Shown here in pieces: positions 1 through 64,000 of a stretch of DNA of 64,000 nucleotides (position 1 is its first letter; each line of letters opens with the position of its first letter). The DNA lies in assembly GCF_003003055.1 (NCBI RefSeq), contig NZ_PVTV01000011.1, positions 806,001 through 870,000 of the forward strand, read 5' to 3'. This DNA is from Jezberella montanilacus (GTDB taxonomy: Bacteria > Pseudomonadota > Gammaproteobacteria > Burkholderiales > Burkholderiaceae_B). The notes under the pieces are model-generated. The model saw only the letters and a list, made by a program, of their open reading frames with translations. It was not told the origin of the DNA and made no database searches. Made by a program: the position numbers and the translations under genes.

Positions 1-2640
1 CAGACTCGCGCCAAGCACCCTGAATGGCGACACAGTAAAGACGCAGCGCGAACCCGCGCAAACTGGGATCAGGCAAACGAGTTGGTCGCCAGTCGGTTTG
101 CAGACATTATCAACGAGCATGGTCCGAATTCAGTGGCCTTTTATGTCTCGGGACAAATCCTGACTGAAGACTATTATGTCTTCAACAAATTGGCCAAGGG
201 CCTGCTCGGTACTAATAATATCGACACCAATTCGCGTCTATGTATGTCAAGCGCAGTTGCTGGCTATAAGCGCAGCCTTGGCGCAGACGCCCCACCCTGC
301 AACTACGAAGATATTGATCGCGCCAGCGTGATTTTTATTACGGGTTCAAATGCTGCCTATGCTCACCCCGTTCTCTTCAGGCGAATCGAAGCAGCCAAAG
401 AGAAAAACCCGGCACTCAAAATTATCGTCGTCGATCCTCGACGAACAGACACGGCTCAAGCAGCCGATTTATTTTTACAAATCCTGCCAGGTACTGATAT
501 CGCTCTCTACCATGGCATGTTGCATCTCATGCTCTGGGAAGGGTGGCTCGATCAAACCTATATCGATGCCCACACTGAAGGCTTTAGTGACTTAAAAGCA
601 CTGGTTAAAAACTACCCCCCTAAAACGGTTGCGCAGCTCTGTGGGATTTCTGAATCTGAGCTGTTTGAAGCAGCCAGACTATTTGCCACTTCTACAGCAA
701 CGTTATCTCTGTATTGTCAGGGTTTAAATCAATCGACTTCAGGCACAGCAAAAAATAGTGCTCTTATTAACTTGCATCTCGCCACTCGACAAATTGGCAA
801 GGCTGGTGCGGGACCCTTCTCATTAACAGGACAACCCAACGCAATGGGTGGCAGAGAAGTTGGCGGTCTTGCCAATCAACTGGCCGCGCATCGCGACTTA
901 GGCAATCCAGCGCATCGTCGGGAGGTTGCTGACTTTTGGGGAGTGACTGATGTCGCTGAAGCCCCCGGACTGACCGCCATCCCCATGTTTGAGGCGCTTC
1001 GCTCAGGTCGCTTGAAAGCCATCTGGATTGTTTGTACCAATCCGGCACAATCCTTACCCGACCAGACACTTGTCCATCAGGCTTTAGAAGCAGCAGAATT
1101 TGTCGTACTGCAAGAAGCCTATACCAATACTGCGACGGCACCCTACGCCGATGTGTTGTTACCCGCAACAACATGGGCTGAGAAAGAAGGGACGGTAACC
1201 AATTCCGAGAGGCGGATCTCGCGTGTGAATCCAGTGATTGCGCCACTTGGCGAATCTAAAAATGATTGGCAGATCTGCCTTGATATCGCCCGACTCATTG
1301 AGAAAAAACTTGAACGTCCACGTCGACTCAAGGACTCGTCGTTGTTTAATTTCACAACGGCTGAAGAGATCTGGCTAGAGCATCGCGCCTTGACCAAGGG
1401 CCGAGATCTGGACATCAGTGGCTTGAGTTATGAGATCCTCGACACCCAAGGTCCTGCTCAATGGCCCTATCCCGAAGGTGCAACCGAGGGGCAGGCACGC
1501 CTATACGAAGACGGCATTTTCCCAACCGCAACCGGCAGAGCAAAGTTCCTGACCGAGGACTATCGGTCAACGGCTGAAGCCACCAGTGCGCGGTATCCGA
1601 TTGCATTAACCACCGGGCGTTTGCGCGATCAATGGCACGGAATGAGTCGAACCGGCACGATTGCCAGACTATTCGCGCATGCGCCTAAACCAGCGATCGA
1701 CCTGTCTGCCGCTGATGCACAACGACTGGATTTGCACAATGATGAGCTTGTCTACGTGACCTCTGCGCGGGGCGTTCAAGTTCTGCCTGTCTCAATAACG
1801 ACCAGTGTGCGTCCGTCACAGGCCTTCGTTGCCATGCACTGGGGCAGTGAATATGTAGCGGGGCATGCGGGCAAATCAATGAGCCTTGGTGTGAACGGTT
1901 TGACCAGTTCAGCTCGCGATCCGATTTCAGAGCAACCCGAACTCAAATTTTCGGCGGTCAAAGTTACCAAGGCTAATTTACCGTGGCATCTGCACGCCTT
2001 TGGTTGGTTTGCTGAAGACGTTGCCCTGAAGATACAGATCAAGCTTCGTGCTTTGTTTGATGAAGTGACGTATGCGAGCTGCGTTTTGTTCGGACGCGAT
2101 GATGACAGTCATCGAACTGGTGTTCATCTAATGATGGCTGCGACGATTACTTTCGAAAATGATCTCATCGAGAAGATCATGACCATTCTTGACTTGAATG
2201 ACTGCTCGAAGCAAGAATCTGCCCTAAGCTATAAAGATCAACGTCGCGGTGTTCGAAGGCATCTCCATATCCGACACAGCCAAAGCGGTCGACAAATCCA
2301 TAAAGCGCTTGTTTGCGGCGGCTTGAAAGACATCGTGTCGTCAAATTGGCTGCTGGGATTTCTAGAGCAATCAACTGAAGTATCGTCTCTGGGACGTTTA
2401 CTGCTTGTACCCAGTGAGCAGCCTCCGCTCGCCGTCACCCCTCGAGGACGAGTCATTTGCAACTGCGTGAACGTATCTGAAGCCAGCATCGTAGAATGTC
2501 TGCGGCAGATCCAAGAAACAGATCCCAAGCAAATGCTCGACACGTTACAAAAAACACTTGCTTGTGGCACTCAATGCGGATCATGCGTCCCTGAAATCAA
2601 GCAAATGATGACAACCCATGAGCATTCGTTCGTATCTTAA
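1..2640 (+). CDS. nasA: Assimilatory nitrate reductase catalytic subunit, 5' end missing
   Basis: Molybdopterin enzyme reducing nitrate to nitrite in the cytoplasm. The reading frame is open from base 1, so the N-terminal [4Fe-4S] domain and true start lie upstream; a TTG at 82 is only an internal codon. The motif RLCMSSAVAGY near 235-270 carries the probable Mo-ligating Cys. The molybdopterin oxidoreductase body and a dinucleotide-binding domain follow (TTGRLRDQWHGMSRTG near 1610-1660). The last ~60 residues form a BFD-like [2Fe-2S] domain with CNC and CGTQCGSC, typical of NasA and absent from periplasmic NapA. The stop overlaps the next gene by 23 bases, suggesting one transcript with ybiB and cbiX. 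Siroheme made with CbiX would serve the nitrite reductase, presumably encoded upstream. Confidence 0.93.
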   Translation, partial: QTRAKHPEWRHSKDAARTRANWDQANELVASRFADIINEHGPNSVAFYVSGQILTEDYYVFNKLAKGLLGTNNIDTNSRLCMSSAVAGYKRSLGADAPPCNYEDIDRASVIFITGSNAAYAHPVLFRRIEAAKEKNPALKIIVVDPRRTDTAQAADLFLQILPGTDIALYHGMLHLMLWEGWLDQTYIDAHTEGFSDLKALVKNYPPKTVAQLCGISESELFEAARLFATSTATLSLYCQGLNQSTSGTAKNSALINLHLATRQIGKAGAGPFSLTGQPNAMGGREVGGLANQLAAHRDLGNPAHRREVADFWGVTDVAEAPGLTAIPMFEALRSGRLKAIWIVCTNPAQSLPDQTLVHQALEAAEFVVLQEAYTNTATAPYADVLLPATTWAEKEGTVTNSERRISRVNPVIAPLGESKNDWQICLDIARLIEKKLERPRRLKDSSLFNFTTAEEIWLEHRALTKGRDLDISGLSYEILDTQGPAQWPYPEGATEGQARLYEDGIFPTATGRAKFLTEDYRSTAEATSARYPIALTTGRLRDQWHGMSRTGTIARLFAHAPKPAIDLSAADAQRLDLHNDELVYVTSARGVQVLPVSITTSVRPSQAFVAMHWGSEYVAGHAGKSMSLGVNGLTSSARDPISEQPELKFSAVKVTKANLPWHLHAFGWFAEDVALKIQIKLRALFDEVTYASCVLFGRDDDSHRTGVHLMMAATITFENDLIEKIMTILDLNDCSKQESALSYKDQRRGVRRHLHIRHSQSGRQIHKALVCGGLKDIVSSNWLLGFLEQSTEVSSLGRLLLVPSEQPPLAVTPRGRVICNCVNVSEASIVECLRQIQETDPKQMLDTLQKTLACGTQCGSCVPEIKQMMTTHEHSFVS

Positions 2641-3532
2641 GCAAATCGGTCGTGGCAGCAAAGGCGCCAGCGACTTGAGCCGAGAGCACGCCAAAGACCT
2701 TTTCACACACATACTGAACCAAGACGTGACAGATCTGGAAATCGGTGCGTTTTGTCTGGCCATGCGTATCAAAGGGGAGACTGCCGACGAACTTGCTGGG
2801 TTTTATGACGCGGCGCTCGATCATTTGCCAAAACTATCGTGCGAAAGACCCACGATTTTATTGCCCTCTTATAACGGTGCTCGCAAAACGATGCTGATGA
2901 CGCCTTTGTTGGCTAAATTATTAGCCGACATGGGTTTTTCAGTGCTGGTTCATGGATTGCATGAGGAAATAACACGCACCAGTTCTGAGACTGTTTTTAA
3001 AGCTCAGCACTGGCCGATCGCAGCAAACGCAGTTGACATCGTCGCTCATCTGCAGACTTCGAGGCTCGTTTACTGCCCTTTGCCAGTGTTATGCCCCGCG
3101 CTGGCCAGGTTGCTGACTGTCAGACAAACGATTGGGCTTCGTAATAGTGGTCATATTCTGGCAAAGTTACTCAACCCCTTCGAGAGCCAGAGCCTGCAAA
3201 TCTGTAACTATACCCATCCGGCTTATCCGACGATTCTCGATGCGTTTTTTACTCTACATCCAGCTAACGTTATTTTGATGCGCGGTCATGAGGGTGAACC
3301 TGTTGCCAGTCCACGCCGTTTGCCAAGCCTGCACATCAAGCTGAATCAGTCGGCAGTCTGTCTGGATACTGAGGTCATCATGATCGAAGAGGACACTGCA
3401 AGGCTAGACACGATTGAGCTGACCGACACCATAGATTTGTATGACGCGTGTCTTCGCCAAAGAGCATCGCCCCCCGCAACGTTAATCAAGCAGACTCAAG
3501 TGATCCAGCAAACGATGAATGCCTTGAGCTAA
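2618..3532 (+). CDS. ybiB: YbiB / TrpD2-like DNA-binding protein
   Basis: This 304-residue protein resembles YbiB, a glycosyl-transferase family 3 homologue of anthranilate phosphoribosyltransferase (TrpD). YbiB is reported to bind nucleic acid rather than make an amino acid precursor. An N-terminal helical TrpD-type domain (GAFCLAMRIKGETADELAGF, about residues 48-67) is followed by the phosphoribosyltransferase-like fold. A classical glycine-rich PRPP loop is not obvious to me (LRNSGHILAKLLNP sits where a catalytic loop would be), consistent with lost enzyme activity. It begins inside the end of nasA and is followed after 9 bases by cbiX. I recall similar placement beside nitrate assimilation genes in related bacteria; its role there is unknown to me. 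Confidence 0.8.
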   Translation: MSIRSYLKQIGRGSKGASDLSREHAKDLFTHILNQDVTDLEIGAFCLAMRIKGETADELAGFYDAALDHLPKLSCERPTILLPSYNGARKTMLMTPLLAKLLADMGFSVLVHGLHEEITRTSSETVFKAQHWPIAANAVDIVAHLQTSRLVYCPLPVLCPALARLLTVRQTIGLRNSGHILAKLLNPFESQSLQICNYTHPAYPTILDAFFTLHPANVILMRGHEGEPVASPRRLPSLHIKLNQSAVCLDTEVIMIEEDTARLDTIELTDTIDLYDACLRQRASPPATLIKQTQVIQQTMNALS

Positions 3533-3541
3533 CATGACCAA

Positions 3542-3928
3542 ATGACGACTCAAGACACCTCATCGGCAATTGTTTTATTTGCACACGGATCCAGAGATCC
3601 AAACTGGAGACTACCTTTTGAATCCATATTAATGGACCTGAAGGCTCATTATGCGGGCCCCTGTGCTCTGGCTTTTCTTGAGAATATGCAACCAAGCCTG
3701 GATGAAGCGATTGGTGAAGTCGCCCAACTGGGTGCAACACATGTTCAGGTGATCCCACTGTTTCTCGCGGTGGGCGGGCATCTGCGAAAGGATTTACCTG
3801 TTTTGCTTGAGCAGGCAAAAAGCCTTTATCAGAGCCTGACGATTAATGTGTGCGAAGCAGCAGGAGAAAACAACACGGTGCAAAAAGCACTCGTTAACTT
3901 TGCACTGGATCAAGTGAACCGGACTTAG
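3542..3928 (+). CDS. cbiX: Sirohydrochlorin chelatase, CbiX/SirB small form
   Basis: This 128-residue single-domain chelatase should insert a divalent metal into sirohydrochlorin, giving siroheme (Fe) or a cobalamin precursor (Co). The N-terminal FAHGSRDPNW (residues 13-22) contains the metal-binding His, and PLFLAVGGHLRKDLP (about 75-89) gives the second His region. The length fits the half-size CbiX-S form. Placement after nasA and ybiB points to siroheme supply for nitrite or sulfite reductase. Its stop overlaps the stop of the convergent RodZ-like gene by 4 bases, and a hairpin at 3920-3936 spans both stops. Confidence 0.85.
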   Translation: MTTQDTSSAIVLFAHGSRDPNWRLPFESILMDLKAHYAGPCALAFLENMQPSLDEAIGEVAQLGATHVQVIPLFLAVGGHLRKDLPVLLEQAKSLYQSLTINVCEAAGENNTVQKALVNFALDQVNRT

Positions 3929-3936
3929 TTAGTCCG
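3920..3936. terminator. Hairpin spanning two convergent stop codons
   Basis: CGGACT-TAGTT-AGTCCG is a perfect 6-base-pair stem with a 5-base loop. The cbiX stop (TAG, 3926-3928) and the stop of the opposing RodZ-like gene (3925-3927) lie at the loop. It could act as a bidirectional terminator, but there is no T-tract, so the call is tentative. Confidence 0.35.
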
Positions 3937-4833
3937 ATCGATGTGGGTCAGAAGATCTGTCGCCAAAATTCTGGCAACGACGCCGCCATGAACAGTAAAA
4001 TCACCCAAAGGAACAGCTACTGGCCCAGCAGCCATTGAAGTGGCTGTCGCATTACCAAGGACCAGCGACTTTAGTGAGCCAAGACTGAGCTGTAAGGTCT
4101 CACCCTGTTTATAAATCTTCTCGATCCGAGTGCCATCAGCTGAAATCGCTTGCACCCAACAGTCACCGGTAAAAGTCAGGGTCAATTCTGAAACCACTGG
4201 TGCAGGCAGAATAGGATTCTCTGTCGCTCTAGCCAATGCTTCAGTTACTAGGTTCTGAGATTCTGGCATCTCAGTATTGAGCGCGACGGTTGCTTCTGGC
4301 GGGGTTTCAACCAAGTCACTGGCTTTAGCGAGCACTTCGACGCTTTCAATCGACTCAGTCTGAGCGACAACGTCATTGTTACTTTTAAATTCATTAAAGG
4401 CGACAAAACCAACCAGCACACCAACCACAACCAGGCTCGCTGCAATGGTTGCGCTGAGGTGACTGTTCTTAGCAGGGTTGATGTCAAACTTACCCAAACC
4501 TGGCTGATATTCAGGATGTTGTGCAAGTCCAAGACGACCGGTGTATGCTTTATTGGTCAATGCAGCCTGATCCAGGCTTTGCACGATAGCGGCTGGGAGT
4601 GGCAAGTTTAAAAAATTGGCGTATTTTTTGGTTGCCTGAACATAAAACCAGTCGTTGTAAAAAGCTTGATGATTGTCGGCCTCTAGACCACGGACCTGAT
4701 TAGTCGACAAGAGCAACTGGCTGGACACATCTTGCAGGCTAAGACCCAGAAGCGTTCGCTGACGCTCGAGCAACACACCGAATGACTCGGTGGATACGTC
4801 TTTCACAGGCGACGGGTTCATTTTCAGGGTCAT
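3925..4833 (-). CDS. RodZ-like cytoskeletal helix-turn-helix membrane protein
   Basis: The cytoplasmic N-terminus carries a RodZ-type HTH_25 domain (GVLLERQRTLLGLSLQDVSSQL and following, including NDWFYVQATKKYANFL). One membrane span follows (ATIAASLVVVGVLVGFVAF). The C-terminal extracytoplasmic DUF4115 beta domain includes LTLTFTGDCWVQAISADG. RodZ links MreB to the elongasome and cell shape. Possible starts are TTG 4863, ATG 4833 and ATG 4821; none has a strong ribosome site, and I chose 4833. The usual ispG/hisS neighbours are absent: cbiX converges downstream and a dehydrogenase gene lies upstream on the same strand. It is the only DNA-binding-type fold visible in the window, and probably not a transcription factor. 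Confidence 0.75.
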   Translation of the reverse strand: MTLKMNPSPVKDVSTESFGVLLERQRTLLGLSLQDVSSQLLLSTNQVRGLEADNHQAFYNDWFYVQATKKYANFLNLPLPAAIVQSLDQAALTNKAYTGRLGLAQHPEYQPGLGKFDINPAKNSHLSATIAASLVVVGVLVGFVAFNEFKSNNDVVAQTESIESVEVLAKASDLVETPPEATVALNTEMPESQNLVTEALARATENPILPAPVVSELTLTFTGDCWVQAISADGTRIEKIYKQGETLQLSLGSLKSLVLGNATATSMAAGPVAVPLGDFTVHGGVVARILATDLLTHIDRTN

Positions 4834-4993
4834 GGCAAGCCGCAAATTTTGAATAGGATTCAAAGTGACTCAGTGACGAGATTTTAACGCTTCTTTACGC
4901 TCCTAACACAAGCATTCCAATTTTTTTTACGAAGTCAAGCCCGTAAATGACCGATAAACTGGCAATAAGTGTTGTTTTTTGCTGTTTTCAGGC

Positions 4994-6055
4994 TTAAATG
5001 GTCGCCAATCGCTTAATAAAAGCCGCGCCTGTTTCTCTCGTCCCTAACAGCCCACCCATATCCCGAGTTGACTCTCGCGCAGCGATTGCTGAAGCCATAT
5101 GGTGATCCATCGCGCGGCTCGCCTGAACAAATTCTGACCTCCCCTGGCGCTGTCCGTACCAGGCGAGCAACATACTTGCAGACCACACCTGAGAAAAAGG
5201 GTTGGCTATATTCTGACCAGCAATGTCTGGCGCGGATCCGTGAGCAGCTTGCGCCATAGCATATTGAGCGCCCGCATTGACCGACGCCGCCATCCCGAGG
5301 CTACCCGACAATTCGGCCGTCAAGTCCGACAAAATATCGCCAAACATATTGGTTGTCACAATCACATCAAACCGCTCAGGGGCTCGAACGACGTGCGCCA
5401 TCATCGCGTCCACGATGATTTCTTCAACCGTCACCTCGGGAAACTCCCTGCCCACCTCGCGACACATATCGATGAACATCCCATCTCCTATGCGCAGTAC
5501 GTTAGCCTTGTGAACCACAGTCAAATGCTTGCGCCGGATCATGGCAAGCTCGAATGCCGAGCGAGCAATCCGCAAACAGCAGTCTCGCGTAATCCGGCGT
5601 AAAGACACCACTACGTCAGGGGTGATGAGCATCTCGCTGCTGCCAGACTCGACATTACGATCGGCATAAAAACCCTCGGTATTTTCACGTACGACCACTA
5701 AATCCAGCTTGCCGTAGCGCGTTTGCGCGCCATCGAAAGTCTTAGCTGGACGGATATTGGCAAATAAATCGAGGCTCTTGCGAAAGTATTTGGAGGGATT
5801 GATCTCACCCTTGGACTCGTCTTTGAAGTCGTAGGTTGACATCGGACCTAACAACAGGCCATCTGCATTTTTGACAGCGTCAAGCAGATGCGGACGAAGG
5901 GTCGTACCGTGCAGCTTAAGACTGTCGTGGCCGGCGATATCGTGTTCGAGTTTTAAGCCGAGGCGGAACTTCTGCGAAATAACAGCCAAGGCATCAACTG
6001 CAACCGAGACGGTTTCAGGACCTATACCATCGCCGGGAAGCACAATAATTTTCAT
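4994..6055 (-). CDS. Isocitrate/isopropylmalate dehydrogenase family protein (tartrate/isopropylmalate-like)
   Basis: This 353-residue protein belongs to the NAD(P)-dependent beta-decarboxylating dehydrogenases. Visible motifs are LPGDGIGPE at the N-terminus, RENTEGFYADR (substrate binding), VVHKANVLRIGDGMF (catalytic Lys), TTNMFGDILSDL (metal-binding Asp residues) and HGSAPDIAGQNIANP (cofactor loop). The family includes 3-isopropylmalate, homoisocitrate and tartrate/malate dehydrogenases, and I cannot fix the substrate. The absence of leuC/leuD nearby argues against leucine synthesis. It lies divergent to an OxlT-like carboxylate transporter, which favours a C4-dicarboxylate or hydroxy acid substrate. 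The ATG at 6055 follows ACGAG as a weak ribosome site. Confidence 0.8.
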   Translation of the reverse strand: MKIIVLPGDGIGPETVSVAVDALAVISQKFRLGLKLEHDIAGHDSLKLHGTTLRPHLLDAVKNADGLLLGPMSTYDFKDESKGEINPSKYFRKSLDLFANIRPAKTFDGAQTRYGKLDLVVVRENTEGFYADRNVESGSSEMLITPDVVVSLRRITRDCCLRIARSAFELAMIRRKHLTVVHKANVLRIGDGMFIDMCREVGREFPEVTVEEIIVDAMMAHVVRAPERFDVIVTTNMFGDILSDLTAELSGSLGMAASVNAGAQYAMAQAAHGSAPDIAGQNIANPFSQVWSASMLLAWYGQRQGRSEFVQASRAMDHHMASAIAARESTRDMGGLLGTRETGAAFIKRLATI

Positions 6056-6078
6056 AGTGACTCGTGAAGTCGTTGAAT

Positions 6079-6139
6079 AAAACGGGCAAATGCCTCAAAG
6101 AGGTGCATCAGACCACTGAAACTTCTGTTTTACCCGTTT
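6079..6139. promoter_or_regulatory. Dyad elements in the divergent promoter region
   Basis: In the gap between the dehydrogenase (-) and the MFS gene (+), AAACGGG (6080-6086) is repeated inverted as CCCGTTT (6133-6139). Between them ATGCCTC/GAGGTGCAT (6090-6108) forms an interrupted small hairpin. This arrangement is plausible for a regulator controlling both genes, but no regulator gene is present nearby. Confidence 0.25.
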
Positions 6140-6221
6140 GCGGCAGTCGCGACAAGAAACAAATAGATGGCATATTTTTTGCTTCAGCATCAACACAAAG
6201 TTTTGTTCCAAAGGAAAGCTC

Positions 6222-7499
6222 ATGACCGCCAGCACCACAACCCTCCCTCCCTCAGAGACAAAGCAAAGTCTCCTGCATTCAAAATGGGTGCAGTTGCTAC
6301 TTGGATTGCTCTGCATGATGGCAATATCCAGTCCGCAATACGTTTGGGCACTGTTCACCAAACCTTTCTTAGCTGAATTGAAGGTTGAGTTAGCTGCTTT
6401 GCAGGTCACGTTTTCTATTTTGATTGTGTTGCAAACATTTTTTTCGCCATTTCAAGGCTATCTTGTTGATCGTTTCGGACCCCGTTTGTTGCTGACACTG
6501 GGCGCCTTGCTGACAGGCCTGAGTTGGATTTTGTCGGCACAGATAACATCCGTTTGGGGTCTCTACATGACCTATGGCTTACTTGGCGGATTAGGCACTG
6601 GGATTGTTTACGTTGGCGTCGTTGGTTTGATGGTTCGCTGGTTTCCAACATCACGTGGATTTGCCGTCGGTATGGTTGCAGCGGGTTATGGCATGGGCGC
6701 AATCGTCACAACATTTCCGATTTCATCGAGTTTGACACAAAACGGATTCCAGCAGACTTTGACGATGTTCGGCGGCTTGATGGCAATCGTGGGGATGATC
6801 GCCGCTCAAGGGCTTCGCATCCCTGCGTCACTGACGCAAGCCATTGCCGACGGCGTTGGTTCAAGTACAAAAGTTCAGTCAGTTAAGCCACTGACGATGC
6901 TAAAAACACCGATTTTCTGGCTCATGTTTGCAATGATGACCATGATGTCGACCTCCGGGTTGATGGTGATCTCTCAAATGGGTGCCTTCGCGAAGAATTT
7001 TGGGGTGGCAGATGCGATGGTGTGGGGCATGGCTGCCCTGCCATTGGCGTTGACGATTGACCGGTTTACTAACGGCTTGACCCGTCCGCTGTTTGGCTTT
7101 ATCTCTGATCGTCTGGGTCGGGAAAACACGATGTTCATCGCTTTCGGCCTCGAGGCGATTGCAATGTTCGCCTGGCTTAATTTCCGCCAAGACCCAGTCT
7201 TGTTTGTGCTGCTGTCTGGCGTGGTCTTTTTTGGTTGGGGCGAAATCTTTTCGCTTTTCCCTTCAACGCTCACAGACACTTTTGGTGAAAAACATGCGAC
7301 GACCAACTACGGCTTTCTTTACATGGCACAGGGCATCGGTTCGATTCTCGGCGGTCCCATTGCTGCGATGATTTACGGTGCAAGCGGCAGTTGGGTTCCT
7401 GTCTTCATGGTGATGATTGTGTTGGACGCAACGGCTGCCGTGCTCGCCTTATTCGTTCTAAAGCCCATGCGCGCAAAGTATCTAGCCAGGCAAAATTAA
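6222..7499 (+). CDS. MFS transporter, oxalate:formate antiporter (OxlT) family
   Basis: This 425-residue inner-membrane protein has about 12 hydrophobic segments. It shows the OFA-family pattern: SPQYVWALFTKPF in helix 1, GYLVDRFGPRLLL after helix 2, GLGTGIVYVGVVG in helix 4, VRWFPTSRGFAVG after it, and GFISDRLGRENTM between the halves. The family exchanges small mono- and dicarboxylates such as oxalate/formate. The start at 6222 is chosen because AAAGGAAA lies 5-8 bases upstream; the upstream in-frame ATG at 6138 gives a non-family leader. It is divergent from the isopropylmalate-type dehydrogenase. Formate-THF ligase lies two genes downstream, but a formate link is only inference. Confidence 0.85.
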   Translation: MTASTTTLPPSETKQSLLHSKWVQLLLGLLCMMAISSPQYVWALFTKPFLAELKVELAALQVTFSILIVLQTFFSPFQGYLVDRFGPRLLLTLGALLTGLSWILSAQITSVWGLYMTYGLLGGLGTGIVYVGVVGLMVRWFPTSRGFAVGMVAAGYGMGAIVTTFPISSSLTQNGFQQTLTMFGGLMAIVGMIAAQGLRIPASLTQAIADGVGSSTKVQSVKPLTMLKTPIFWLMFAMMTMMSTSGLMVISQMGAFAKNFGVADAMVWGMAALPLALTIDRFTNGLTRPLFGFISDRLGRENTMFIAFGLEAIAMFAWLNFRQDPVLFVLLSGVVFFGWGEIFSLFPSTLTDTFGEKHATTNYGFLYMAQGIGSILGGPIAAMIYGASGSWVPVFMVMIVLDATAAVLALFVLKPMRAKYLARQN

Positions 7500-7527
7500 T
7501 TGTTTGGATCAAGCTTTGTTTGAATCC

Positions 7528-7596
7528 AGTCAGCCACTGTCGCTTGCTTTTGGTATTACTATTTCTGCCAATCTGAAAAATGACAAGTGACTGACT
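7528..7596. repeat. Imperfect inverted repeat before the thioesterase gene
   Basis: AGTCAGCCACTGTC (7528-7541) and GACAAGTGACTGACT (7582-7596) are complementary over 14-15 bases with one mismatch and one bulged base. A 40-base loop separates them. The 3' arm ends directly at the AGGA ribosome site (7597-7600) of the gene at 7607. It may be the MFS terminator or a 5' leader element of the thioesterase. Confidence 0.4.
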
Positions 7597-7606
7597 AGGA
7601 TCGTCA

Positions 7607-8044
7607 ATGAGCAAACTGAGAGCTGATCAAACACTCGAAAAATTCAAACAACGAGCCACTGGCAATTTGCCCGGCATGATGGGCATAGAAATCATCGATC
7701 TGGCGCAGGGTGAGGTCAAAGGCAGAATGCCGATACAACCCTTACACATGGCACCCAACGGATATTTACATGCTGCCAGTGTCGTGGCTCTTGCAGATAC
7801 TACCTGTGGCTTTGCGACGATGGCTCATCTGCCAGAAGGCTCGCAATCCTTCACAACAATCGAGCTCAAAAGCAATCACCTCGGCACGCTGCGCGAGGGG
7901 GTTGCAGCATGCACCGCAACGGCGCAGCACTTAGGCAACAATACACACGTCTGGGACGCCGTAGTCAGCGATGAACAAACTGGCAAGAAAATCGCACTAT
8001 TCCGTTGTACTCAAATGATTCTCTGGCCCAAGAAAACCGCTTGA
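7607..8044 (+). CDS. PaaI-type hotdog thioesterase
   Basis: This 145-residue single hotdog-fold protein of the 4HBT/PaaI family would hydrolyse acyl- or aryl-CoA thioesters in the cytoplasm. The signature GYLHAASVVALADTTCG (about residues 49-65) is the central helix start, normally NGxLHGGxxxALAD. The helix Asp thought to be catalytic is present, while the usual Gly-Gly is Ala-Ala. AGGA six bases before the ATG is its ribosome site, adjacent to the inverted repeat. Fhs follows after 55 bases, probably in the same transcript. The specific CoA ester is unknown. Confidence 0.8.
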   Translation: MSKLRADQTLEKFKQRATGNLPGMMGIEIIDLAQGEVKGRMPIQPLHMAPNGYLHAASVVALADTTCGFATMAHLPEGSQSFTTIELKSNHLGTLREGVAACTATAQHLGNNTHVWDAVVSDEQTGKKIALFRCTQMILWPKKTA

Positions 8045-8099
8045 GCGCTAGGGGGTATGATTCGGTCAACAATAACTTATTTGTCAGTCGAGACATCAG

Positions 8100-9773
8100 A
8101 TGCTCAGCGATATCGAAATTGCCCAAAAGGCCGTTAAAAAACCCATTATTCAATTAGCTCAGCAAAGCGCAGGCATCCCTGAAGACCAGCTTGAACCCTA
8201 CGGGCGCTTCAAAGCAAAAATTTCCCTTGATTACATCAATACTCTCGCCGATCGGCCAAATGGCAAACTGATCCTTGTGACGGCGATTTCACCCACGCCT
8301 GCAGGTGAGGGCAAAACAACGACGACCGTTGGTTTAGGGGACGGGCTCAACCACATCGGCAAGCGCAGCATTATCTGCTTGCGCGAACCCTCTCTCGGAC
8401 CCGTATTTGGCATGAAAGGCGGCGCCGCTGGCGGAGGCATGGCGCAAGTCGTGCCGATGGAAGATATCAATCTTCACTTTACCGGCGATTTCAACGCCAT
8501 CGCGTTAGCCAACAACCTGCTGGCCGCGTTGATCGACAACCATATTCATCACGGTAATTCGCTTGGATTTGATCTTCGTCGCATCACCTGGCGACGTGTC
8601 ATGGATATTAATGATCGCGCGCTGCGGGATATGGTGGTCGGTTTGGGCGGCCCGGCCAACGGCTATCCGCGACAAGATCACTTTGATATCGTGGTTGCAT
8701 CCGAAGTCATGGCGATCTTCTGTTTAGCCACTAGTATTGCCGACCTTAAACACCGTCTGAGCAAGATTGTTGTAGGCTACACAGTCGATAAAACGCCCAT
8801 CCTTGCAAGTGATCTAAAAGCGCAGGGCGCGATGACAGCGTTGCTGAAAGACGCCCTGGCGCCCAATGTTGTGCAAACGCTCGAAAACAATCTTGCGTTT
8901 GTGCACGGGGGGCCTTTTGCCAACATCGCACACGGTTGCAATAGCGTCCTCGCCACCACAACAGCCTTAAAGCTGGCAGATTACGTTGTGACAGAGGCGG
9001 GCTTTGGGGCAGATCTTGGTGCTGAAAAGTTTTTCGATATCAAGTGTCGCAAATCGGGGCTCAGACCATCGGCTGTTGTCATTGTCGCAACCCTGCGGGC
9101 GTTGAAGTATCACGGCGGGGTTGAAGTCAAAGACACCCCGAAAGAAAACCTCGTGGCACTTGAGGCAGGCTTAGTTAATTTGAAGCGGCACGTCAACAAC
9201 ATCAAAAACAATTTCGGTTTGCCCTGCGTGGTCGCTATCAATCATCGCACTGAAGATACTGACGCAGAAGTCGAACAACTAAAAGCCAGTTTGGCTGCAG
9301 AAGGCGTAAACGTAGTCCTTGCCCGTCATTGGGCTGAGGGTGGTGCTGGGGCTGCCGAACTTGCGAGGGTGGTCGTCGATTTGTGCGAACAACCTAGCGA
9401 GTTTAAATTTTTGTACCAGGATAACGATTCGTTGTGGGATAAGGTTCACGCAATCGCCACCAAAACCTATGGGGCAGCGGATATTTCAGCCGATAAAAAA
9501 GTGCGCGCGCAAATTGAGCAACTAGAACAAAACGGTTACGGCCAGCTACCCGTATGCATTGCCAAAACTCAATACTCGTTTTCGACGGATGCCACCCTGC
9601 GGGGCGCACCGAGCGGGCACACCGTCAACATCCGCGAGGTGCGCTTGTCTGCTGGCGCGGAATTTGTTGTCATGGTCTGTGGCGACATCATGACGATGCC
9701 AGGTCTGCCTGTTACCCCCGCAGCCAACGCAATAGACGTCGACGACAGCGGTCGAATTATCGGTTTGTTCTGA
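8100..9773 (+). CDS. fhs: Formate-tetrahydrofolate ligase
   Basis: The ATP-dependent enzyme joins formate to tetrahydrofolate, giving 10-formyl-THF for purine and one-carbon metabolism. The 557-residue length matches the bacterial enzyme. The P-loop is seen in [20 protein letters not shown] (about residues 62-81). Other family signatures are [34 protein letters not shown] and the C-terminal [11 protein letters not shown]. No MTHFD genes are adjacent. It may be co-transcribed with the thioesterase. The OxlT-family carrier upstream could conceivably supply formate, but this is inference from position only. Confidence 0.97.
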
Positions 9774-9821
9774 CGTTTACCGCGAAGCAACTCATACACT
9801 CCTCAACCAGAAACCAATCCC

Positions 9822-10892
9822 ATGTTCATGATCAAGAAAATACGGGCAAGCTTGGCAATCCTGTCCTTGTCCATCGTGGGAGCTCAGGCGGCCGATCTTG
9901 TGACTCATTACCCTACACCCAAAGAAGCCGTTTGGACTGCAAAAACATTCAAGTTCCATACCGGTGAAACCATCGAGAATCTCAAGCTTGGCTACACGAC
10001 GGTTGGTGATGCCAAAGGTATACCTGTGCTGTTTTTACATGGTACGGGCGGCTCGGGATCCGGTCTGATCAAACCCGGGTTTGCAGACGAACTATTCGGT
10101 CCGGGGCAGGCACTGGATGCCAGCAAATATTTTGTCATCATGCCCGATGCGATTGGCACCGGTCAATCATCTAAACCGTCTGATGGATTAAAAGCAAAGT
10201 TTCCGCTATACAACTACGATGACATGGTTCTTGGTCAGTACCGCTTGATTACTGAAGGGCTCGGCCTTAAACACTTGCGCCTCGTCATGGGTAACTCGAT
10301 GGGGGGCATGCAAACCTGGCTCTGGGGGATCAAATACCCAGACTTCATGGATGCGCTCGCCCCCATGGCCTCCCTCCCAATCGAGATGTCTGGGCGCAAC
10401 TGGATCATGCGTCGCATGTTGACAGACTCGATCAGACAAGATCCACTCTGGAAAAACGGTGACTACACCCAACAGCCGCCTAGCGCGCAGTTTGCCATCA
10501 CTTACTTTCAATTCGCGATGAGCGGCGGTAATCAAGGGCTTTATGCACTGGCACCTACTCGGGCTGCTGCGGATAAGTTGATCGCTGCTCGGATGAACGT
10601 CCCGTTTACTGGCGATGCCAATGATTTGCTATACCAATGGGACTCGTCACGAGACTACAATCCATCCGCCGATCTTGAAAAAATCGTCGCACCTGTACTG
10701 ATGATTAATTCAGCAGACGATGAGCGGAATCCACCAGAGCTGGGCCTCGACGAGCAACTCAAGCGGATAAAAAATGCAAAGCTGCACTTGATTCCTGCCA
10801 GTGCAAAAACCTCAGGTCACGGCACAACCGGCCAGGCAAGGTGGTGGAAAAACGAACTCTCAGACTTTCTAAAATCCATACCCAAAACATAA
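9822..10892 (+). CDS. Exported alpha/beta hydrolase, homoserine acetyltransferase-like fold
   Basis: A 356-residue protein with a signal peptide (hydrophobic segment to about residue 23, ending GAQA-A). The fold resembles MetX: an oxyanion region FLHGTGGSGSG, the nucleophile elbow GNSMGGMQTW and a late HG (KTSGHGTT, catalytic His). Export argues against a methionine-biosynthetic role and suggests a periplasmic ester or amide hydrolase. The start could be ATG 9822 or 9828; no convincing ribosome site is visible. It precedes another exported hydrolase by 23 bases, so the two probably form an operon. Confidence 0.8.
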   Translation: MFMIKKIRASLAILSLSIVGAQAADLVTHYPTPKEAVWTAKTFKFHTGETIENLKLGYTTVGDAKGIPVLFLHGTGGSGSGLIKPGFADELFGPGQALDASKYFVIMPDAIGTGQSSKPSDGLKAKFPLYNYDDMVLGQYRLITEGLGLKHLRLVMGNSMGGMQTWLWGIKYPDFMDALAPMASLPIEMSGRNWIMRRMLTDSIRQDPLWKNGDYTQQPPSAQFAITYFQFAMSGGNQGLYALAPTRAAADKLIAARMNVPFTGDANDLLYQWDSSRDYNPSADLEKIVAPVLMINSADDERNPPELGLDEQLKRIKNAKLHLIPASAKTSGHGTTGQARWWKNELSDFLKSIPKT

Positions 10893-10915
10893 ACATAACG
10901 AGGTAGGAGACAAGC

Positions 10916-13081
10916 ATGAAAAAAGTAAATACCAGCGTCAGCATGGTTAAAACGAAGAAAGTCTTTGCAGGAAAATTCGCCGCTGTCGCGCTGGGCGCTG
11001 TCTTGGTGGCGTCGATTGCACAGGCACACGTCACCAAAATCGTCATCGATGAAACCGTGCCATTACCCACAACCGCCTTAAACAAAGATGTAAAGATCCC
11101 CTATCAAATGGTGGCTGGTCGAGCCTTTGGCGAGCTCGACCCTAGTCTGCCGCAAAACGCCCTGATTCAAGATATCCAGTTAGCCAAGGATACTGATGGC
11201 AAAGTGCGTTACGAAGCGTCATTCGTGATCTATAAACCTGTGGATGGCAAGCAGGCAAGTGGACTGTTGTGGCACGAAGTACCCAATCGTGGTCGAGTGT
11301 TCCCTTTTGCACCCGAAGAGCAGTTGGCTGGCGACATCTATCTCGCTAGTGGCTGGCAGGGCGATAACGCCGGTGCCACCAGGGTACGCCCGACTGCAAC
11401 AGCGTTAGGCATGCAGTTTCTGAAGGTGCCTGTTGCTAAAAACGCTGACGGATCCTCCGTTACCGGCCTGGTGATGGGCCGAATCGTGAATCGCTCTGGT
11501 CTGGATTCACAACCGCTGATCGTGCAAACGAATCCTGTGCCTTACAAGCCAGTGTCACTGGATACAAGCAAAGCGCAATTGACCGCTCGGAGCGGTGAGA
11601 CAACCACGGGTGAAGTCATTGGCGAGCAGGTCGTCCTATCCAAAGATTGGGCCTGGGCAAAATGCGATGCTACGCACCCTTTTCCTGGCCAACCCGATCC
11701 GACACACATTTGTTTGAGAGCGGGTTTTGATAAAGACAAACTCTATCAAGTTGTGTTTACTTCTGCAGATGCCTATGTGCTGGGGATTGGATTCGCAGCC
11801 TTTCGCGATGTCGGTCAGTTTTTCAAAACTGCGCAGCAGGACGATGTCGGCACAGCCAACCCCATTGCCAAGATGGTGACACACAGCATCGCCAGAGGGG
11901 TATCACAGTCAGGAAACTTCGTACGGGGCTGGTTGCACCTTGGCTTCAATCAAGATGAGCAAGGCAAAATCGTTCATGACGGCGCTTGGCCAATCATAGC
12001 TGGCCGACGCATCTCATTGAATTCTCGCTGGGCGCAACCTGATGGCGTGCTTGAGCTGTATCAAGCGGGTAGTGAAGGCCCGCAGTGGTGGCTACCCAAA
12101 GAGGATCCTTTACGTCACCTGCCCGCGGCGGGTATTCTGGATCGCTGCACCTCAACCAACACGTGCCCGAAAATCGTTGAACATTTTGGCTCCGCTGAGG
12201 TCTGGGCCTTAAAACTTACCCCAGAGTGGATTGGCACCGATGCGAAAGCTGATTTGCCATTACCACCCAACGTGAGACGCTATTACATTGCCAGCAGCAA
12301 TCATGGCGGCGGAGCTGGTGGGTTCAATTCGAGTATCGCAGGTGCAGGACTTCCAGTTGCAGGGGCCGAGTGCCCCGGCAATAATTTCGGTATCGGTGTT
12401 TTACCGGCCAATCCAGTGCCGCACAGAGAAACGGTAAATGCCATTCGCTTGCACTTCCGCAACTGGGTAATGAAAGGCACTGAGCCACCAGCCAGTCGCT
12501 ATCCAACCTTGGCAGCCGCACCGGGCGCAGGGTCAGGCACCTTGGCCTTAGCTGAGAAATCAGCGATTGGGTTCCCAACTTTACCGGGCCTGAGATCGAC
12601 CGTCCCAGAAAAAGACTTCATCCTGCCAGTCATCGATTACGTCTTCGGCCCAGAGTTCGAAGTGATTGATGCCAAGGGCGTGCCGACAAACGTTCCGCCT
12701 CATATCAAACAAATTTTGCCCATGTACGCACCAAAAGTCGATGCGGATGGTAATGAATTGGGCGGTGTCCCTGTAGTGTTACTGGATGCACCGCTCGGAA
12801 CCTATCTTGGCTGGAACATCACTGCCGACGGTGCCAAACCTTTTCACAAAGGGCAAATTTGCAATTATGTCGGTGGCATGATCCCGTTTGCGAAGACTGA
12901 GCAAGAGCGTCTGACCAACAAAGACCCACGCCAATCTTTGCAAGCCCGCTATGCCGATCACCAAGGCTATGTCACCGCAGTGACTCGTGCAACTGAGCGA
13001 GCAATGAAAGAGGGGTTCTTGCTGCCTGAGGATGCTAAAACTTTAATTCAGGCAGCAGAGGAAAGTGCTGTCCTGAAGTAA
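10916..13081 (+). CDS. Large exported alpha/beta-hydrolase domain protein (PF20091-like)
   Basis: This 721-residue protein has a typical signal peptide (KFAAVALGAVLVASIAQAH, cleavage near residue 40) and a strong AGGAGA ribosome site. It resembles the large alpha/beta-hydrolase-domain family of unknown substrate. GVSQSGNFVRGW (near residues 328-339) supplies the nucleophile Ser. HGGGAGGFNS is a later glycine-rich stretch, and AGAECPGNNFG may form a disulphide region. The family appears as secreted esterases in Proteobacteria without assigned physiology. It is the second gene of a two-hydrolase unit and ends at a hairpin shared with the opposing rhodanese gene. Confidence 0.75.
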   Translation: MKKVNTSVSMVKTKKVFAGKFAAVALGAVLVASIAQAHVTKIVIDETVPLPTTALNKDVKIPYQMVAGRAFGELDPSLPQNALIQDIQLAKDTDGKVRYEASFVIYKPVDGKQASGLLWHEVPNRGRVFPFAPEEQLAGDIYLASGWQGDNAGATRVRPTATALGMQFLKVPVAKNADGSSVTGLVMGRIVNRSGLDSQPLIVQTNPVPYKPVSLDTSKAQLTARSGETTTGEVIGEQVVLSKDWAWAKCDATHPFPGQPDPTHICLRAGFDKDKLYQVVFTSADAYVLGIGFAAFRDVGQFFKTAQQDDVGTANPIAKMVTHSIARGVSQSGNFVRGWLHLGFNQDEQGKIVHDGAWPIIAGRRISLNSRWAQPDGVLELYQAGSEGPQWWLPKEDPLRHLPAAGILDRCTSTNTCPKIVEHFGSAEVWALKLTPEWIGTDAKADLPLPPNVRRYYIASSNHGGGAGGFNSSIAGAGLPVAGAECPGNNFGIGVLPANPVPHRETVNAIRLHFRNWVMKGTEPPASRYPTLAAAPGAGSGTLALAEKSAIGFPTLPGLRSTVPEKDFILPVIDYVFGPEFEVIDAKGVPTNVPPHIKQILPMYAPKVDADGNELGGVPVVLLDAPLGTYLGWNITADGAKPFHKGQICNYVGGMIPFAKTEQERLTNKDPRQSLQARYADHQGYVTAVTRATERAMKEGFLLPEDAKTLIQAAEESAVLK

Positions 13082-13098
13082 GCCTAGTGCAAGACAGT

Positions 13099-13120
13099 GC
13101 CGAGCGTTCAGGCGCTCGGC
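13099..13120. terminator. Strong hairpin between convergent genes
   Basis: GCCGAGCG-TTCAGG-CGCTCGGC is a perfect 8-base-pair G+C-rich stem with a 6-base loop. It lies 18 bases after the hydrolase stop, and the rhodanese stop codon (13108-13110) is within the loop. No T-tract follows on either strand. It probably acts as a bidirectional terminator or 3'-end stabiliser. Confidence 0.6.
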
Positions 13121-14727
13121 TCTAGTACCCAGAAATGATGGGTGCCGTCCCGTCTTAATTGTTCGATCAGGCCAAACTCCCAGTCCAAATAAGCCTGCAT
13201 GGCTTCTTTGCGATTGTCCATGCCTTCATAAGGGCGCTTATACCGATCAAGTGTCGGCGAAAGGCAATTGGCATCTCCTGAATCGAGCGGAAAGCCTGCA
13301 GCTACCCAAGCAGCTAAGCCGCCCTCCAGCACTTCAACATCCGTGTGAACTTGACGTTGGAATTCGTTCGCGGCGAAAGCCGACAGCTTACCGTCCGCGC
13401 AGACCAATACATAGCGTTTATCAGATGGTAAGCGAGCAGCATCTTCGACAATGCGAGAACGTAACAAATGCCAGGCGCCGGGGATATGACCTTTGATGTA
13501 GGCCGCTTGTTTACCCAGATCAACTACAACGATATCGCTGGAGTCGTTCATTTGATCCGCTAAATCACCAACTTCTATCATCTTGACGTCCGGCAGATCT
13601 GGCGTTGAGCCAACCCACACGCCTGTCTCTTGCATGTCATCCATACTTTCTCCATCAAGTACATAGACATCCCAAGCCATCTGAGCCAGCCACGAGGCAG
13701 TCATATTCGCACGCACCCCATCTGTATCGCTCAAGACCAGCCTTGCGCCTCGAACCGCCGCGACCATCTCGGTCTCCTGAACCAGCTGCCCGCCTGGTGT
13801 CGATCTAAAGCCCTCAAGATGCCCCGCTGCAAACTCCTCTGGTGTTCTGGTGTCAAAAAAATAAGTGGTTCGTGCTGTTTGCTGCCGCCACGCTTCCAAA
13901 TCCTGGATGCTGGCTCTTTTAACCCCAGCCCGATCTGCCACTTGCCTAGCCTTTGTCGCCGATTGCTCTCTCGTTGTGGTCGATACCTCAGTAAAGCGTT
14001 TTGCGGCACCCTTGTCTAACTTCTGATCAGCCAACACCCAGCCAATGGTGCCATTGCGCAGCGCACTGACTTGATTAGGGATACCTGCGTTAATCAAGGA
14101 CTGGGTTCCAATAATGCTGCGTGTCCTGCCTGCGCAATTGACGATGACCCGGGTATTAGGATTAGGTGCTAGCTCCGGGACACGCAAAACAAGCTCTGCC
14201 CCCGGACAACTGATGGCGCTCGGGATACTCATAGTCTGATACTCGTCAAAGCGACGAGCATCAACGATCAGGACGTCAGCCCCCTCATCAATCAGCGCCT
14301 TGACCTCTTGTGCCGACAACGAGGGCGTATGCACTTTGGATTCGACAAGCTCGCCAAAGGATTTACTCGGTACATTGACATCAATAAAGACTTCCCCGCC
14401 AGCCTGCTTCCAACCAGTTAGGCCTTGCGTAAAAACATGTACCTGTGAATAGCCGAAACCCATCAAACGCTCAGCGGCCATCATTGCAGTGGTGTCCTCA
14501 CCGCCTTCATCAAAGGTAACGATGACAACATCTTTACGAGGCAATTTAGAGAATGCATCAACCTCGATGCGCGCCAGGGGCAAGTTCGCGGCGAACAGGG
14601 GATGCCCGAGCGCGTGGGGATGCTCTTCTCTCACATCAAGGAAAGCAATTTCTTCGCGCGCGAGTAAACGTGAGCGAACAAACTCGAACTCAACCATTGA
14701 TGGGGCATTCAATTTCTGGGATGACAT
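13108..14727 (-). CDS. Four-domain rhodanese (sulfurtransferase)
   Basis: The protein has four consecutive rhodanese domains in about 539 residues. Numbering from ATG 14727, the active-site loops read VTFDEGGED (domain 1, Asp73), VNCAGRTRS (domain 2, Cys198), LSDTDGVRA (domain 3, Asp334) and VCADGKLSA (domain 4, Cys443). Domains 1 and 3 lack the sulfur-carrying Cys while 2 and 4 have it, so it looks like two classic inactive-active thiosulfate sulfurtransferase units in tandem. An extra C-terminal tail of about 55 residues follows. ATG 14727 is preferred over TTG 14733 because GGAG lies 10 bases upstream. It starts 6 bases after the thiol dioxygenase stop and is almost certainly co-translated. 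The sulfur acceptor is unknown. Confidence 0.85.
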   Translation of the reverse strand: MSSQKLNAPSMVEFEFVRSRLLAREEIAFLDVREEHPHALGHPLFAANLPLARIEVDAFSKLPRKDVVIVTFDEGGEDTTAMMAAERLMGFGYSQVHVFTQGLTGWKQAGGEVFIDVNVPSKSFGELVESKVHTPSLSAQEVKALIDEGADVLIVDARRFDEYQTMSIPSAISCPGAELVLRVPELAPNPNTRVIVNCAGRTRSIIGTQSLINAGIPNQVSALRNGTIGWVLADQKLDKGAAKRFTEVSTTTREQSATKARQVADRAGVKRASIQDLEAWRQQTARTTYFFDTRTPEEFAAGHLEGFRSTPGGQLVQETEMVAAVRGARLVLSDTDGVRANMTASWLAQMAWDVYVLDGESMDDMQETGVWVGSTPDLPDVKMIEVGDLADQMNDSSDIVVVDLGKQAAYIKGHIPGAWHLLRSRIVEDAARLPSDKRYVLVCADGKLSAFAANEFQRQVHTDVEVLEGGLAAWVAAGFPLDSGDANCLSPTLDRYKRPYEGMDNRKEAMQAYLDWEFGLIEQLRRDGTHHFWVLEPSA

Positions 14728-14733
14728 ATTCAA

Positions 14734-15306
14734 CTATCTCCAAAGATTAGGTACGACGTCGTTGCCATAACCCGATATAAATGTTTTGGGTGTGCCCGTC
14801 GAAGGATCGAATACATGGCGACTGATGCGGCCGATGTTGCCGCCGTAGACGTGAATACTGATTGAGGTTTGATCAGAATAGTAATTGGCGACTTGATGCA
14901 CATCGTGCGTTGCGGGTGAAACATAAGCAACCTGACCGGGCGCCAATATTCTTGTTTCACCTGGTTTGAGACTACCGTCAGCTTGCAAATGAAAGCGTGT
15001 GTCCAGTTCTTGACCTCGCAACATCCCGATTAAGCCCCACGTCATGTGGTCATGCACTGGCGTTTTCTGGCCAGGTCCCCAAACGAAACTGACCATAGAG
15101 AATCGCTCTAAAGGATCTGCATACAGCAAATATTGCTGGTAAAAGGTGGGATCGGGGCGAGCGAACTCCTCTTGTAGCCAGTCATCCTGCTCCACAAGGC
15201 TTGCAAGCAAACGGGCGCCCTCGACCAGAATTGCAGGCTCGGATCGGTCTACTGCAAGAAACGAGCTAAAACTGCGAACAAACCCTAAAAGTCGTTCATT
15301 CTTCAT
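14734..15306 (-). CDS. Cupin thiol dioxygenase, Gln-type (3-mercaptopropionate/cysteine dioxygenase family)
   Basis: This 190-residue non-haem Fe(II) cupin would oxidise a thiol to a sulfinate with O2. The first cupin motif VHDHMTWG supplies His85 and His87, and THDVHQV supplies the third His (137 probable). SIHVY (150-154) matches the Ser-x-His-x-Tyr triad of cysteine dioxygenase. Aligning FYQQYL with the family places Gln58 where mammalian CDO has the substrate-binding Arg60; bacterial Gln-type enzymes are known to prefer 3-mercaptopropionate. No Cys is present for a Cys-Tyr crosslink. The alignment is from memory. The rhodanese gene follows immediately. Confidence 0.8.
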   Translation of the reverse strand: MKNERLLGFVRSFSSFLAVDRSEPAILVEGARLLASLVEQDDWLQEEFARPDPTFYQQYLLYADPLERFSMVSFVWGPGQKTPVHDHMTWGLIGMLRGQELDTRFHLQADGSLKPGETRILAPGQVAYVSPATHDVHQVANYYSDQTSISIHVYGGNIGRISRHVFDPSTGTPKTFISGYGNDVVPNLWR

Positions 15307-15442
15307 CGTGCCTCGCTTATCATTTTCTTGTTCGCATGAAGTTTAATTCAATGCTAACCACACTTTAACTTGCATCAAGAACAACATATCAGTAACCTAA
15401 ATTCAAAGGTGAGCCAACGTAGCTACCGGAAGGGGGGACGAA

Positions 15443-16429
15443 ATGAATACGACTGGATTCAGCATCGCTTGCAGGACGCTAAGATGGATAGTCGTGCTTT
15501 TTGTAAGCGGCATTAGCTTTGCCGCGGCACAATCTTGGCCTACCCAGCCAATTCACATGATTGCTCCGGTGCCGGCTGGCGGTGGCGTTGACATGCTCGC
15601 CAGAGCAATTGCACAAAAGCTTCAGATTGCTTACGGCGTTCCTGTTATCGTCGAAAACAAGTCAGGCGCAAGTGCACTGGTCGGCACTGACTTTGTTGCT
15701 AAATCTCCGGCTGACGGCACTACCCTGTTAATGGGTTATTCGGTGCTGGCAACCAATAAGTTTCTGCTTAAAAGTCTACCTTACGATCTGGATAGCGATC
15801 TTGTACCGGTCGCCTATGTCGGCTATATCCCGCTGATTTTAGTCAGTGCGCCTTCGCTCGAGGCCAATTCGGTGCAGGACTTGATCGCGTTGTTTAAAAC
15901 CAATCCAGACAAATACACATACGCATCGGGCGGAGCAGGAGCCGGAGCGCATCTGTCAGCTGAAATGTTCAAACACATGACGGGTGTATCTTTGCTGCAT
16001 GTGCCATACAAGGGCAACGCGCCCGCCTTAGCTGATTTGTTGGGGGGACATACCTCCGTTATGTTCGACACCATCACGACATCAATTCCATTGGTGCGAA
16101 CTGGCAAGTTGAAGGCGTTTGCAACCACTGGCCCAAAACGATCACCGCTCGCGCCCGACATTCCAACCATGGACGAGGCGGGTGTGAAAGGCTTTGAAAT
16201 GAGCGCTTGGTACATGATATTCGCGCCCAAAAAAACACCACCAGAGGTACTGCAAAAGCTCAATCAGTCAATCAACGAAGTGATCCGCGATCCTGACATG
16301 ATCAAACAGCTAGGCGAACAAGGCGTGGTGTTTACGGGCGGATCATTGGCTCAAACACAGACTTTTCTGGACGATGAAGTGCACCGCTGGGAAACCATCA
16401 TCAATGCTGCAAATATCAAGGCAGAATAA
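15443..16429 (+). CDS. Bug/TctC-type tricarboxylate-family substrate-binding protein
   Basis: This 328-residue periplasmic receptor has a signal peptide (IVVLFVSGISFAAAQS) and the Bug-family N-lobe PIHMIAPVPAGGGVDMLARAIA. VENKSGASALVGTDFVAKSPADGTTLL and LLHVPYKGNAPALADLLGG are further family signatures. Bug proteins bind small carboxylates or amides for tripartite tricarboxylate transporters, but no TctA/TctB genes are in the window. GGAAGGGGGG before ATG 15443 is an unusually strong ribosome site, fitting high receptor expression. It starts an operon whose next four genes are enzymes, suggesting that the ligand is the operon's substrate. Confidence 0.93.
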   Translation: MNTTGFSIACRTLRWIVVLFVSGISFAAAQSWPTQPIHMIAPVPAGGGVDMLARAIAQKLQIAYGVPVIVENKSGASALVGTDFVAKSPADGTTLLMGYSVLATNKFLLKSLPYDLDSDLVPVAYVGYIPLILVSAPSLEANSVQDLIALFKTNPDKYTYASGGAGAGAHLSAEMFKHMTGVSLLHVPYKGNAPALADLLGGHTSVMFDTITTSIPLVRTGKLKAFATTGPKRSPLAPDIPTMDEAGVKGFEMSAWYMIFAPKKTPPEVLQKLNQSINEVIRDPDMIKQLGEQGVVFTGGSLAQTQTFLDDEVHRWETIINAANIKAE

Positions 16430-16432
16430 GCA

Positions 16433-17296
16433 ATGAAAATTTTTGATCTCCACTCCCACTGGGGTACCGAGCGAGGTTACGTATTGAGAACTACGGATGC
16501 CTTAGCTCAGCAAAAGAGCACCTGGAACTCAACGCCTCAATACGATACTGACGAACAGATGGCCGCTTATTTGCGAGCGAACGACGTGCGGACCATTCTG
16601 GATTTTGGCTTTACCAAGAACTTGGCGATAGAGGAGGTGATACCCTTACACGATTATGCGATTGCGACGCAGGCCAAATACAGCGACTGCATATTCGGTA
16701 ACTGGATTCAGCTGGATCCGCGACACGGCGAAAAGGGTGCACAGGAATTCGAGCGTTGCATTCAGGCGAGCAGCGGTTTTGTCAGTTTTTGTGTGTCGTC
16801 CTCAGGTACTGGTTTTGCAGCCAGCGATCCCATCTACCGCCCCATTTATGAAGTCGCACTTGCCTACAAACGACCTGTGCTTGTTCTCGTGGGTCACACA
16901 GGTGCCGGTGCAGGCTTGAGAGGTGGCGCTGGCATCAAACTGGACTTATGCCATCCTCGTTACGTCGACGAACTCGCGATCGATTTTCCTGACCTTGAAA
17001 TTATCACAGGCCGTCCGGCTTGGCCGTGGCAAGACGAAATGATATCGATCATGATTCACAAGCCTAATGTCTGGAGCGAATTGCACGGCTGGTCGCCGAA
17101 GTATCTGACCGATCCATTCAAAAAAGAGATTCGCAGCCGCCTTAAAGATCGTGTGATGTTCGGGGCTGACTACCCCCTTTTCCGCTACGAACGACTTGTC
17201 AATGACTGGAAGGACCTCGGTTACACCGACGATATTCTTGAACGAGTCTTTTATAAAAATGCCGAACGTCTGTTCGGTTTAAACGGGGTCAAGTAA
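16433..17296 (+). CDS. Amidohydrolase family 2 metal-dependent hydrolase/decarboxylase
   Basis: This 287-residue TIM-barrel protein begins DLHSHWG, the HxH metal site of amidohydrolase 2 (PF04909). VGHTGAGAG and MFGADYPLF carry the later His and the catalytic Asp. The family includes aromatic decarboxylases (e.g. ACMS decarboxylase, gamma-resorcylate decarboxylase) and lactone or amide hydrolases; I cannot choose among them. It starts 3 bases after the Bug receptor, and its TAA overlaps the next ATG (TAATG). The tight coupling implies a shared pathway on the imported carboxylate. Confidence 0.85.
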   Translation: MKIFDLHSHWGTERGYVLRTTDALAQQKSTWNSTPQYDTDEQMAAYLRANDVRTILDFGFTKNLAIEEVIPLHDYAIATQAKYSDCIFGNWIQLDPRHGEKGAQEFERCIQASSGFVSFCVSSSGTGFAASDPIYRPIYEVALAYKRPVLVLVGHTGAGAGLRGGAGIKLDLCHPRYVDELAIDFPDLEIITGRPAWPWQDEMISIMIHKPNVWSELHGWSPKYLTDPFKKEIRSRLKDRVMFGADYPLFRYERLVNDWKDLGYTDDILERVFYKNAERLFGLNGVK

Positions 17297-18081
17297 TGGA
17301 TCTCGCGTTGCACGGAAAGTTCGCTCTGGTGGGCGGTGCAAGTCAAGGAATCGGATACGCAATTGCCCACTTGCTAGCAAGCGAAGGAGCAAGCGTGGCG
17401 ATGGTGGCGCGCAAAGAAGAGCCACTAGTTGAAGCCTGCGAGCGAATTCAAAAAGAGACAGGTGCAACTACGCTGCCAATCGTTGCGGACATCCGCAAAG
17501 CTGACGACTGCTCGCGCATCACAAATAGCGCGCTGGATAAGTTTGGTCAGATCGATATACTTGTCAACAACGACGGGGCACCTCCCCTGGGTGACATACT
17601 ATCGTTTGATGATGTTGCATGGGCACGCGCTGTCGAGCAAAACCTGATGAGTGTCATCCGGCTCACTCGAGCTGCTCTACCATCGATGCAAAAAAACGGT
17701 TGGGGTCGCGTGGTTAATATCACAGCGCTGTCCGCAATACAGCCTATCGCGAAGTTTGGATTATCGGTCGCCACCTGGGCGGGTGTCATTGGGTATGCAA
17801 AAACCCTATCGCTTGAAATTGCGGCGCAGAACATCACTGTAAACACGATATGTCCTGGCCGGATCGCGACAGGCCGTCTGGGCACAGTATTTGGGTCGGG
17901 CACTCCTCATCAAATTGACCAAGATCAACTTGCGCAAATGGCCAAACAGATTCCTATGGGGCGCATCGGTCAGCCGGACGAAATTGCTGGTCTGGTGGCG
18001 TTTCTATGTTCACCCTGGGCTGGTTACATAACCGGCTCCGTTCAACATGTCGACGGCGGTCGGCACGGAGGCCTTATTTGA
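17296..18081 (+). CDS. SDR-family protein lacking the canonical Tyr/Lys
   Basis: This 261-residue short-chain dehydrogenase/reductase fold has a nucleotide-binding loop GGASQGIG (residues 13-20) and NNDGAP (91-96, usually NNAG). Counting back from AKTLSLEIA, the YxxxK motif reads SVATW, Ser157 and Trp161 in place of Tyr and Lys. It may therefore not catalyse a standard ketone reduction, or may use other residues, like known SDR subgroups with SxxxR at this site. The ITALS serine region (142-146) is retained. It is translationally coupled to the amidohydrolase (TAATG) and to the ligase gene (TGATG). Confidence 0.85.
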   Translation: MDLALHGKFALVGGASQGIGYAIAHLLASEGASVAMVARKEEPLVEACERIQKETGATTLPIVADIRKADDCSRITNSALDKFGQIDILVNNDGAPPLGDILSFDDVAWARAVEQNLMSVIRLTRAALPSMQKNGWGRVVNITALSAIQPIAKFGLSVATWAGVIGYAKTLSLEIAAQNITVNTICPGRIATGRLGTVFGSGTPHQIDQDQLAQMAKQIPMGRIGQPDEIAGLVAFLCSPWAGYITGSVQHVDGGRHGGLI

Positions 18082-19514
18082 TGAGTGATATGACTAACGT
18101 GACTAACGATCCAAGTTCGTCCAATCACGTACCGTGGTACTTCAGGTCTCTGGATTTTGAAAAGCTCTGGCGCGACTACCCACCGCCGCCCACCTATTTC
18201 GAAACGACTGCAAAGCTATCCAAAGACGAACTTCATCAATTGCAAGAAGAACGTTTTTTACAAACTGTAAAGCGTGGTTGGGAAATACCTTTTTTCAAAT
18301 TGCATTGGGAAGCCCACGGCATGGCACCTGGGGATATCAAAGGGCTTGACGATCTAACGAAGATACCTGTGTACGACGTGAACGATATTCGCAAGAGTAT
18401 TGAGCGCAATCCTCCTTTTGGCGATTTCATGGGTATTAGTCCAGAAGACGGAAAACGTATGCCACTCGTCTTGCAGACAAGTGGAGGTACAACCGGTCTG
18501 CCACGACCGATGCTTTATTCGCCACAGGATCGCGAAACCATGGCCATTCTGGGCGGACGGCGTATGGCCATGCACGGTATCGTACCGGGAGACCTCGTCC
18601 TGGTGGCCTACTCGCTTGGGCTGGGTAACGGTGGAATGGCCCCGCGCGAAGCAATCTGGCGCTACACAGGTGCGGTTCCTGTCATGACAGGAAGCGGCGC
18701 CAACACCCCTACAAGACGACAGCTTGAGATCATCAAAGCCTGGGGCGTCAAGGTAATACTGGCATTTCCATCTTACTTGCGACACATGGCGATTGTTGCG
18801 CGAGACGAAATGGGGATCGATCCTAAATCTCTTGGCATCAGATTATTGGGTACGCATCTTGGGATGGAAAACCGTGAGTTGCTCGAGGATCTCTGGGGCG
18901 CGAAGGCCTTTGATATGTATGGCACACATGAGAGCGGTATGCTGGCTGCCGAATGTCAGCACCAAACGGGCATGCACGTCATGGAAGACGCCTTCATCCT
19001 TGAAATGGCAGATCCTGAAACCGGTGCAATTCTGCCAGATGGTCAAAAAGGGACGACCTACATCACGACGCTCTACAAATATGGAGCCCCCCAAATTCGC
19101 TTTAACGTCAATGACATTTCGGCTTTCCACACAACGCCATGTCCTTGCGGCAACACCTCTCGCCGTTTAAAACGTATTTTTGGTCGCAACGACAACATGA
19201 TCAAGCTACGCGGGGTAAATGTATTCCCTGAAGCAGTAGGCGCAGCTGTCTTGGAGGATAAAAGGACTAATGGCGAATTTTTCTGTTTTGTCGATCGCGT
19301 TGGTGAGGCAGGCGTGGATCAGATGGATGTCTGGATCGAAGTAATCGACGAGTCAGCAGATGTGTCCGATATCAAACAGGACATGGAGCGACGGATGAAA
19401 GAGGTACTGGGCGTTAAAGTCATCGTCACGCCCGTCCCGAAAGGCGGATTAGATAAATTCACGCTGACGTCACAGAGCTCAAAAGTAAAACGCTTGATGG
19501 ATCGTCGCCAATAA
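18081..19514 (+). CDS. Phenylacetate-CoA ligase-like adenylating enzyme
   Basis: This 477-residue acyl/aryl-CoA synthetase belongs to the PaaK-like branch of the ANL superfamily. The P-loop-like motif LQTSGGTTGLPRPM lies near residue 135. DMYGTHESGMLAAECQ is the A5-type region. The Cys-rich CPCGNTSRRLKRIFGRNDNM and KLRGVNVFPEAV are typical of PaaK/F390 synthetase C-terminal parts. It would activate an aromatic or branched carboxylic acid with ATP and CoA. ATG 18081 overlaps the SDR stop as TGATG; upstream in-frame codons lie inside the SDR gene. It forms a compact operon with the receptor, amidohydrolase and SDR. Confidence 0.87.
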   Translation: MSDMTNVTNDPSSSNHVPWYFRSLDFEKLWRDYPPPPTYFETTAKLSKDELHQLQEERFLQTVKRGWEIPFFKLHWEAHGMAPGDIKGLDDLTKIPVYDVNDIRKSIERNPPFGDFMGISPEDGKRMPLVLQTSGGTTGLPRPMLYSPQDRETMAILGGRRMAMHGIVPGDLVLVAYSLGLGNGGMAPREAIWRYTGAVPVMTGSGANTPTRRQLEIIKAWGVKVILAFPSYLRHMAIVARDEMGIDPKSLGIRLLGTHLGMENRELLEDLWGAKAFDMYGTHESGMLAAECQHQTGMHVMEDAFILEMADPETGAILPDGQKGTTYITTLYKYGAPQIRFNVNDISAFHTTPCPCGNTSRRLKRIFGRNDNMIKLRGVNVFPEAVGAAVLEDKRTNGEFFCFVDRVGEAGVDQMDVWIEVIDESADVSDIKQDMERRMKEVLGVKVIVTPVPKGGLDKFTLTSQSSKVKRLMDRRQ

Positions 19515-19531
19515 AATAACCCGGAGAATAT

Positions 19532-20845
19532 ATGAAAAGCTTTTTATCGCTTTTAATGGTGTTGGCTATGAGTACCTCGATCGCCATGGCCGACACTCAG
19601 AAATGGATCACCACTTGGGTGGGCTCGGTTCAAGGCCCTTACCCGGTGGGCAACCCGTCAGCGCAGCCTAATCAGAGCGTTGTGTTTCCCGATGCAAAAA
19701 TCGGTGCGAACAATCAATCCTTCAGACTGATTATCAAGCCAGACGTGTGGGGCCGCAAAACAAGAATCCGGCTGTCAAATGCCTTAGGAACACAACCGAT
19801 TACCTTCGATGATGTGTATGTGGGTTTGCAACTCGCCAGTGCGGCCGTCGTTGCCGGTACCAATCAGCACCTGACCTTTGCTGGCAAAAACAGCATCACG
19901 ATCAAGCCAGGCGAATCTGTCTGGAGCGACGGGGTCGCCCTGCCATTTGTTTCCCAGTCTGCAGCACTGGATGGTCGTAAGCTCGCGGTAAGTTTTCACG
20001 TGGTCGGCACAAGCGGCCCTATGACCTGGCACGCCAAGGCACTGCAAACCTCTTACCTGACACCCCCCGCTGCCGGCTCAGTGACGCAGGATGTTGCCGA
20101 ACACGCCTTTCCTTACAGCACTGCATCATGGTTTTTTCTAGACGCGGTTGATATGCAGTTGCCAGCGGACACGCGGGTGGTGATGTGTTTTGGTGACTCT
20201 ATTACCGACGGCACCGCATCCACCATGAATGGGGACGACCGCTGGCCGGATGTGCTGTCGCGTCGCCTGCACGCAAGGTACGGTTACAAATTGGTCGTAC
20301 TGAACGCTGGGATCGGTGGCAATCAAGTTGCGGGACCAGCCGAATACAGCGCCAATAAGCCTTTTGCAGGAGGCCCTTCCTCGGGCATGCGACTGGATCG
20401 TGATGTGATTTCCTTGTCTGGCGTCAACGCCCTGATCTGGCTCGAGGGCATAAATGACTTCAGCAAAAACGGTAATGCGAGCAGCGCAGCCGTCATCGAA
20501 GCGATGACCGCCGGCATTAATAAACTGAAAACCGCAAAGATCAAGGTAATCGGTGCCACAGTTGGCTCGGCGCTCAACAGCACAAGCGCAGCCCATGGCT
20601 CTGCTGAGCAGGAGGCTAAAAGACAAGAATTAAACGCCTTCATCCGCCATTCACCCCTTTTTGTTGGGGTGATTGAGTTTGATCCGCTCACCTTGGACAT
20701 GAAAACCGGTGAAATGAAAGCCGAGTTCGTGCCTGAAAGTACGACCGGTGGCCCTGGTGAAAAACTCCATCCAAATCGAGCTGGTTATCAGGCGATGGGG
20801 CACGGAATTGAGTTAAAAAAGATTATGTCCGCCACGACTCAGTAG
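19532..20845 (+). CDS. Exported SGNH/GDSL hydrolase
   Basis: This 437-residue protein has a signal peptide (MKSFLSLLMVLAMSTSIAMA-D). It carries an N-terminal beta-rich region (about 21-210) and an SGNH domain with FGDSITDG (Ser223), the GGNQVAG glycine block, LEGINDF (Asn) and HPNRAGYQAMG (catalytic His). It should cleave an ester such as an acylated sugar, lipid or aromatic ester in the periplasm or outside. It follows the CoA ligase by 17 bases with a ribosome site (CCCGGAGAA). Secreted esterase, receptor and CoA ligase together suggest release, uptake and activation of an acid. Confidence 0.87.
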   Translation: MKSFLSLLMVLAMSTSIAMADTQKWITTWVGSVQGPYPVGNPSAQPNQSVVFPDAKIGANNQSFRLIIKPDVWGRKTRIRLSNALGTQPITFDDVYVGLQLASAAVVAGTNQHLTFAGKNSITIKPGESVWSDGVALPFVSQSAALDGRKLAVSFHVVGTSGPMTWHAKALQTSYLTPPAAGSVTQDVAEHAFPYSTASWFFLDAVDMQLPADTRVVMCFGDSITDGTASTMNGDDRWPDVLSRRLHARYGYKLVVLNAGIGGNQVAGPAEYSANKPFAGGPSSGMRLDRDVISLSGVNALIWLEGINDFSKNGNASSAAVIEAMTAGINKLKTAKIKVIGATVGSALNSTSAAHGSAEQEAKRQELNAFIRHSPLFVGVIEFDPLTLDMKTGEMKAEFVPESTTGGPGEKLHPNRAGYQAMGHGIELKKIMSATTQ

Positions 20846-20880
20846 ACGAGAGGACTTAGCGGTTCAGACCAGAACGCCGT

Positions 20881-20923
20881 TGCAAACTAAATATTCATGA
20901 GTTTGTTTGCAGCTTCCTGCAAA
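20881..20923 (+). promoter_or_regulatory. Competing hairpins upstream of RND operon 1
   Basis: TTTGCAG-CTTC-CTGCAAA (20906-20923) is a perfect 7-base-pair stem with a tetraloop. Its 5' arm overlaps GTTTGCA (20905-20911), which also pairs with TGCAAAC (20881-20887). The two stems are mutually exclusive. It could simply terminate the GDSL transcript or act as an attenuator-like element; no T-tract follows. Confidence 0.35.
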
Positions 20924-20972
20924 TATGTGACAGAAAACACAATTTTGTAACTTAAATCGCTAAAGACCCGTC

Positions 20973-21009
20973 TGACAAATGTCACGACGGTTCGCCCAAC
21001 ATTTATACT
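20973..21009 (+). promoter_or_regulatory. Possible operator and -10 element for RND operon 1
   Basis: TGACA-AA-TGTCA (20973-20984) is a short inverted repeat. TATACT (21004-21009) is a good -10 candidate about 75 bases before the chosen start, but no matching -35 is obvious. The palindrome lies where a -35 region would be, as an activator or repressor site could. Confidence 0.3.
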
Positions 21010-21084
21010 CGGTATGCTTTTTGCTTGCTGAAAAACGTCTCAGTAAGTGGACGCTCATTTGGATTAAGGTCAGGTTGCCCAAGT

Positions 21085-24000
21085 ATGTGGATTGTCAGGA
21101 CTGCACTAGATAGACCGTATACGTTCATCGTGATGGCGATTCTCATCCTGATCGCGACGCCCCTGTCTCTCATGCGCACCCCGGTGGACGCGTTGCCCGA
21201 CATCGACATCCCCGTGATCAGTGTCATCTGGACTTACAACGGGCTGTCAGCCGAGCAGATGGGTAATCGCATTACCCAAAACCATGAAAGAACCATGACC
21301 ACGACGGTCAACGACATTGAGCATCTCGAATCTCAGTCGCTGTCAGGCATCTCTATCATCAAGATCTTTTTTCAACCTCGTGTGAACATCGCAACGGCGA
21401 TCGCTCAGGTTGTTTCGGTTTCTCAAGCAGTGTTGCGCGGACTCCCACCTGGCACCGTGCCCCCACTGATCATTAAGTACACCGCATCGAGTATCCCGGT
21501 GGTGCAGCTCGGGATGTCAAGTACGACGATTTCTGAAAAAGAGCTCTTTGATGCGGCCCTGAATATCGTTCGCCCGCAACTCATCACCATACCCGGCGTT
21601 GCCTTGCCCTTCCCTTACGGTGGCAAACCCCGTGTGGTATCGGTGGACTTAGATCCGCAAGCCTTGCTGGCGAAAGGCATGACCTCATCGGATGTCATCA
21701 ACGCGATCAACACGCAAAATCTGATTCTTCCCTCTGGTGCAGCCAAGATCGGTGACATTGAGTACAACGTCGCGATCAACTCCTCGCCCAACAGTCTTGA
21801 TGGCTTGAATTCAATACCCGTGCGCACGGTTAATGGGGCGACGACATATTTACGCGAAGTCGCTCACGTGCGCGATGGTTACTCGCCTCAAACCAATATC
21901 GTTCGGCAAAATGGCGAGCGCGCGCTCTTGCTGTCAGCACTCAAAAATGGCGGTGCCTCTACCCTTGATGTCGTGGCCCAAATCAAGGCGAAGCTGCCTC
22001 TTCTGGCGACACTCTTGCCAGAGGGTGTTGAACTCAAGCTTCTGTTTGATCAATCCATCTTCGTTAACGCCGCCATCATGAGCGTCATTCATGAGGCGTT
22101 GATCGCTGCGGGTTTGACCGCCTTAATGCTGTTGCTATTTTTAGGTAACTGGCGAACAACAGCAATTATTGCTGTATCGATTCCGTTATCAATTTTTACC
22201 TCTCTGATTGTGTTGCACATGCTCGGCGAGACGATCAATGTGATGACATTGGGCGGACTATCCTTGGCAGTAGGCATTCTGGTTGACGATGCGACCGTGA
22301 CGATCGAGAATATCGAGCGACATATTCATATGGGCAAACGCCTCTATCCGGCGATTCTGGATGGCGCTGGCGAAATCGCCGTACCCGCCTTTGTATCCAC
22401 GATGTGTATCTGTATCGTTTTTGTGCCAATGTTCTTTTTAGGTGGGGTCGCCAAATATCTGTTTGTACCGCTAGCTGAAGCGGTGATTTTCGCGATGATC
22501 GCGTCGTATATCTTGTCAAGAACCTTAGTGCCCACGCTTGCCTTGATGATGCTCGGCCCACTAGAAACACCTGGCCTCGTGTCGCGCTGGATTGAGGCTG
22601 TTCATCACGGTTTTAATCATCGCTTCGAGAACATGCGACGCGCGTACGTGCTATTGCTCAGCGCCATTCTGGTCAAGCGCAAAACTTTCATGTTCGGTTT
22701 TTTGACGTTTTGCGTTTTATCTTTGGGTATTTATGGCTTGCTTGGGCGAGATTTGTTCCCCGCCGTTGACACTGGGCAAATCAAGCTGCATATGCGGGCC
22801 CCTACTGGCACTCGCATCGAAAAAACCGCAGAAATCGCCGATGCAGTTGAAAAAGTTATCCGGACTGTCATACCAGAACATGAACTGGATACGATTCTGG
22901 ATAACCTGGGTGTACCAAACAGCGGCATCAATTTATCGTACAGCAACTCGGGGACTATCGGCTCGCTTGATGGCGATATCCTGATTTCCTTAAGAAGTGA
23001 GCACAAACCGACCGAAGAATACATTGAAGCCTTATTGCCAGAACTAAGAAAAAACTTTCCAGGCATTGAATTCTTTTTTCAACCGGCTGATATCGTTACT
23101 CAGATTTTGAATTTTGGTTTACCAGCCGCGATCGATGTACAAATTCTTGGGCCGAATTATGCGGCCAATCAAATCTTGGCGGGTAAATTAAACGTCAAGA
23201 TTGCCGCCATCCAAGGGGCTGCTGATGTCCACGTTCATCAAAGGCTCGATGCACCCACGATCAAACTCACAATGGATAGGGCAAGACTTCAAGGCATAGG
23301 ACTCAATCCTGCCGATGTCGCACAAAACTTGCTGTTGCCGCTATCAGGCAGTGCGCAAACCTCGCCTAACTTCTGGTTGAATCCGTTCAACAATATCAGT
23401 TACAGCGTCCAGACACGGGCGCCAGAGGTCAAACTTGAATCACTCGACGATTTACTGAGATTGCCAGTGGGCACTTCAAACGCCGCCAGCGCCGCTGCTG
23501 CAGCGACGGGTTCAGCAGCCACTGCGCGTCCCAATCAGATTTTAGGTAACTTAGTCAAAGCCGAACCAGGGACTGAGTTCGGCATTCTGACGCGCTTCAA
23601 TATATCTCCCTCAATTGATATTTACGCGAATGTACGCGGCCGCGACTTGGCGGCTGTCGCGACTGAGATTCAACAAATCATCGATGACGCCAAGCCAGAG
23701 CTTCCGCGCGGCAGCAGAATTAATTTACGTGGCCAAGTTGATACGATGCTGAGCTCATACATCGGTCTGGGCATTGGTCTGGTTGGCGCGATTGTTCTGG
23801 TCTATTTGCTGATCGTAGTGAACTTTCAGTCCTGGCTTGACCCGTTCATTATCATCGCTGGGCTGTTCGCTGCCCTGGCTGGTATTGCCTGGATGCTGAT
23901 CCTGACTAAAACCAATCTGAGCGTCCCCGCACTAACTGGGGCCATCATGACCATGGGTGTTGCAACCGCCAACAGTATTCTCGTTATCTCTTTCGCACGA

Positions 24001-24282
24001 CAACGGATCGAAGAAGGCGCCACAGCCATGACGGCTGCGCTGGATGCTGGTGCTACCCGTTTGCGCCCTGTTTTAATGACAGCGCTGGCGATGATTCTCG
24101 GGATGATACCCATGGCCTTGGGGCTTGGCGAAGGCTCTGAACAAAATGCACCGCTCGGTCGGGCCGTGATTGGTGGTCTTTTATTCGCAACAGTTTCAAC
24201 TCTGTTTTTTGTACCAGTATTGTTTGGATCCCTGCATCGCTGGACTGAGCAACGAGCTGCAAAGAGGAATGCTCTGACATGA
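21085..24282 (+). CDS. RND efflux pump, inner-membrane permease (HAE1/AcrB type)
   Basis: This 1065-residue proton-driven transporter has the AcrB layout. An N-terminal helix (TFIVMAILILIATPLSLM) precedes the porter region PVDALPDIDIPVISVIWTY. Helix 4 contains GILVDDATVTIENIERH with the proton-relay Asp pair, and the second half ends in the TM10-12 block (VATANSILVISFARQR). ATG 21085 is chosen because residues upstream to TTG 21025 lack family character. An Ala-rich insert (AASAAAAATGSAATA, nt 23479-23523) interrupts the second porter region. It is followed by its adaptor with an ATGA overlap and by a NodT factor. The substrate is unknown. Confidence 0.95.
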   Translation: MWIVRTALDRPYTFIVMAILILIATPLSLMRTPVDALPDIDIPVISVIWTYNGLSAEQMGNRITQNHERTMTTTVNDIEHLESQSLSGISIIKIFFQPRVNIATAIAQVVSVSQAVLRGLPPGTVPPLIIKYTASSIPVVQLGMSSTTISEKELFDAALNIVRPQLITIPGVALPFPYGGKPRVVSVDLDPQALLAKGMTSSDVINAINTQNLILPSGAAKIGDIEYNVAINSSPNSLDGLNSIPVRTVNGATTYLREVAHVRDGYSPQTNIVRQNGERALLLSALKNGGASTLDVVAQIKAKLPLLATLLPEGVELKLLFDQSIFVNAAIMSVIHEALIAAGLTALMLLLFLGNWRTTAIIAVSIPLSIFTSLIVLHMLGETINVMTLGGLSLAVGILVDDATVTIENIERHIHMGKRLYPAILDGAGEIAVPAFVSTMCICIVFVPMFFLGGVAKYLFVPLAEAVIFAMIASYILSRTLVPTLALMMLGPLETPGLVSRWIEAVHHGFNHRFENMRRAYVLLLSAILVKRKTFMFGFLTFCVLSLGIYGLLGRDLFPAVDTGQIKLHMRAPTGTRIEKTAEIADAVEKVIRTVIPEHELDTILDNLGVPNSGINLSYSNSGTIGSLDGDILISLRSEHKPTEEYIEALLPELRKNFPGIEFFFQPADIVTQILNFGLPAAIDVQILGPNYAANQILAGKLNVKIAAIQGAADVHVHQRLDAPTIKLTMDRARLQGIGLNPADVAQNLLLPLSGSAQTSPNFWLNPFNNISYSVQTRAPEVKLESLDDLLRLPVGTSNAASAAAAATGSAATARPNQILGNLVKAEPGTEFGILTRFNISPSIDIYANVRGRDLAAVATEIQQIIDDAKPELPRGSRINLRGQVDTMLSSYIGLGIGLVGAIVLVYLLIVVNFQSWLDPFIIIAGLFAALAGIAWMLILTKTNLSVPALTGAIMTMGVATANSILVISFARQRIEEGATAMTAALDAGATRLRPVLMTALAMILGMIPMALGLGEGSEQNAPLGRAVIGGLLFATVSTLFFVPVLFGSLHRWTEQRAAKRNALT

Positions 24283-25478
24283 CCGATACGCAACAAGCGC
24301 CAAAAAGTTCAGCTCGTCCGCCCAAACGTGGTCGTGCACAGAGCCGAAAGAAAAAAGGTGTGATAGCCAAGGCTAATTTCGCACTATTCATCATTCTTTT
24401 GCTCATGTGCCTCGCACTGGGCAAAACATTACTTGATCGAGTAGCTTTCAAAGAGGTGCTCGCAGCGCGTTCACAAGCAAACAGCATCCTGCATGTGCGA
24501 ATCACGCGACCCGAATCCGCGGCAAAGCTTGGGCCTGAGTTTCTAAAGCTCAAATTACCCGGAACGCTTCAGGGCATCTCTGAAGCCCAGATCTATGCAC
24601 GTGCAAACGGTTATGTCAGTAAATGGTTTAAGGATATCGGCGAACCCGTTAAGCAAGGCGAGTCCCTTGCTGTACTGGATATCCCTGAAGTCGAAAAGCA
24701 GGTCGAGGAAGCCCAGGCCAACTACAACCTGGCCCGGACCGCCTACACTCGCTGGACCAAGCTGCGCGAACAAGATGCCGTCTCGCAACAAGAGTTGGAT
24801 GAAAAAACAGGCGTCTACCGCCAGACCGAAGCTGTCCTGAAACGCTTAAAAGAACAAGTTGGCTTCGCTCAGGTTGTCGCGCCTTTTGACGGCATCGTGA
24901 CCAGGCGTAACGTCAATCAAGGCGATCTGGTCAATGCAGGTAACGGTGGGAATGCCTCACTGCCGCTCTTCTCAATGGCTCGTATAGACAAACTGCATAT
25001 GTATGTATTTTTGCCACAAGACAGAGCTGGTGACATTAAAGTTGGGGATTCAATCGACCTGTTTAAGTCGAATGCGCCTGATACACCGATTAAAGGACGC
25101 GTAGCGCGCACAGCTGGCGCCATCGATACCAGCACCCGAACGCTGCAAGTTGAGATAGAAGTAGCCAACGATAGCAGGCAGCTCATGCCAGGCACTTATG
25201 TCGAAGTGGTTATGAATCTGACCCCTGGTAATGTTCTAGTCCTGCCGACTAACGCCCTGCTATTCACGCCTACAGGGCCTCAGGTCGCAATCGTTCAAGA
25301 TAACAAAGTCATCCGCAAAGACGTTAAGCTCGGTGTTGATTACGGCGCGTTAGTTCAAGTGAGGACAGGGGTCAGCAAAGACGATCAAGTGATCATCAAT
25401 CCGCCTGACTCCATCGCGCTTGGTCAACAAGTGGTTATTGAAACCCCGCCACCTTCTAAGGCGAAGCCTAGCAAATGA
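24279..25478 (+). CDS. RND periplasmic adaptor (membrane fusion protein)
   Basis: This 399-residue adaptor has a basic N-terminus and one membrane anchor (FALFIILLLMCLALG, about 30-44). The lipoyl half-motifs follow (YARANGYVSKWFKDIGEPVKQGESLAVLD), then the alpha-hairpin (VEEAQANYNLARTAYTRW and following), the second lipoyl half (VVAPFDGIVTRRNVNQGDLV) and beta-barrel domains. It should bridge the pump before it and the outer-membrane factor after it. Both junctions are 4-base ATGA overlaps, which indicates tight coupling. The basic region RPPKRGRAQSRKKK before the anchor is longer than usual. Confidence 0.93.
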   Translation: MTDTQQAPKSSARPPKRGRAQSRKKKGVIAKANFALFIILLLMCLALGKTLLDRVAFKEVLAARSQANSILHVRITRPESAAKLGPEFLKLKLPGTLQGISEAQIYARANGYVSKWFKDIGEPVKQGESLAVLDIPEVEKQVEEAQANYNLARTAYTRWTKLREQDAVSQQELDEKTGVYRQTEAVLKRLKEQVGFAQVVAPFDGIVTRRNVNQGDLVNAGNGGNASLPLFSMARIDKLHMYVFLPQDRAGDIKVGDSIDLFKSNAPDTPIKGRVARTAGAIDTSTRTLQVEIEVANDSRQLMPGTYVEVVMNLTPGNVLVLPTNALLFTPTGPQVAIVQDNKVIRKDVKLGVDYGALVQVRTGVSKDDQVIINPPDSIALGQQVVIETPPPSKAKPSK

Positions 25479-26974
25479 AACGTAAGTTAGCGCTGAGTCT
25501 GATTGCTTTAGCCTTGACTGGTTGCACGGCCATCGGTCCTGATTATGAACGTCCACTGACCCAGCTACCTGATAACTGGAAGACGCTGCCAGGCGTTCGC
25601 GCTGATTTGTGGAAACCAGCGACACCCAATGACGCGATGCCCAAAGGGGATTGGTGGAAAGCCTTCAATGATCCTTTGTTGAACGACCTTGAAGAGAAAG
25701 CACTGGCTCAGAATCAAACCCTGAAAGTAGCGCTTGCTCGACTGGATCAGTCAATGGCTCAGGTCGATGCAAAAACCGCCGCGCTATATCCTAGTCTGGC
25801 CTTAGGAGCCCAAGCAGCGAGGATCGCCTACTCGGCGGACAGATCAACATCGAGTTACGATTCAGTGCAGTACAGCACGATACAAAATAATTTTCAGCCT
25901 GCGCTGACATTGTCCTATCAAATTGACTGGCTCGGCCAGATCCGTCGTAACGTTGAAGCCGCAAAATATACCTCAGAGCAGGCGATAGCAGATACCGCAA
26001 ACGTTAAACTATTGGTGACCGCGCAGCTTGCATCGGCTTATTTGCTGATGCGCCAAAATGATGAAGAATTGCGAGTCATGGGCATTCTGCTTGATCTGCA
26101 GAAAAAACTCGCTGCGCTCTATCAAAAGCGCTATGAAGCAGGCGCTCTCAACCGCTCGGACTTGGCCATACAAGAGGCGTTAGTCGAGTCCAGCGGTGCC
26201 CAGATCGACATTCTGCGGGGTACCCGCAATATTCAGGTTGATTTAATTGCGACCCTGATCGGCGTGCCAGCGAGTAGCCTGACGATACCCCAAGGGCACT
26301 TGCCCGACACGATGCCCAAGTTCCCGGCAGGTATACCTTCGAAGTTGCTTGAGCGCCGACCCGACATCGCTTCAGCCGAACGAGCGATGGCGGCAGCCAA
26401 TGCCCAGATCGGCGTTGCGCAGGCCGCTTTCTATCCGTCACTGACGCTTTCACCAACCAACTACGGCTATCAATCAACAGCGCTTAGCAATCTTCTGTCT
26501 GTGCCTTCACTCATTTGGTCGATTGGCTTATCAGCTACTCAAACCATTTTCGATGGCGGAGCCATTCTCGCCAACTACAACTTTAGCAAAGCCGGTTATC
26601 AGGCGACGCTGGGCACCTATCGGCAAACCATCCTGACTGGCATCCAAGAGACTCAGGATGCCATGGGCACCTTACAACAACTCGACGCTGCTCGCGTCAA
26701 ACAAGATGCCGCTGTGGATAATCTGAACAAAGCTTATAAGATCAGCAGCATCCGGTATCAAGAAGGCCTGGATAATGCATTTCAGCTGGCGTTGATCCAG
26801 CAGAATCAGTTAGCTGCGCTAAGAACAAAGTGGCAGATTCACGGCGGACAGTTCGTCGCAAATGTCAACTTGGTCAAGGCGCTCGGTGGTGGCTGGGAAG
26901 GGTTTAAAACACCAGCGCCACCCAAGCCCTTCACAGAAGAACAGACCTTTGGCAAACCGGAGGCAGGGCAGTAG
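25475..26974 (+). CDS. RND outer-membrane factor, NodT-family lipoprotein
   Basis: This 499-residue TolC-like channel is probably lipidated: the signal LSLIALALTGC ends in a lipobox Cys at residue 17. The opening of the mature protein, TAIGPDYERP, is the usual NodT/OprM start. Two long coiled-coil repeats are visible, with LLERRPDIASAERAMAAANAQIGVAQAAFYPSL marking the second. It completes efflux operon 1. The stop lies 2 bases from the stop of the convergent MFS gene, and this is the only convergent junction in the window where I saw no hairpin. Confidence 0.93.
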   Translation: MKRKLALSLIALALTGCTAIGPDYERPLTQLPDNWKTLPGVRADLWKPATPNDAMPKGDWWKAFNDPLLNDLEEKALAQNQTLKVALARLDQSMAQVDAKTAALYPSLALGAQAARIAYSADRSTSSYDSVQYSTIQNNFQPALTLSYQIDWLGQIRRNVEAAKYTSEQAIADTANVKLLVTAQLASAYLLMRQNDEELRVMGILLDLQKKLAALYQKRYEAGALNRSDLAIQEALVESSGAQIDILRGTRNIQVDLIATLIGVPASSLTIPQGHLPDTMPKFPAGIPSKLLERRPDIASAERAMAAANAQIGVAQAAFYPSLTLSPTNYGYQSTALSNLLSVPSLIWSIGLSATQTIFDGGAILANYNFSKAGYQATLGTYRQTILTGIQETQDAMGTLQQLDAARVKQDAAVDNLNKAYKISSIRYQEGLDNAFQLALIQQNQLAALRTKWQIHGGQFVANVNLVKALGGGWEGFKTPAPPKPFTEEQTFGKPEAGQ

Positions 26975-26976
26975 AT

Positions 26977-28209
26977 TTACCGCGCTGCGTCACTCTGTAA
27001 ATCCCGCATATTCAGGTAGCGCAGTTTAGGTGCCAAAAACCAACTCGCCATCACGACCAGCAGTGTCACGACACCGCCAAAAACAATCGACGTGCTTAAG
27101 CCGAGCCAACTCGCTGCGATGCCCGATTCAAGGGCGCCAATCTCATTTGACGAGCCGATGAAAATACCGTTAATGGCAGAGACTCGGCCTCGCATATTAT
27201 CCGGGGTGAGCAACTGCATAATGGTGCTTCGGATAATTACCGAAATCCCGTCAAACACGCCCATGAAGAGCAAACTCAACGCTGCCATGACGAAGGTCGT
27301 TGACACACCAAAACCAATTGCGCTGAGCCCGAACCCAGCAACTGCCGCGAGTAGCCATCGACCGGCATACTGATCGAGTGGTCGCCGCGCCAGCCATAAA
27401 CCGACCAAGGTTGACCCGACAGCAGGTGCGGCGCGCAGCAGACCCAACGCTTCAGGATGCCCAGACAGAATCTCTGAAACATAGGCCGGCAACATCGATA
27501 CCGCACCACCAAACAAAACCGCAAACATGTCGAGTGCCATGGCCGCCAGCATGACTTGTCGACCAAAGACAAACTTTAAGCCCTCAACAATGCTGACCCA
27601 AATGGAATCCGCGCTGGGTTTGGAGACTTCCTCTTGATAGCGAAAGGCTAACAATGCCATGACACCGATCAAAGCAAACACGACAACCGACAGATAAGCG
27701 CTGACGAGACCAGACCAGGCAATCAACACACCGCCAAAGGCTGGTCCGCCGATTTGTGCCATTTGAAAGACTGAAGTCCCGACAGCAGTCCCACGCGAAT
27801 ATTGAGACCGCTCAAGCGCCTGTGCAAACAAGACTTGATAGATTGGCCTGACAACAGCCCGGGCAATCCCAGCTAGACCAATTGAAAAATACATTAACCA
27901 AGCGGGCTTGAGCCAGTTCTGTTGAAAATCGCCCGTTGCCACCCACAACATCACTGCACCCATCAGCGCGTAGACAGCACAACCGAACAGTGCAATCTTC
28001 TTTTTAGGCAAAACATCAACCGCGTGACCGGCAAATAAAGCGCAACAAAAATAGGGGATGACTTCAGCGAGGCCTATCAGACCGAGCGCCATGACATCCT
28101 GAGTCAGCTCAAAGATGTGCCAGCCAACCGCCACGGTGAATATCTGGTAGCTGACCGTAATAGCGACCCGATAAATCATCAGGATGGTGAATGCCCTGGA
28201 AATCAGCAA
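26977..28209 (-). CDS. MFS exporter, EntS/MFS_3-like
   Basis: This 410-residue protein has about 12 membrane segments. FAGHAVDVLPKKKIALFG is the loop 2-3 signature and LTPDNMRGRVSAINGIFIGSSNEIGALESG is typical of the MFS_3 group that contains the enterobactin exporter EntS. The substrate cannot be inferred; there are no siderophore genes nearby. The start is a TTG at 28209 with GAGAGG about 6 bases upstream and the first helix directly after, so I keep it. It is divergent from the aminotransferase gene. Confidence 0.85.
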   Translation of the reverse strand: MLISRAFTILMIYRVAITVSYQIFTVAVGWHIFELTQDVMALGLIGLAEVIPYFCCALFAGHAVDVLPKKKIALFGCAVYALMGAVMLWVATGDFQQNWLKPAWLMYFSIGLAGIARAVVRPIYQVLFAQALERSQYSRGTAVGTSVFQMAQIGGPAFGGVLIAWSGLVSAYLSVVVFALIGVMALLAFRYQEEVSKPSADSIWVSIVEGLKFVFGRQVMLAAMALDMFAVLFGGAVSMLPAYVSEILSGHPEALGLLRAAPAVGSTLVGLWLARRPLDQYAGRWLLAAVAGFGLSAIGFGVSTTFVMAALSLLFMGVFDGISVIIRSTIMQLLTPDNMRGRVSAINGIFIGSSNEIGALESGIAASWLGLSTSIVFGGVVTLLVVMASWFLAPKLRYLNMRDLQSDAAR

Positions 28210-28359
28210 AAGAGCCTCTCAACGCTTCGATAAGTTACAGACTCTAACGATAGCAGAAGTACTAAGCCAAGCAGACGATTATTGATATTGGTTGGGGCAA
28301 AAGGCGCAGTCTGGTACATTGGCTTTCAATCAGAACAACATCACATCGGGAGATACCCT

Positions 28360-29568
28360 TTGATCAAATTAGACCAGCATCCCGCAGGCCGGCATTTTTT
28401 GCAGATTCCAGGCCCTAGTCCCTCACCGGATCGCGTTTTACGTGCGATGAGCTACCCCACGATCGATCATCGCGGTCCCGAGTTCGCGAAGCTGGGATTC
28501 AAGGTGCTTAGCGATATCAAAAAAATCTTCAAAACTGAGCAACCCGTCATCATCTATCCTGCGTCAGGCACCGGTGCTTGGGAAGCCGCCTTGGTCAACA
28601 CGCTCAGCGCTGGGGACCATGTGATCATGTTCGAAACCGGCCACTTTGCGACGCTTTGGAAAAAACTCGCAGACAATCTCGGCCTGAAATCAGAGTTCCT
28701 TGCCATGCCAGACGGGCAAGGTTGGCGCAACGGCGTGCAACCTGGCATGATTGAAGCGCGCTTGCGAGAAGATACTGAGCACAAAATCAAAGCCGTTTGT
28801 GTGGTGCACAACGAGACCTCGACTGGGGTGACCTCGGATATCCTTGCCGTTCGCAAAGCGATTGATGCTGCCAAACACCCCGCTTTATTGATGGTGGACA
28901 CCATATCAGGGCTTGCCTGCGCTGACTACCGTCACGATGAGTGGGGCGTGGATGTATCCATCTCAGGCTCTCAGAAGGGCTTGATGTTGCCTCCCGGTAT
29001 CAGTTTCAACGCGGTGTCGCCTAAAGCAGTAGCGGCGAGTGAGCATGCCAGACTTCCAAAAAGTTACTGGGGTTGGAAGGAAATCATTGACGTCAATAAA
29101 ACTGGTTACTGGCCAAGCACCCCTAATACAAACCTTCTTTATGCGTTGGCCGAATGCCTCGACATGTTGCTAGAAGAAGGGATGGATAAGGTCTTCGCCA
29201 GACATAATCGTTTAGCAGAAGCCTGTCGCAGAGCCGTTCGCGCATGGGGTCTTGAAATTCAATGTGCGGATACTGCGGTCTATAGCCCAGTGCTCACTGG
29301 CATCGTGATGCCTGAGGGGATTGATGCAGACGTCGTCAGAAAAATCATCTATGAACGTTTTGATTTGTCGTTGGGCACTGGCTTAGGTAAAGTAAAAGGA
29401 AAGATGTTCCGGATTGGGCATCTCGGAGATTGCAATGACCTCACGTTGATGGCGACGCTTGCTGGATGCGAAATGGGCATGCAATTGGCCGGGATAAAAC
29501 TAGCAGGCAGCGGCTTGCCTGCAGCCATGAATTATCTTTGCGAATATCCTGGCGGTTTGTTAGCTTAA
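28360..29568 (+). CDS. Class V aminotransferase, serine/alanine-glyoxylate type
   Basis: This 402-residue PLP enzyme is of the alanine-glyoxylate/serine-glyoxylate aminotransferase family. The N-terminus reads HFLQIPGPSPSPDRVL, a standard family opening. VDTISGLACADY carries the PLP Asp and SGSQKGLML the Schiff-base Lys206. The start TTG 28360 is preferred since GGGAGA lies 6 bases before it; the upstream in-frame TTG 28282 gives a non-family leader. It is followed by a hydratase and a D-2-hydroxyacid dehydrogenase on the same strand. A 2-oxo acid or glyoxylate exchange step would fit that set. It is a paralogue of the enzyme at 40876-42057. Confidence 0.87.
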   Translation: MIKLDQHPAGRHFLQIPGPSPSPDRVLRAMSYPTIDHRGPEFAKLGFKVLSDIKKIFKTEQPVIIYPASGTGAWEAALVNTLSAGDHVIMFETGHFATLWKKLADNLGLKSEFLAMPDGQGWRNGVQPGMIEARLREDTEHKIKAVCVVHNETSTGVTSDILAVRKAIDAAKHPALLMVDTISGLACADYRHDEWGVDVSISGSQKGLMLPPGISFNAVSPKAVAASEHARLPKSYWGWKEIIDVNKTGYWPSTPNTNLLYALAECLDMLLEEGMDKVFARHNRLAEACRRAVRAWGLEIQCADTAVYSPVLTGIVMPEGIDADVVRKIIYERFDLSLGTGLGKVKGKMFRIGHLGDCNDLTLMATLAGCEMGMQLAGIKLAGSGLPAAMNYLCEYPGGLLA

Positions 29569-29586
29569 AAATATAAGAGGAACAAC

Positions 29587-30345
29587 ATGCACACCAATCT
29601 GCACACATTAAGCGCACGTCTTCACTACGCCCGCGAACATCACATGAGACTGGATTCGATTCCGGCAGAAATGGTGCCCACCCATCCTGAGGCTGCATTT
29701 GAAGTGCAGCATGAGACGATGCGATTAATGCATGCGCAGATCGGCGGCTGGAAGGCTGGTGGCAAAACACCCACGGCGCCCATCACCGGCGCGCCCCTGC
29801 CCCTGAGTGGTATTTATAAAACCGGTGCAGAACTTTCTCGAAAAGGTTTTACCCCGCTCGCGCTTGAACTTGAAATCGCCTTTCGATTCAATCGCAGCTT
29901 CGATCCCTCTTCCACACCTTACGACGATGCAACCGTTTTACAAAGTATCGGCACGATGTGCCCGACTATTGAAATCGTTTCGAGTCGCCTGGCTAAATGG
30001 CCAAATGAAGACCCCATGAGTCAATTGGCTGACCTGCAAAGCCATGGCGCGCTAATCGTTGGTGAGTCGATTCCCTATCAAGCAGACTACAACTTTATCG
30101 CGCCTGCTTTAAGCTTTGAATTCAACGGTGAAAGCGTCCTTAAAGCGCCGGTTGTCAATCCCTCGGGAGATCCCCGTCGTACGCTGCCCTGGGTGGTTAA
30201 TCATTGCACAAGTCGTGGCCTGACTTTGACGCCAGACACCATCATCACCACTGGATCTTATACCGGCGTCTATCTTGTCGAGCATCTTGGTTTAGCGATC
30301 GGGAAAATCCCCGGTTTTGCTCCCGTTACTGTAAAACTACTTTAA
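29587..30345 (+). CDS. 2-keto-4-pentenoate hydratase / 2-oxo-hept-4-ene-dioate hydratase-like protein
   Basis: This 252-residue member of the fumarylacetoacetate-hydrolase-like hydratase group (MhpD/HpaH) would add water to a 2-oxo-4-enoate to give a 4-hydroxy-2-oxo acid, using a divalent metal. LELEIAFRF (about 97-105) carries the metal Glu residues. GGWKAGGKTP (57-66) and NFIAPALSFEFNG (about 163-175) fit the family. The expected aldolase partner is absent, so a complete meta-cleavage pathway is not encoded here. It lies 18 bases after the aminotransferase gene and 16 before the dehydrogenase gene. Confidence 0.82.
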   Translation: MHTNLHTLSARLHYAREHHMRLDSIPAEMVPTHPEAAFEVQHETMRLMHAQIGGWKAGGKTPTAPITGAPLPLSGIYKTGAELSRKGFTPLALELEIAFRFNRSFDPSSTPYDDATVLQSIGTMCPTIEIVSSRLAKWPNEDPMSQLADLQSHGALIVGESIPYQADYNFIAPALSFEFNGESVLKAPVVNPSGDPRRTLPWVVNHCTSRGLTLTPDTIITTGSYTGVYLVEHLGLAIGKIPGFAPVTVKLL

Positions 30346-30361
30346 TACCTGACTTCGAAGC

Positions 30362-33300
30362 ATGCCTCACGCCACCTTGCCCCTGATTGCTAAGCCGTTA
30401 ACGTTCAGTCCGAAATCAAGCGGGACTCAGTCCGATACCCCGCTGGCCAAACGCTTGCGGGAAGCAGTCCGGGGTGAGGTGAAATTTGACCTCGCCAGCC
30501 GCGGCCGATACTCAACCGATGCGTCCATCTATCAAATACAGCCTATCGGGGTGGTGATCCCCAGAGATCAGGATGATTTACGCGCTGTGCTCGATATCGC
30601 GCGGGTCGAAAAAACCCCTTTACTCGCGCGCGGTGCGGGCACGAGCCAGTGCGGTCAAACAGTGGGACAAGCCTTGGTGATCGACACCAGCAAGTACCTC
30701 AATCAGATCGTTGACTTTGACGCCGCTGCGAAAACTGTCACAGTCGAACCAGGTGTTGTGCTTGATCACTTGAATGCGTGGTTAAAACCTCATGGTTTGT
30801 GGTTTCCCGTTGATGTATCAACCGCTGCGCAATGCACGATAGGCGGGATGACGGGCAACAATTCCTGCGGCTCGCGCTCGATCGAATATGGCAACATGGT
30901 TCACAACGTCTTGGGTATTGACGCGATTTTGGCTGATGGCAATGAGGCCTACTTTGGTTCGTTGAAGCACGACATCACCGATCCACGTTTGATGAGTTTG
31001 CTCAAAAGCATACAGTCGATCGCTGAGCGTGAAGCGCAAGAGATCCGCGAGCGGATGCCAAAAGTTTTGCGACGTGTCGCAGGCTACAACATCGATCTGT
31101 TCGATTGTCAGAACCCACTGAACTACACAGACGATGGCTACGCCAACCTCTCGCACTTATTGGTTGGCTCTGAGGGCACCTTGGCGTTCAGCCGGCAGAT
31201 CAAGTTAAAGCTTGCCCCGCTGCCCAAACATAAAGCGCTTGGCGTCGTGAATTTTCCGACCTTTTATCAAGCCATGGCAATGACGCAACACATCGTCAAG
31301 CTAAAGCCCTGTGCAGTTGAACTCGTCGATCGCACCATGATCGATCTCGCGCGTAGCAATCCCGCTTTCAGGCCGGTGATTGACAAGGCCTTAACAGGCG
31401 CACCTGAGGCCATCCTGCTTGTCGAATTCGCTGGCGAGAGCAAGGATGAGCAGATTGCTTTGCTGGACAAACTGATCGAGTTGATGGGTGATCTGGGATT
31501 GCCAGACTCTGTCGTAGCCATCCCCGAAGCTGCCGCCCAAAAAGCGCTCTGGGACGTCAGAAAAGCGGGACTCAACATCATGATGAGTATGAAGGGTGAT
31601 GGCAAGCCTGTCTCTTTCATCGAAGATTGCGCGGTGCCGCTTGAGCATCTTGCGGATTACACCAGCCGCTTGACTGAAGTGTTTCATCGTAACGGTACTG
31701 AGGGGACGTGGTATGCCCATGCGAGCGTGGGCACGCTGCATGTGCGGCCCATCCTCGATATGCGACGGGATGGAGCAATAAAAATGCGGGCGATTGCAGA
31801 AGAAGCCTCCGCACTCGTCAGAGAATACAAAGGCGCTTATTCAGGCGAGCACGGTGACGGCTTATGCCGCGGTGAATGGGTGTCGTGGCAATATGGTCCA
31901 AAGATCAATCAAGCCTTTACTGACATCAAAGCGCTCTTCGATCCCAACAATCGCTTCAATCCAGATAAGATCGTTCGTCCACCCAAAATGGACGATGCAA
32001 GCAACTTCAGATTTCCGCCTGGCTATCAAGAATTAGCACTAAAACCCAAACTCGACTGGTCTCACTGGGATGTCAAACGCAATGCCTTGACAGGGCTTGA
32101 AACAGCGCCTGGCACAGGAGGCGATCTCAGCCACGGTTTGGCCAAAGCCATTGAGATGTGCAATAACAATGGTCATTGCAGGAAATTTGATGCTGGCACC
32201 ATGTGCCCAAGCTATCGAATCACCCATGACGAACAACACGTCACGCGCGGCCGCGCGAACACCTTGAGGTTAGCCTTATCAGGGCAACTGGGTAGCGAAG
32301 GGCTTGCTGATCCAATCGTCAAAGATACCCTTGATTTATGCGTCTCATGCAAGGGCTGTAAACGCGACTGCCCCACAGGGGTCGACATGGCCAAGATGAA
32401 AATCGAGGCCCGCGCTGCCTGGGCAGATAAACACGGCATTAGTCTGCGAGACAGAATGGTCGCCTATTTGCCCCATTACGCAAATTTGGCATCGCGCTTC
32501 TCGGGGCTACTTAACTTCGCCGAGAAATTACCAGTTGTTTCTCCTCTGATTAAACGCTGGTTGGGTTTGTCCACTGAGCGCTCGCTACCTGTGTTCAAAC
32601 CGTCATTTCTTTCTTCTGTCATTCAGCCCTCAACGCCTTCCGTTGGTCAGCGCGAAGTGGTTCTTTTCGTTGATACCTTCAACAATCATTTTGAGCCTGA
32701 AAACGCCCAAGCCGCGCTGCGCGTGTTGCAAGCGGCTGGCTATCATGTCCACCTGCCCATGCCCCAAGACGAAAGACCTATCTGTTGCGGTAGAACCTTT
32801 TTAGCCGCTGGCTTAGTGGATGACGCAAAAAAAGAAGCTCGCCGCCTGCTCGACACCTTCAAGCCTTTTGTGGATAGAGGTATTGCGATCGTCGGTCTGG
32901 AGCCCTCTTGCTTGTTATCACTACGCGACGAGTTTTTGCAATATGGCTATGGCGATGAAGCGAATAATTTAGCAAACATGGCGTTCTTGTTTGAAGAGTT
33001 TCTTGTGCGAGAAGACAAGGCAGGTCACCTCAACTTGAAGTTCAAGCCGATCGCAGCCCACAGCCAAGGTCTTCTGCACGGTCATTGCCATCAGAAAGCT
33101 TTCGATGCGCTAACACCGGTACAAAAAGTCCTTACGTGGATACCCGAATTAACCGTCGACACGATTGAATCATCGTGCTGCGGGATGGCGGGTAGTTTTG
33201 GGTATGAGGCTGAACACTACCAAGCGTCGAGAGCGATGGCCGAACTGTCTTTACTGCCTGCAGTGCGTAAACGAAGCGCCAACGCGCTGGTCATCGCGGA

Positions 33301-33388
33301 TGGCACCAGTTGCCGTCATCAAATCCATGATGGTGCAAGTGTGGACGCCTTGCACGTCGCTCGGGTCCTTGAAATGGCACTTGAGTAG
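30362..33388 (+). CDS. YdiJ-like FAD/Fe-S D-2-hydroxyacid dehydrogenase
   Basis: This 1008-residue fusion has a GlcD-like N-terminal FAD domain and a GlcF-like C-terminal Fe-S domain, the layout of E. coli YdiJ (about 1018 residues). FAD-binding signatures are LLARGAGTSQCGQTVG and TIGGMTGNNSCGSRSIEYG. The Fe-S part has CNNNGHCRKF...MCPSY and LCVSCKGCKRDCPTG. The CCG-type motifs ERPICCGRTF and SSCCGMAGSFG follow. It would oxidise a D-2-hydroxy acid such as D-2-hydroxyglutarate or D-lactate and pass electrons to the respiratory chain. Together with the two genes before it, it suggests processing of a 2-oxo/2-hydroxy acid. Confidence 0.9.
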   Translation: MPHATLPLIAKPLTFSPKSSGTQSDTPLAKRLREAVRGEVKFDLASRGRYSTDASIYQIQPIGVVIPRDQDDLRAVLDIARVEKTPLLARGAGTSQCGQTVGQALVIDTSKYLNQIVDFDAAAKTVTVEPGVVLDHLNAWLKPHGLWFPVDVSTAAQCTIGGMTGNNSCGSRSIEYGNMVHNVLGIDAILADGNEAYFGSLKHDITDPRLMSLLKSIQSIAEREAQEIRERMPKVLRRVAGYNIDLFDCQNPLNYTDDGYANLSHLLVGSEGTLAFSRQIKLKLAPLPKHKALGVVNFPTFYQAMAMTQHIVKLKPCAVELVDRTMIDLARSNPAFRPVIDKALTGAPEAILLVEFAGESKDEQIALLDKLIELMGDLGLPDSVVAIPEAAAQKALWDVRKAGLNIMMSMKGDGKPVSFIEDCAVPLEHLADYTSRLTEVFHRNGTEGTWYAHASVGTLHVRPILDMRRDGAIKMRAIAEEASALVREYKGAYSGEHGDGLCRGEWVSWQYGPKINQAFTDIKALFDPNNRFNPDKIVRPPKMDDASNFRFPPGYQELALKPKLDWSHWDVKRNALTGLETAPGTGGDLSHGLAKAIEMCNNNGHCRKFDAGTMCPSYRITHDEQHVTRGRANTLRLALSGQLGSEGLADPIVKDTLDLCVSCKGCKRDCPTGVDMAKMKIEARAAWADKHGISLRDRMVAYLPHYANLASRFSGLLNFAEKLPVVSPLIKRWLGLSTERSLPVFKPSFLSSVIQPSTPSVGQREVVLFVDTFNNHFEPENAQAALRVLQAAGYHVHLPMPQDERPICCGRTFLAAGLVDDAKKEARRLLDTFKPFVDRGIAIVGLEPSCLLSLRDEFLQYGYGDEANNLANMAFLFEEFLVREDKAGHLNLKFKPIAAHSQGLLHGHCHQKAFDALTPVQKVLTWIPELTVDTIESSCCGMAGSFGYEAEHYQASRAMAELSLLPAVRKRSANALVIADGTSCRHQIHDGASVDALHVARVLEMALE

Positions 33389-33413
33389 ATAACTGTGATC
33401 CGCGTTTTATGCT

Positions 33414-33427
33414 CCAGCGGACGCTGG
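33414..33427. terminator. Hairpin between convergent genes
   Basis: CCAGCG-GA-CGCTGG, or CCAGC-GGAC-GCTGG with a tetraloop, lies 26 bases after the dehydrogenase stop and 23 before the stop of the opposing hydrolase. The position suits a shared terminator, though there is no T-tract. Confidence 0.45.
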
Positions 33428-33449
33428 TCCACTGCATAGTTCGCGATCG

Positions 33450-34355
33450 TCACTCAGCGCAGAACTTCACCATCTCAAGCCCCACACGCTCCCCCGCTTC
33501 ACGCTGGGGGAAATGCCCTACCCCGTCAATCAAGACCCGCTGATATCCTTGTTTGAAGAATTTCTCCTTACCTAGAGACCCGTCAGGGTGATTGCAATAA
33601 TCAGCAGCGCCGTGAATGGCCAGCATCGGTACGTCCAGCACCGGTGCGGGATTTAACTTGGCATCAAACCCAGCGTAATCTGGATAAGCGGAGGCATGCC
33701 CCCAGCGTTGTCTATATGAATGTAAGACAATATCAGCCCAATCCGGATTATCAAACGCCTTCACTGTTTCATCAAACTCTTCTTCAGTAAACCAGCCAGG
33801 TGGAGACCAGGTATCCCACATTTGTCGAGTGAAGTTTTTCCTATCCTCTCTGACGGCTCGTTCGCCACGCGGGGTAGCCATAAACCAGTGATACCAATAA
33901 TTACGAATTTGCAGATACGACAAGGATTGATCCGCTGAGTTCGTGCCATAGCCCACCGACATCATCACCAAATGCGACGCCACACCAGGTCGCAAGCCAC
34001 AGGCGTTCGCGACCGAGCGTGCACCCCAATCATGCCCTGCCAGCACAGGTTTGATCAAGCCCAAGGCATCGATCAATCCTAACAAATCGATACCCAGAAC
34101 AGAGAGCTGTCCACTGCGCGGCGTCTCAGCCGATAAAAACCGTGTGCCGCCAAAGCCTCGCAGTGATGGCGCTAAAACTCTATAGCCCGCAGCGATCAAA
34201 CTCGGGACAACGGTATCCCAGCAACGCACTGAGTCTGGCCAGCCATGAACAAGCACAACGGTTCTGTTACCGCTTGGGTTCCATTCACGATATTCGACGC
34301 TTAATAAATCAGTATTCACGAACTTGGTTTCAAATAAGGTCGTCACTTCGTTCAT
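33450..34355 (-). CDS. Alpha/beta hydrolase, epoxide hydrolase/haloalkane dehalogenase-like
   Basis: This 301-residue cytoplasmic hydrolase has the oxyanion motif VLVHGWPDSVRCWD and the nucleophile elbow AGHDWGARSVAN (Asp nucleophile), which is the epoxide hydrolase/dehalogenase pattern. The late GVGHFPQREAGE supplies the catalytic His. A cap domain lies between (RNYWYHWFMATP and following). The Asp nucleophile distinguishes it from ordinary esterases. Its ATG overlaps the stop of the MmgE/PrpD gene (ATGA), so the two are co-translated. Confidence 0.87.
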   Translation of the reverse strand: MNEVTTLFETKFVNTDLLSVEYREWNPSGNRTVVLVHGWPDSVRCWDTVVPSLIAAGYRVLAPSLRGFGGTRFLSAETPRSGQLSVLGIDLLGLIDALGLIKPVLAGHDWGARSVANACGLRPGVASHLVMMSVGYGTNSADQSLSYLQIRNYWYHWFMATPRGERAVREDRKNFTRQMWDTWSPPGWFTEEEFDETVKAFDNPDWADIVLHSYRQRWGHASAYPDYAGFDAKLNPAPVLDVPMLAIHGAADYCNHPDGSLGKEKFFKQGYQRVLIDGVGHFPQREAGERVGLEMVKFCAE

Positions 34356-35821
34356 CTTGATGCTCCTGTCCTCAGCATGGATCCCAAACTGCGAAGGTCT
34401 GAGACCTGTTCGATTGAAAAAATCGTATCTATCAACTGGTGAGTTTTCTGTTTACCTAATACGTGCTGCATCAGATCTGCACACTTGTCGATGACTTCGG
34501 CTTTTGTCATGGGATTGCGAGGTGTTCCGCGCACAGCATCGACCCGTTCTACCCACCTTTGTCCATCAGACAACTCAACCTCAACAATAGCAACTCGTAC
34601 CGGTAAGAACGACGTCAGTGCATCGTCCTTGATTAAGTTAATTTTCCGCCGCGCTTCCAATATTTTGGGGTCTTTCATCCGCGCGACATCATGGGCCGCT
34701 TTGAACGAGACGGTCTTATCAAGCAACATCACCGCTGCCAGGTACTGCAAACAGATATCGGGAATCTCTCGATTATCAACGACAGCCGCGGCGTCCGGGC
34801 CTAAACGAACCACCACAGATTTAACTTGATCAGCCGAAAAGGCCTGTTTGCTCATAATATTTTGCATGGCGTCGAGTGGGCCTTGTACGGGTGAGCCCAC
34901 TGTCCACTTCTTGATATCAGTCTGCGTGATCTCGAAGCGTTGTCCTAATTGCTCAACAAGCTTAGTTTTATCTGCAGCAGGTGCATAAGCATCAAAGAAA
35001 TTATCAACGCCACTGAACACGTCGTCGACACCGGTCCAACCGTTTTGAACCAGAAGTGCTGAGCGAACCCCATTGCTGGCGGGCATACCCGCGAAGGTGA
35101 AGGCTTTTTCGATGTGATCGGTGTCGCGACGCCAGACCGCGATCCCAGACGATTGCTGACAGGTGTAATCCAGTACCCAGCGCATCTGCTGTGCAGATAA
35201 CTGAGCCGTTGAGGCAGCAGCTGCCGCAGCACCAAATACGCCACCGATTGCATGAGAACTCTTATGGCTTTCGTAACTAAACTTGGGACCACCCATCGCC
35301 ATCACAACTCGTGTGCCAATGTCGTAGCCCAGCGTCACTGCTCGCAAAAATTGAGTGCCATCAATCGCGAACTCCTGGCCTGCAGCAAGCGCAGCAGGCA
35401 CGACTGCGCAACCTGGGTGTGTACGCGAGCGATTGTGTGAATCGTCGGTTTCATCAGAATGTGCCATGACCCCATTGACGAGGGCCGCTTCTATTGCGCT
35501 TGCTTGCATAGACGAGCCGATCACCGTCCTTAAGCCGAGCGACCCCTGACCGGCTCTGGTTTTGACATAGCTCAGCGCGGCGACACCAGGTGCCAACTGA
35601 GACCCCGAAACCATGGCCGCGAGCGTATCAATAATATGAAATTTGGCCTGTTCAATCACCTCGCGAGGCAATAATTGTGATGAGGCTTCAGTCATGTACT
35701 GACTCAGGGACTTCATCTCTGGACTGATCACTGCCGAATGCCCAGCGGACAACGAAGGGCCACCGCGCGATGCTGCCCCTGCTAGGGCGACTGCTTGAAT
35801 AAATTGTCTCCGACTTGGCAT
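34352..35821 (-). CDS. MmgE/PrpD-family protein with Tat-type leader
   Basis: This 489-residue member of the 2-methylcitrate dehydratase (PrpD)/MmgE fold includes NGVMAHSDETDDSHNRSRTHPGCAVVPAALAAG in pieces, a characteristic family stretch. From ATG 35821, preceded by GGAGG, the N-terminus reads MPSRRQFIQAVALAGAAS, close to the twin-arginine (S)RRxFI pattern with a short hydrophobic stretch. Export would be unusual, since PrpD acts in the cytoplasm. No prpB/prpC genes are nearby. Upstream in-frame codons to 35992 overlap the divergent DsbA gene and are unlikely. It is coupled to the hydrolase that follows. Confidence 0.82.
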   Translation of the reverse strand: MPSRRQFIQAVALAGAASRGGPSLSAGHSAVISPEMKSLSQYMTEASSQLLPREVIEQAKFHIIDTLAAMVSGSQLAPGVAALSYVKTRAGQGSLGLRTVIGSSMQASAIEAALVNGVMAHSDETDDSHNRSRTHPGCAVVPAALAAGQEFAIDGTQFLRAVTLGYDIGTRVVMAMGGPKFSYESHKSSHAIGGVFGAAAAAASTAQLSAQQMRWVLDYTCQQSSGIAVWRRDTDHIEKAFTFAGMPASNGVRSALLVQNGWTGVDDVFSGVDNFFDAYAPAADKTKLVEQLGQRFEITQTDIKKWTVGSPVQGPLDAMQNIMSKQAFSADQVKSVVVRLGPDAAAVVDNREIPDICLQYLAAVMLLDKTVSFKAAHDVARMKDPKILEARRKINLIKDDALTSFLPVRVAIVEVELSDGQRWVERVDAVRGTPRNPMTKAEVIDKCADLMQHVLGKQKTHQLIDTIFSIEQVSDLRSLGSMLRTGASR

Positions 35822-35906
35822 TTGAATCCTCCACCCATCATATTGTTTCGGGTATGCTAACGCAGAGACAACCCTAATCGCCAGTTCCATTAAAACAGAG
35901 GCCAGC

Positions 35907-36566
35907 ATGAGCCAAACCGTCAAAATTGATTTTGTTTCAGATGTTGCCTGCCCTTGGTGTGCCGTTGGCTTGGCAAGTCTCGAAAAGGCCATCGCAAATA
36001 TTGGCAGCGATGTGAAGGTTGATCTTCATTTTCATCCGTTTGAGCTAAATCCCCATATGCCAGTCGGTGGTCAGGATGTTGCTGAGCATCTACATGGCAA
36101 GTATGGCTATTCGCCTGAACAATTAGAAAAAAACCAAGTACGAATCTTCGCAAGTGGCGCGGCAGTTGGCTTTGCCTTTCATCCTAAAGGTAGAAAGCGG
36201 GTTTACAACACCTTCAATGCTCACCGACTCTTGCAATGGGCTGGAACCATCAGTGACGACGCTGATGCGCAGCATCGTTTGAAGAAAGAGTTATTGGCAA
36301 CATACTTCACTCTCGCGGTGAGCCTTGATGAACACAAAAACTTGCTTGACGCGGTCGAACGAGCCAGGCTTGACCCTGAGCGAGCAAAGCAGATTCTCGC
36401 AACAGATGAGTTTGCTGAGCAAGTAAGAACGGCCGAGAATTTTTATGCAACAGCGGGTATCAGCGCAGTACCTGCCGTGATCTTCAACGATAAATATCTC
36501 GTTGAAGGCGCTCAATCGGTTGAGCGCTTCGAAGGTGCGTTAAAGCATTATGCGAAGGGCGAGTAG
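35907..36566 (+). CDS. DsbA-family FrnE-like oxidoreductase
   Basis: This 219-residue thioredoxin-fold protein carries CPWC at residues 15-18 (DVACPWCAVG). A helical insert and a cis-Pro segment (ISAVPAVIFNDKYLVEGAQ) follow, as in FrnE/2-hydroxychromene-2-carboxylate isomerase-like proteins. It has no signal peptide, so it acts in the cytoplasm as a dithiol oxidoreductase or isomerase. It is divergent from the MmgE/PrpD gene. Its substrate is unknown. Confidence 0.9.
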   Translation: MSQTVKIDFVSDVACPWCAVGLASLEKAIANIGSDVKVDLHFHPFELNPHMPVGGQDVAEHLHGKYGYSPEQLEKNQVRIFASGAAVGFAFHPKGRKRVYNTFNAHRLLQWAGTISDDADAQHRLKKELLATYFTLAVSLDEHKNLLDAVERARLDPERAKQILATDEFAEQVRTAENFYATAGISAVPAVIFNDKYLVEGAQSVERFEGALKHYAKGE

Positions 36567-36595
36567 CTGTAGGCGGGCCTGATTGATCCAAGCGT

Positions 36596-36610
36596 TTAGC
36601 TCTCAGCTAA
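36596..36610. terminator. Hairpin over the carbonic anhydrase stop
   Basis: TTAGCT-CTC-AGCTAA is a perfect 6-base-pair stem whose left arm contains the minus-strand stop codon (36596-36598). It lies 29 bases after the stop of the convergent DsbA-like gene. It is A+T-rich and weak, and is listed because of the recurring pattern at convergent junctions. Confidence 0.3.
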
Positions 36611-37249
36611 TACCTTTTGCCGCTCCCGCATTTCTTCAAGATTTGAAATGTTCATGTCCAGATCGGTCAGCAAGCCATCCTTCAATCCGTAAACACAGCC
36701 GTGCACGGTTAAAGATTGGTTGCGAGCCCAGGCATCTTGAACGCTGGTCGTCTGACAGACGTTAAAGACCTGCTCCATCACATTGAGTTCGCATAAACGA
36801 TCGAATTTCTCCTGCTCGTTATTCAAACAATCCAGACTGTGCTGGTGCTTCTCATGCACATCCTTGATATGACGGATCCAGTTATCTGCCAAACCAACCC
36901 GCAGGTTGCGCAGGGCTGCATTGACACCCGAACAACCATAATGCCCGACCACCATAATGTGCTTCACGTGCAACTGGTCGATGGCGAACTGCAGGACTGA
37001 CAAGACGTTGAAATCAGTGTGAACCACCATATTGGCAATATTGCGATGAACGAATACTTCACCTGGCGCCAAACCAACAATCTGATTCGCAGGCACTCGA
37101 GAATCAGAGCACCCGATCCAGAGGTATTCTGGATTCTGTTGGTTCACCAACCGCTGAAAATACTCTGGATCATTTTCTGTCACGGCACGTGCCCAGCGCT
37201 CATTCTGCTCGAACAGTTTCGCCAGAGGAGCAGATTGAGTCCTTGTCAT
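36596..37249 (-). CDS. can: Beta-class carbonic anhydrase
   Basis: This 217-residue zinc enzyme interconverts CO2 and bicarbonate. The zinc ligands are seen in WIGCSDSRVPA (Cys47, with the Asp49-Arg51 dyad) and VVGHYGCSGV (His103, Cys106). HRNIANMV and the downstream helices fit E. coli Can. Its ATG overlaps the ArgE stop (ATGA), so it is translated after ArgE. The functional reason for that pairing is not clear. Confidence 0.95.
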   Translation of the reverse strand: MTRTQSAPLAKLFEQNERWARAVTENDPEYFQRLVNQQNPEYLWIGCSDSRVPANQIVGLAPGEVFVHRNIANMVVHTDFNVLSVLQFAIDQLHVKHIMVVGHYGCSGVNAALRNLRVGLADNWIRHIKDVHEKHQHSLDCLNNEQEKFDRLCELNVMEQVFNVCQTTSVQDAWARNQSLTVHGCVYGLKDGLLTDLDMNISNLEEMRERQKVLAES

Positions 37250-38424
37250 AACAAAATCTCTTCAGTCATACGCACGCGCAAGCGGTCTAGAAAGCCCAGG
37301 CATTGTTCAAGCTGACTGATTTCAATGTACTCGTTTGGCTTGTGCGCAACCGCAATATCTCCCGGCCCGACCACCACACAGGGGATCCCTGCATTTTGCA
37401 GCCAGCCTCCGTCAGTCGCGAACGACACACGGCCGAGCAAATTATTGCGGGCAAGCGCAGTCCCCAAGTATGAGATCTTCGCATCCGCTGGCGTGTCGAG
37501 CGGAGCCGCATTAGCAATGGTTTCAAAGGTAATGTCAGATTGCTCATAGATCTTGCGCATCTCAGTTTTTAATTTTTCAGCGTGCGCCTGAATTTTGCCA
37601 ATCAACTCATCCGAATTAGCACCTGGCAAAGCACGGCAGTCAAAAACAAACTCGCAATCTTTCGCGACAATGTTGGGTGCAGCCCCCCCGTGAATCAAAC
37701 CTGTCTGAAGGGTCGTGTGCGGGGTTTTAAAGTCGTGATCGAATGGGCCTTCAGCACGCAGTTGTTCTGATAAGCTGTGAATCTCACCGATCAATTTTGC
37801 GGCGTACTCGATTGCATTCACCGCTTCAGGTGCCATTGACGAGTGTGCCTCCAGACCACGCACTTTGCAGCGTGTGACGCGCATCCCTTTATGACCTGTC
37901 ATCACCTGCATCATGGTGGGTTCACCCACGAAACAGCCTGCAGGTTGAATATTGGCGGATTTCAAATCCTTGATCAGGGTCTGCACCCCGATGCATCCTA
38001 CTTCTTCGTCGTAGGTTAGTCCGATGTGCATCGGTTGCTTCAGCGTTGACGCCAAATAGGCAGGCGTCATCGCGAGTGTAGCGGCGATAAAGCCCTTCAT
38101 ATCCACTGCACCACGACCAAAGATCTTGCCATCAGCAATATGCGCTTTAAACGGATCGGTATCCCAGGCCTGACCATCGACTGGCACCACGTCAGTGTGA
38201 CCACAAAGCACAATCCCGGCGACATCAGGACGCCCAATGGTGGCAAACAGATTGGCCTTACGTCGCTCAGCGTCATAGGATAAGCGGGCGTCGACGCCCA
38301 GGTGCTTCAAATGGTCTCGCACAAACTCAATCAAGCCGAGATTGGACTCACGACTGGTCGTGTCAAACGCGACCAGGGTCTCAATCAAATTAATGGACTT
38401 CTGTAAAACTAAGGAATCCGACAT
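37246..38424 (-). CDS. argE: Acetylornithine deacetylase (M20 family)
   Basis: This 392-residue zinc amidase removes acetyl from N-acetylornithine in arginine synthesis. LCGHTDVVPVDGQAWDTDPF gives the first metal His/Asp. GRGAVDMKGFIAA has the bridging Asp, TYDEEVGCIG the catalytic and metal Glu residues, and ALPGANSDEL the dimerisation-side motif. Length and motifs fit ArgE better than succinyl-diaminopimelate desuccinylase, but a broader N-acyl amino acid amidase is possible. It is followed by carbonic anhydrase with an ATGA overlap. Confidence 0.87.
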   Translation of the reverse strand: MSDSLVLQKSINLIETLVAFDTTSRESNLGLIEFVRDHLKHLGVDARLSYDAERRKANLFATIGRPDVAGIVLCGHTDVVPVDGQAWDTDPFKAHIADGKIFGRGAVDMKGFIAATLAMTPAYLASTLKQPMHIGLTYDEEVGCIGVQTLIKDLKSANIQPAGCFVGEPTMMQVMTGHKGMRVTRCKVRGLEAHSSMAPEAVNAIEYAAKLIGEIHSLSEQLRAEGPFDHDFKTPHTTLQTGLIHGGAAPNIVAKDCEFVFDCRALPGANSDELIGKIQAHAEKLKTEMRKIYEQSDITFETIANAAPLDTPADAKISYLGTALARNNLLGRVSFATDGGWLQNAGIPCVVVGPGDIAVAHKPNEYIEISQLEQCLGFLDRLRVRMTEEILL

Positions 38425-38506
38425 ATATCACTCGTTCATTCAAATATTAAGATGACACAAGATTTGTGCATGCATCTCGTTGCGACAGTATTTTTTAATC
38501 TACATT

Positions 38507-38519
38507 AGGGTTTTACCCT
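38507..38519. promoter_or_regulatory. Palindrome in the argE/SDR divergent region
   Basis: AGGGT-TTT-ACCCT is a perfect 5-base-pair inverted repeat in an A+T-rich stretch between divergent genes, about 88 bases from each start. It is operator-like, but no regulator is encoded nearby. Confidence 0.3.
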
Positions 38520-38598
38520 GTTTTAGATGAGTTCGCTCAGACAGTGCGATCATCCATCAGGATCAGACTAACTAAAACAACGATACTGGGAGAAAACG

Positions 38599-39372
38599 AT
38601 GAATCTGCATATTGAAGGCCGAGTTGCCTTAGTCACCGGCGGTACACAGGGAATTGGCAAGGCCTGTGCGATCAAACTTGCCGCTGAGGGCGCTCAGGTC
38701 GTGATTGCCGCGCGCGGTAAGGACTTGCTGGACCAGGTGGCCACTGAAATACGCTCAACGGGCGGAACAGTCACAGCCATTCAAGCCGATGTCAGCAAAG
38801 AAGCTGACTGCGAGCGTCTGATCAGTGAAACAATCGCCACCTATGGACGAATTGATATTCTGGTCAACAACGCCGGAACCTCCGCAACGGGCGAATTCGA
38901 ATCCATTACAGACGAAGGATGGCAGGCGGATTTTGATCTGAAACTGTTTGCGGCCATCCGCCTTTCACGTCTCGCTATCCCCCATATGAAGCAACACCAC
39001 TGGGGTCGTATCATTAATGTAACCAATATCGGTGCCAAGCAGCCAGCTGCTAAATCCATGCCAACAACGGTCACACGTGCCGCTGGTCTGGCAATGACCA
39101 AGGCCCTGTCAAGAGAGTTCGCACCCAACAATATCCTTGTAAATTCAGTATGCATCGGCTTAATCGAGGCGGGACAACACGAGCGCAAGGCCGCAAAGTT
39201 GGGGATCGCGGTCGAGCAGTTATACGATAAATTGACAGCCGATATTCCTCTGGGTCGTGTGGGTCGAGCCGACGAAGTCGCGAATGTCGTTGCTTTTTTG
39301 GCTTCGGAAGCCGCCAGCTATGTCTCTGGCAGCAGCATTAATCTTGACGGCGGTAAGTCTGCTGTCATGTAA
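38599..39372 (+). CDS. SDR-family oxidoreductase with non-canonical active site
   Basis: This 257-residue Rossmann protein has TGGTQGIG (13-20), NNAGTS (90-95) and a standard C-terminal VSGSSINLDGG. The catalytic YxxxK position, counted from AMTKALS, reads TTVTR, with Thr156 and Arg160 replacing Tyr and Lys. It keeps the nucleotide-binding features but may use a different mechanism. GGGAGA precedes the ATG. It is related to, but not the same as, the SDR at 17296, which has lost the same residues. Confidence 0.88.
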   Translation: MNLHIEGRVALVTGGTQGIGKACAIKLAAEGAQVVIAARGKDLLDQVATEIRSTGGTVTAIQADVSKEADCERLISETIATYGRIDILVNNAGTSATGEFESITDEGWQADFDLKLFAAIRLSRLAIPHMKQHHWGRIINVTNIGAKQPAAKSMPTTVTRAAGLAMTKALSREFAPNNILVNSVCIGLIEAGQHERKAAKLGIAVEQLYDKLTADIPLGRVGRADEVANVVAFLASEAASYVSGSSINLDGGKSAVM

Positions 39373-39382
39373 GAAACTGGAT

Positions 39383-39411
39383 TTGACTCTAAAATAGCAA
39401 GGCACTAAAAA
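39383..39411 (+). promoter_or_regulatory. Sigma-70-like promoter for the parvulin gene
   Basis: TTGACT (39383-39388), a 17-base spacer and TAAAAA (39406-39411) give a plausible -35/-10 pair with a predicted start about 22 bases before ATG 39441. Confidence 0.4.
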
Positions 39412-39440
39412 AGCTAACATTCTGTTTTATATAGGTTTTT

Positions 39441-40256
39441 ATGACTCGTATCTATCAAACTCTGAGTATTTTATTGATCTTCGCGGCCACGTTTGCCAGC
39501 GGCATGGTGAAAGCTGACAATGACCTGCCCAGCGGTGTAATTGCCACAGTCAATGGCACTGCAATACCCCAGTCATTACTTGATCAGAGCGTACAAGCGA
39601 GCGTCAGACAAGGGCAGAAAGACTCACCAGAGTTGCGTCAGGCGATAAAGAACGAACTAATCGGTCGTGAAGTGGTTGCTCAAGAGGCTACCAGACTCAA
39701 CCTGGACAAAACACCTACTGCGCAACAGCAGTTTGCCCAGTTAAAGCAAAATTTTCTCATCGATCTTGCCGTCATCGATTATCTGAATAAACACCCAGCA
39801 ACCGAGTCCGATTTGCGCAGCTTCTACGATCGACAAGTGAAAGAACTGACAGATGCGCAGCAGTACAAGCTGAGATTAATTACGGTTGCAACCGAAGCGG
39901 AGGCAAAAAGTTTGTTGAGTCAAATCAACAAGTCTAAGAGTGATGTGTTTCCTGCTCTCGCGAAAGAAAAATCAATCGACGCCAGCAAACAGACGAGTGG
40001 CGCTCTGGATTGGGTCGTATCGACTCAAATCATCCCGGCGATTGGAAATGTCATTGTCAACCTGCCTAAAGGCGGGGTGGCCGCGAGCCCCATACAAACC
40101 CCAGCTGGCTGGAATATCGTTCGAGTTGAAGACAAACGCCCTTTCAAAGCACCCGCTTTTGAGGACAGCAAAAATCAACTCGCCAATGAGTGGGCTCAGA
40201 AGATGCGTATGGAATACGCGCAACAATTGCGCAATGCCGCAAAAATCGTCGATTAA
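39441..40256 (+). CDS. Periplasmic parvulin-type peptidyl-prolyl isomerase
   Basis: This 271-residue protein has a signal peptide (ILLIFAATFASGMVKA-D). An N-terminal SurA/PrsA-like helical region (GTAIPQSLLDQSVQAS) precedes a PpiC rotamase domain (about 130-230) that contains FPALAKEKSIDASKQTSGALDWV in parts and TPAGWNIVRVEDKRPF. It should aid folding of exported proteins. It stands alone with its own probable promoter and ends at a junction hairpin shared with YaeQ. Confidence 0.9.
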   Translation: MTRIYQTLSILLIFAATFASGMVKADNDLPSGVIATVNGTAIPQSLLDQSVQASVRQGQKDSPELRQAIKNELIGREVVAQEATRLNLDKTPTAQQQFAQLKQNFLIDLAVIDYLNKHPATESDLRSFYDRQVKELTDAQQYKLRLITVATEAEAKSLLSQINKSKSDVFPALAKEKSIDASKQTSGALDWVVSTQIIPAIGNVIVNLPKGGVAASPIQTPAGWNIVRVEDKRPFKAPAFEDSKNQLANEWAQKMRMEYAQQLRNAAKIVD

Positions 40257-40270
40257 AGCGAGATAGCGGT

Positions 40271-40284
40271 TTAAGCTTGCTTAA
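40271..40284. terminator. Hairpin over the YaeQ stop codon
   Basis: TTAAGC-TT-GCTTAA is a perfect 6-base-pair stem, 15 bases after the parvulin stop. Its right arm contains the YaeQ stop (40281-40283). The 2-base loop is tight, so in practice fewer pairs form. Confidence 0.3.
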
Positions 40285-40826
40285 GATTCAGGGCGCAAAA
40301 ATACGGGATCGATCGTCACATCCCCTTTATTGCTTGACACCAGTATCTGTCCGTCCTGCACATTGACGTTGATGTCCATGCTCGAAGCGACCAAGGCATC
40401 CAGGGCCTTGGTTTGTTCTGAAGGTAAAGCAATAATCGTCAAGTTTCTTGCCCGCCCAAGCTTGTTGGCTATTGGTTCCCACCATAATTTTGCGACCTGC
40501 CTGGCATAGCAATACACCTTGACCTGGTTGGCTCGCCCACACGCCTTCAAGATACGCCTCTCGTCGGGTTGCCCCACGTCAATCCAGAGCTGAATAGAAC
40601 CGGTGAGATCTTTTAGCCAAAGATCCGGCTCATCGACTTCGCTCAATCCTTTAGTAAAAACCAGATCCTCAGACGCATTCAAGGCAAAAGCGACCAAGCG
40701 CACCATCATGCGCTCGGTGGTCTCTGAGGGATGTTTCGCCAACACAACCGCATGGCTGGCGTAGTGATGCAGATCTTGATTAGCAACGTGCAAATTCGCT
40801 TTGTAGATGGTTGCTCTCAGCGCCAC
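40281..40826 (-). CDS. yaeQ: YaeQ family protein
   Basis: This 182-residue protein belongs to the YaeQ family, which has a PD-(D/E)XK-like nuclease fold and poorly defined function. The family opening ALRATIYKANLHVAN follows a GTG start at 40826, with GAGG 9 bases upstream. Codons farther upstream (to 40952) would run into the aminotransferase gene and are rejected. Family motifs include HPSETTERMMVRLVAFAL and LWIDVGQPDERRILKACGRA. It lies 49 bases after the aminotransferase gene in the same direction. Confidence 0.87.
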   Translation of the reverse strand: MALRATIYKANLHVANQDLHHYASHAVVLAKHPSETTERMMVRLVAFALNASEDLVFTKGLSEVDEPDLWLKDLTGSIQLWIDVGQPDERRILKACGRANQVKVYCYARQVAKLWWEPIANKLGRARNLTIIALPSEQTKALDALVASSMDINVNVQDGQILVSSNKGDVTIDPVFLRPES

Positions 40827-40875
40827 GTCAATGCGCCTCGCCACTGCGTAGGATAAAACAAAGAGGCACCAGGTA

Positions 40876-42057
40876 TCAAGACAACGCCTCAATTGCCGCG
40901 TTGACGCCACCAGCGGTGAACTTGATTCCCATGCGGTGAAAGGTGGCTTCAACTCCAGCCAGACAGCCCAGAATCATGGGCTCATTCAGGCTGCCTAAAT
41001 GACCTATGCGAAAAACCTTGCCTGCGAATGGACCCAAACCGCCAGCCAATGCCACATTAAACTCGCTACGCGCTATTTTCCGGATTGCTTCGGGGTCAAT
41101 ATCCGGCGACACCTGAATTGCAGTCACTGCCGCCGACCTTGCCTCGGGCACTTTACAGACAAAATCCATCGTGCCGGCCTGCGACCAACACGATACGGCA
41201 GCCTGCACAGCTTTTGAAAGACGACGATGCCTGACAAATACGTTGTCAGGGCCTTCTTGATCGATGAGACTCAGAGACGCTTCTAGACCAAGAATTAAAT
41301 TCTGAGGAGGCGTCCCGCAAAACTTTCCGTAACCCTGCGTGCTTTTGCGCTTAACCCAGTCCCAGTAGAACCTTGGCATAGGATTGGCCTGTGATACCTT
41401 CAGGGCCCGCTCATCGACCGCACAGAACGCCAGGCCAGGTGCCGTCATCAAACCCTTCTGTGTTGCGCCGACGACGACATTAGCACCAACCGCATCCATT
41501 GAAAAAGGTGTCGTCATGAAAGAAGCGACAACATCCACAACCAGTAAAGCCGGGTGTTTGGTCGCATCCAGCACCTGCCGAACCAGCGCAATATCATTTG
41601 TCGTTGAACTCGCCGTATCGGTGTGCACAGCAAAAACGGCGACAATTTCATGGTTCGTATCCGCCTTCAGGGCGTGTTCGATCGCGTCAATATCCATGGT
41701 GTAGCCCACCCTGTAGGGTGTGCGAACGACGTTGATCCCGACGCCCTCTGCCATCACAGCCCAGGACTCTGAAAAATGGCCAGTACCAATCACTAGCACT
41801 GACTGGCCAGGCCCAGCGATATTGACGTTTGCGGCTTCCCACGCACCATGGCCGTTGGCACCATATAAGAAGACATCTGCGCTTTTAGCGTTCAACAATG
41901 CCCTGATACCCTGCTCACAGACCTGAATAGCTTCTTCTCCACGAGGGTCCGATGTATCCATGGGTTGGTTTGACATCGCATCAAGAACCGCCTTGGGAAC
42001 AAACGTTGGGCCAGGGGAGTGTAAAAAACGAACGCCGGGATATTGAAAAGTTGCCAC
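40876..42057 (-). CDS. Class V aminotransferase, alanine/serine-glyoxylate type (second copy)
   Basis: This 393-residue PLP enzyme has FLHSPGPTFVPKAVLDAM at the N-terminus, VVDVVASFMTTPF with the PLP Asp, and VGATQKGLMTAPG with Lys201. The GTG start at 42057 is chosen because AAGG lies 8 bases upstream and it gives the normal family N-terminus; the TTG/ATG-type extensions to 42255 overlap the PIG-L gene. It shares the fold with the enzyme at 28360 but is clearly diverged. It lies between the PIG-L lipoprotein gene and YaeQ. Confidence 0.87.
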   Translation of the reverse strand: MATFQYPGVRFLHSPGPTFVPKAVLDAMSNQPMDTSDPRGEEAIQVCEQGIRALLNAKSADVFLYGANGHGAWEAANVNIAGPGQSVLVIGTGHFSESWAVMAEGVGINVVRTPYRVGYTMDIDAIEHALKADTNHEIVAVFAVHTDTASSTTNDIALVRQVLDATKHPALLVVDVVASFMTTPFSMDAVGANVVVGATQKGLMTAPGLAFCAVDERALKVSQANPMPRFYWDWVKRKSTQGYGKFCGTPPQNLILGLEASLSLIDQEGPDNVFVRHRRLSKAVQAAVSCWSQAGTMDFVCKVPEARSAAVTAIQVSPDIDPEAIRKIARSEFNVALAGGLGPFAGKVFRIGHLGSLNEPMILGCLAGVEATFHRMGIKFTAGGVNAAIEALS

Positions 42058-42142
42058 TGAAGTCGCCTTAGACAGGGTGTTGTGTTGGAGTGAAAAACTA
42101 TAAAAGAGTGAGTTTAAATCATGGTGAGTGCGAGCAGGCCAA

Positions 42143-43153
42143 TCAGGGTACGCAAGCTGTTCCGCTACTGGTCGTTGCCGTTGGGTATATCTTACCCAAC
42201 CAAGCATTGTGCGCCGCTCCCCAGGTTGTGCGTTGATGCCCCTCTGCACGACCAATATTGATCGCTCCCCACGTGGCTGCGTGAACCATCAACTCGTCAT
42301 TGGTGACATTTTGCTCTTTGGTGGTGTTGGCGTAAGTCGCAAAACGAATTTGCTGAAAGCACACCGGCTCGGCCGGATGGGCCACTTGTTGTAACAGGAG
42401 TGAAGTTGAGATGTGATCTGGATGATCTCCAGGGTTCCAAAAATCTCTGTCTTCGCTAAGATTGAGCCTAACCCAGCTAGCGCCTTTGGACTCAATGGAT
42501 ACGATATCACCGAGCGTAGCTTGAAGTTCTTCAAGCGTGTACCGGTTACTGCGATCAATGGCTTCGATGAATGCGGCGGAGCCATTCATGAGGTTAGTCA
42601 GGCTTTGGTGGCCAGTCAGCGCAAATCCGGTTCCCTGCTTGCCGCCATCCGGCAAATTCAGATCGTACATGACAATGTTTGGACCAAAGGTCCGTCTCTC
42701 GAGCTGTCGTTTACCGACTAGTTGCGTATCTATTTTGAGAGAAGGAGCATTGATACCAGTCATGCTCACCATGAACAGAACCGCACGCTCATGCCCCAGC
42801 CGTCGCGAAATCCAGTAAGGGCGGTCCGAATCACCATTACCAACCCCCAGACCCGCATCACCGGCCGTCGTCACAATAAAGACTTTCTTGGCGTTGGGCT
42901 GTTGCACAAAATCCTGCAAAACCTGAATCCCCATGAACAACTCAATATCATCAGGGTGTGCGCCAACATAAAAAATCGTAGCGGGCAATTCATGTTGAGG
43001 CCTGGTTGTCGACTGGGCAAAACTGTGCAACTTACCCGCAATGACTGAATCAGTCACATTGGTGGCGTGCAAATCTGCCGGGTTGACATGACAACCGGAC
43101 AAACCGATGAGAGATACGGTCACGAGACAGGCCAATCTCAAGTTATTTTTCAT
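42143..43153 (-). CDS. PIG-L family deacetylase, predicted lipoprotein
   Basis: This 336-residue zinc-dependent N-deacetylase-like protein (PIG-L/LmbE/BshB fold) has the metal motif GAHPDDIELF (His66, Asp68, Asp69) and a later HPDH (GDHPDHISTS). From ATG 43153 it starts with a lipoprotein signal (LVTVSLIGLSGC, Cys21), placing it in the cell envelope. Most characterised PIG-L enzymes are cytoplasmic, so envelope anchoring suggests action on a surface or external sugar or amide. The alternative start GTG 43210 extends the signal n-region by 19 residues. Neither start has a strong ribosome site. Confidence 0.8.
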   Translation of the reverse strand: MKNNLRLACLVTVSLIGLSGCHVNPADLHATNVTDSVIAGKLHSFAQSTTRPQHELPATIFYVGAHPDDIELFMGIQVLQDFVQQPNAKKVFIVTTAGDAGLGVGNGDSDRPYWISRRLGHERAVLFMVSMTGINAPSLKIDTQLVGKRQLERRTFGPNIVMYDLNLPDGGKQGTGFALTGHQSLTNLMNGSAAFIEAIDRSNRYTLEELQATLGDIVSIESKGASWVRLNLSEDRDFWNPGDHPDHISTSLLLQQVAHPAEPVCFQQIRFATYANTTKEQNVTNDELMVHAATWGAINIGRAEGHQRTTWGAAHNAWLGKIYPTATTSSGTACVP

Positions 43154-43262
43154 GAGTCCGAATAAATCGAAGGGATTACGTAACAAACGTGGAGTTTTAC
43201 TCTGAAACACACAAATATGCTAACTTGCCTCGCTACTGCAACGAGATCTGAGGGCTATCAAC

Positions 43263-43982
43263 ATGGCGTTTCATCCCACACAAATCAAAGCAATGGTGTT
43301 CGATACGTTTGGCAGTGTGGTCGACTGGCGTGGCGGCATCACACGCGACCTCACCGAATGGGGCAATGCCAACAACGTCCACATCGACTGGCATGCCTTC
43401 GCCGTTGCATGGAGAGGTCGTTATCAACCTCAGATGGAAGTCGTTCGCAGTGGCAACAGGCCTTACACCAAACTCGACATTCTGCACCGCGAATCACTCG
43501 AGTTTTTAATCCCGCAATTCGGCCTTGAACATTTAACCGAAGCACAACGGATTCACGTCAATAAAGTCTGGCATCGTCTGACTCCCTGGCCCGATTCGGC
43601 CCCAGGGCTCGCCAGGCTCAAAAAGAAATTTATCATTGGGCCCTTATCCAACGGTAATGTGGCGCTACTAACGAATCTTGCAAAGTTTAGTGGCACTGAC
43701 TGGGACGTCATCTTGTCCACCGAGCTGTTCAAGGGCTATAAACCGCAGCCGCAAACCTATTTGGGCGTGTGCGAAATTCTCGACCTAGCACCCGATGAAG
43801 TCATGATGTGCGCGGCGCATAATTACGATCTTGCTGCCGCTCAGGCAGTGGGACTGAGGACCGCCTTTTTTGCCCGCCCGACCGAACACGCCGAGAATCA
43901 AACGACCGATCTCAAAGCAGACAGGGCTTGGGATGTCGTCGCTCAAGATATTCTTGATCTTGCCGACAAAATGGGGGCCTGA
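43263..43982 (+). CDS. Haloacid dehalogenase type II
   Basis: This 239-residue L-2-haloacid dehalogenase-like HAD hydrolase has the nucleophile Asp14 in MVFDTFGSVVDW. Motif II is GPLSNGNVALL, the Lys of motif III is ELFKGYKPQPQTYL, and the motif IV region is MMCAAHNYDLAAAQAVG. The last usually reads VAxHxxDLxAAxxxG, so the fit is good. It would release halide from short 2-haloacids, or act on another small substrate. It is divergent from the PIG-L gene. Its stop is 1 base from the start of the NodT gene, so it may be transcribed with efflux operon 2. Confidence 0.87.
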   Translation: MAFHPTQIKAMVFDTFGSVVDWRGGITRDLTEWGNANNVHIDWHAFAVAWRGRYQPQMEVVRSGNRPYTKLDILHRESLEFLIPQFGLEHLTEAQRIHVNKVWHRLTPWPDSAPGLARLKKKFIIGPLSNGNVALLTNLAKFSGTDWDVILSTELFKGYKPQPQTYLGVCEILDLAPDEVMMCAAHNYDLAAAQAVGLRTAFFARPTEHAENQTTDLKADRAWDVVAQDILDLADKMGA

Positions 43983-43983
43983 T

Positions 43984-45471
43984 TTGACCGATTTGCCGGA
44001 TTTTCGTGTCAGAAAAATAGCGCATTTAATTGTTACTTTCGCGTCGCTGTTGGCGTTGACTGGGTGCATGACCGTTGGACCAGACTTTGATTCAGAGCAA
44101 GCGACAAGTGTACCCAACCAAGCGGAGCGCTGGATAGCCGCACAACCGCATGGAGCGAGCCTGACTGGGTTAAATGCCTGGTGGGGTCAATTTAACGATC
44201 CGCTGCTGCTAGAACTCATTGATGCAGCGCAAAGGCAGAGCACTAGCATGGCGGAGGCGGCACTTCGCATCGCGCAGGCTAGAGCCCTTCTCGTTTCTCG
44301 TTATGCCGCGGCCTTACCCGATGTCTCGGCACAAGGATCAGTTAGCAGGGGCACAACCATCCTTAATGCCATCACGCTGGGCACAACCAGCCAAGCGCAA
44401 GTCCAAGCAAGCTGGGAACTTGACCTCTTCGGCGGCTTACAACGAAATAGTCAAGCTGCACAAGCTCGTCTCACGTCGGAAGTCGCCAATTGGCACAGTG
44501 CCCGGATTTCAGTGGCTGCCGACACTGCAAATCACTACAACAATTACCGCGCTTGCGAACAGCTACAAGCCTTGGCAGAGGGCGATGCCGCGTCCCGCGA
44601 GGCGACGGCAAGACTGACAAACCAACTAGCCGCCACAGGCTTTCAGGCTCCTGCGAATGCATCGCTCGCCCGCGCCAGTGCCGCTGAAGGAGCCGGACGT
44701 GCAGTGGCTCAGAAAGCCGAATGCGATTTAACAGTCAAGGCAATAGTAGCCATGACCGGCATGGCCGAAGGGGATCTGCGTGCGAGGCTCACAGGCAAGT
44801 CGGGACAATTGCCAGCGCCAATCGACTTTGCTGTCACACAAATACCCGCCCAGGTGCTATCGCAACGACCCGATGTCGCTTCAGCTGAACAGCAACTGGT
44901 CGCAGCCAACGCAGACATTGGGGTGCGGATAGCGGAGAGATTGCCGCGCCTGGCTTTGACCGGGAATATCGGCCCGTTTAATTTCAGTTCAAGTGATGCG
45001 TCACTCAATGGCGGGACATGGTCACTGGGGCCATCCCTCACCCTGCCACTATTCGATGCCGGGCGGCGCGCTGCCAACGAAGACACGGCTTGGGTCGCCT
45101 ACCAAACCGCTGAAACGAAATATCGAAGCCAAGTCCGCCTGGCAGTGAAAGAAGTCGAAGACGCCCTGATCACGTTGGATAGCCTTCGTATCAGGGACGA
45201 GGACGCACTCCTTGCCTCACAGGGCTATCACGTCGCTTTGCGTGCTACGCAGGAGAAATACAATTTCGGCTTGGCGAGCGTGTTGGATCTCGAAGAAACC
45301 AGACGATTATCATTTAACGCAGACAACATCTTAATGGGCATACGACGTGATCATGTCAACGCATGGATCGCACTCTATCGTGCGGTCGGTGGCGGATGGC
45401 AAGCAGGTGATCTGGTTCAACCGCCTAGTGCGTTTCCGAAGACAACAAACGATCAAAAAGGCATGAAGTAA
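43984..45471 (+). CDS. RND outer-membrane factor, NodT-family lipoprotein (operon 2)
   Basis: This 495-residue TolC-like lipoprotein starts at TTG 43984, six bases after GGGGG, which gives a short basic n-region and the lipobox LLALTGC followed by MTVGPDF. Later ORF codons upstream overlap the dehalogenase gene and are rejected. The second repeat contains LSQRPDVASAEQQLVAANADIGVRIAERLPRLAL. It is first in an operon ordered outer-membrane factor, adaptor, pump, the reverse of operon 1. Confidence 0.9.
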   Translation: MTDLPDFRVRKIAHLIVTFASLLALTGCMTVGPDFDSEQATSVPNQAERWIAAQPHGASLTGLNAWWGQFNDPLLLELIDAAQRQSTSMAEAALRIAQARALLVSRYAAALPDVSAQGSVSRGTTILNAITLGTTSQAQVQASWELDLFGGLQRNSQAAQARLTSEVANWHSARISVAADTANHYNNYRACEQLQALAEGDAASREATARLTNQLAATGFQAPANASLARASAAEGAGRAVAQKAECDLTVKAIVAMTGMAEGDLRARLTGKSGQLPAPIDFAVTQIPAQVLSQRPDVASAEQQLVAANADIGVRIAERLPRLALTGNIGPFNFSSSDASLNGGTWSLGPSLTLPLFDAGRRAANEDTAWVAYQTAETKYRSQVRLAVKEVEDALITLDSLRIRDEDALLASQGYHVALRATQEKYNFGLASVLDLEETRRLSFNADNILMGIRRDHVNAWIALYRAVGGGWQAGDLVQPPSAFPKTTNDQKGMK

Positions 45472-46607
45472 TGAAACGCATTGTTTTAATGTCCATAATT
45501 GCCACCAGCGTGTTGTTGCCATTACCGTTACCTGGATCCGCAGCAGTCGCCACAGCCAAACCGGGATTGACTGTCACGGTTACCCATCCAGTCGCCGCTA
45601 AGATCGACTCTAGCTTGTCAGCTAACGGCAGCATCACGGCCTGGCAAGAAGCTTCAATCGGCACCGAAGTAGGCGGCTTACGTATGGCAGAGGTCTTGGT
45701 CAATGTCGGGGATCGAGTCAAACGCGGGCAAATCCTGGCGTCGTTCTCCACAGATACGGTCAACGCCGATTTAGCAGTCACGAAAGCTCAGGCCGCAGAA
45801 GCCGCCGCAGCCTTGTCTGACGCTCAGGCCAACGCCGCAGGTGCTCGCAATCTGAAAGACTCCGGGGCGCTGTCGGCGCAGCAAATTAGTCAATATCTCA
45901 CAGCAGAGCAAACAGCTAACGCAAGACTTGAAGCGGCCAAAGCTCAAGTCAACGTCCAAGCGTTGCGTTTGCGTAATACACAAGTGCGCGCGCCAGATGA
46001 CGGCATTATTTCTGCACGGCAGGCTACTGTGGGCGCAGTGGTGCCCGCGGGAACCGAGCTATTCAAAATGGTTCGTCAAGGCAGACTTGAATGGCGTGCC
46101 GAGGTGACTGCTGAAGAGCTCGGGCGCATCACACCGGCGGCAAAAGTACAGATATACCCTGCCAGTCTGACCAGGGGACAAAATCCGGTCATCGGCACCG
46201 TCCGTATGATTGCACCGACGGTCGATACACAAACTCGTACCGCCATTGTGTATGTCGATTTGCCCAGCCTCAGCAATGAGGATGTGTCACTCCGTGCCGG
46301 CATGTTTGCTTCCGGAAAATTCGATTTAGGTCAAACAACCGGGCTGACTCTGCCACAAGAGTCCGTGGTAGTCAGGGATGGTTTTACCTATGTCTTTAAA
46401 GTCGGTGCCGACAATCGTGTTGTGCAACTCAAAGTGAAATTAGGATCGCGTTTTGATAAACGCGTAGAGATTATCGAAGGCGTCACAACCGATGATCTGG
46501 TTGCTGAGTCCGGCGCGGGATTCCTGTCTAACGGGGATCTTGTTGCTATCGATCAAGGCGAGTCGAAGCAACCGCAGCCCGTGCCCAGCAAACAGCAGGA
46601 TCGTTAA
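45471..46607 (+). CDS. RND periplasmic adaptor (operon 2)
   Basis: This 378-residue adaptor has a signal peptide (LMSIIATSVLLPLPLPGSAA). Its lipoyl halves are LRMAEVLVNVGDRVKRGQILASF and VRAPDDGIISARQATVGAVV. The coiled-coil hairpin between them is Ala/Gln-rich (KAQAAEAAAALSDAQANAAG). Beta-barrel and membrane-proximal domains follow. Both boundaries are TAATG overlaps, giving strict coupling with the outer-membrane factor and the pump. Confidence 0.92.
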   Translation: MKRIVLMSIIATSVLLPLPLPGSAAVATAKPGLTVTVTHPVAAKIDSSLSANGSITAWQEASIGTEVGGLRMAEVLVNVGDRVKRGQILASFSTDTVNADLAVTKAQAAEAAAALSDAQANAAGARNLKDSGALSAQQISQYLTAEQTANARLEAAKAQVNVQALRLRNTQVRAPDDGIISARQATVGAVVPAGTELFKMVRQGRLEWRAEVTAEELGRITPAAKVQIYPASLTRGQNPVIGTVRMIAPTVDTQTRTAIVYVDLPSLSNEDVSLRAGMFASGKFDLGQTTGLTLPQESVVVRDGFTYVFKVGADNRVVQLKVKLGSRFDKRVEIIEGVTTDDLVAESGAGFLSNGDLVAIDQGESKQPQPVPSKQQDR

Positions 46608-49600
46608 TGAATTTTTCCGCCTTTTCAATCAAGCACCCTATCCCAGCAATCCTGCTGTTCATCCTGCTGTCGATCGCTGGGTTACTGGCGTTTAAGGCGG
46701 AAGGCGTGCAGGATTTTCCCGACATCGAACTCCCCACCGTCACCGTCGAGGCAAATCTGCCGGGGGCCGCTCCTGCCACCCTCGAAACGGAAGTTGCTCG
46801 AAAGCTTGAAAACTCGATCGCAACGTTGCAAGGGATTAAAAATCTGCGCACCAAAATTCTTGAGGGCACAGTCAGTATCACTGTCGAATTCGTGCTCGAA
46901 AAAGACACCATGGAAGCCGTCAACGACGTGCGCGACGCCGTTAGCAGGGTACGCGCTGAGCTACCAGGGGATGTGAGAGACCCAACGGTCTTGCGCACCA
47001 CGACGGCAGGTAAGCCACTGCTCACTTATTCAGTTAGCTCTGACCAGATAGATGAAGAGGCGCTATCCTGGTATGTCGACAATACAATCAGCAAGCAACT
47101 GTTGTCCACGAATGGGGTCGGTCGGGTAAAAAGACTCGGGGGGCTCACCAGAGAAATCAAAGTAGAACTCGACCCTCAAAAAATGTCAGCGCTCGATGTG
47201 ACTGCCGCCGATGTTTCGCATCGGCTGCGTCAGATCCAGCAAGAAGCGCCCGGTGGTCGCGGAGATGTTGGCGGCGCAGAGCAAGCCGTACGAACCATTG
47301 CTACAGCGACTGTGGCGGCTGATTTGAACAAGCTCGATCTGTCTTTAATTGACGGTCGTCGAATCAGGCTAGATCAGATTGCGACGATTACGGACTCCAC
47401 CGCAGAGCGACGGTCTATCGCACTCATTAACGGGCGGCCTGTGGTTGCCTTTGAAATCATGCGCAGTAAAGGTGCTAACGAAGTCGCACTGGCGAAAAAT
47501 GCAAGAGAGGTCATTGGTCGCTTGCAGCAGGCACGACCAGAAATAACAATCAAAGAAGAAATCGACAACGTCGCACAGACCGAAGAGAATTTCAGAGGCT
47601 CCATGCACTTGCTCTATGAGGGCGCGATTCTTGCAGTGTTGGTGGTCTGGTGGTTTTTACGTGATTGGCGAGCAACCGTCGTGTCAGCGGCCGCGTTGCC
47701 GCTTTCTGTCGTGCCGGCTTTTTTAGGGATGTATCTATTTGGCTTTACGTTGAATACAGTCACCTTGCTGTCGCTGGCTCTTGTTGTGGGCATTTTAGTG
47801 GACGACGCCATCGTCGAAGTTGAAAACATCGAACGACATTTACGCATGGGTAAAAAGCCCTTTCAAGCGGCAATGGAGGCTGCCGACGAAATCGGGATGG
47901 CTGTCATCGCAACCACCTTTGCTCTCATCGCGGTATTTTTGCCGACAGCTTTTATGGCGGGCATCCCGGGCAAGTTTTTCAAACAATTCGGTTGGACGGC
48001 TGTCGTTGCTATCTTTGCTTCGTTGGTCGTCGCACGTCTGTTGACACCGATGATGTCAGCCTACCTGTTGAAGCCCACCAAGTCAGGCAACGCTGAAGTT
48101 CAAGTTGATAGTAAAGTGATGGTGGTCTACCTAAAACTCGTCAACTGGTGTTTGACGCATCGGTTAGTCACGATGCTTTCGGCAACCTTGTTCTTTATCG
48201 GGTCAATCTCTCTCGTGCCCCTGCTGCCAACCGGCTTTGTGCCAGCTGCTGATCGTGCGCAGACCATGGTCAACGTCGAACGCGCACCGGGCAGCAACTT
48301 GAAGGACACCTTGCAAGCCGCCGAGCGGGTGCGGACAAAGCTAGAGCAACTGCCGGACGTTAAAAGTGTATTTAGCTCCGTCGGTGCAGGGGTATCAGGC
48401 GATGCCTTCGCGGTTGGCACAGCCCCAGAAGTGCGCAAAGCAGCGTTGACACTTATCCTGACTCACCGCGATGATCGTCGCGACAACCAGCAGCAAGTTG
48501 AGGGCAAAATCCGTGAATTGCTGGCCCATGAGCCGGGCGTGCGAGTCACCGTCGGCGCGCAGGATATCGGTGTCAAGATGCAAATTGTTTTGCAAAGCGA
48601 AGACCCCGTCGCGCTGGGGGCTGCCGCCCAGTCGCTCGAACGGGAATTACGCACGCTAAAGGGTATAGGTAACGTGCTGTCATCGGCCAGTCTGGTTAGA
48701 CCAGAAATCATCATCAGACCGGATTTCGCCCGTGCCGCAGACCTCGGGGTGACGGCCCAAAGCATTGCTGAAACAGTCCGCATTGCCACAAGTGGTGACT
48801 ATGACGTCAGTTTGCCCAAGCTGAACCTGTCTGAAAGGCAAATCCCGATTCGGGTCAAACTACCCGACTCGGCAAGGACAGATATCGAAGCGCTTAAGCG
48901 GCTTACCGTGCCGGGGCGCTTCGGCCCAGTGATGCTCGGCAACGTGGTCAGTATGACGATGGATAGTGGCCCTGCTCAAATTGATCGACTTAACCGCAGT
49001 CGCAACGTGTCTCTCGATGTCGAGCTTGGCAGCAGAACGCTGGGTGAAGCTTACGCCGATGCGATGGCGCTGCCCACCCTGCGCAACTTGCCACCGGGCG
49101 TCAGACAAGCACAGCTCGGTGACGCGCAAGAGATGACGGCATTGTTCGCCAGCTTCGGGTTAGCCATGCTAATTGCACTGTTGTGTATCTACATGATTCT
49201 CGTGTTGCTGTTTCACGATTTCATGCAACCGATTACGATTCTTGGCGCGCTGCCGCTTTCAATGGGAGGTGCTTTCATTGCCTTATTGATCACCGGCAAA
49301 AGCTTTTCGATGCCGTCTTTGATCGGCTTGCTCATGTTGATGGGAATTGTGACGAAGAATTCAATCCTGCTTGTCGAATACGCCATTACCGCCAGACACC
49401 AGGGGATGCAGAGATTCGACGCGCTGGTGGATGCCTGCCATAAACGAGCTCGACCCATCGTCATGACGACCATCGCGATGACAGCGGGAATGTTGCCCAT
49501 TGCATTGGGCTTAGGATCTGATCCAAGCTTTCGATCACCGATGGCGATAGCGGTAATTGGCGGCCTGATGACCTCAACGATGCTAAGTCTTCTGGTCATC

Positions 49601-49687
49601 CCAGTTGTCTTTACCTACATCGACGATCTTGAACACTGGATCAAAAAGAAAACAGGCAGAAAACCGGTCACCCAGTCTTCTGCCTGA
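46607..49687 (+). CDS. RND efflux pump, inner-membrane permease (operon 2)
   Basis: This 1026-residue AcrB-type transporter begins SAFSIKHPIPAILLFILL without a long leader. The porter opening EGVQDFPDIELPTVTVEANLPG, helix 4 GILVDDAIVEVENIERHLRMG with its Asp pair, and the C-terminal LLMGIVTKNSILLVEYAI block identify the HAE1 family. It ends with a cytoplasmic basic tail (WIKKKTGRKP). It is not closely similar to the pump of operon 1 and lacks that pump's Ala-rich insert. The substrate is unknown. Confidence 0.95.
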   Translation: MNFSAFSIKHPIPAILLFILLSIAGLLAFKAEGVQDFPDIELPTVTVEANLPGAAPATLETEVARKLENSIATLQGIKNLRTKILEGTVSITVEFVLEKDTMEAVNDVRDAVSRVRAELPGDVRDPTVLRTTTAGKPLLTYSVSSDQIDEEALSWYVDNTISKQLLSTNGVGRVKRLGGLTREIKVELDPQKMSALDVTAADVSHRLRQIQQEAPGGRGDVGGAEQAVRTIATATVAADLNKLDLSLIDGRRIRLDQIATITDSTAERRSIALINGRPVVAFEIMRSKGANEVALAKNAREVIGRLQQARPEITIKEEIDNVAQTEENFRGSMHLLYEGAILAVLVVWWFLRDWRATVVSAAALPLSVVPAFLGMYLFGFTLNTVTLLSLALVVGILVDDAIVEVENIERHLRMGKKPFQAAMEAADEIGMAVIATTFALIAVFLPTAFMAGIPGKFFKQFGWTAVVAIFASLVVARLLTPMMSAYLLKPTKSGNAEVQVDSKVMVVYLKLVNWCLTHRLVTMLSATLFFIGSISLVPLLPTGFVPAADRAQTMVNVERAPGSNLKDTLQAAERVRTKLEQLPDVKSVFSSVGAGVSGDAFAVGTAPEVRKAALTLILTHRDDRRDNQQQVEGKIRELLAHEPGVRVTVGAQDIGVKMQIVLQSEDPVALGAAAQSLERELRTLKGIGNVLSSASLVRPEIIIRPDFARAADLGVTAQSIAETVRIATSGDYDVSLPKLNLSERQIPIRVKLPDSARTDIEALKRLTVPGRFGPVMLGNVVSMTMDSGPAQIDRLNRSRNVSLDVELGSRTLGEAYADAMALPTLRNLPPGVRQAQLGDAQEMTALFASFGLAMLIALLCIYMILVLLFHDFMQPITILGALPLSMGGAFIALLITGKSFSMPSLIGLLMLMGIVTKNSILLVEYAITARHQGMQRFDALVDACHKRARPIVMTTIAMTAGMLPIALGLGSDPSFRSPMAIAVIGGLMTSTMLSLLVIPVVFTYIDDLEHWIKKKTGRKPVTQSSA
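49653..49686. terminator. Hairpin at the end of RND operon 2
   Basis: CAGGCAGAA (49653-49661) pairs perfectly with TTCTGCCTG (49678-49686) across a 16-base loop. The right arm overlaps the pump stop codon (49685-49687). A T-rich stretch (TTTATTTTTTT) starts about 15 bases later. This is a possible terminator for the + strand operon. Confidence 0.45.
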
Positions 49688-49703
49688 TCAGGGATTGCGC
49701 TCT

Positions 49704-50933
49704 TTATTTTTTTACTAGCGGGCAGGCACTTTCTGCAAGTGTCCCGAAAATATCTTCACCTTTCAAATCTGCCACAACATTATAGAAATCCCAAGGGCCT
49801 TTCGATTCGGATGGCTTCTTGACTTGCATCAGCTTCATATCGTGAATCATGCGACCGTCTTCTGGTCGGATATAGCCATTGGTCGCAAAAATATCGTTGA
49901 TCTTGTTGGATTTCATCCATTTCATCACGACATCGGTATCGACCGAATGTGTTTCTTTGACCGCTTTCAGATACGTACTTACTGCAGAATAATCCCCCAT
50001 CTGATTCATATTCGGTACATTTTTGGGAAATTTCTCTTGAAACCGCTTAGTGAACGCACGGTTCTGATCATTTGAGTTCCAGTACCAGAAGTCCGTCAAG
50101 TACATGCCCTGTGTTGCCTCTAAACCCAGCGCATGGATATCATTCACGTAGACCAATAGGCCAGCCATGCCCATCGTTTTCGCGACGCCAAACTCATTTG
50201 CAGCCTTGATAGAGTTAATGGTGTCGCCGCCCGCATTCGCTAGGCCAAGGATTTTTGCGCCTGAGCCCTGAGCTTGCAGCAAATAAGACGAGAAGTCAGC
50301 CGATGACAGAGGCACCCTCACTGCGCCCTTGACCGATCCGCCTCCTGCTTTAACGACATTGGCAGCATCGCGTTCAAGTGCATGACCAAAGGCGTAATCG
50401 GCAGTGATGAAAAACCAATCTTTGCCACCGCTCTTGAGCACCGCCGCAGCCGTGCCACGTGCTAGGGCAGTGGTGTCGTAAGCGTAGTGAATCATGTAAG
50501 GGGTACAGTATTTACCGCTAATGTCTGAGGATCCAGCGCCTACGGCAAGAAAGGGTTTCTGTTTCTCTGTCGCAACCGGACTCATGGCGAGGGTCACAGC
50601 CGAGTTCGATCCACCGATCAGCACATCAATTTTTTGCTGATCAAACCACTCACGCACTTTGGAGGCAGCGATATCAGGCTTGTTCTGATGATCGAGAACC
50701 AATAGCTCGATTTTTTTACCGTCGATCGCGCCACCTGCATCGGCAATTGCCATGCGGATGGCCTCTGCGCCCATGGGGCCATCTGTGTCGGCATAAAGAC
50801 CCGACATGTCGGTCGCAAAACCGATACGAATCACATCGCTGGTAATTGCTGCGTGCGAGAGTTGAGTTGTCAAACCCAAGCCTGCGATCGCGAAAGCACT
50901 CGCCAACGCAGTCGTCAGTGAACGAAGTTTCAT
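49704..50933 (-). CDS. LivK-type ABC transporter substrate-binding protein
   Basis: This 409-residue periplasmic receptor (Peripla_BP_6) has a signal peptide (ALASAFAIAGLGLTTQLSHA-A). It opens with VIRIGFATDMSGLYADTDG and contains GAEAIRMAIADAGGAIDGKKIELL and VLIGGSNSAVTLAM. The family binds branched-chain amino acids, amides, urea or aromatic acids. No permease or ATPase genes are adjacent, so it is an orphan receptor that must share a transporter encoded elsewhere. It converges on RND operon 2. Confidence 0.92.
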   Translation of the reverse strand: MKLRSLTTALASAFAIAGLGLTTQLSHAAITSDVIRIGFATDMSGLYADTDGPMGAEAIRMAIADAGGAIDGKKIELLVLDHQNKPDIAASKVREWFDQQKIDVLIGGSNSAVTLAMSPVATEKQKPFLAVGAGSSDISGKYCTPYMIHYAYDTTALARGTAAAVLKSGGKDWFFITADYAFGHALERDAANVVKAGGGSVKGAVRVPLSSADFSSYLLQAQGSGAKILGLANAGGDTINSIKAANEFGVAKTMGMAGLLVYVNDIHALGLEATQGMYLTDFWYWNSNDQNRAFTKRFQEKFPKNVPNMNQMGDYSAVSTYLKAVKETHSVDTDVVMKWMKSNKINDIFATNGYIRPEDGRMIHDMKLMQVKKPSESKGPWDFYNVVADLKGEDIFGTLAESACPLVKK

Positions 50934-51215
50934 TAATGTCTCCAGATTATCTAAGCAGTCAGACGGTCCAAGTGCCGCTCACCGATCTTTTCGTGCTTTT
51001 GACTGCACTTCAGCCTAGTATATCTTTCACGACGTCCTTGTTACTCATATCAGCCATTAGGGTTTGCACTGAATAGCAGAAGCCTATCGCTCGGCTGCAA
51101 CTCGCTTTTCGTGCCTTCGGATTGACCGCTACACTGGAGAGATTTGCTTTAACATAGCTCAATAAATAAATAAAAACACGGAATAAACCCCTTTTTTCGA
51201 GACACGAGTTAAACC
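50934..51215. other. Longest gene-free stretch, divergent promoter region
   Basis: This 282-base gap separates the LivK-type receptor (-) and the monooxygenase (+). It contains TATACT on the minus strand near 51015-51022, and TTGACC with A+T-rich sequence (AATAAATAAATAAAA) before the monooxygenase gene. I see no convincing complete promoter, small gene or structured RNA. Confidence 0.4.
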
Positions 51216-52859
51216 ATGGCAATCGCTGCAACCCCAGAAAGTAAAATCGTCTCTACTTCAGGCGCGATCGAAGTCGACGCCTTGATTATTGGTGCTGGAT
51301 TTTCCGGCCTTTATCAACTGTTGTCCTTACGCGATAAATTAAACCTGTCGGTGCAAGTGATTGAAGTCGCAGACGAGGTCGGTGGTACCTGGTACTGGAA
51401 CCGCTACCCCGGGGCACGTTGCGACTCTGAGAGCCACTCTTATCAGTACTACTTTTCTGACGAACTGGTCAAAGAGTGGGAATGGACACAGCGCTATCCA
51501 GACCACGCCGAGATTCGCCAGTATTTAGGTCATGTCGCAAAGAAATTCGATCTCAAAGCCAACATCAAATTCAAGACTCGCGTAACCGCAGCCAAATACC
51601 ACGAAGCAAGCAATCGTTGGCACATTACGACTGATGCAGGTGATACCTATGTTGCCAAATACTTCATCACTGCTGTGGGTTGTCTTTCATCCGCCAATAT
51701 TCCAAAAATTGCCGGTTTGGAGTCATTTGGTGGCGAGTGGTATCACACGGGTCAGTGGCCACACGAAGGCGTCGATTTCACTGGCAAGCGCGTAGGCATT
51801 ATCGGAACCGGTTCAACTGGCATTCAGGCCATCCCTGTGATCGCCGAACAAGCTGGTCACTTAACGGTGTTTCAGCGTACCGCCAACTACAGCATCCCGT
51901 CACGAAACGCCCCCCTGACGGATCAGTTCAAACAGTTTGCGAAAGAAAAAATCAGCGATATTCGTCATGTCATGCACACCAACACCAATGGCCATGCCTT
52001 CAGGATGGTGCCACGGTCTGCGATTGCTACACCAGAGGCAGAGCGTCGTGCCATCATGGAAAAAGCCTGGGAAAAAGGTGGTCTTGAGTTTCGCGCCTGC
52101 TTTGACGATATCCTGATCAACAAAGACTCAAACGACACCATGGCCGAATTCGTTTGCGAGAAGATCCGCGCCATCGTAAGGGACCCTGCCAAAGCAGAGG
52201 TTTTGGCTGATATCGATCATCCCTTTGCAACTAAACGGCCACCAGTCGACACGCACTACTTTGAAACCTACAACCGCGACAATGTTTCGATCGTCAATTT
52301 GCGCAAAACGCCGATTGATTCGATCACGCCCAAAGGCATCAAAATCGGCGATCAAGAATACGAACTCGACATCATCGTTTTCGCAACGGGTTTTGATGCA
52401 ATGACTGGGCCTTTGCTCAACATCAATATCACAGGCAAGAACAATACAGCACTCAAGGACGTTTGGTCGACCGGCCCGAGTAACTATCTCGGCTTGCAAG
52501 TGCCGGGATTCCCGAATATGTTCACCATCACGGGGCCAGGCAGTCCGTCGGTTCTTTGCAACATGCCAGTCGCGATTGAGCAACACGTCGATTGGATTAC
52601 CCACTGTATTGCTGACATGCAGGCCAATGGCTTACAGAAGATCGAAGCAACAGCGAAAGCCGCAAATGATTGGGTGCAAGAGGTAAACGTAGCTGCCAAT
52701 GCAACGTTGCTGCCGCAAGCAAAACACTCGTGGTATCTGGGTGCGAATGTGCCCGGCAAGCCTCGTGTCTTTATGCCTTACGCCGGTGGTATGGCCAATT
52801 ACCGAAAAATTTGCGATGACGTCGCGAAGAATTCATACACTGGCTTTCAACGGACATAA
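51216..52859 (+). CDS. Baeyer-Villiger type flavin monooxygenase
   Basis: This 547-residue class B flavoprotein uses NADPH, FAD and O2 to insert oxygen next to a ketone carbonyl. It has two Rossmann motifs, GAGFSG (26-31) and GTGSTG (197-202). The Baeyer-Villiger fingerprint FGGEWYHTGQWP (171-182) lies between them. VGGTWYWNRYPGARCD is the FAD-side signature. KRPPVDTHYFETYNRDNV carries the conserved Arg341 that stabilises the peroxyflavin. The length matches cyclohexanone/phenylacetone monooxygenases. The ketone is unknown; no lactonase gene is adjacent, although several esterases occur elsewhere in the window. Confidence 0.93.
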   Translation: MAIAATPESKIVSTSGAIEVDALIIGAGFSGLYQLLSLRDKLNLSVQVIEVADEVGGTWYWNRYPGARCDSESHSYQYYFSDELVKEWEWTQRYPDHAEIRQYLGHVAKKFDLKANIKFKTRVTAAKYHEASNRWHITTDAGDTYVAKYFITAVGCLSSANIPKIAGLESFGGEWYHTGQWPHEGVDFTGKRVGIIGTGSTGIQAIPVIAEQAGHLTVFQRTANYSIPSRNAPLTDQFKQFAKEKISDIRHVMHTNTNGHAFRMVPRSAIATPEAERRAIMEKAWEKGGLEFRACFDDILINKDSNDTMAEFVCEKIRAIVRDPAKAEVLADIDHPFATKRPPVDTHYFETYNRDNVSIVNLRKTPIDSITPKGIKIGDQEYELDIIVFATGFDAMTGPLLNINITGKNNTALKDVWSTGPSNYLGLQVPGFPNMFTITGPGSPSVLCNMPVAIEQHVDWITHCIADMQANGLQKIEATAKAANDWVQEVNVAANATLLPQAKHSWYLGANVPGKPRVFMPYAGGMANYRKICDDVAKNSYTGFQRT

Positions 52860-52965
52860 TTGATTGCGGCACGCCTGAAGCGGCCTCTGGGGTCAATGAA
52901 AAAATCTGAACTTTAGGTTTGTTAAGCTATCTGAATCTCTCTTGAGGTGAGGCAAGCGACGCAAA

Positions 52966-54423
52966 ATGAGTAAAGAATTATCCCAGACCGCTCTACGAAT
53001 TCGCTACCCTGCTGGTCAATATAACGATGGTCGCGCGTGGCCAGCGCTGGATGAACTCAGACCCATGAGTTTGTTACACGCAGACCTGCCAGCCTTGTTT
53101 CCCTACGTTGCGCGCGAAGAGGCGGTACCTCATCCAGAGCGCCGTAGACCCAGACAAGAAACTCAAGCTGCCGCACTACTCAATGCTGTCCGCAGCCAGA
53201 ACCCCTGGAAAGATCAATGGGTTGGTTTCTGGCGGGATCATTTTTCAGTCAATGGCTACGAGGGCGGGGTTGAGGCGTTCATCCCTCACTTTGAGCGTGA
53301 AGTGATTCAGCGTCACGCTTTGGGTAATTTTCGTCAATTTCTTGAAGCCACGACTACCCATCCGTGCATGCTGTTTTACTTGAACAACCGAAGCTCGAAA
53401 GCCGGTAACGCCAACGAAAACTACGCACGTGAATTATTTGAACTTCACACCTTGGGTCGTGATGCCTATCTCAATGACCTGTACGCCGAGTGGCGCAGTG
53501 TCCCCGGGGCCGCGCAAGCCAAACCACAAGGCTATATTGACCAAGACGTCTATGAAGCGGCGCGGGCCTTTACTGGCTGGACCGTCGAAGATGGGTCAGG
53601 TATCGGTGGCGGTCAGCGCCTCGAAAAAACGGGGCGCTTCAAGTACGTCGAAGCGTGGCATGACAACTACCAGAAACGAGTGCTCGCGACTGAATTCAAC
53701 CCTTACAGTGGTGCGATGAAAGACGGTCAGCGGGTGTTGGATCTGTGTGCCAGCCATCCTGCCACGGCCCATCATGTGATGACTAAACTAGTCAGACGCA
53801 TGATCAGCGACAATCCACCGAAGGCCTTGATCGACAGTACGACCAAGCTTTTTATCCAGCACCTGCGGGCACCCAACCAGTTGGCGCTTGTCTATCAACA
53901 TCTGGCAAAAGAAGCCTTACGGATGCCTGAGTCCCAACGACAAAAGGTACGCAACCCAATGCGCCTCGTTGCCGTATTTGCACAAGCGGTGCAGCTACCT
54001 TTCGATCTGACCCAAGCAAACATTCTCGGTCCCATCGAAGCCGCTGGGCCAGCAATCTACAGCTGGGTCTCGCCAGAAGGGCCGCCGGATGGTGTGTCCA
54101 GTCTCCTCTCAGCTGGCTATTTGCGGCAACGCATCAGCTTGATACAAGGTTTAGCAGAGAACTGGTGGGACACTGGCGAATGGGATCCTTACCGTGGCCT
54201 GTCAAGATCGGCCTCCTACGCGCAACTGATGTCGCACTGGGATGTCGCTTTGCTTGGCGAACCAAGACCAGAACTCTGGCAAGCAATCCTAACCGCACAA
54301 CAAATTAATCCCGCTGACACAGTACTCAGTGTCAAGGAAGCTCGCAAAATGATTGGATATCTCGCCTGGTCGCCGTCTTTTCAGACCGAAGCTATCAAAC
54401 CAGACACTGACTTACCTGTGTAG
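52966..54423 (+). CDS. DUF1800 family protein
   Basis: This 485-residue protein is of the DUF1800 family, whose function is not established. Recognisable stretches are NPWKDQWVGFWRDHFSV, CMLFYLNNRSSKAGNANENYARELFELHTLG (the family core with conserved N and E residues) and YEAARAFTGWTV. No signal peptide or membrane segment is seen at ATG 52966, which has GAGGTGAGG upstream. Family members usually sit next to a DUF1501 gene, as here (18-base gap), implying a joint role. Confidence 0.88.
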   Translation: MSKELSQTALRIRYPAGQYNDGRAWPALDELRPMSLLHADLPALFPYVAREEAVPHPERRRPRQETQAAALLNAVRSQNPWKDQWVGFWRDHFSVNGYEGGVEAFIPHFEREVIQRHALGNFRQFLEATTTHPCMLFYLNNRSSKAGNANENYARELFELHTLGRDAYLNDLYAEWRSVPGAAQAKPQGYIDQDVYEAARAFTGWTVEDGSGIGGGQRLEKTGRFKYVEAWHDNYQKRVLATEFNPYSGAMKDGQRVLDLCASHPATAHHVMTKLVRRMISDNPPKALIDSTTKLFIQHLRAPNQLALVYQHLAKEALRMPESQRQKVRNPMRLVAVFAQAVQLPFDLTQANILGPIEAAGPAIYSWVSPEGPPDGVSSLLSAGYLRQRISLIQGLAENWWDTGEWDPYRGLSRSASYAQLMSHWDVALLGEPRPELWQAILTAQQINPADTVLSVKEARKMIGYLAWSPSFQTEAIKPDTDLPV

Positions 54424-54441
54424 GGCAAAGGGAAGATCCAC

Positions 54442-55674
54442 ATGATCAATACCAATAAGCGGGATTTTTTAAAAACGACCGTCGCAGGTCTAGCACTAAG
54501 CGCAAGCGACGTCTTGATCGGGCCAATTGCTGGTATCAATCAGCTGGCAATCGCACGAACATCGTCAGGCTTATCGCAAAGTCTCGCTGATGGACCACTG
54601 ATCATTGTTTTTCAAAGAGGCGCAGCAGATGGTCTCGCTATCTTGTCGCCGCTCGACGATGAAAACTTCAAAGCAGCCCGTCCACCAGAAATGCGTTTTA
54701 ATACAAGCGAAGCAAGTGGACTCGTCACCATGGGGCAAACTACGCTTTACTGGCATCCAAGCGCACAGGCCCTTGCCAAGCTTTACCTCTCCGGTCACCT
54801 GGCCGTGTGGCCTGCAGTTGGCCTCCTGAACGAAACTCGGTCACATTTTGAAGCACAAGAAATGATCGAAAGAGGCGTGAACTCACTCAACAATCTGTCT
54901 GACAATCTCGGTTGGTTAACTCGTCAGGTGAATAATCCAACATCGAGCCGTCGAAACTCGGTAGGCGTACCGCTATTTGCTGGCAGTAATAACGTACCGC
55001 GTTCAATGCAAGGATCCCCGGGTGCGATGGCGATCCGGGATCTGCAAAATGGCGTGAACATACCCAGTGGGCAGACAGGCCAGAATATTCTGATGGCCTT
55101 GTGTAACGCAGAGCGCAAACAGCCTGCCGCAGACCTCATGCGTGTACACACTGAAGGCATGGCGCAGCTAAACCGGGCGCTGCCCAAAACATCCGACAAT
55201 AAAATCGCCCCCTACCAGACTGCTGGACAAACGCCCTATCCCAACAACGATCCGGGTGTCGGGTTACGGTCGGTCGCCAGAATGATCGAAGCCGGTGTCG
55301 GGATGCAGTACGCTTGGGTCGATCAAACTGGCTGGGATACGCACGAAGGTCAGCCGGGACGTCTCAAAGGCGTCATTAACAATTTGTCGGTAGCCCTCGA
55401 GGCCTTCGCGCAAGATATGCGGGCCAGACACCAGCCCTATACGTTAATCGTCATGACCGAATTTGGCAGACGCCTGAGAAGCAACCGGAGCAATGGCACC
55501 GATCACGGTCACGGCAGTTTGGCTTTGATCCTGGGTGATCGAGTCCCTGGCGGAAAAACATACGGGACTTGGCCAGGCTTAGACGAGAAAGTTCTTGATA
55601 GAGCGGTTGATTTAGCTGTCACCACCGACTATCAAAAAATGATCGAACAAGCAGTGGCATGGCATACTACCTGA
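54442..55674 (+). CDS. DUF1501 family protein, Tat-like leader
   Basis: This 410-residue DUF1501 protein (alkaline phosphatase/sulfatase-like fold) contains the family features FQRGAADGLAILSPLDD, the late WDTHEGQPGRL and IVMTEFGRRLRSNRSNGTDHGHGS. The N-terminus TNKRDFLKTTVAGLALSASD resembles a twin-arginine leader with Lys-Arg in place of Arg-Arg, so Tat export is plausible but weakened. AGGGAAG precedes the ATG. It pairs with DUF1800 upstream, and the PheC-like gene starts 20 bases after it. The biochemical role is unknown. Confidence 0.88.
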   Translation: MINTNKRDFLKTTVAGLALSASDVLIGPIAGINQLAIARTSSGLSQSLADGPLIIVFQRGAADGLAILSPLDDENFKAARPPEMRFNTSEASGLVTMGQTTLYWHPSAQALAKLYLSGHLAVWPAVGLLNETRSHFEAQEMIERGVNSLNNLSDNLGWLTRQVNNPTSSRRNSVGVPLFAGSNNVPRSMQGSPGAMAIRDLQNGVNIPSGQTGQNILMALCNAERKQPAADLMRVHTEGMAQLNRALPKTSDNKIAPYQTAGQTPYPNNDPGVGLRSVARMIEAGVGMQYAWVDQTGWDTHEGQPGRLKGVINNLSVALEAFAQDMRARHQPYTLIVMTEFGRRLRSNRSNGTDHGHGSLALILGDRVPGGKTYGTWPGLDEKVLDRAVDLAVTTDYQKMIEQAVAWHTT

Positions 55675-55694
55675 ACTTTTTTAGGGACCGAGAC

Positions 55695-56477
55695 ATGAAC
55701 ATGAAAACAATCAAGAAATTGCTTGCAGGCGCTGGGCTGGCCCTCTTAAGCCTAGGTGCCATCGCGCAAACGAATCCATCCCGCCTCGATGAGATCATCA
55801 AAACCAATAAGTTAAGAGTTTGTACGCCGGGCGACTACAAACCGTTTTCACTAGCAAAACCAGACGGAAGCTTTGAGGGTTTAGATATTGATCTGATCCA
55901 GGCAGCAGCGAAAAGTTTGGGCGTTGAAGTAGAGTTAATCAAATCAAGCTGGCCAAAGTTGCTCGATGATTTCGTCGAGAAATGCGATGTTGCGGTCGGC
56001 GGTATCTCTGTATCCACAGACCGAGCCAAGCGAACAGGTTTCATGACCGCTTACATGGTCAATGGCAAAGCACCGATCGCCCGCTGCGAAGACAAGGCAA
56101 AATATCAGACCGTGCTGGATATCAACAAACCAACCGTCACCGTGATCACCAATCCAGGCGGCAGCAACGAGAAATTCGTCCGTGCCAACCTGCCTAATGC
56201 AAAGGTGATTGTGTACAACGACAACGTAACCATCTTTGATCAGATCCTGCAGGGCAAGGCAGATGTCATGATTTCAGAGTCAGTCGAGACCATCGTGCAG
56301 CAGAAAAGCAAACCAGGGCTCTGCGCCATCAATCCTGACAAACCACTGCAATATGGTGAGATGAGTTTCTTACTACCCCGAGGCGATGTAGCAATGAAAG
56401 CCTTCTTCGACACGTGGCTGCATCTGAGCAAAGAGTCCGGCGAGTACAAACGGATCCTTGCCAAGTGGGTTAACTAA
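55695..56477 (+). CDS. Periplasmic PheC-like protein (cyclohexadienyl dehydratase or related binding protein)
   Basis: This 260-residue periplasmic binding fold has a signal peptide (LLAGAGLALLSLGAIA-Q). It resembles the cyclohexadienyl dehydratase PheC more than ordinary amino-acid receptors. TPGDYKPFS, NGKAPIARC, NPGGSNEKFVRANL and DNVTIFDQILQGKADVMI match stretches I recall from Pseudomonas PheC. Glu198 in SESVETI aligns with the catalytic Glu of PheC. If active it would convert prephenate or arogenate to phenylpyruvate or phenylalanine outside the cytoplasm. ATG 55695 after AGGGA is chosen; upstream codons overlap the DUF1501 gene. A pure solute receptor remains possible. Confidence 0.72.
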   Translation: MNMKTIKKLLAGAGLALLSLGAIAQTNPSRLDEIIKTNKLRVCTPGDYKPFSLAKPDGSFEGLDIDLIQAAAKSLGVEVELIKSSWPKLLDDFVEKCDVAVGGISVSTDRAKRTGFMTAYMVNGKAPIARCEDKAKYQTVLDINKPTVTVITNPGGSNEKFVRANLPNAKVIVYNDNVTIFDQILQGKADVMISESVETIVQQKSKPGLCAINPDKPLQYGEMSFLLPRGDVAMKAFFDTWLHLSKESGEYKRILAKWVN

Positions 56478-56490
56478 TCTGGATCATATA

Positions 56491-56520
56491 CCCACCCAAA
56501 GTCATCAGACTTGGGGTGGG
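56491..56520. terminator. Strong hairpin after the PheC-like gene
   Basis: CCCACCCAAAGTC and GACTTGGGGTGGG pair at 12 of 13 positions around an ATCA tetraloop, starting 14 bases after the stop. This is the most stable-looking hairpin in the window. It has no T-tract but is well placed to end transcription from the + strand and, at 45 bases from the opposing stop, from the - strand too. Confidence 0.65.
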
Positions 56521-56564
56521 ACAGTGCCCAGCGGTCTCGTTGTTGGTACAAAGTTAGTGTGCGC

Positions 56565-57830
56565 TTACTTTGTCATTGCTCCATAGACGAGATCCTGCAC
56601 TTGCTCGCGATAGTATTTGCGCAAATCACCTGGTGCAGCCGTGCCAAGCACGACAACTAACCGCTCTTTTGGATCCGCAAAAAACGCGGTTCCGTAGGCA
56701 CCATTCCAGGTGTATTCACCGACATTACCAGGGATGGCAGCGATACCGGGTTGCATTCTGACAGCCACGCCAAGGCCAAAACCGTAGCCCTCGCGATGAG
56801 GTTCTATCACCGCAACGCGATTCTTGATTTCTGGGCCAAGATGGTTAGCGGTCATCCAAGCCACCACTTGTGGGCTCAGGATACGCTTGCCATCGAGGAC
56901 GCCGCCGTTGGCAAGCATCTGCCCAAAGCGTAAATAATCACCGACTGTCGCAAATGAGCAAGCTCCCCCGCAATCGAATTTGGTATCTTGCTTCAAGAAA
57001 CGAATCTGCTGCGGCTTACCGTCAAGGGGATTATTTGGAAACGGCTGAGCTAACAGCGCCCTCTTGTTTGCAGCGACATGAAACGTTGCATCTTTCATCC
57101 CCAGGGGCTGCCAAACGGTTTTGTACAAGTATTCACCCAAACGTTGCTGAGTCACCTTTTCAACAACCGCACCCAGTACATCGGCTGAAAAGCTGTACTC
57201 AAAAACCGTACCCGGTTGGTGCGCGAGCGGCAATTTAGTGATGTTCTCGATAAACTGATCAATCGTACCCTCAAGCGGTGGTGCATCACCGGCTGGATAA
57301 AGCTTGGAAATCGGGTCGTCACCACGACCACCATAAGTCAAACCCGACGTATGACGCATTAAGTCATGAATCAGGATGGGACGCGCCTGTGGCTCATACT
57401 TCAAGCTGCCGTCCGCTTGCGGCAATCCAACTTTCATCTCAGCAAAGGCTGGAAAATAATCAGTCAGCTTTGCTTGAATCGGCAAACGCCCTTGTTCAGT
57501 CAACGTCAAAGCTGCGACCGAAGCCATGATTTTGGTCATCGACGCCAACGGAAAAATCGTATCGGTCGTCATCGCGATATTCTGTGCTTTGTCACGAAAC
57601 CCGAATGCTTTGTAGTAAACGAGTTTGCCCTCACGCGCGATTGCCAGCACGGCTCCAGGTACTCGATCAGCCTTGATTTCACGATCAAAAAAACGGTCAA
57701 TCCGGCTTAACGCATCTGCTGAAAATCCAGCAGATTCGGGTGCAACGGCTGGTAATGGCATCGTTGCTTGCTGTGCCGACGCTGCGCCGGCAATCGTCAT
57801 GGCACTTAGCATGGATAGAATCCTTTTCAT
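56565..57830 (-). CDS. Serine hydrolase, beta-lactamase/EstB family
   Basis: This 421-residue class C-like serine hydrolase has a signal peptide (ILSMLSAMTIAGAASA-Q). The catalytic SxxK is SMTK (97-100, FPLASMTKI). The second motif appears as FEYSFSADVLG, Tyr-Ser-Phe instead of the Tyr-x-Asn of true class C beta-lactamases, which fits EstB-type esterases. HDLMRHTSGLTYGG is a family stretch. ATG 57830 is preferred over the upstream 57944 because GGAGA precedes it and the signal peptide follows directly. It is probably an envelope esterase or peptidase rather than a resistance enzyme. Confidence 0.87.
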   Translation of the reverse strand: MKRILSMLSAMTIAGAASAQQATMPLPAVAPESAGFSADALSRIDRFFDREIKADRVPGAVLAIAREGKLVYYKAFGFRDKAQNIAMTTDTIFPLASMTKIMASVAALTLTEQGRLPIQAKLTDYFPAFAEMKVGLPQADGSLKYEPQARPILIHDLMRHTSGLTYGGRGDDPISKLYPAGDAPPLEGTIDQFIENITKLPLAHQPGTVFEYSFSADVLGAVVEKVTQQRLGEYLYKTVWQPLGMKDATFHVAANKRALLAQPFPNNPLDGKPQQIRFLKQDTKFDCGGACSFATVGDYLRFGQMLANGGVLDGKRILSPQVVAWMTANHLGPEIKNRVAVIEPHREGYGFGLGVAVRMQPGIAAIPGNVGEYTWNGAYGTAFFADPKERLVVVLGTAAPGDLRKYYREQVQDLVYGAMTK

Positions 57831-57985
57831 TTTGTCTCCGCTTGTGGGTATGTCGTCTGTGACGATCGTATCGGGCAGGCTCGCGCTGAATCCACCCCCA
57901 AACAACATCGTATGATAGAAGCCTTCTAAATCCAACTGTTTCAAGAGAATTTGGTCTGTTGTCTCATTTCATGGAAATCTACAAA

Positions 57986-58924
57986 ATGAAAGATCCGAAG
58001 GTTATTGTGATGGGCGCTGGTGCCGTCGGTTGTTTTTTCGGTGGCATGCTCGCGCGAGCTGGGCACGATGTGACCATGATCGCGAGACCCGACCACGTTG
58101 AGGCGATCAAGCGCGATGGTCTGTATATGGACTGCTTGTCGTTTAAAGAGTATGTTTCGGTCAAAGCCACCGAGCAGCTTAACGTCATAGATCAGGCAGA
58201 CCTGATTCTCTTTTGCGTGAAATCGCCAGATAGTGGTAAGACAATCGAGTTAATCAAACCCTATTTAAAGCCCGACGCGATCATTCTCAGCCTGCAAAAT
58301 GGAGTCGATAATTGCCATAGGATTCGCCAACTGATCGACAACCCGGTTTACCCGGCAGTTGTCTACGTCGCGACCGCCATGGCGGGCCCTGGCCACCTCA
58401 AACATCACGGCCGGGGCGAACTCGCGATCGGTGGCTGGGAGCCCGAGCGTGCGCACGATAGCGAAATCCAAACACAGCTGAAATCAGTTTCGCATCTGTT
58501 CGAAGCAGCTGGGGTTCCCTGCAAGGTATCAGCGGATGTGCGCCAAGATCTCTGGTACAAATTTCTGGTTAACTGTTGCTACAACGGGATCTCGGCCATC
58601 GGACAAATTCAATACGGCGATATGGTCGCCGTGGAGTCAGTTCGTGATCTGATCGACGAACTGGGTCGCGAAGTCGTCGCCATCGCCCGGCACGAAGGGA
58701 TAGCGATGAGCGACAAGGATGCCAAATACGTCATCGATCAAATCCCTAAAACGATGCCGACGCAAAAGTCATCTACCGGTCAAGATATTGCCCGACGCAA
58801 ACCCACTGAAATCGACTATCTGAACGGGTTAATTGTCAGAAAAGGTAAACAATATGGGATTCCTGCGCCGGCGAATCAAGCAATCTATGCCTTAGTCAAA
58901 ATGATCGAACACTACAACACTTGA
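57986..58924 (+). CDS. 2-dehydropantoate 2-reductase / ketopantoate reductase family
   Basis: This NADPH-dependent reductase of the PanE/ApbA family has about 312 residues. VIVMGAGAVGCFFGGMLARAGHDVTMIAR is the Rossmann opening. WYKFLVNCCYNGISAI holds the catalytic Lys and the Asn region, and PTEIDYLNGLIVRKGKQYGIPAP is the C-terminal family motif with the conserved Glu and Asn. It may serve pantothenate synthesis or act on another 2-oxo acid, since PanE paralogues are common. Start choice lies between ATG 57971 and 57986; 57986 gives the usual family N-terminus. It is divergent from the serine hydrolase. Confidence 0.85.
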   Translation: MKDPKVIVMGAGAVGCFFGGMLARAGHDVTMIARPDHVEAIKRDGLYMDCLSFKEYVSVKATEQLNVIDQADLILFCVKSPDSGKTIELIKPYLKPDAIILSLQNGVDNCHRIRQLIDNPVYPAVVYVATAMAGPGHLKHHGRGELAIGGWEPERAHDSEIQTQLKSVSHLFEAAGVPCKVSADVRQDLWYKFLVNCCYNGISAIGQIQYGDMVAVESVRDLIDELGREVVAIARHEGIAMSDKDAKYVIDQIPKTMPTQKSSTGQDIARRKPTEIDYLNGLIVRKGKQYGIPAPANQAIYALVKMIEHYNT

Positions 58925-58992
58925 GTATTATTCTTATACTAGACGCCTGTATTAGCCATTTGTACTAAGCCAAATCAAAGAGAAGGATTGCC

Positions 58993-60177
58993 ATGCTTTC
59001 GCGCCCTGATATCACCCCCTACTTGGGTAGTCTGCTTAAATTTCGACGAGACATACACGCAAACCCTGAACTTAAATTCGAAGAGGTGCGGACCTCGGAT
59101 CAGATTGCCGCTTACCTCGAATCCTTAGGCTTAACAGTTCATCGCGGCATGGGTCAAACTGGGGTCGTAGCTAGCCTTAAGGGGACTGGACCGAACGCTG
59201 GTGAAGCGCATCGCACCTTAGCACTCAGGGCCGATATGGATGCTTTGCCAATTGTTGAAAAAAACGGCTTTGAGCATGTCAGCAAAAATATAGGTCGTAT
59301 GCACGCTTGCGGGCACGATGGCCACACCGCCATGTTGCTCGGTGGTGCGACCCTACTGAGTAAGAATCCAGACTTTAATGGCACTGTTCATTTCATTTTC
59401 CAACCAGGCGAAGAAGGCGGTGCTGGTGCGCAAAAAATGATCGAAGATGGCCTTTTCGATCAATTCCCAGCCAAGGCGGTTTTCGCGCTGCATAACTGGC
59501 CACCCTTGCCCAGCGGACAGATGGCGGTGCGTGTTGGTCCGATCATGGCAGCAACAGATAAAATAGAGATCACCATCTGTGGCAAAGGCGGCCATGCAGC
59601 ACAACCACACTCAACAATCGATCCTATCCCGGTCGCCTGTGCTTTAGTCATGCAGTTACAGACGTTGGTCTCCCGCACCGTAAATCCGCTCGATAGCGCG
59701 GTGTTGACCATCGCTCAGATTGAAGCTGGCACAGCTGTCAACATCATCCCCTTCGAAGCCAAAATTTCTGGCACGCTTCGCACCTTAGGTACTGAAACAC
59801 AAGCTCACTTATTGCAAGCCATCGAGCGCATGAGCAATCACGTGGCAGCCGCACACGGCACGACCGCAAAGGTCGTGCTGACCAAAGGCTATCCGTGCAC
59901 TGACAATCACCGGGATGAAGCCCACTTCATGGCTGAGATCATGGCAGAGTGCGTGGGCAAAGAAAATGCCTTCCCTGATGTCTTGCCAGCCATGACCGGG
60001 GAAGACTTCAGCTTCATGTTGTTGAAAGTGCCCGGTGCTTACGGCTTTATCGGTAACGGATTGAACGGCCTGCCTGGCATCAATTTACATACGGCTGAAT
60101 ACGATTTCAACGATGACAACCTGACCATCGGATCACAGTTCTGGGATCGTCTGGTCAGGCGCTGGTTTGAGAAATAA
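58993..60177 (+). CDS. M20 amidohydrolase, hippurate hydrolase/IAA-amino acid hydrolase type
   Basis: This 394-residue zinc amidohydrolase has the M20D signature MHACGHDGHTAMLLGGA. FQPGEEGGAGAQKMIEDGLF supplies the Glu pair, and LHTAEYDFND the C-terminal His. The family cleaves N-acyl or N-aroyl amino acids such as hippurate or indoleacetyl conjugates. AAGGA precedes the ATG. The insertion domain (VTICGKGGHAAQPHSTIDPI) is present. It is not an ArgE orthologue. It lies between the PanE-like gene and a nitroreductase with short gaps, so co-transcription is possible. Confidence 0.9.
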   Translation: MLSRPDITPYLGSLLKFRRDIHANPELKFEEVRTSDQIAAYLESLGLTVHRGMGQTGVVASLKGTGPNAGEAHRTLALRADMDALPIVEKNGFEHVSKNIGRMHACGHDGHTAMLLGGATLLSKNPDFNGTVHFIFQPGEEGGAGAQKMIEDGLFDQFPAKAVFALHNWPPLPSGQMAVRVGPIMAATDKIEITICGKGGHAAQPHSTIDPIPVACALVMQLQTLVSRTVNPLDSAVLTIAQIEAGTAVNIIPFEAKISGTLRTLGTETQAHLLQAIERMSNHVAAAHGTTAKVVLTKGYPCTDNHRDEAHFMAEIMAECVGKENAFPDVLPAMTGEDFSFMLLKVPGAYGFIGNGLNGLPGINLHTAEYDFNDDNLTIGSQFWDRLVRRWFEK

Positions 60178-60231
60178 ATTTTTTATAAAGACTTGATTTA
60201 CCAATTGATATCTACAATCAAAAGGACATGA

Positions 60232-60894
60232 ATGGAACTCATAGAAGGACTCGAAACCCGTCGCAGTGTCAGGGGTTTTAAATCAACACCCGTCTCACCC
60301 GAGCTAATTAAGAAAATGCTTCATGCTGCCAATCGCAGCCCTTCTTACACCAACAGTCAGCCGTGGGAAGTCGCCGTCATAACGGGCCAGAAGCGTGACC
60401 TGTTGAGCAAAACCCTGTACGACCTTGCGGCGGCAAATACCCCGGCAACACCTGACGAACCGTCACCAAAAGGCTGGCCCGAGGCAATTGCACAGCGAAC
60501 CAAAACCCACGGAGCCAATCGCTTTGCAGCGCTTGGGGTCGGTCGTGATGACACTGCCAAACGGGAAGAATTACGGCTAATTAATTTCAAATTTTTTAAC
60601 GCGCCGGTTGCGATGCTTATTTTTATGGACGCGTCACTAGGCCCCTGGTCAACACTGGATATGGGTATCTTCATACAAAGTTTGACGCTGGCTGCGCATG
60701 GCCTCGGCTTGGGTGCGTGCCTGCAAGCATCCTTATCTTACTATCCTGACGCAGCCCGCGAACTCCTTGAAATTCCCAATACCAAGAAGCTGATCTGCGG
60801 CGTTTCAATAGGCTATCCGGATATGGATGCACCTCTTAATATCTATCGCAGCGCCAGAAAAGAAGTGGATGACTTTACTCTTTGGTACGACTAA
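60232..60894 (+). CDS. Nitroreductase family FMN protein
   Basis: This 220-residue flavoprotein would reduce nitroaromatics, quinones or similar substrates. ETRRSVRGFKSTPVS is the N-terminal FMN-binding Arg/Ser motif, and AANRSPSYTNSQPWEVAVI the second phosphate-binding motif. SLTLAAHGLGLGACLQASL lies in the core helix, and CGVSIGYPDMDAPLN near the end is typical. AAAGGA precedes ATG 60232, while an overlapping ATG at 60226 is out of frame. The physiological substrate is unknown. Confidence 0.9.
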   Translation: MELIEGLETRRSVRGFKSTPVSPELIKKMLHAANRSPSYTNSQPWEVAVITGQKRDLLSKTLYDLAAANTPATPDEPSPKGWPEAIAQRTKTHGANRFAALGVGRDDTAKREELRLINFKFFNAPVAMLIFMDASLGPWSTLDMGIFIQSLTLAAHGLGLGACLQASLSYYPDAARELLEIPNTKKLICGVSIGYPDMDAPLNIYRSARKEVDDFTLWYD

Positions 60895-60990
60895 ATTTGC
60901 CAAGAGTAAAACACGCCGAACAACGTACAAAAAAGGATAAAACAGCAGCGATCATAGCTATGACGGCCCACGCACCCCAAAGCGCCTCTT

Positions 60991-61005
60991 GCTGGCTACG
61001 CCAGC
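60991..61005. terminator. Hairpin downstream of the luciferase-like gene
   Basis: GCTGGC-TAC-GCCAGC is a perfect 6-base-pair G+C-rich stem with a 3-base loop. It lies 11 bases after the minus-strand stop at 61016 and within the gap to the nitroreductase stop. It is a likely terminator for the - strand gene. Confidence 0.45.
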
Positions 61006-61015
61006 TCACGACCAA

Positions 61016-62233
61016 TCAAGGCTTGCTGGGTGACTCTTCAAGCGGTGCACTGCCCGTATGCAGGTTCAAGCGCATGTGATTCGGCACTTCTTGTCCGACA
61101 TCAGTAAATGCTTTGCGCAAAGCTCCCATGCTCGGGCCCAGAATGCCGCTTCGGTTCGCGCTTAGCCACTCGCGCGAATCTCTCAAGGTGTTTAAGCTCC
61201 CCTGAAACCTTGGCATCACCCAGCGAGCAAACAGCTCATAGCTGCGCAGGGTCTGTTCACGGTTAGCCCATTCGTGAGATCTGAAGAGCACCGCACCTGC
61301 TCCGCCTCCGGTGAAGGTGAGCAATCGCTCGATACCCGCAGCTACCGTATCGGGCGAACCGACCAAGGTGGTCCCTGCCGCGAGTCCGTCGCCCAACGGA
61401 TTTTCACTTCGCATTGGTGGACGTCCGAGTGTTTCGCTAAAGTAACTCAAGGTCTCAAGGCGTTCACCGTGTTTGACCTCTCTGATGGCTTGCTCATCAT
61501 CTTCCGCCACATGCAGGTTGATCACCAGACGCCAAGTATCACGATTCATGGTTTTGCCATGTTTGGCCGCCTCAGCCTCGCCCAGCTGCCACTGCTCGGC
61601 AAGCTTTTGCGGACCACCGGGCAAGGCGGCGCCGAGCGACAACAAGCCCACCCCGTATTTGCCTGCCGTCAGCACACCTGAGGGTGTTGTAGCGCTCGCG
61701 ACCGCAATCGGGAACCCACCTTTTGTGTAAGGCGCAAGGTGAAGCCGTGCATCTCGCAACTCGAACCAGTCGGTTTTGATGGTTAACGGCTCTTTGCACT
61801 CGAGCAGATGCATGATGGCGCCAAGAGATTCGTCCATGCGCCGACGCTGTTGATCTGCATCAATCCCCATCATGTAAGCATCAGAGACCAGAGCACCTGG
61901 CCCGCAACCAAGCATGGCACGGCCTCGGGTCATGTGATCCAGTTGCACAAAACGCTGCGCGACAAGAAAAGGATGGTGGTACGGCAAACTGGTGACACCA
62001 GATCCCAACATGATGTGGCGAGTGCGCTCCGCCGCAGCCGCGATAAAAATCTCTGGCGATGCAATGGTCTCCCAGCCACCAGAATGATGCTCGCCAATCC
62101 ACGCTTCATCAAACCCCAACTGATCGAGCCACTGAATCAGTTCAAGATCGCGCTGCAATCCTAGTGTGGGATTGTCACCAAGCCTGTGAAAAGGAGCCAA
62201 AAAAATGCCGAATCTTAGTCCTGCATGTGCCAT
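61016..62233 (-). CDS. Luciferase-like (LLM class) flavin monooxygenase
   Basis: This 405-residue TIM-barrel enzyme is of the bacterial luciferase-like family and uses reduced flavin and O2. FGIFLAPFHRLGDNPTLGLQRDLELIQWLDQLGFDEAWIGEHH is a typical opening, in parts. GSGVTSLPYHHPFLVAQRFVQLDH and GRAMLGCGPGALVSDA complete the flavin and substrate pocket. A C-terminal extension past residue 330 is long for the family. The organic substrate is unknown. A run of AATTTTT-type repeats lies just upstream in its leader, and GAGAG precedes the ATG. No dedicated flavin reductase is adjacent. Confidence 0.9.
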   Translation of the reverse strand: MAHAGLRFGIFLAPFHRLGDNPTLGLQRDLELIQWLDQLGFDEAWIGEHHSGGWETIASPEIFIAAAAERTRHIMLGSGVTSLPYHHPFLVAQRFVQLDHMTRGRAMLGCGPGALVSDAYMMGIDADQQRRRMDESLGAIMHLLECKEPLTIKTDWFELRDARLHLAPYTKGGFPIAVASATTPSGVLTAGKYGVGLLSLGAALPGGPQKLAEQWQLGEAEAAKHGKTMNRDTWRLVINLHVAEDDEQAIREVKHGERLETLSYFSETLGRPPMRSENPLGDGLAAGTTLVGSPDTVAAGIERLLTFTGGGAGAVLFRSHEWANREQTLRSYELFARWVMPRFQGSLNTLRDSREWLSANRSGILGPSMGALRKAFTDVGQEVPNHMRLNLHTGSAPLEESPSKP

Positions 62234-62244
62234 GCTTGTCTCTC

Positions 62245-62269
62245 AATTTTTAATTTTTAATTTTTAATT
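62245..62269. repeat. Tandem AATTTTT heptamers
   Basis: The 7-base unit AATTTTT is repeated three times and a bit, immediately upstream of the LLM gene. On the minus strand it reads as an A-rich leader 12-36 bases before the ATG. It may influence translation and could be phase-variable by slippage, but the copy number is low. Confidence 0.45.
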
Positions 62270-62292
62270 CTTACAGGTTTAACACAACTCAC

Positions 62293-62373
62293 ATCGCTGA
62301 TAAAGCGATTCTTTAGCCTTGCTCTGACAACTCGCGCCAAGCCTCGAGCATGGTTAAATATGTGAAAAACATA
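62293..62373. promoter_or_regulatory. Two small palindromes in the LLM/Bug divergent region
   Basis: ATCGCT-GATAA-AGCGAT (62293-62309) and TATGT-GAAAA-ACATA (62359-62373) are perfect inverted repeats between divergent genes. They are operator-like. I cannot place a clear -35/-10 pair here. Confidence 0.3.
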
Positions 62374-62396
62374 GCTAAAACATATGGTGAGACAAG

Positions 62397-63374
62397 ATGG
62401 GCAAAGTGCAGTTCGGTTTGATACTGAAAGTCTTCTTCATGGTGAGTACCCTGTCGATTGGGTTCACCGCTGCTGGTCAAAACGACGCATTGCCCAATGC
62501 GATTCGAATCATTGTTCCCTTCACGCCAGGTGGCAGTAATGATGTGTTCGGGCGAGCGCTTGCCGAACAACTGTCCCGCAAACTGGGCATCACCGTATTA
62601 GTTGAGAATAAACCCGGTGCCGGCGGCATGATTGGCTCGGCCGAGGTGGCGAGAGCTAAGCCTGACGGCACAACCTTGCTACTGAGCTCAAACTCTTTTG
62701 TGACACGAGCCGCAACGGACGATAAGCTACCATTTGACTCGAAAACAGCTTTCACACCAGTCGCCATGGTTGCTCAAGGCGGGATGCTGCTCGTCGTCAG
62801 CAACGACACCCCATACCAAACCGTTGCTGATTTAATTAACGACAGCAAGAAAAGACCAATCAACTTTGGTTCAGCCGGGATCGGGTCTATTGGTCATTTA
62901 AGCGGCGAGCTCTTCACCAAAATGGCCCACGTCGACATCACTCACGTCCCTTACAAAGGGATTTCCCCCGCCATGACCGACATGATTGGCGGGCGTCTCT
63001 TTAGCATGATCACAACGTCCGCGTCGCTTGGCGGTGCGATCAAAGGCGCGCAAGTGCGTCCGCTCGCAGTGACTTCACTGACTGCTTCCAAGTTTTTTCC
63101 GAATTTACCAACCGTGGCCCAAACAGTTCCCGGGTACTCGGTTAACGTATGGTGGGGCGTCTATGCCCCGGCCAATACGCCACCACCGCTGGTCGCTCGT
63201 CTGAATCGCGCAATCCGGGATGTATCAGCCCAACCCAAGTTGATGGATCTTTTCGCGGCCGAAGCCGCCGAACCGTCTGACATGTCCGCGACGGAATTCA
63301 GTACTTACGTCAACGAAGAGCTCGAAAAATGGCAACAACTTGCCCGCGAACGTGGCATCAAACAAATCGACTAG
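62397..63374 (+). CDS. Bug/TctC-type substrate-binding protein (second copy)
   Basis: This 325-residue periplasmic receptor has a signal peptide ending near TAAG-Q. IRIIVPFTPGGSNDVFGRALAEQL and VENKPGAGGMIGSAEVARAKPDGTTLLL are Bug hallmarks. THVPYKGISPAMTDMIGG and YAPANTPPPLVARLNRAIRD complete the pattern. No TctA/TctB genes adjoin it. It precedes an enoyl-CoA hydratase gene by 10 bases, so its ligand is probably an acid degraded through CoA esters. It is only distantly similar to the receptor at 15443. Confidence 0.93.
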   Translation: MGKVQFGLILKVFFMVSTLSIGFTAAGQNDALPNAIRIIVPFTPGGSNDVFGRALAEQLSRKLGITVLVENKPGAGGMIGSAEVARAKPDGTTLLLSSNSFVTRAATDDKLPFDSKTAFTPVAMVAQGGMLLVVSNDTPYQTVADLINDSKKRPINFGSAGIGSIGHLSGELFTKMAHVDITHVPYKGISPAMTDMIGGRLFSMITTSASLGGAIKGAQVRPLAVTSLTASKFFPNLPTVAQTVPGYSVNVWWGVYAPANTPPPLVARLNRAIRDVSAQPKLMDLFAAEAAEPSDMSATEFSTYVNEELEKWQQLARERGIKQID

Positions 63375-63384
63375 AGGCATCAAG

Positions 63385-64000
63385 ATGACAGATCAACTGG
63401 TATTCGAAGTAAAAGACAACATTGCGACCATCAGACTCAATCGTCCTGAGCGCTACAACGCATTTACACAAGAGATGTTAATTGCCTGGGCACAAGCGCT
63501 CGAAGAATCGGCCTCGCGCGAGGATGTTCACGTGATTGTTCTGACTGGCACGGGCAAGGGCTTTTGTTCGGGTGGTGACGTTGGCAATATGAATAATCGC
63601 AGTGAAGACAGTGCTTATCAGCGCCGCCGATTTTTATCAGACTATGTGCATCGCATCCCGCTGTTGCTTGAATCAATAGACAAGCCTGTCATCGTTGCAG
63701 TCAACGGTGTGGCCACTGGTGCAGGCATGGACATGGCCTTGATGGGGGATATTCGAATCGCAGCTCGAAGCGCCCGTTTCGCCGAAACGTATGTGAAAGT
63801 GGGTCTTTTCGCCGGTGACGGCGGTACATGGTTATTACCAAGACTGGTTGGTTTACCCAAAGCGCTAGAGCTATTTTGGACGGCTCGCTTTGTTGATGCC
63901 GATGAAGCAGAGAAACTCGGTATCGTGAATAAAGTCGTTGACGATGACCAACTAATGGTCGCCACTTACGAAATGGCTGCACAAATCGCCGCTCAACCCC
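63385..64000 (+). CDS. Enoyl-CoA hydratase/isomerase family, 3' end missing
   Basis: The frame from ATG 63385 stays open to the window end (about 205 residues). NIATIRLNRPERYNAF is the crotonase N-terminus. GKGFCSGGDVGNM and VNGVATGAGMDMALMGDIRIA form the two oxyanion-hole motifs. GLFAGDGGTWLLPRLVG carries Asp/Gly in the catalytic loop, where hydratases often show Glu, so isomerase or hydrolase activity is as likely as hydration. It is co-transcribed with the Bug receptor, and further genes of this catabolic operon probably lie beyond the window. Confidence 0.9.
   Translation, partial: MTDQLVFEVKDNIATIRLNRPERYNAFTQEMLIAWAQALEESASREDVHVIVLTGTGKGFCSGGDVGNMNNRSEDSAYQRRRFLSDYVHRIPLLLESIDKPVIVAVNGVATGAGMDMALMGDIRIAARSARFAETYVKVGLFAGDGGTWLLPRLVGLPKALELFWTARFVDADEAEKLGIVNKVVDDDQLMVATYEMAAQIAAQP

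Follow-up and report, generated by a model that had tools for sequence, protein, structure and literature searches.

A predicted 3-mercaptopropionate dioxygenase gene linked to a tetra-rhodanese gene in Jezberella montanilacus and other bacteria

The genome of Jezberella montanilacus encodes a cupin that is very probably a Gln-type 3-mercaptopropionate dioxygenase (3MDO), followed directly by the gene for a putative sulfurtransferase with four rhodanese domains. Survey of other genomes indicates that this linkage is real and that the rhodanese is an optional partner of 3MDO. Both genes lie in the window, that is, the whole 64,000-nucleotide stretch analyzed here (contig NZ_PVTV01000011.1, positions 806,001 to 870,000; Table 1). 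We give an even chance to the hypothesis that the pair constitutes a two-gene organosulfur-scavenging unit, in which sulfite arises from the oxidation and is combined by the rhodanese with sulfane sulfur to form thiosulfate.

Table 1. Features of the cupin and rhodanese genes, in window coordinates
Feature	Position	Strand	Remarks
Cupin ORF, 3-mercaptopropionate dioxygenase type	14734..15306	(-)	190 aa
GGAGA, possible rhodanese ribosome-binding site, within the end of the cupin gene	14737..14741	(-)	Function inferred
Gap of 6 bases from cupin stop to rhodanese ATG	14728..14733	(-)	Read from sequence
Tetra-rhodanese, orthologue of PDB 1yt8	13108..14727	(-)	539 aa from ATG at 14727
Domain 2 active-site loop CAGRTRS, Cys198 (ATG numbering)	14116..14136	(-)	Cys in 109/109 distinct rows
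Domain 4 loop CADGKLS, Cys443 (ATG numbering)	13381..13401	(-)	Cys in 39/45 own-branch rows and 3/64 paralogues

The class of the cupin is suggested by both overall similarity and active-site residues. The protein matches the CDO_I family of Pfam at 36.1 bits (cut-off 23), and its top matches in the PDB are four 3MDO-type sequences at 198–210 bits, compared with 46 bits for mercaptosuccinate dioxygenase (8vni) and less than 39 bits for cysteine dioxygenase (CDO). The match to a solved 3MDO at 210 bits and that of the rhodanese to 1yt8 at 657 bits are both nearly full length and thus cannot be due to chance. Eight residues of the window cupin (Gln58, His85, His87, His137, Ser150, His152, Tyr154, and Arg163) are identical in all 61 3MDO-type cupin rows of our alignment, which were selected with a profile of the same group. 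These residues comprise the three iron-binding histidines (His85, His87, and His137) and the Ser-x-His-x-Tyr triad (Ser150, His152, and Tyr154) that the initial annotation had recognized, as well as Gln58 and Arg163, whose spacing is the same as that of Gln63 and Arg168 in the Azotobacter 3MDO. Gln58 occupies the site that corresponds to Arg60 of CDO, which argues against an Arg-type cysteine dioxygenase, and the bit scores place the protein with the 3MDOs and not with 8vni. The earlier placement in the Gln-type, 3-mercaptopropionate branch is therefore upheld by the alignment, the PDB scores, and the conservation in 61/61 rows. ETHE1-type oxygenases have a metallo-beta-lactamase fold, whereas the partner of the window rhodanese is a CDO_I cupin. 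A role as a persulfide dioxygenase was dropped because the protein is a cupin with 3MDO residues, and nothing in the present findings supports a persulfide substrate. A search of the J. montanilacus genome for a mercaptosuccinate-type cupin at E 1e-5, which had no positive control in that genome, returned none.

The rhodanese is a tetra-rhodanese of the kind represented by 1yt8, which we take to be PA2603. Pfam recognizes the Rhodanese family in four stretches of the protein (157 bits), and residues 14–539 (of 541, counted from a TTG) align with residues 9–531 of 1yt8. This TTG, at 14733, is given in the ORF list as an alternative in-frame start. The close spacing first noted between the two genes is correct, with the rhodanese ATG 6 bases past the TAG stop codon of the cupin and the GGAGA motif 9 nt ahead of that ATG. 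Calling the protein a quadruple rhodanese is accurate for its domains but not for its catalytic cysteines. In the window protein, a cysteine opens the active-site loop in domains 2 and 4 only, and that of domain 2 alone is kept in every row, which rules out four active rhodanese sites. The loop of domain 4 also differs between the window protein (CADGKLS) and 1yt8 (CGSSLLA).

The rhodanese gene lies directly downstream of the cupin gene in 27 of the 29 loci found with the cupin. Among 300 genomes of the order, 15 carry the window's branch of the rhodanese, as delimited by an E-value under 1e-180 together with a split hit in G300, a cut chosen after the table had been seen. Fourteen of these 15 also encode a 3MDO, including four in which the two genes are unlinked or on separate contigs, and one has no 3MDO. 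Where the genes of the order are adjacent, the cupin comes first (8/8 pairs). The survey thus bears out the conserved adjacency that the initial annotation had proposed to look for. This rhodanese branch is absent from 39 of the 53 genomes with a 3MDO, from which we conclude that the partnership is optional and reject the idea that 3MDO needs the rhodanese. Furthermore, 3MDO is also enriched in genomes that have only a paralogous tetra-rhodanese (29/48, by Fisher tests that ignore relatedness), so the branch is not alone in its co-occurrence with 3MDO, which could in part stem from a common lifestyle or from kinship. In two Azospirillum plasmid records, the best cupin and rhodanese places are far apart (H3/H58 and H9/H59).

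The paralogous tetra-rhodaneses show a parallel association with another thiol dioxygenase. Within the order, 60 of the 63 rows with a paralogue were opened (all except G383:C351, G344:C162, and G331:C17), and the phylum rows G200, G111, G217, and G091 were left out; the 64 paralogues counted here become 65 if L050, the second copy in the window's own genome, is included. In 24 of the 64 loci the paralogue is linked to a mercaptosuccinate-type thiol dioxygenase, where adjacency includes gaps of up to 478 bases (L124), and in six of these the two are a single fused protein. QRF62141.1 of Variovorax paradoxus VAI-C is an example of a fused cupin-tetra-rhodanese. The cupin is one gene off in five loci, and in four of the five the intervening gene encodes a PLP enzyme of Cys/Met metabolism. 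For 37 of the 64 paralogues, the stretch read holds no recognized thiol dioxygenase and no adjacent TauE. The fusions may have had three origins in the tree, a number that is not firm because the tree is quick, lacks bootstrap support, and carries long-branch warnings for sequences including L103, L132, L186, and L190. The fusions and the linkage of the paralogues agree with the idea, put forward at the outset, that thiol dioxygenases are connected with rhodaneses of this kind.

The pair itself had been considered possibly undescribed, which is not the case. In Pseudomonas protegens CHA0, c14110-c14100 (3mdo-tst; homologues of PA2602-PA2603 of Pseudomonas aeruginosa) is described as an apparent transcription unit (PMC12947264), and these loci match the window in both gene families and their order. 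P. aeruginosa structures of homologues of both window proteins are available (3uss/4tlf, a 3MDO, and 1yt8, a thiosulfate sulfurtransferase). Given the PDB homologues, the Pseudomonas description, and the other genomes with the pair, we also reject its being unique to this lineage. A second report describes a mercaptosuccinate dioxygenase gene (msdo) that clusters with genes for a cystathionine beta-lyase and a rhodanese in Advenella mimigardefordensis and Variovorax paradoxus B4, again joining a thiol dioxygenase with a rhodanese, and the characterized route ends in sulfite (PMC5373536). In the loci found here that resemble msdo clusters, the rhodaneses are tetra-rhodaneses; these loci differ from the window pair in having a mercaptosuccinate-type (8vni-like) cupin and a paralogous rhodanese with ~31–47% identity to that of the window, and a PLP enzyme may stand between the two. 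The mdo-acd cluster for dithiodipropionate use in Advenella involves the same 3MDO reaction as predicted for the window cupin, and the genes around mdo given in the figure legend encode an acyl-CoA transferase, the desulfinase Acd, regulators, and TctC receptors, with no rhodanese among them (PMC5373536). Fusions of ETHE1-type persulfide dioxygenases with rhodaneses (e.g., PDB 5ve4) follow a parallel logic, the coupling of a small-molecule sulfur oxygenase to a rhodanese, but the oxygenase there is not a cupin, whereas the window combines a cupin with a four-domain rhodanese. In the literature text available to us, we found nothing relevant on thiol dioxygenase-rhodanese operons or fusions, PA2598-PA2601, or tandem rhodaneses. 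What is new here is the linkage of the paralogues to a mercaptosuccinate-type dioxygenase, with fusions, and the frequent location of the pair near sulfonate-use genes outside the window's clade.

Of the 10 adjacent-pair loci outside that clade, 6 have a gene for an SsuD-like flavin monooxygenase close by, whereas the pairs of the window's own clade showed no sulfonate genes as neighbors (monooxygenase cluster in 0/29 loci). These counts are likely low since gene calls are rough in GC-rich genomes, and the Pfam assignment of each neighbor cluster drew on just one or a few of its sequences. Of 70 plasmid records with a cupin match, six were opened, hand-picked from match lists and not at random; all four annotated records chosen for the pair have ABC transporter genes, and three of them have LLM or alkanesulfonate monooxygenase genes. 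A TauE/SafE gene (sulfite exporter family) lies immediately upstream of three paralogues, and another is oriented toward the pair in one genome of the window's family (L105), although TauE is a broad family that is present in 14/14 control genomes. An Agrobacterium plasmid rhodanese lies within a sulfonate cluster with no recognized thiol dioxygenase. The cupin downstream of it was rejected as a candidate: it belongs to Cupin_2, bears no usable similarity to that of the window, and has PDB matches that include no thiol dioxygenase.

We favor the hypothesis that oxidation by the cupin feeds sulfite to the rhodanese. The cupin would, very likely given its homology, convert 3-mercaptopropionate and O2 to 3-sulfinopropionate, whose sulfur would then be freed as sulfite, possibly by the CoA thioester route described for Advenella. 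In domain 2 of the rhodanese, Cys198 would accept sulfane sulfur, which would then pass to sulfite, yielding thiosulfate, or the protein would catalyze the reverse reaction. Domains 1 and 3 may be scaffold-like, and the domain 4 cysteine is kept mostly in the 3MDO-linked branch. The sulfite theme is suggested by the linkage of paralogues to mercaptosuccinate-type cupins and by the SsuD-like, ABC transporter, and TauE/SafE neighbors. Counting against the hypothesis are the many 3MDO genomes without this rhodanese branch, the unlinked gene pairs, the enrichment of 3MDO in genomes with only a paralogue, the lack of sulfonate genes beside the pair in the window's clade, the 37/64 paralogues with neither kind of neighbor, the breadth of the TauE family, and the Agrobacterium sulfonate cluster. 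The rhodanese would be accessory and dispensable for the first oxidation; in P. protegens, 3-mercaptopropionate was not significantly altered when tst was deleted (PMC12947264, section 3.4), which fits a rhodanese step after or beside that oxidation, with the provisos that the result comes from one condition and that persulfides lay outside the measurements.

The rhodanese could instead act before the dioxygenase, taking the sulfane sulfur off 3-mercaptopropionate persulfide or mercaptosuccinate persulfide and so freeing the thiol for oxidation. PLP enzymes of Cys/Met metabolism can make persulfides out of disulfides, and their intervention in 4/5 of the one-gene-apart loci, like the holding together of both activities by fusion, would suit such a role. 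We nevertheless consider it unlikely, given that the tst deletion produced no significant rise in 3-mercaptopropionate (persulfides again aside) and that 39/53 genomes have a 3MDO without this rhodanese branch. A rather doubtful, though somewhat better placed, reading makes the rhodanese a general sulfane-sulfur carrier for biosynthesis or persulfide buffering within organosulfur-use or sulfur-starvation regulons, so that the two genes share regulation and not chemistry. The presence of tetra-rhodaneses in sulfonate clusters even without a recognized thiol dioxygenase, the existence of unlinked orthologues, and the null tst phenotype are all in keeping with a general carrier, but the repeated in-frame fusions to thiol dioxygenases and the cupin-first order in 8/8 adjacent pairs suggest a closer coupling. 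That the adjacency is merely historical or regulatory, the rhodanese having no role in 3-mercaptopropionate use, seems very improbable: the 39/53 genomes that manage without the branch and the tst result agree with it, but co-occurrence extends to 14/15 genomes, four with unlinked genes among them, and the paralogues show parallel linkage to another thiol dioxygenase.

More tentatively than for the window pair itself, we suggest that the tetra-rhodanese may be a dedicated partner of sulfite-releasing enzymes, whether 3MDO, mercaptosuccinate-type dioxygenases, or those of sulfonate clusters, and that the fusions may carry a thiol through to thiosulfate. If so, the fused cupin-tetra-rhodaneses would be single enzymes, the cupin counterpart of the ETHE1-rhodanese fusions, with the window pair as the 3MDO version in which the two proteins are separate.

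Besides being a thiol found in the environment, 3-mercaptopropionate is, according to PMC12947264, an antifungal metabolite from a biocontrol bacterium. The enzyme that removes it is already known, and the reported deletion of the neighboring rhodanese did not alter the thiol significantly. The linkage of the rhodanese to two thiol-dioxygenase families, together with the in-frame fusions, leads to a precise hypothesis, the joining of sulfite and sulfane sulfur, which would assign a function to a widespread protein that in the records opened is annotated merely as 'rhodanese-like' or 'sulfurtransferase'.

The gene pair formed by the 3-mercaptopropionate dioxygenase (3MDO)-type cupin and the tetra-rhodanese is real, conserved, and already described. 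The rhodanese ATG lies six bases past the cupin stop codon, a spacing given in the initial annotation and borne out by the ORF coordinates, and a GGAGA motif can be read 9 nt ahead of that ATG. Because this motif falls within the 3' end of the cupin coding sequence, coupled translation of the two genes is likely. The phrase "possibly not described", which the initial annotation applied to its proposed route, is wrong for the pair. In P. protegens CHA0, 3mdo and tst, which encode the dioxygenase and the rhodanese and are homologs of PA2602 and PA2603, are reported as an apparent transcription unit in which each gene was deleted (PMC12947264), so that both the pair and a first test of it were already on record. 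According to the same account, 3-mercaptopropionate builds up in the 3mdo mutant, and deletion of tst had no significant effect on it, with 1716 vs 1457 pg/OD at 4 h and 1968 vs 1750 at 8 h (PMC12947264). PA2602 is also listed among the genes directly controlled by the LysR-type regulator BsrA (PMC8407307).

Beside the pair in the window are divergent genes, the first encoding a TctC receptor and the following ones resembling amidohydrolase, SDR, and CoA ligase genes by eye; by neighbor clustering, clusters of these last three kinds are found again at 8-9 of the 29 related loci. A phenylacetate-CoA ligase is found near the pair of Azospirillum thermophilum as well.

Coordinates of the pair and of related features (window positions, or positions within the locus named)
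Feature	Location	Coordinates	Strand	Basis
Cupin, 190 aa	window	14734-15306	minus	ORF; Pfam CDO_I
Tetra-rhodanese, 539 aa (ATG at 14727, end 13108)	window	13108-14727	minus	ORF; Pfam, four Rhodanese stretches
Divergent genes, TctC receptor first	window	15443-19514		Pfam (TctC); by eye (others)
Second CDO_I protein, 219 aa	L001	G000:C11:51056-51394		44 bits
Cupin_2-like ORF	L103	12642-13103		by eye
TauE, Sulf_transp, and DUF6691 genes, pair, metallo-beta-lactamase-fold protein	L105	1045-6185		Pfam
Cupin-rhodanese fusion QRF62141.1	L207 (CP063167.1)	4959-7211		
Shorter rhodanese	L209	5582-6856		Pfam
Tetra-rhodanese and Cupin_2 protein, end of monooxygenase - sulfonate ABC transporter - LysR cluster	L211, L212	4441-6550		

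The survey for conserved adjacency that the initial annotation had suggested gave a positive answer. When one genome per species was scanned with the cupin as query, the rhodanese was directly downstream on the same strand in 27 of 29 loci (L003-L029) and missing from that place in two (L030 and L031). In a sample of the phylum, a 3MDO-grade cupin occurs in 8 of 249 genomes, five of which have the rhodanese adjacent; G202 has it 3.7 kb from the cupin on the same strand, G139 has only a paralogue 3.3 kb off on the opposite strand, and in G150 the two genes are unlinked. Within the order, 3MDO (E under 1e-45) was found in 53 of 300 genomes (54 genes) and the window's branch of tetra-rhodanese in 15, the cut for this branch having been set after the table was seen. 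All of these 15 but G359 encode 3MDO (14/15; odds ratio 88, p 8e-11, relatedness ignored), the genes being adjacent on the same strand with the cupin first in eight, near each other in two (3.7 and 7.3 kb), and unlinked in four, of which three have them on different contigs. Conversely, among the 53 genomes with 3MDO, 29 have tetra-rhodaneses of the paralogous kind alone and 10 lack any. Since paralogue-only genomes are also enriched in 3MDO (29/48, odds ratio 14.5), part of the co-occurrence is unspecific to the branch. Based on the order and phylum counts, the rhodanese branch is tied to 3MDO, whereas 3MDO is not tied to the rhodanese branch. The 3MDO genes without an adjacent rhodanese (L135-L152) have a context that differs from the window's, with an enoyl-CoA hydratase-like cluster in 10 of 18 loci and a family III CoA transferase cluster in nine (Pfam on one member of each).

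Assignment of the cupin to the Gln-type, 3-mercaptopropionate branch, as first proposed, is upheld. Its best matches among solved structures are four 3MDO-type sequences (6xb9, 3uss/4tlf, the variant 4wvz, and 4qma) at 198-210 bits, near full length; the mercaptosuccinate dioxygenase 8vni scores 46 bits and cysteine dioxygenases (CDO) score below 39. Gln58 holds the place occupied by Arg60 in CDO. In the Azotobacter 3MDO, Gln63 marks the enzyme as Gln-type and Arg168 binds the substrate carboxylate (PMC8050391). Gln58 of the window cupin stands as far from the first iron-binding His as Gln63 does, and Arg163 is the counterpart of Arg168. Gln58, His85, His87, Gly91, His137, Ser150, His152, Tyr154, and Arg163 are invariant in 61/61 3MDO-type rows, a conservation that is partly built in because the rows were chosen with a profile of the same group. 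The window's genome encodes a second CDO_I protein, and the 3.3 kb examined around it contained no tetra-rhodanese match.

The window rhodanese matches 1yt8, a P. aeruginosa "thiosulfate sulfurtransferase", near full length (657 bits). Its description as a quadruple rhodanese holds for the four Pfam domains; the Cys is kept throughout only in domain 2. In an alignment of 109 distinct rows of tetra-rhodaneses, some of them partial or with three domains and the window's own second copy (L050) excluded, the domain 2 loop has Cys in all 109, with Cys198 (ATG numbering) in the window loop CAGRTRS. Domain 4 has it in 39/45 rows of the window's branch vs 3/64 others, the domain 1 place in 0/45 and 21/64, respectively, and domain 3 has Asp at the equivalent place in every row. 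Judged from these per-domain counts, one site is conserved throughout and the remaining sites vary. Shorter relatives of ~425-430 aa also exist (L153, L154, and L209); the L209 protein, partner of 3MDO in Sphingobium sp. TomTYG65, has three Rhodanese stretches.

Surroundings of the paralogues were opened at 64 loci (60 of the 63 rows of the order and 4 of the phylum). A mercaptosuccinate dioxygenase-type cupin lies upstream in 24, adjacent in 13, about one gene apart in five, and fused in one frame in six (L103, L115, L116, L118, L130, and L132). In four of the five, the intervening gene belongs to one PLP-enzyme cluster (Pfam on one member), as in Advenella, where the mercaptosuccinate dioxygenase gene msdo is reported to cluster with cystathionine beta-lyase and rhodanese genes, V. 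paradoxus B4 being alike (PMC5373536). One of these 24 cupins, that of L117, scored 108 bits against 8vni and had no Pfam match. A TauE/SafE-type gene is immediately upstream of the paralogue in three loci (Pfam on one), and 37/64 have neither this adjacent gene nor such a cupin within the stretch examined. A separate phylum draw yielded nine mercaptosuccinate-type cupins in 6/398 genomes, six of them located with or within a tetra-rhodanese.

A seventh fusion is present at L202 in G661, and another, from Variovorax paradoxus VAI-C, is annotated only as "sulfurtransferase" (QRF62141.1); to this 2253-bp gene, residues 3-712 of the fused query align in one piece. The fused L116 protein scores 463 bits to 1yt8 and 130 bits to 8vni, and its AlphaFold2 model (mean pLDDT 95.6, pTM 0.94) superposes on 1yt8 with Z 58.1 (515 residues, rmsd 1.5) and on 8vni with Z 26.8 (191 residues, rmsd 1.9). 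A quick tree puts the fusions at three separate positions, its long branches leaving it uncertain how often fusion occurred, and the window rhodanese belongs to a set of 27 rows, each with an adjacent 3MDO. We found no published account of a fused cupin-rhodanese in the openly licensed PMC literature, which is weak evidence of absence.

Ten adjacent-pair loci lie beyond the first scan (L104-L113, leaving out L103), nine from other families and L105 from the window's. Six (L104, L108, L109, L111, L112, and L113) have an SsuD-like flavin monooxygenase near the pair (Pfam on two members), a cluster seen in 0/29 first-scan loci and in 0/20 and 0/20 of two further locus sets. SsuD-type enzymes release sulfite. 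Six plasmid records were opened for the pair, and all four with gene annotation there have ABC transporter genes nearby, three with LLM or alkanesulfonate monooxygenase genes and two with TauD-type genes; the rhodanese of the Sphingobium record is the three-domain form. Two more Azospirillum records have their top cupin match and top rhodanese match at distant positions (H3/H58 and H9/H59). Agrobacterium and Rhizobium plasmids (L211 and L212) carry a tetra-rhodanese within a sulfonate transport cluster alongside a Cupin_2 protein, with no recognized thiol dioxygenase in that cluster. At L103, an ORF that by eye resembles the L211/L212 Cupin_2 protein has a 3MDO and a fused cupin-rhodanese nearby. 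At L105, TauE, Sulf_transp, and DUF6691 genes face the pair and a metallo-beta-lactamase-fold protein lies beyond, a set that resembles a sulfide/persulfide detoxification operon. Elsewhere in the window's genome, four TauE genes score above the cut-off, and there are also three genes for molybdopterin oxidoreductases and a single, distantly related flavin monooxygenase (36% identity).

By homology, the cupin very likely converts 3-mercaptopropionate and O2 to 3-sulfinopropionate, which may then be desulfinated via a CoA thioester, the route reported for Advenella; sulfite is likewise reported to arise from mercaptosuccinate in Advenella and Variovorax (PMC5373536). We infer that the rhodanese would meet sulfite, the shared product, and form thiosulfate from it and sulfane sulfur. 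The null effect of tst deletion on 3-mercaptopropionate fits such a later step, without proving one, and the rival proposals are that the rhodanese acts ahead of the dioxygenase or is a general sulfur-delivery protein. The more interesting question concerns the rhodanese, for which the fusions and the sulfonate contexts described above suggest a testable role.
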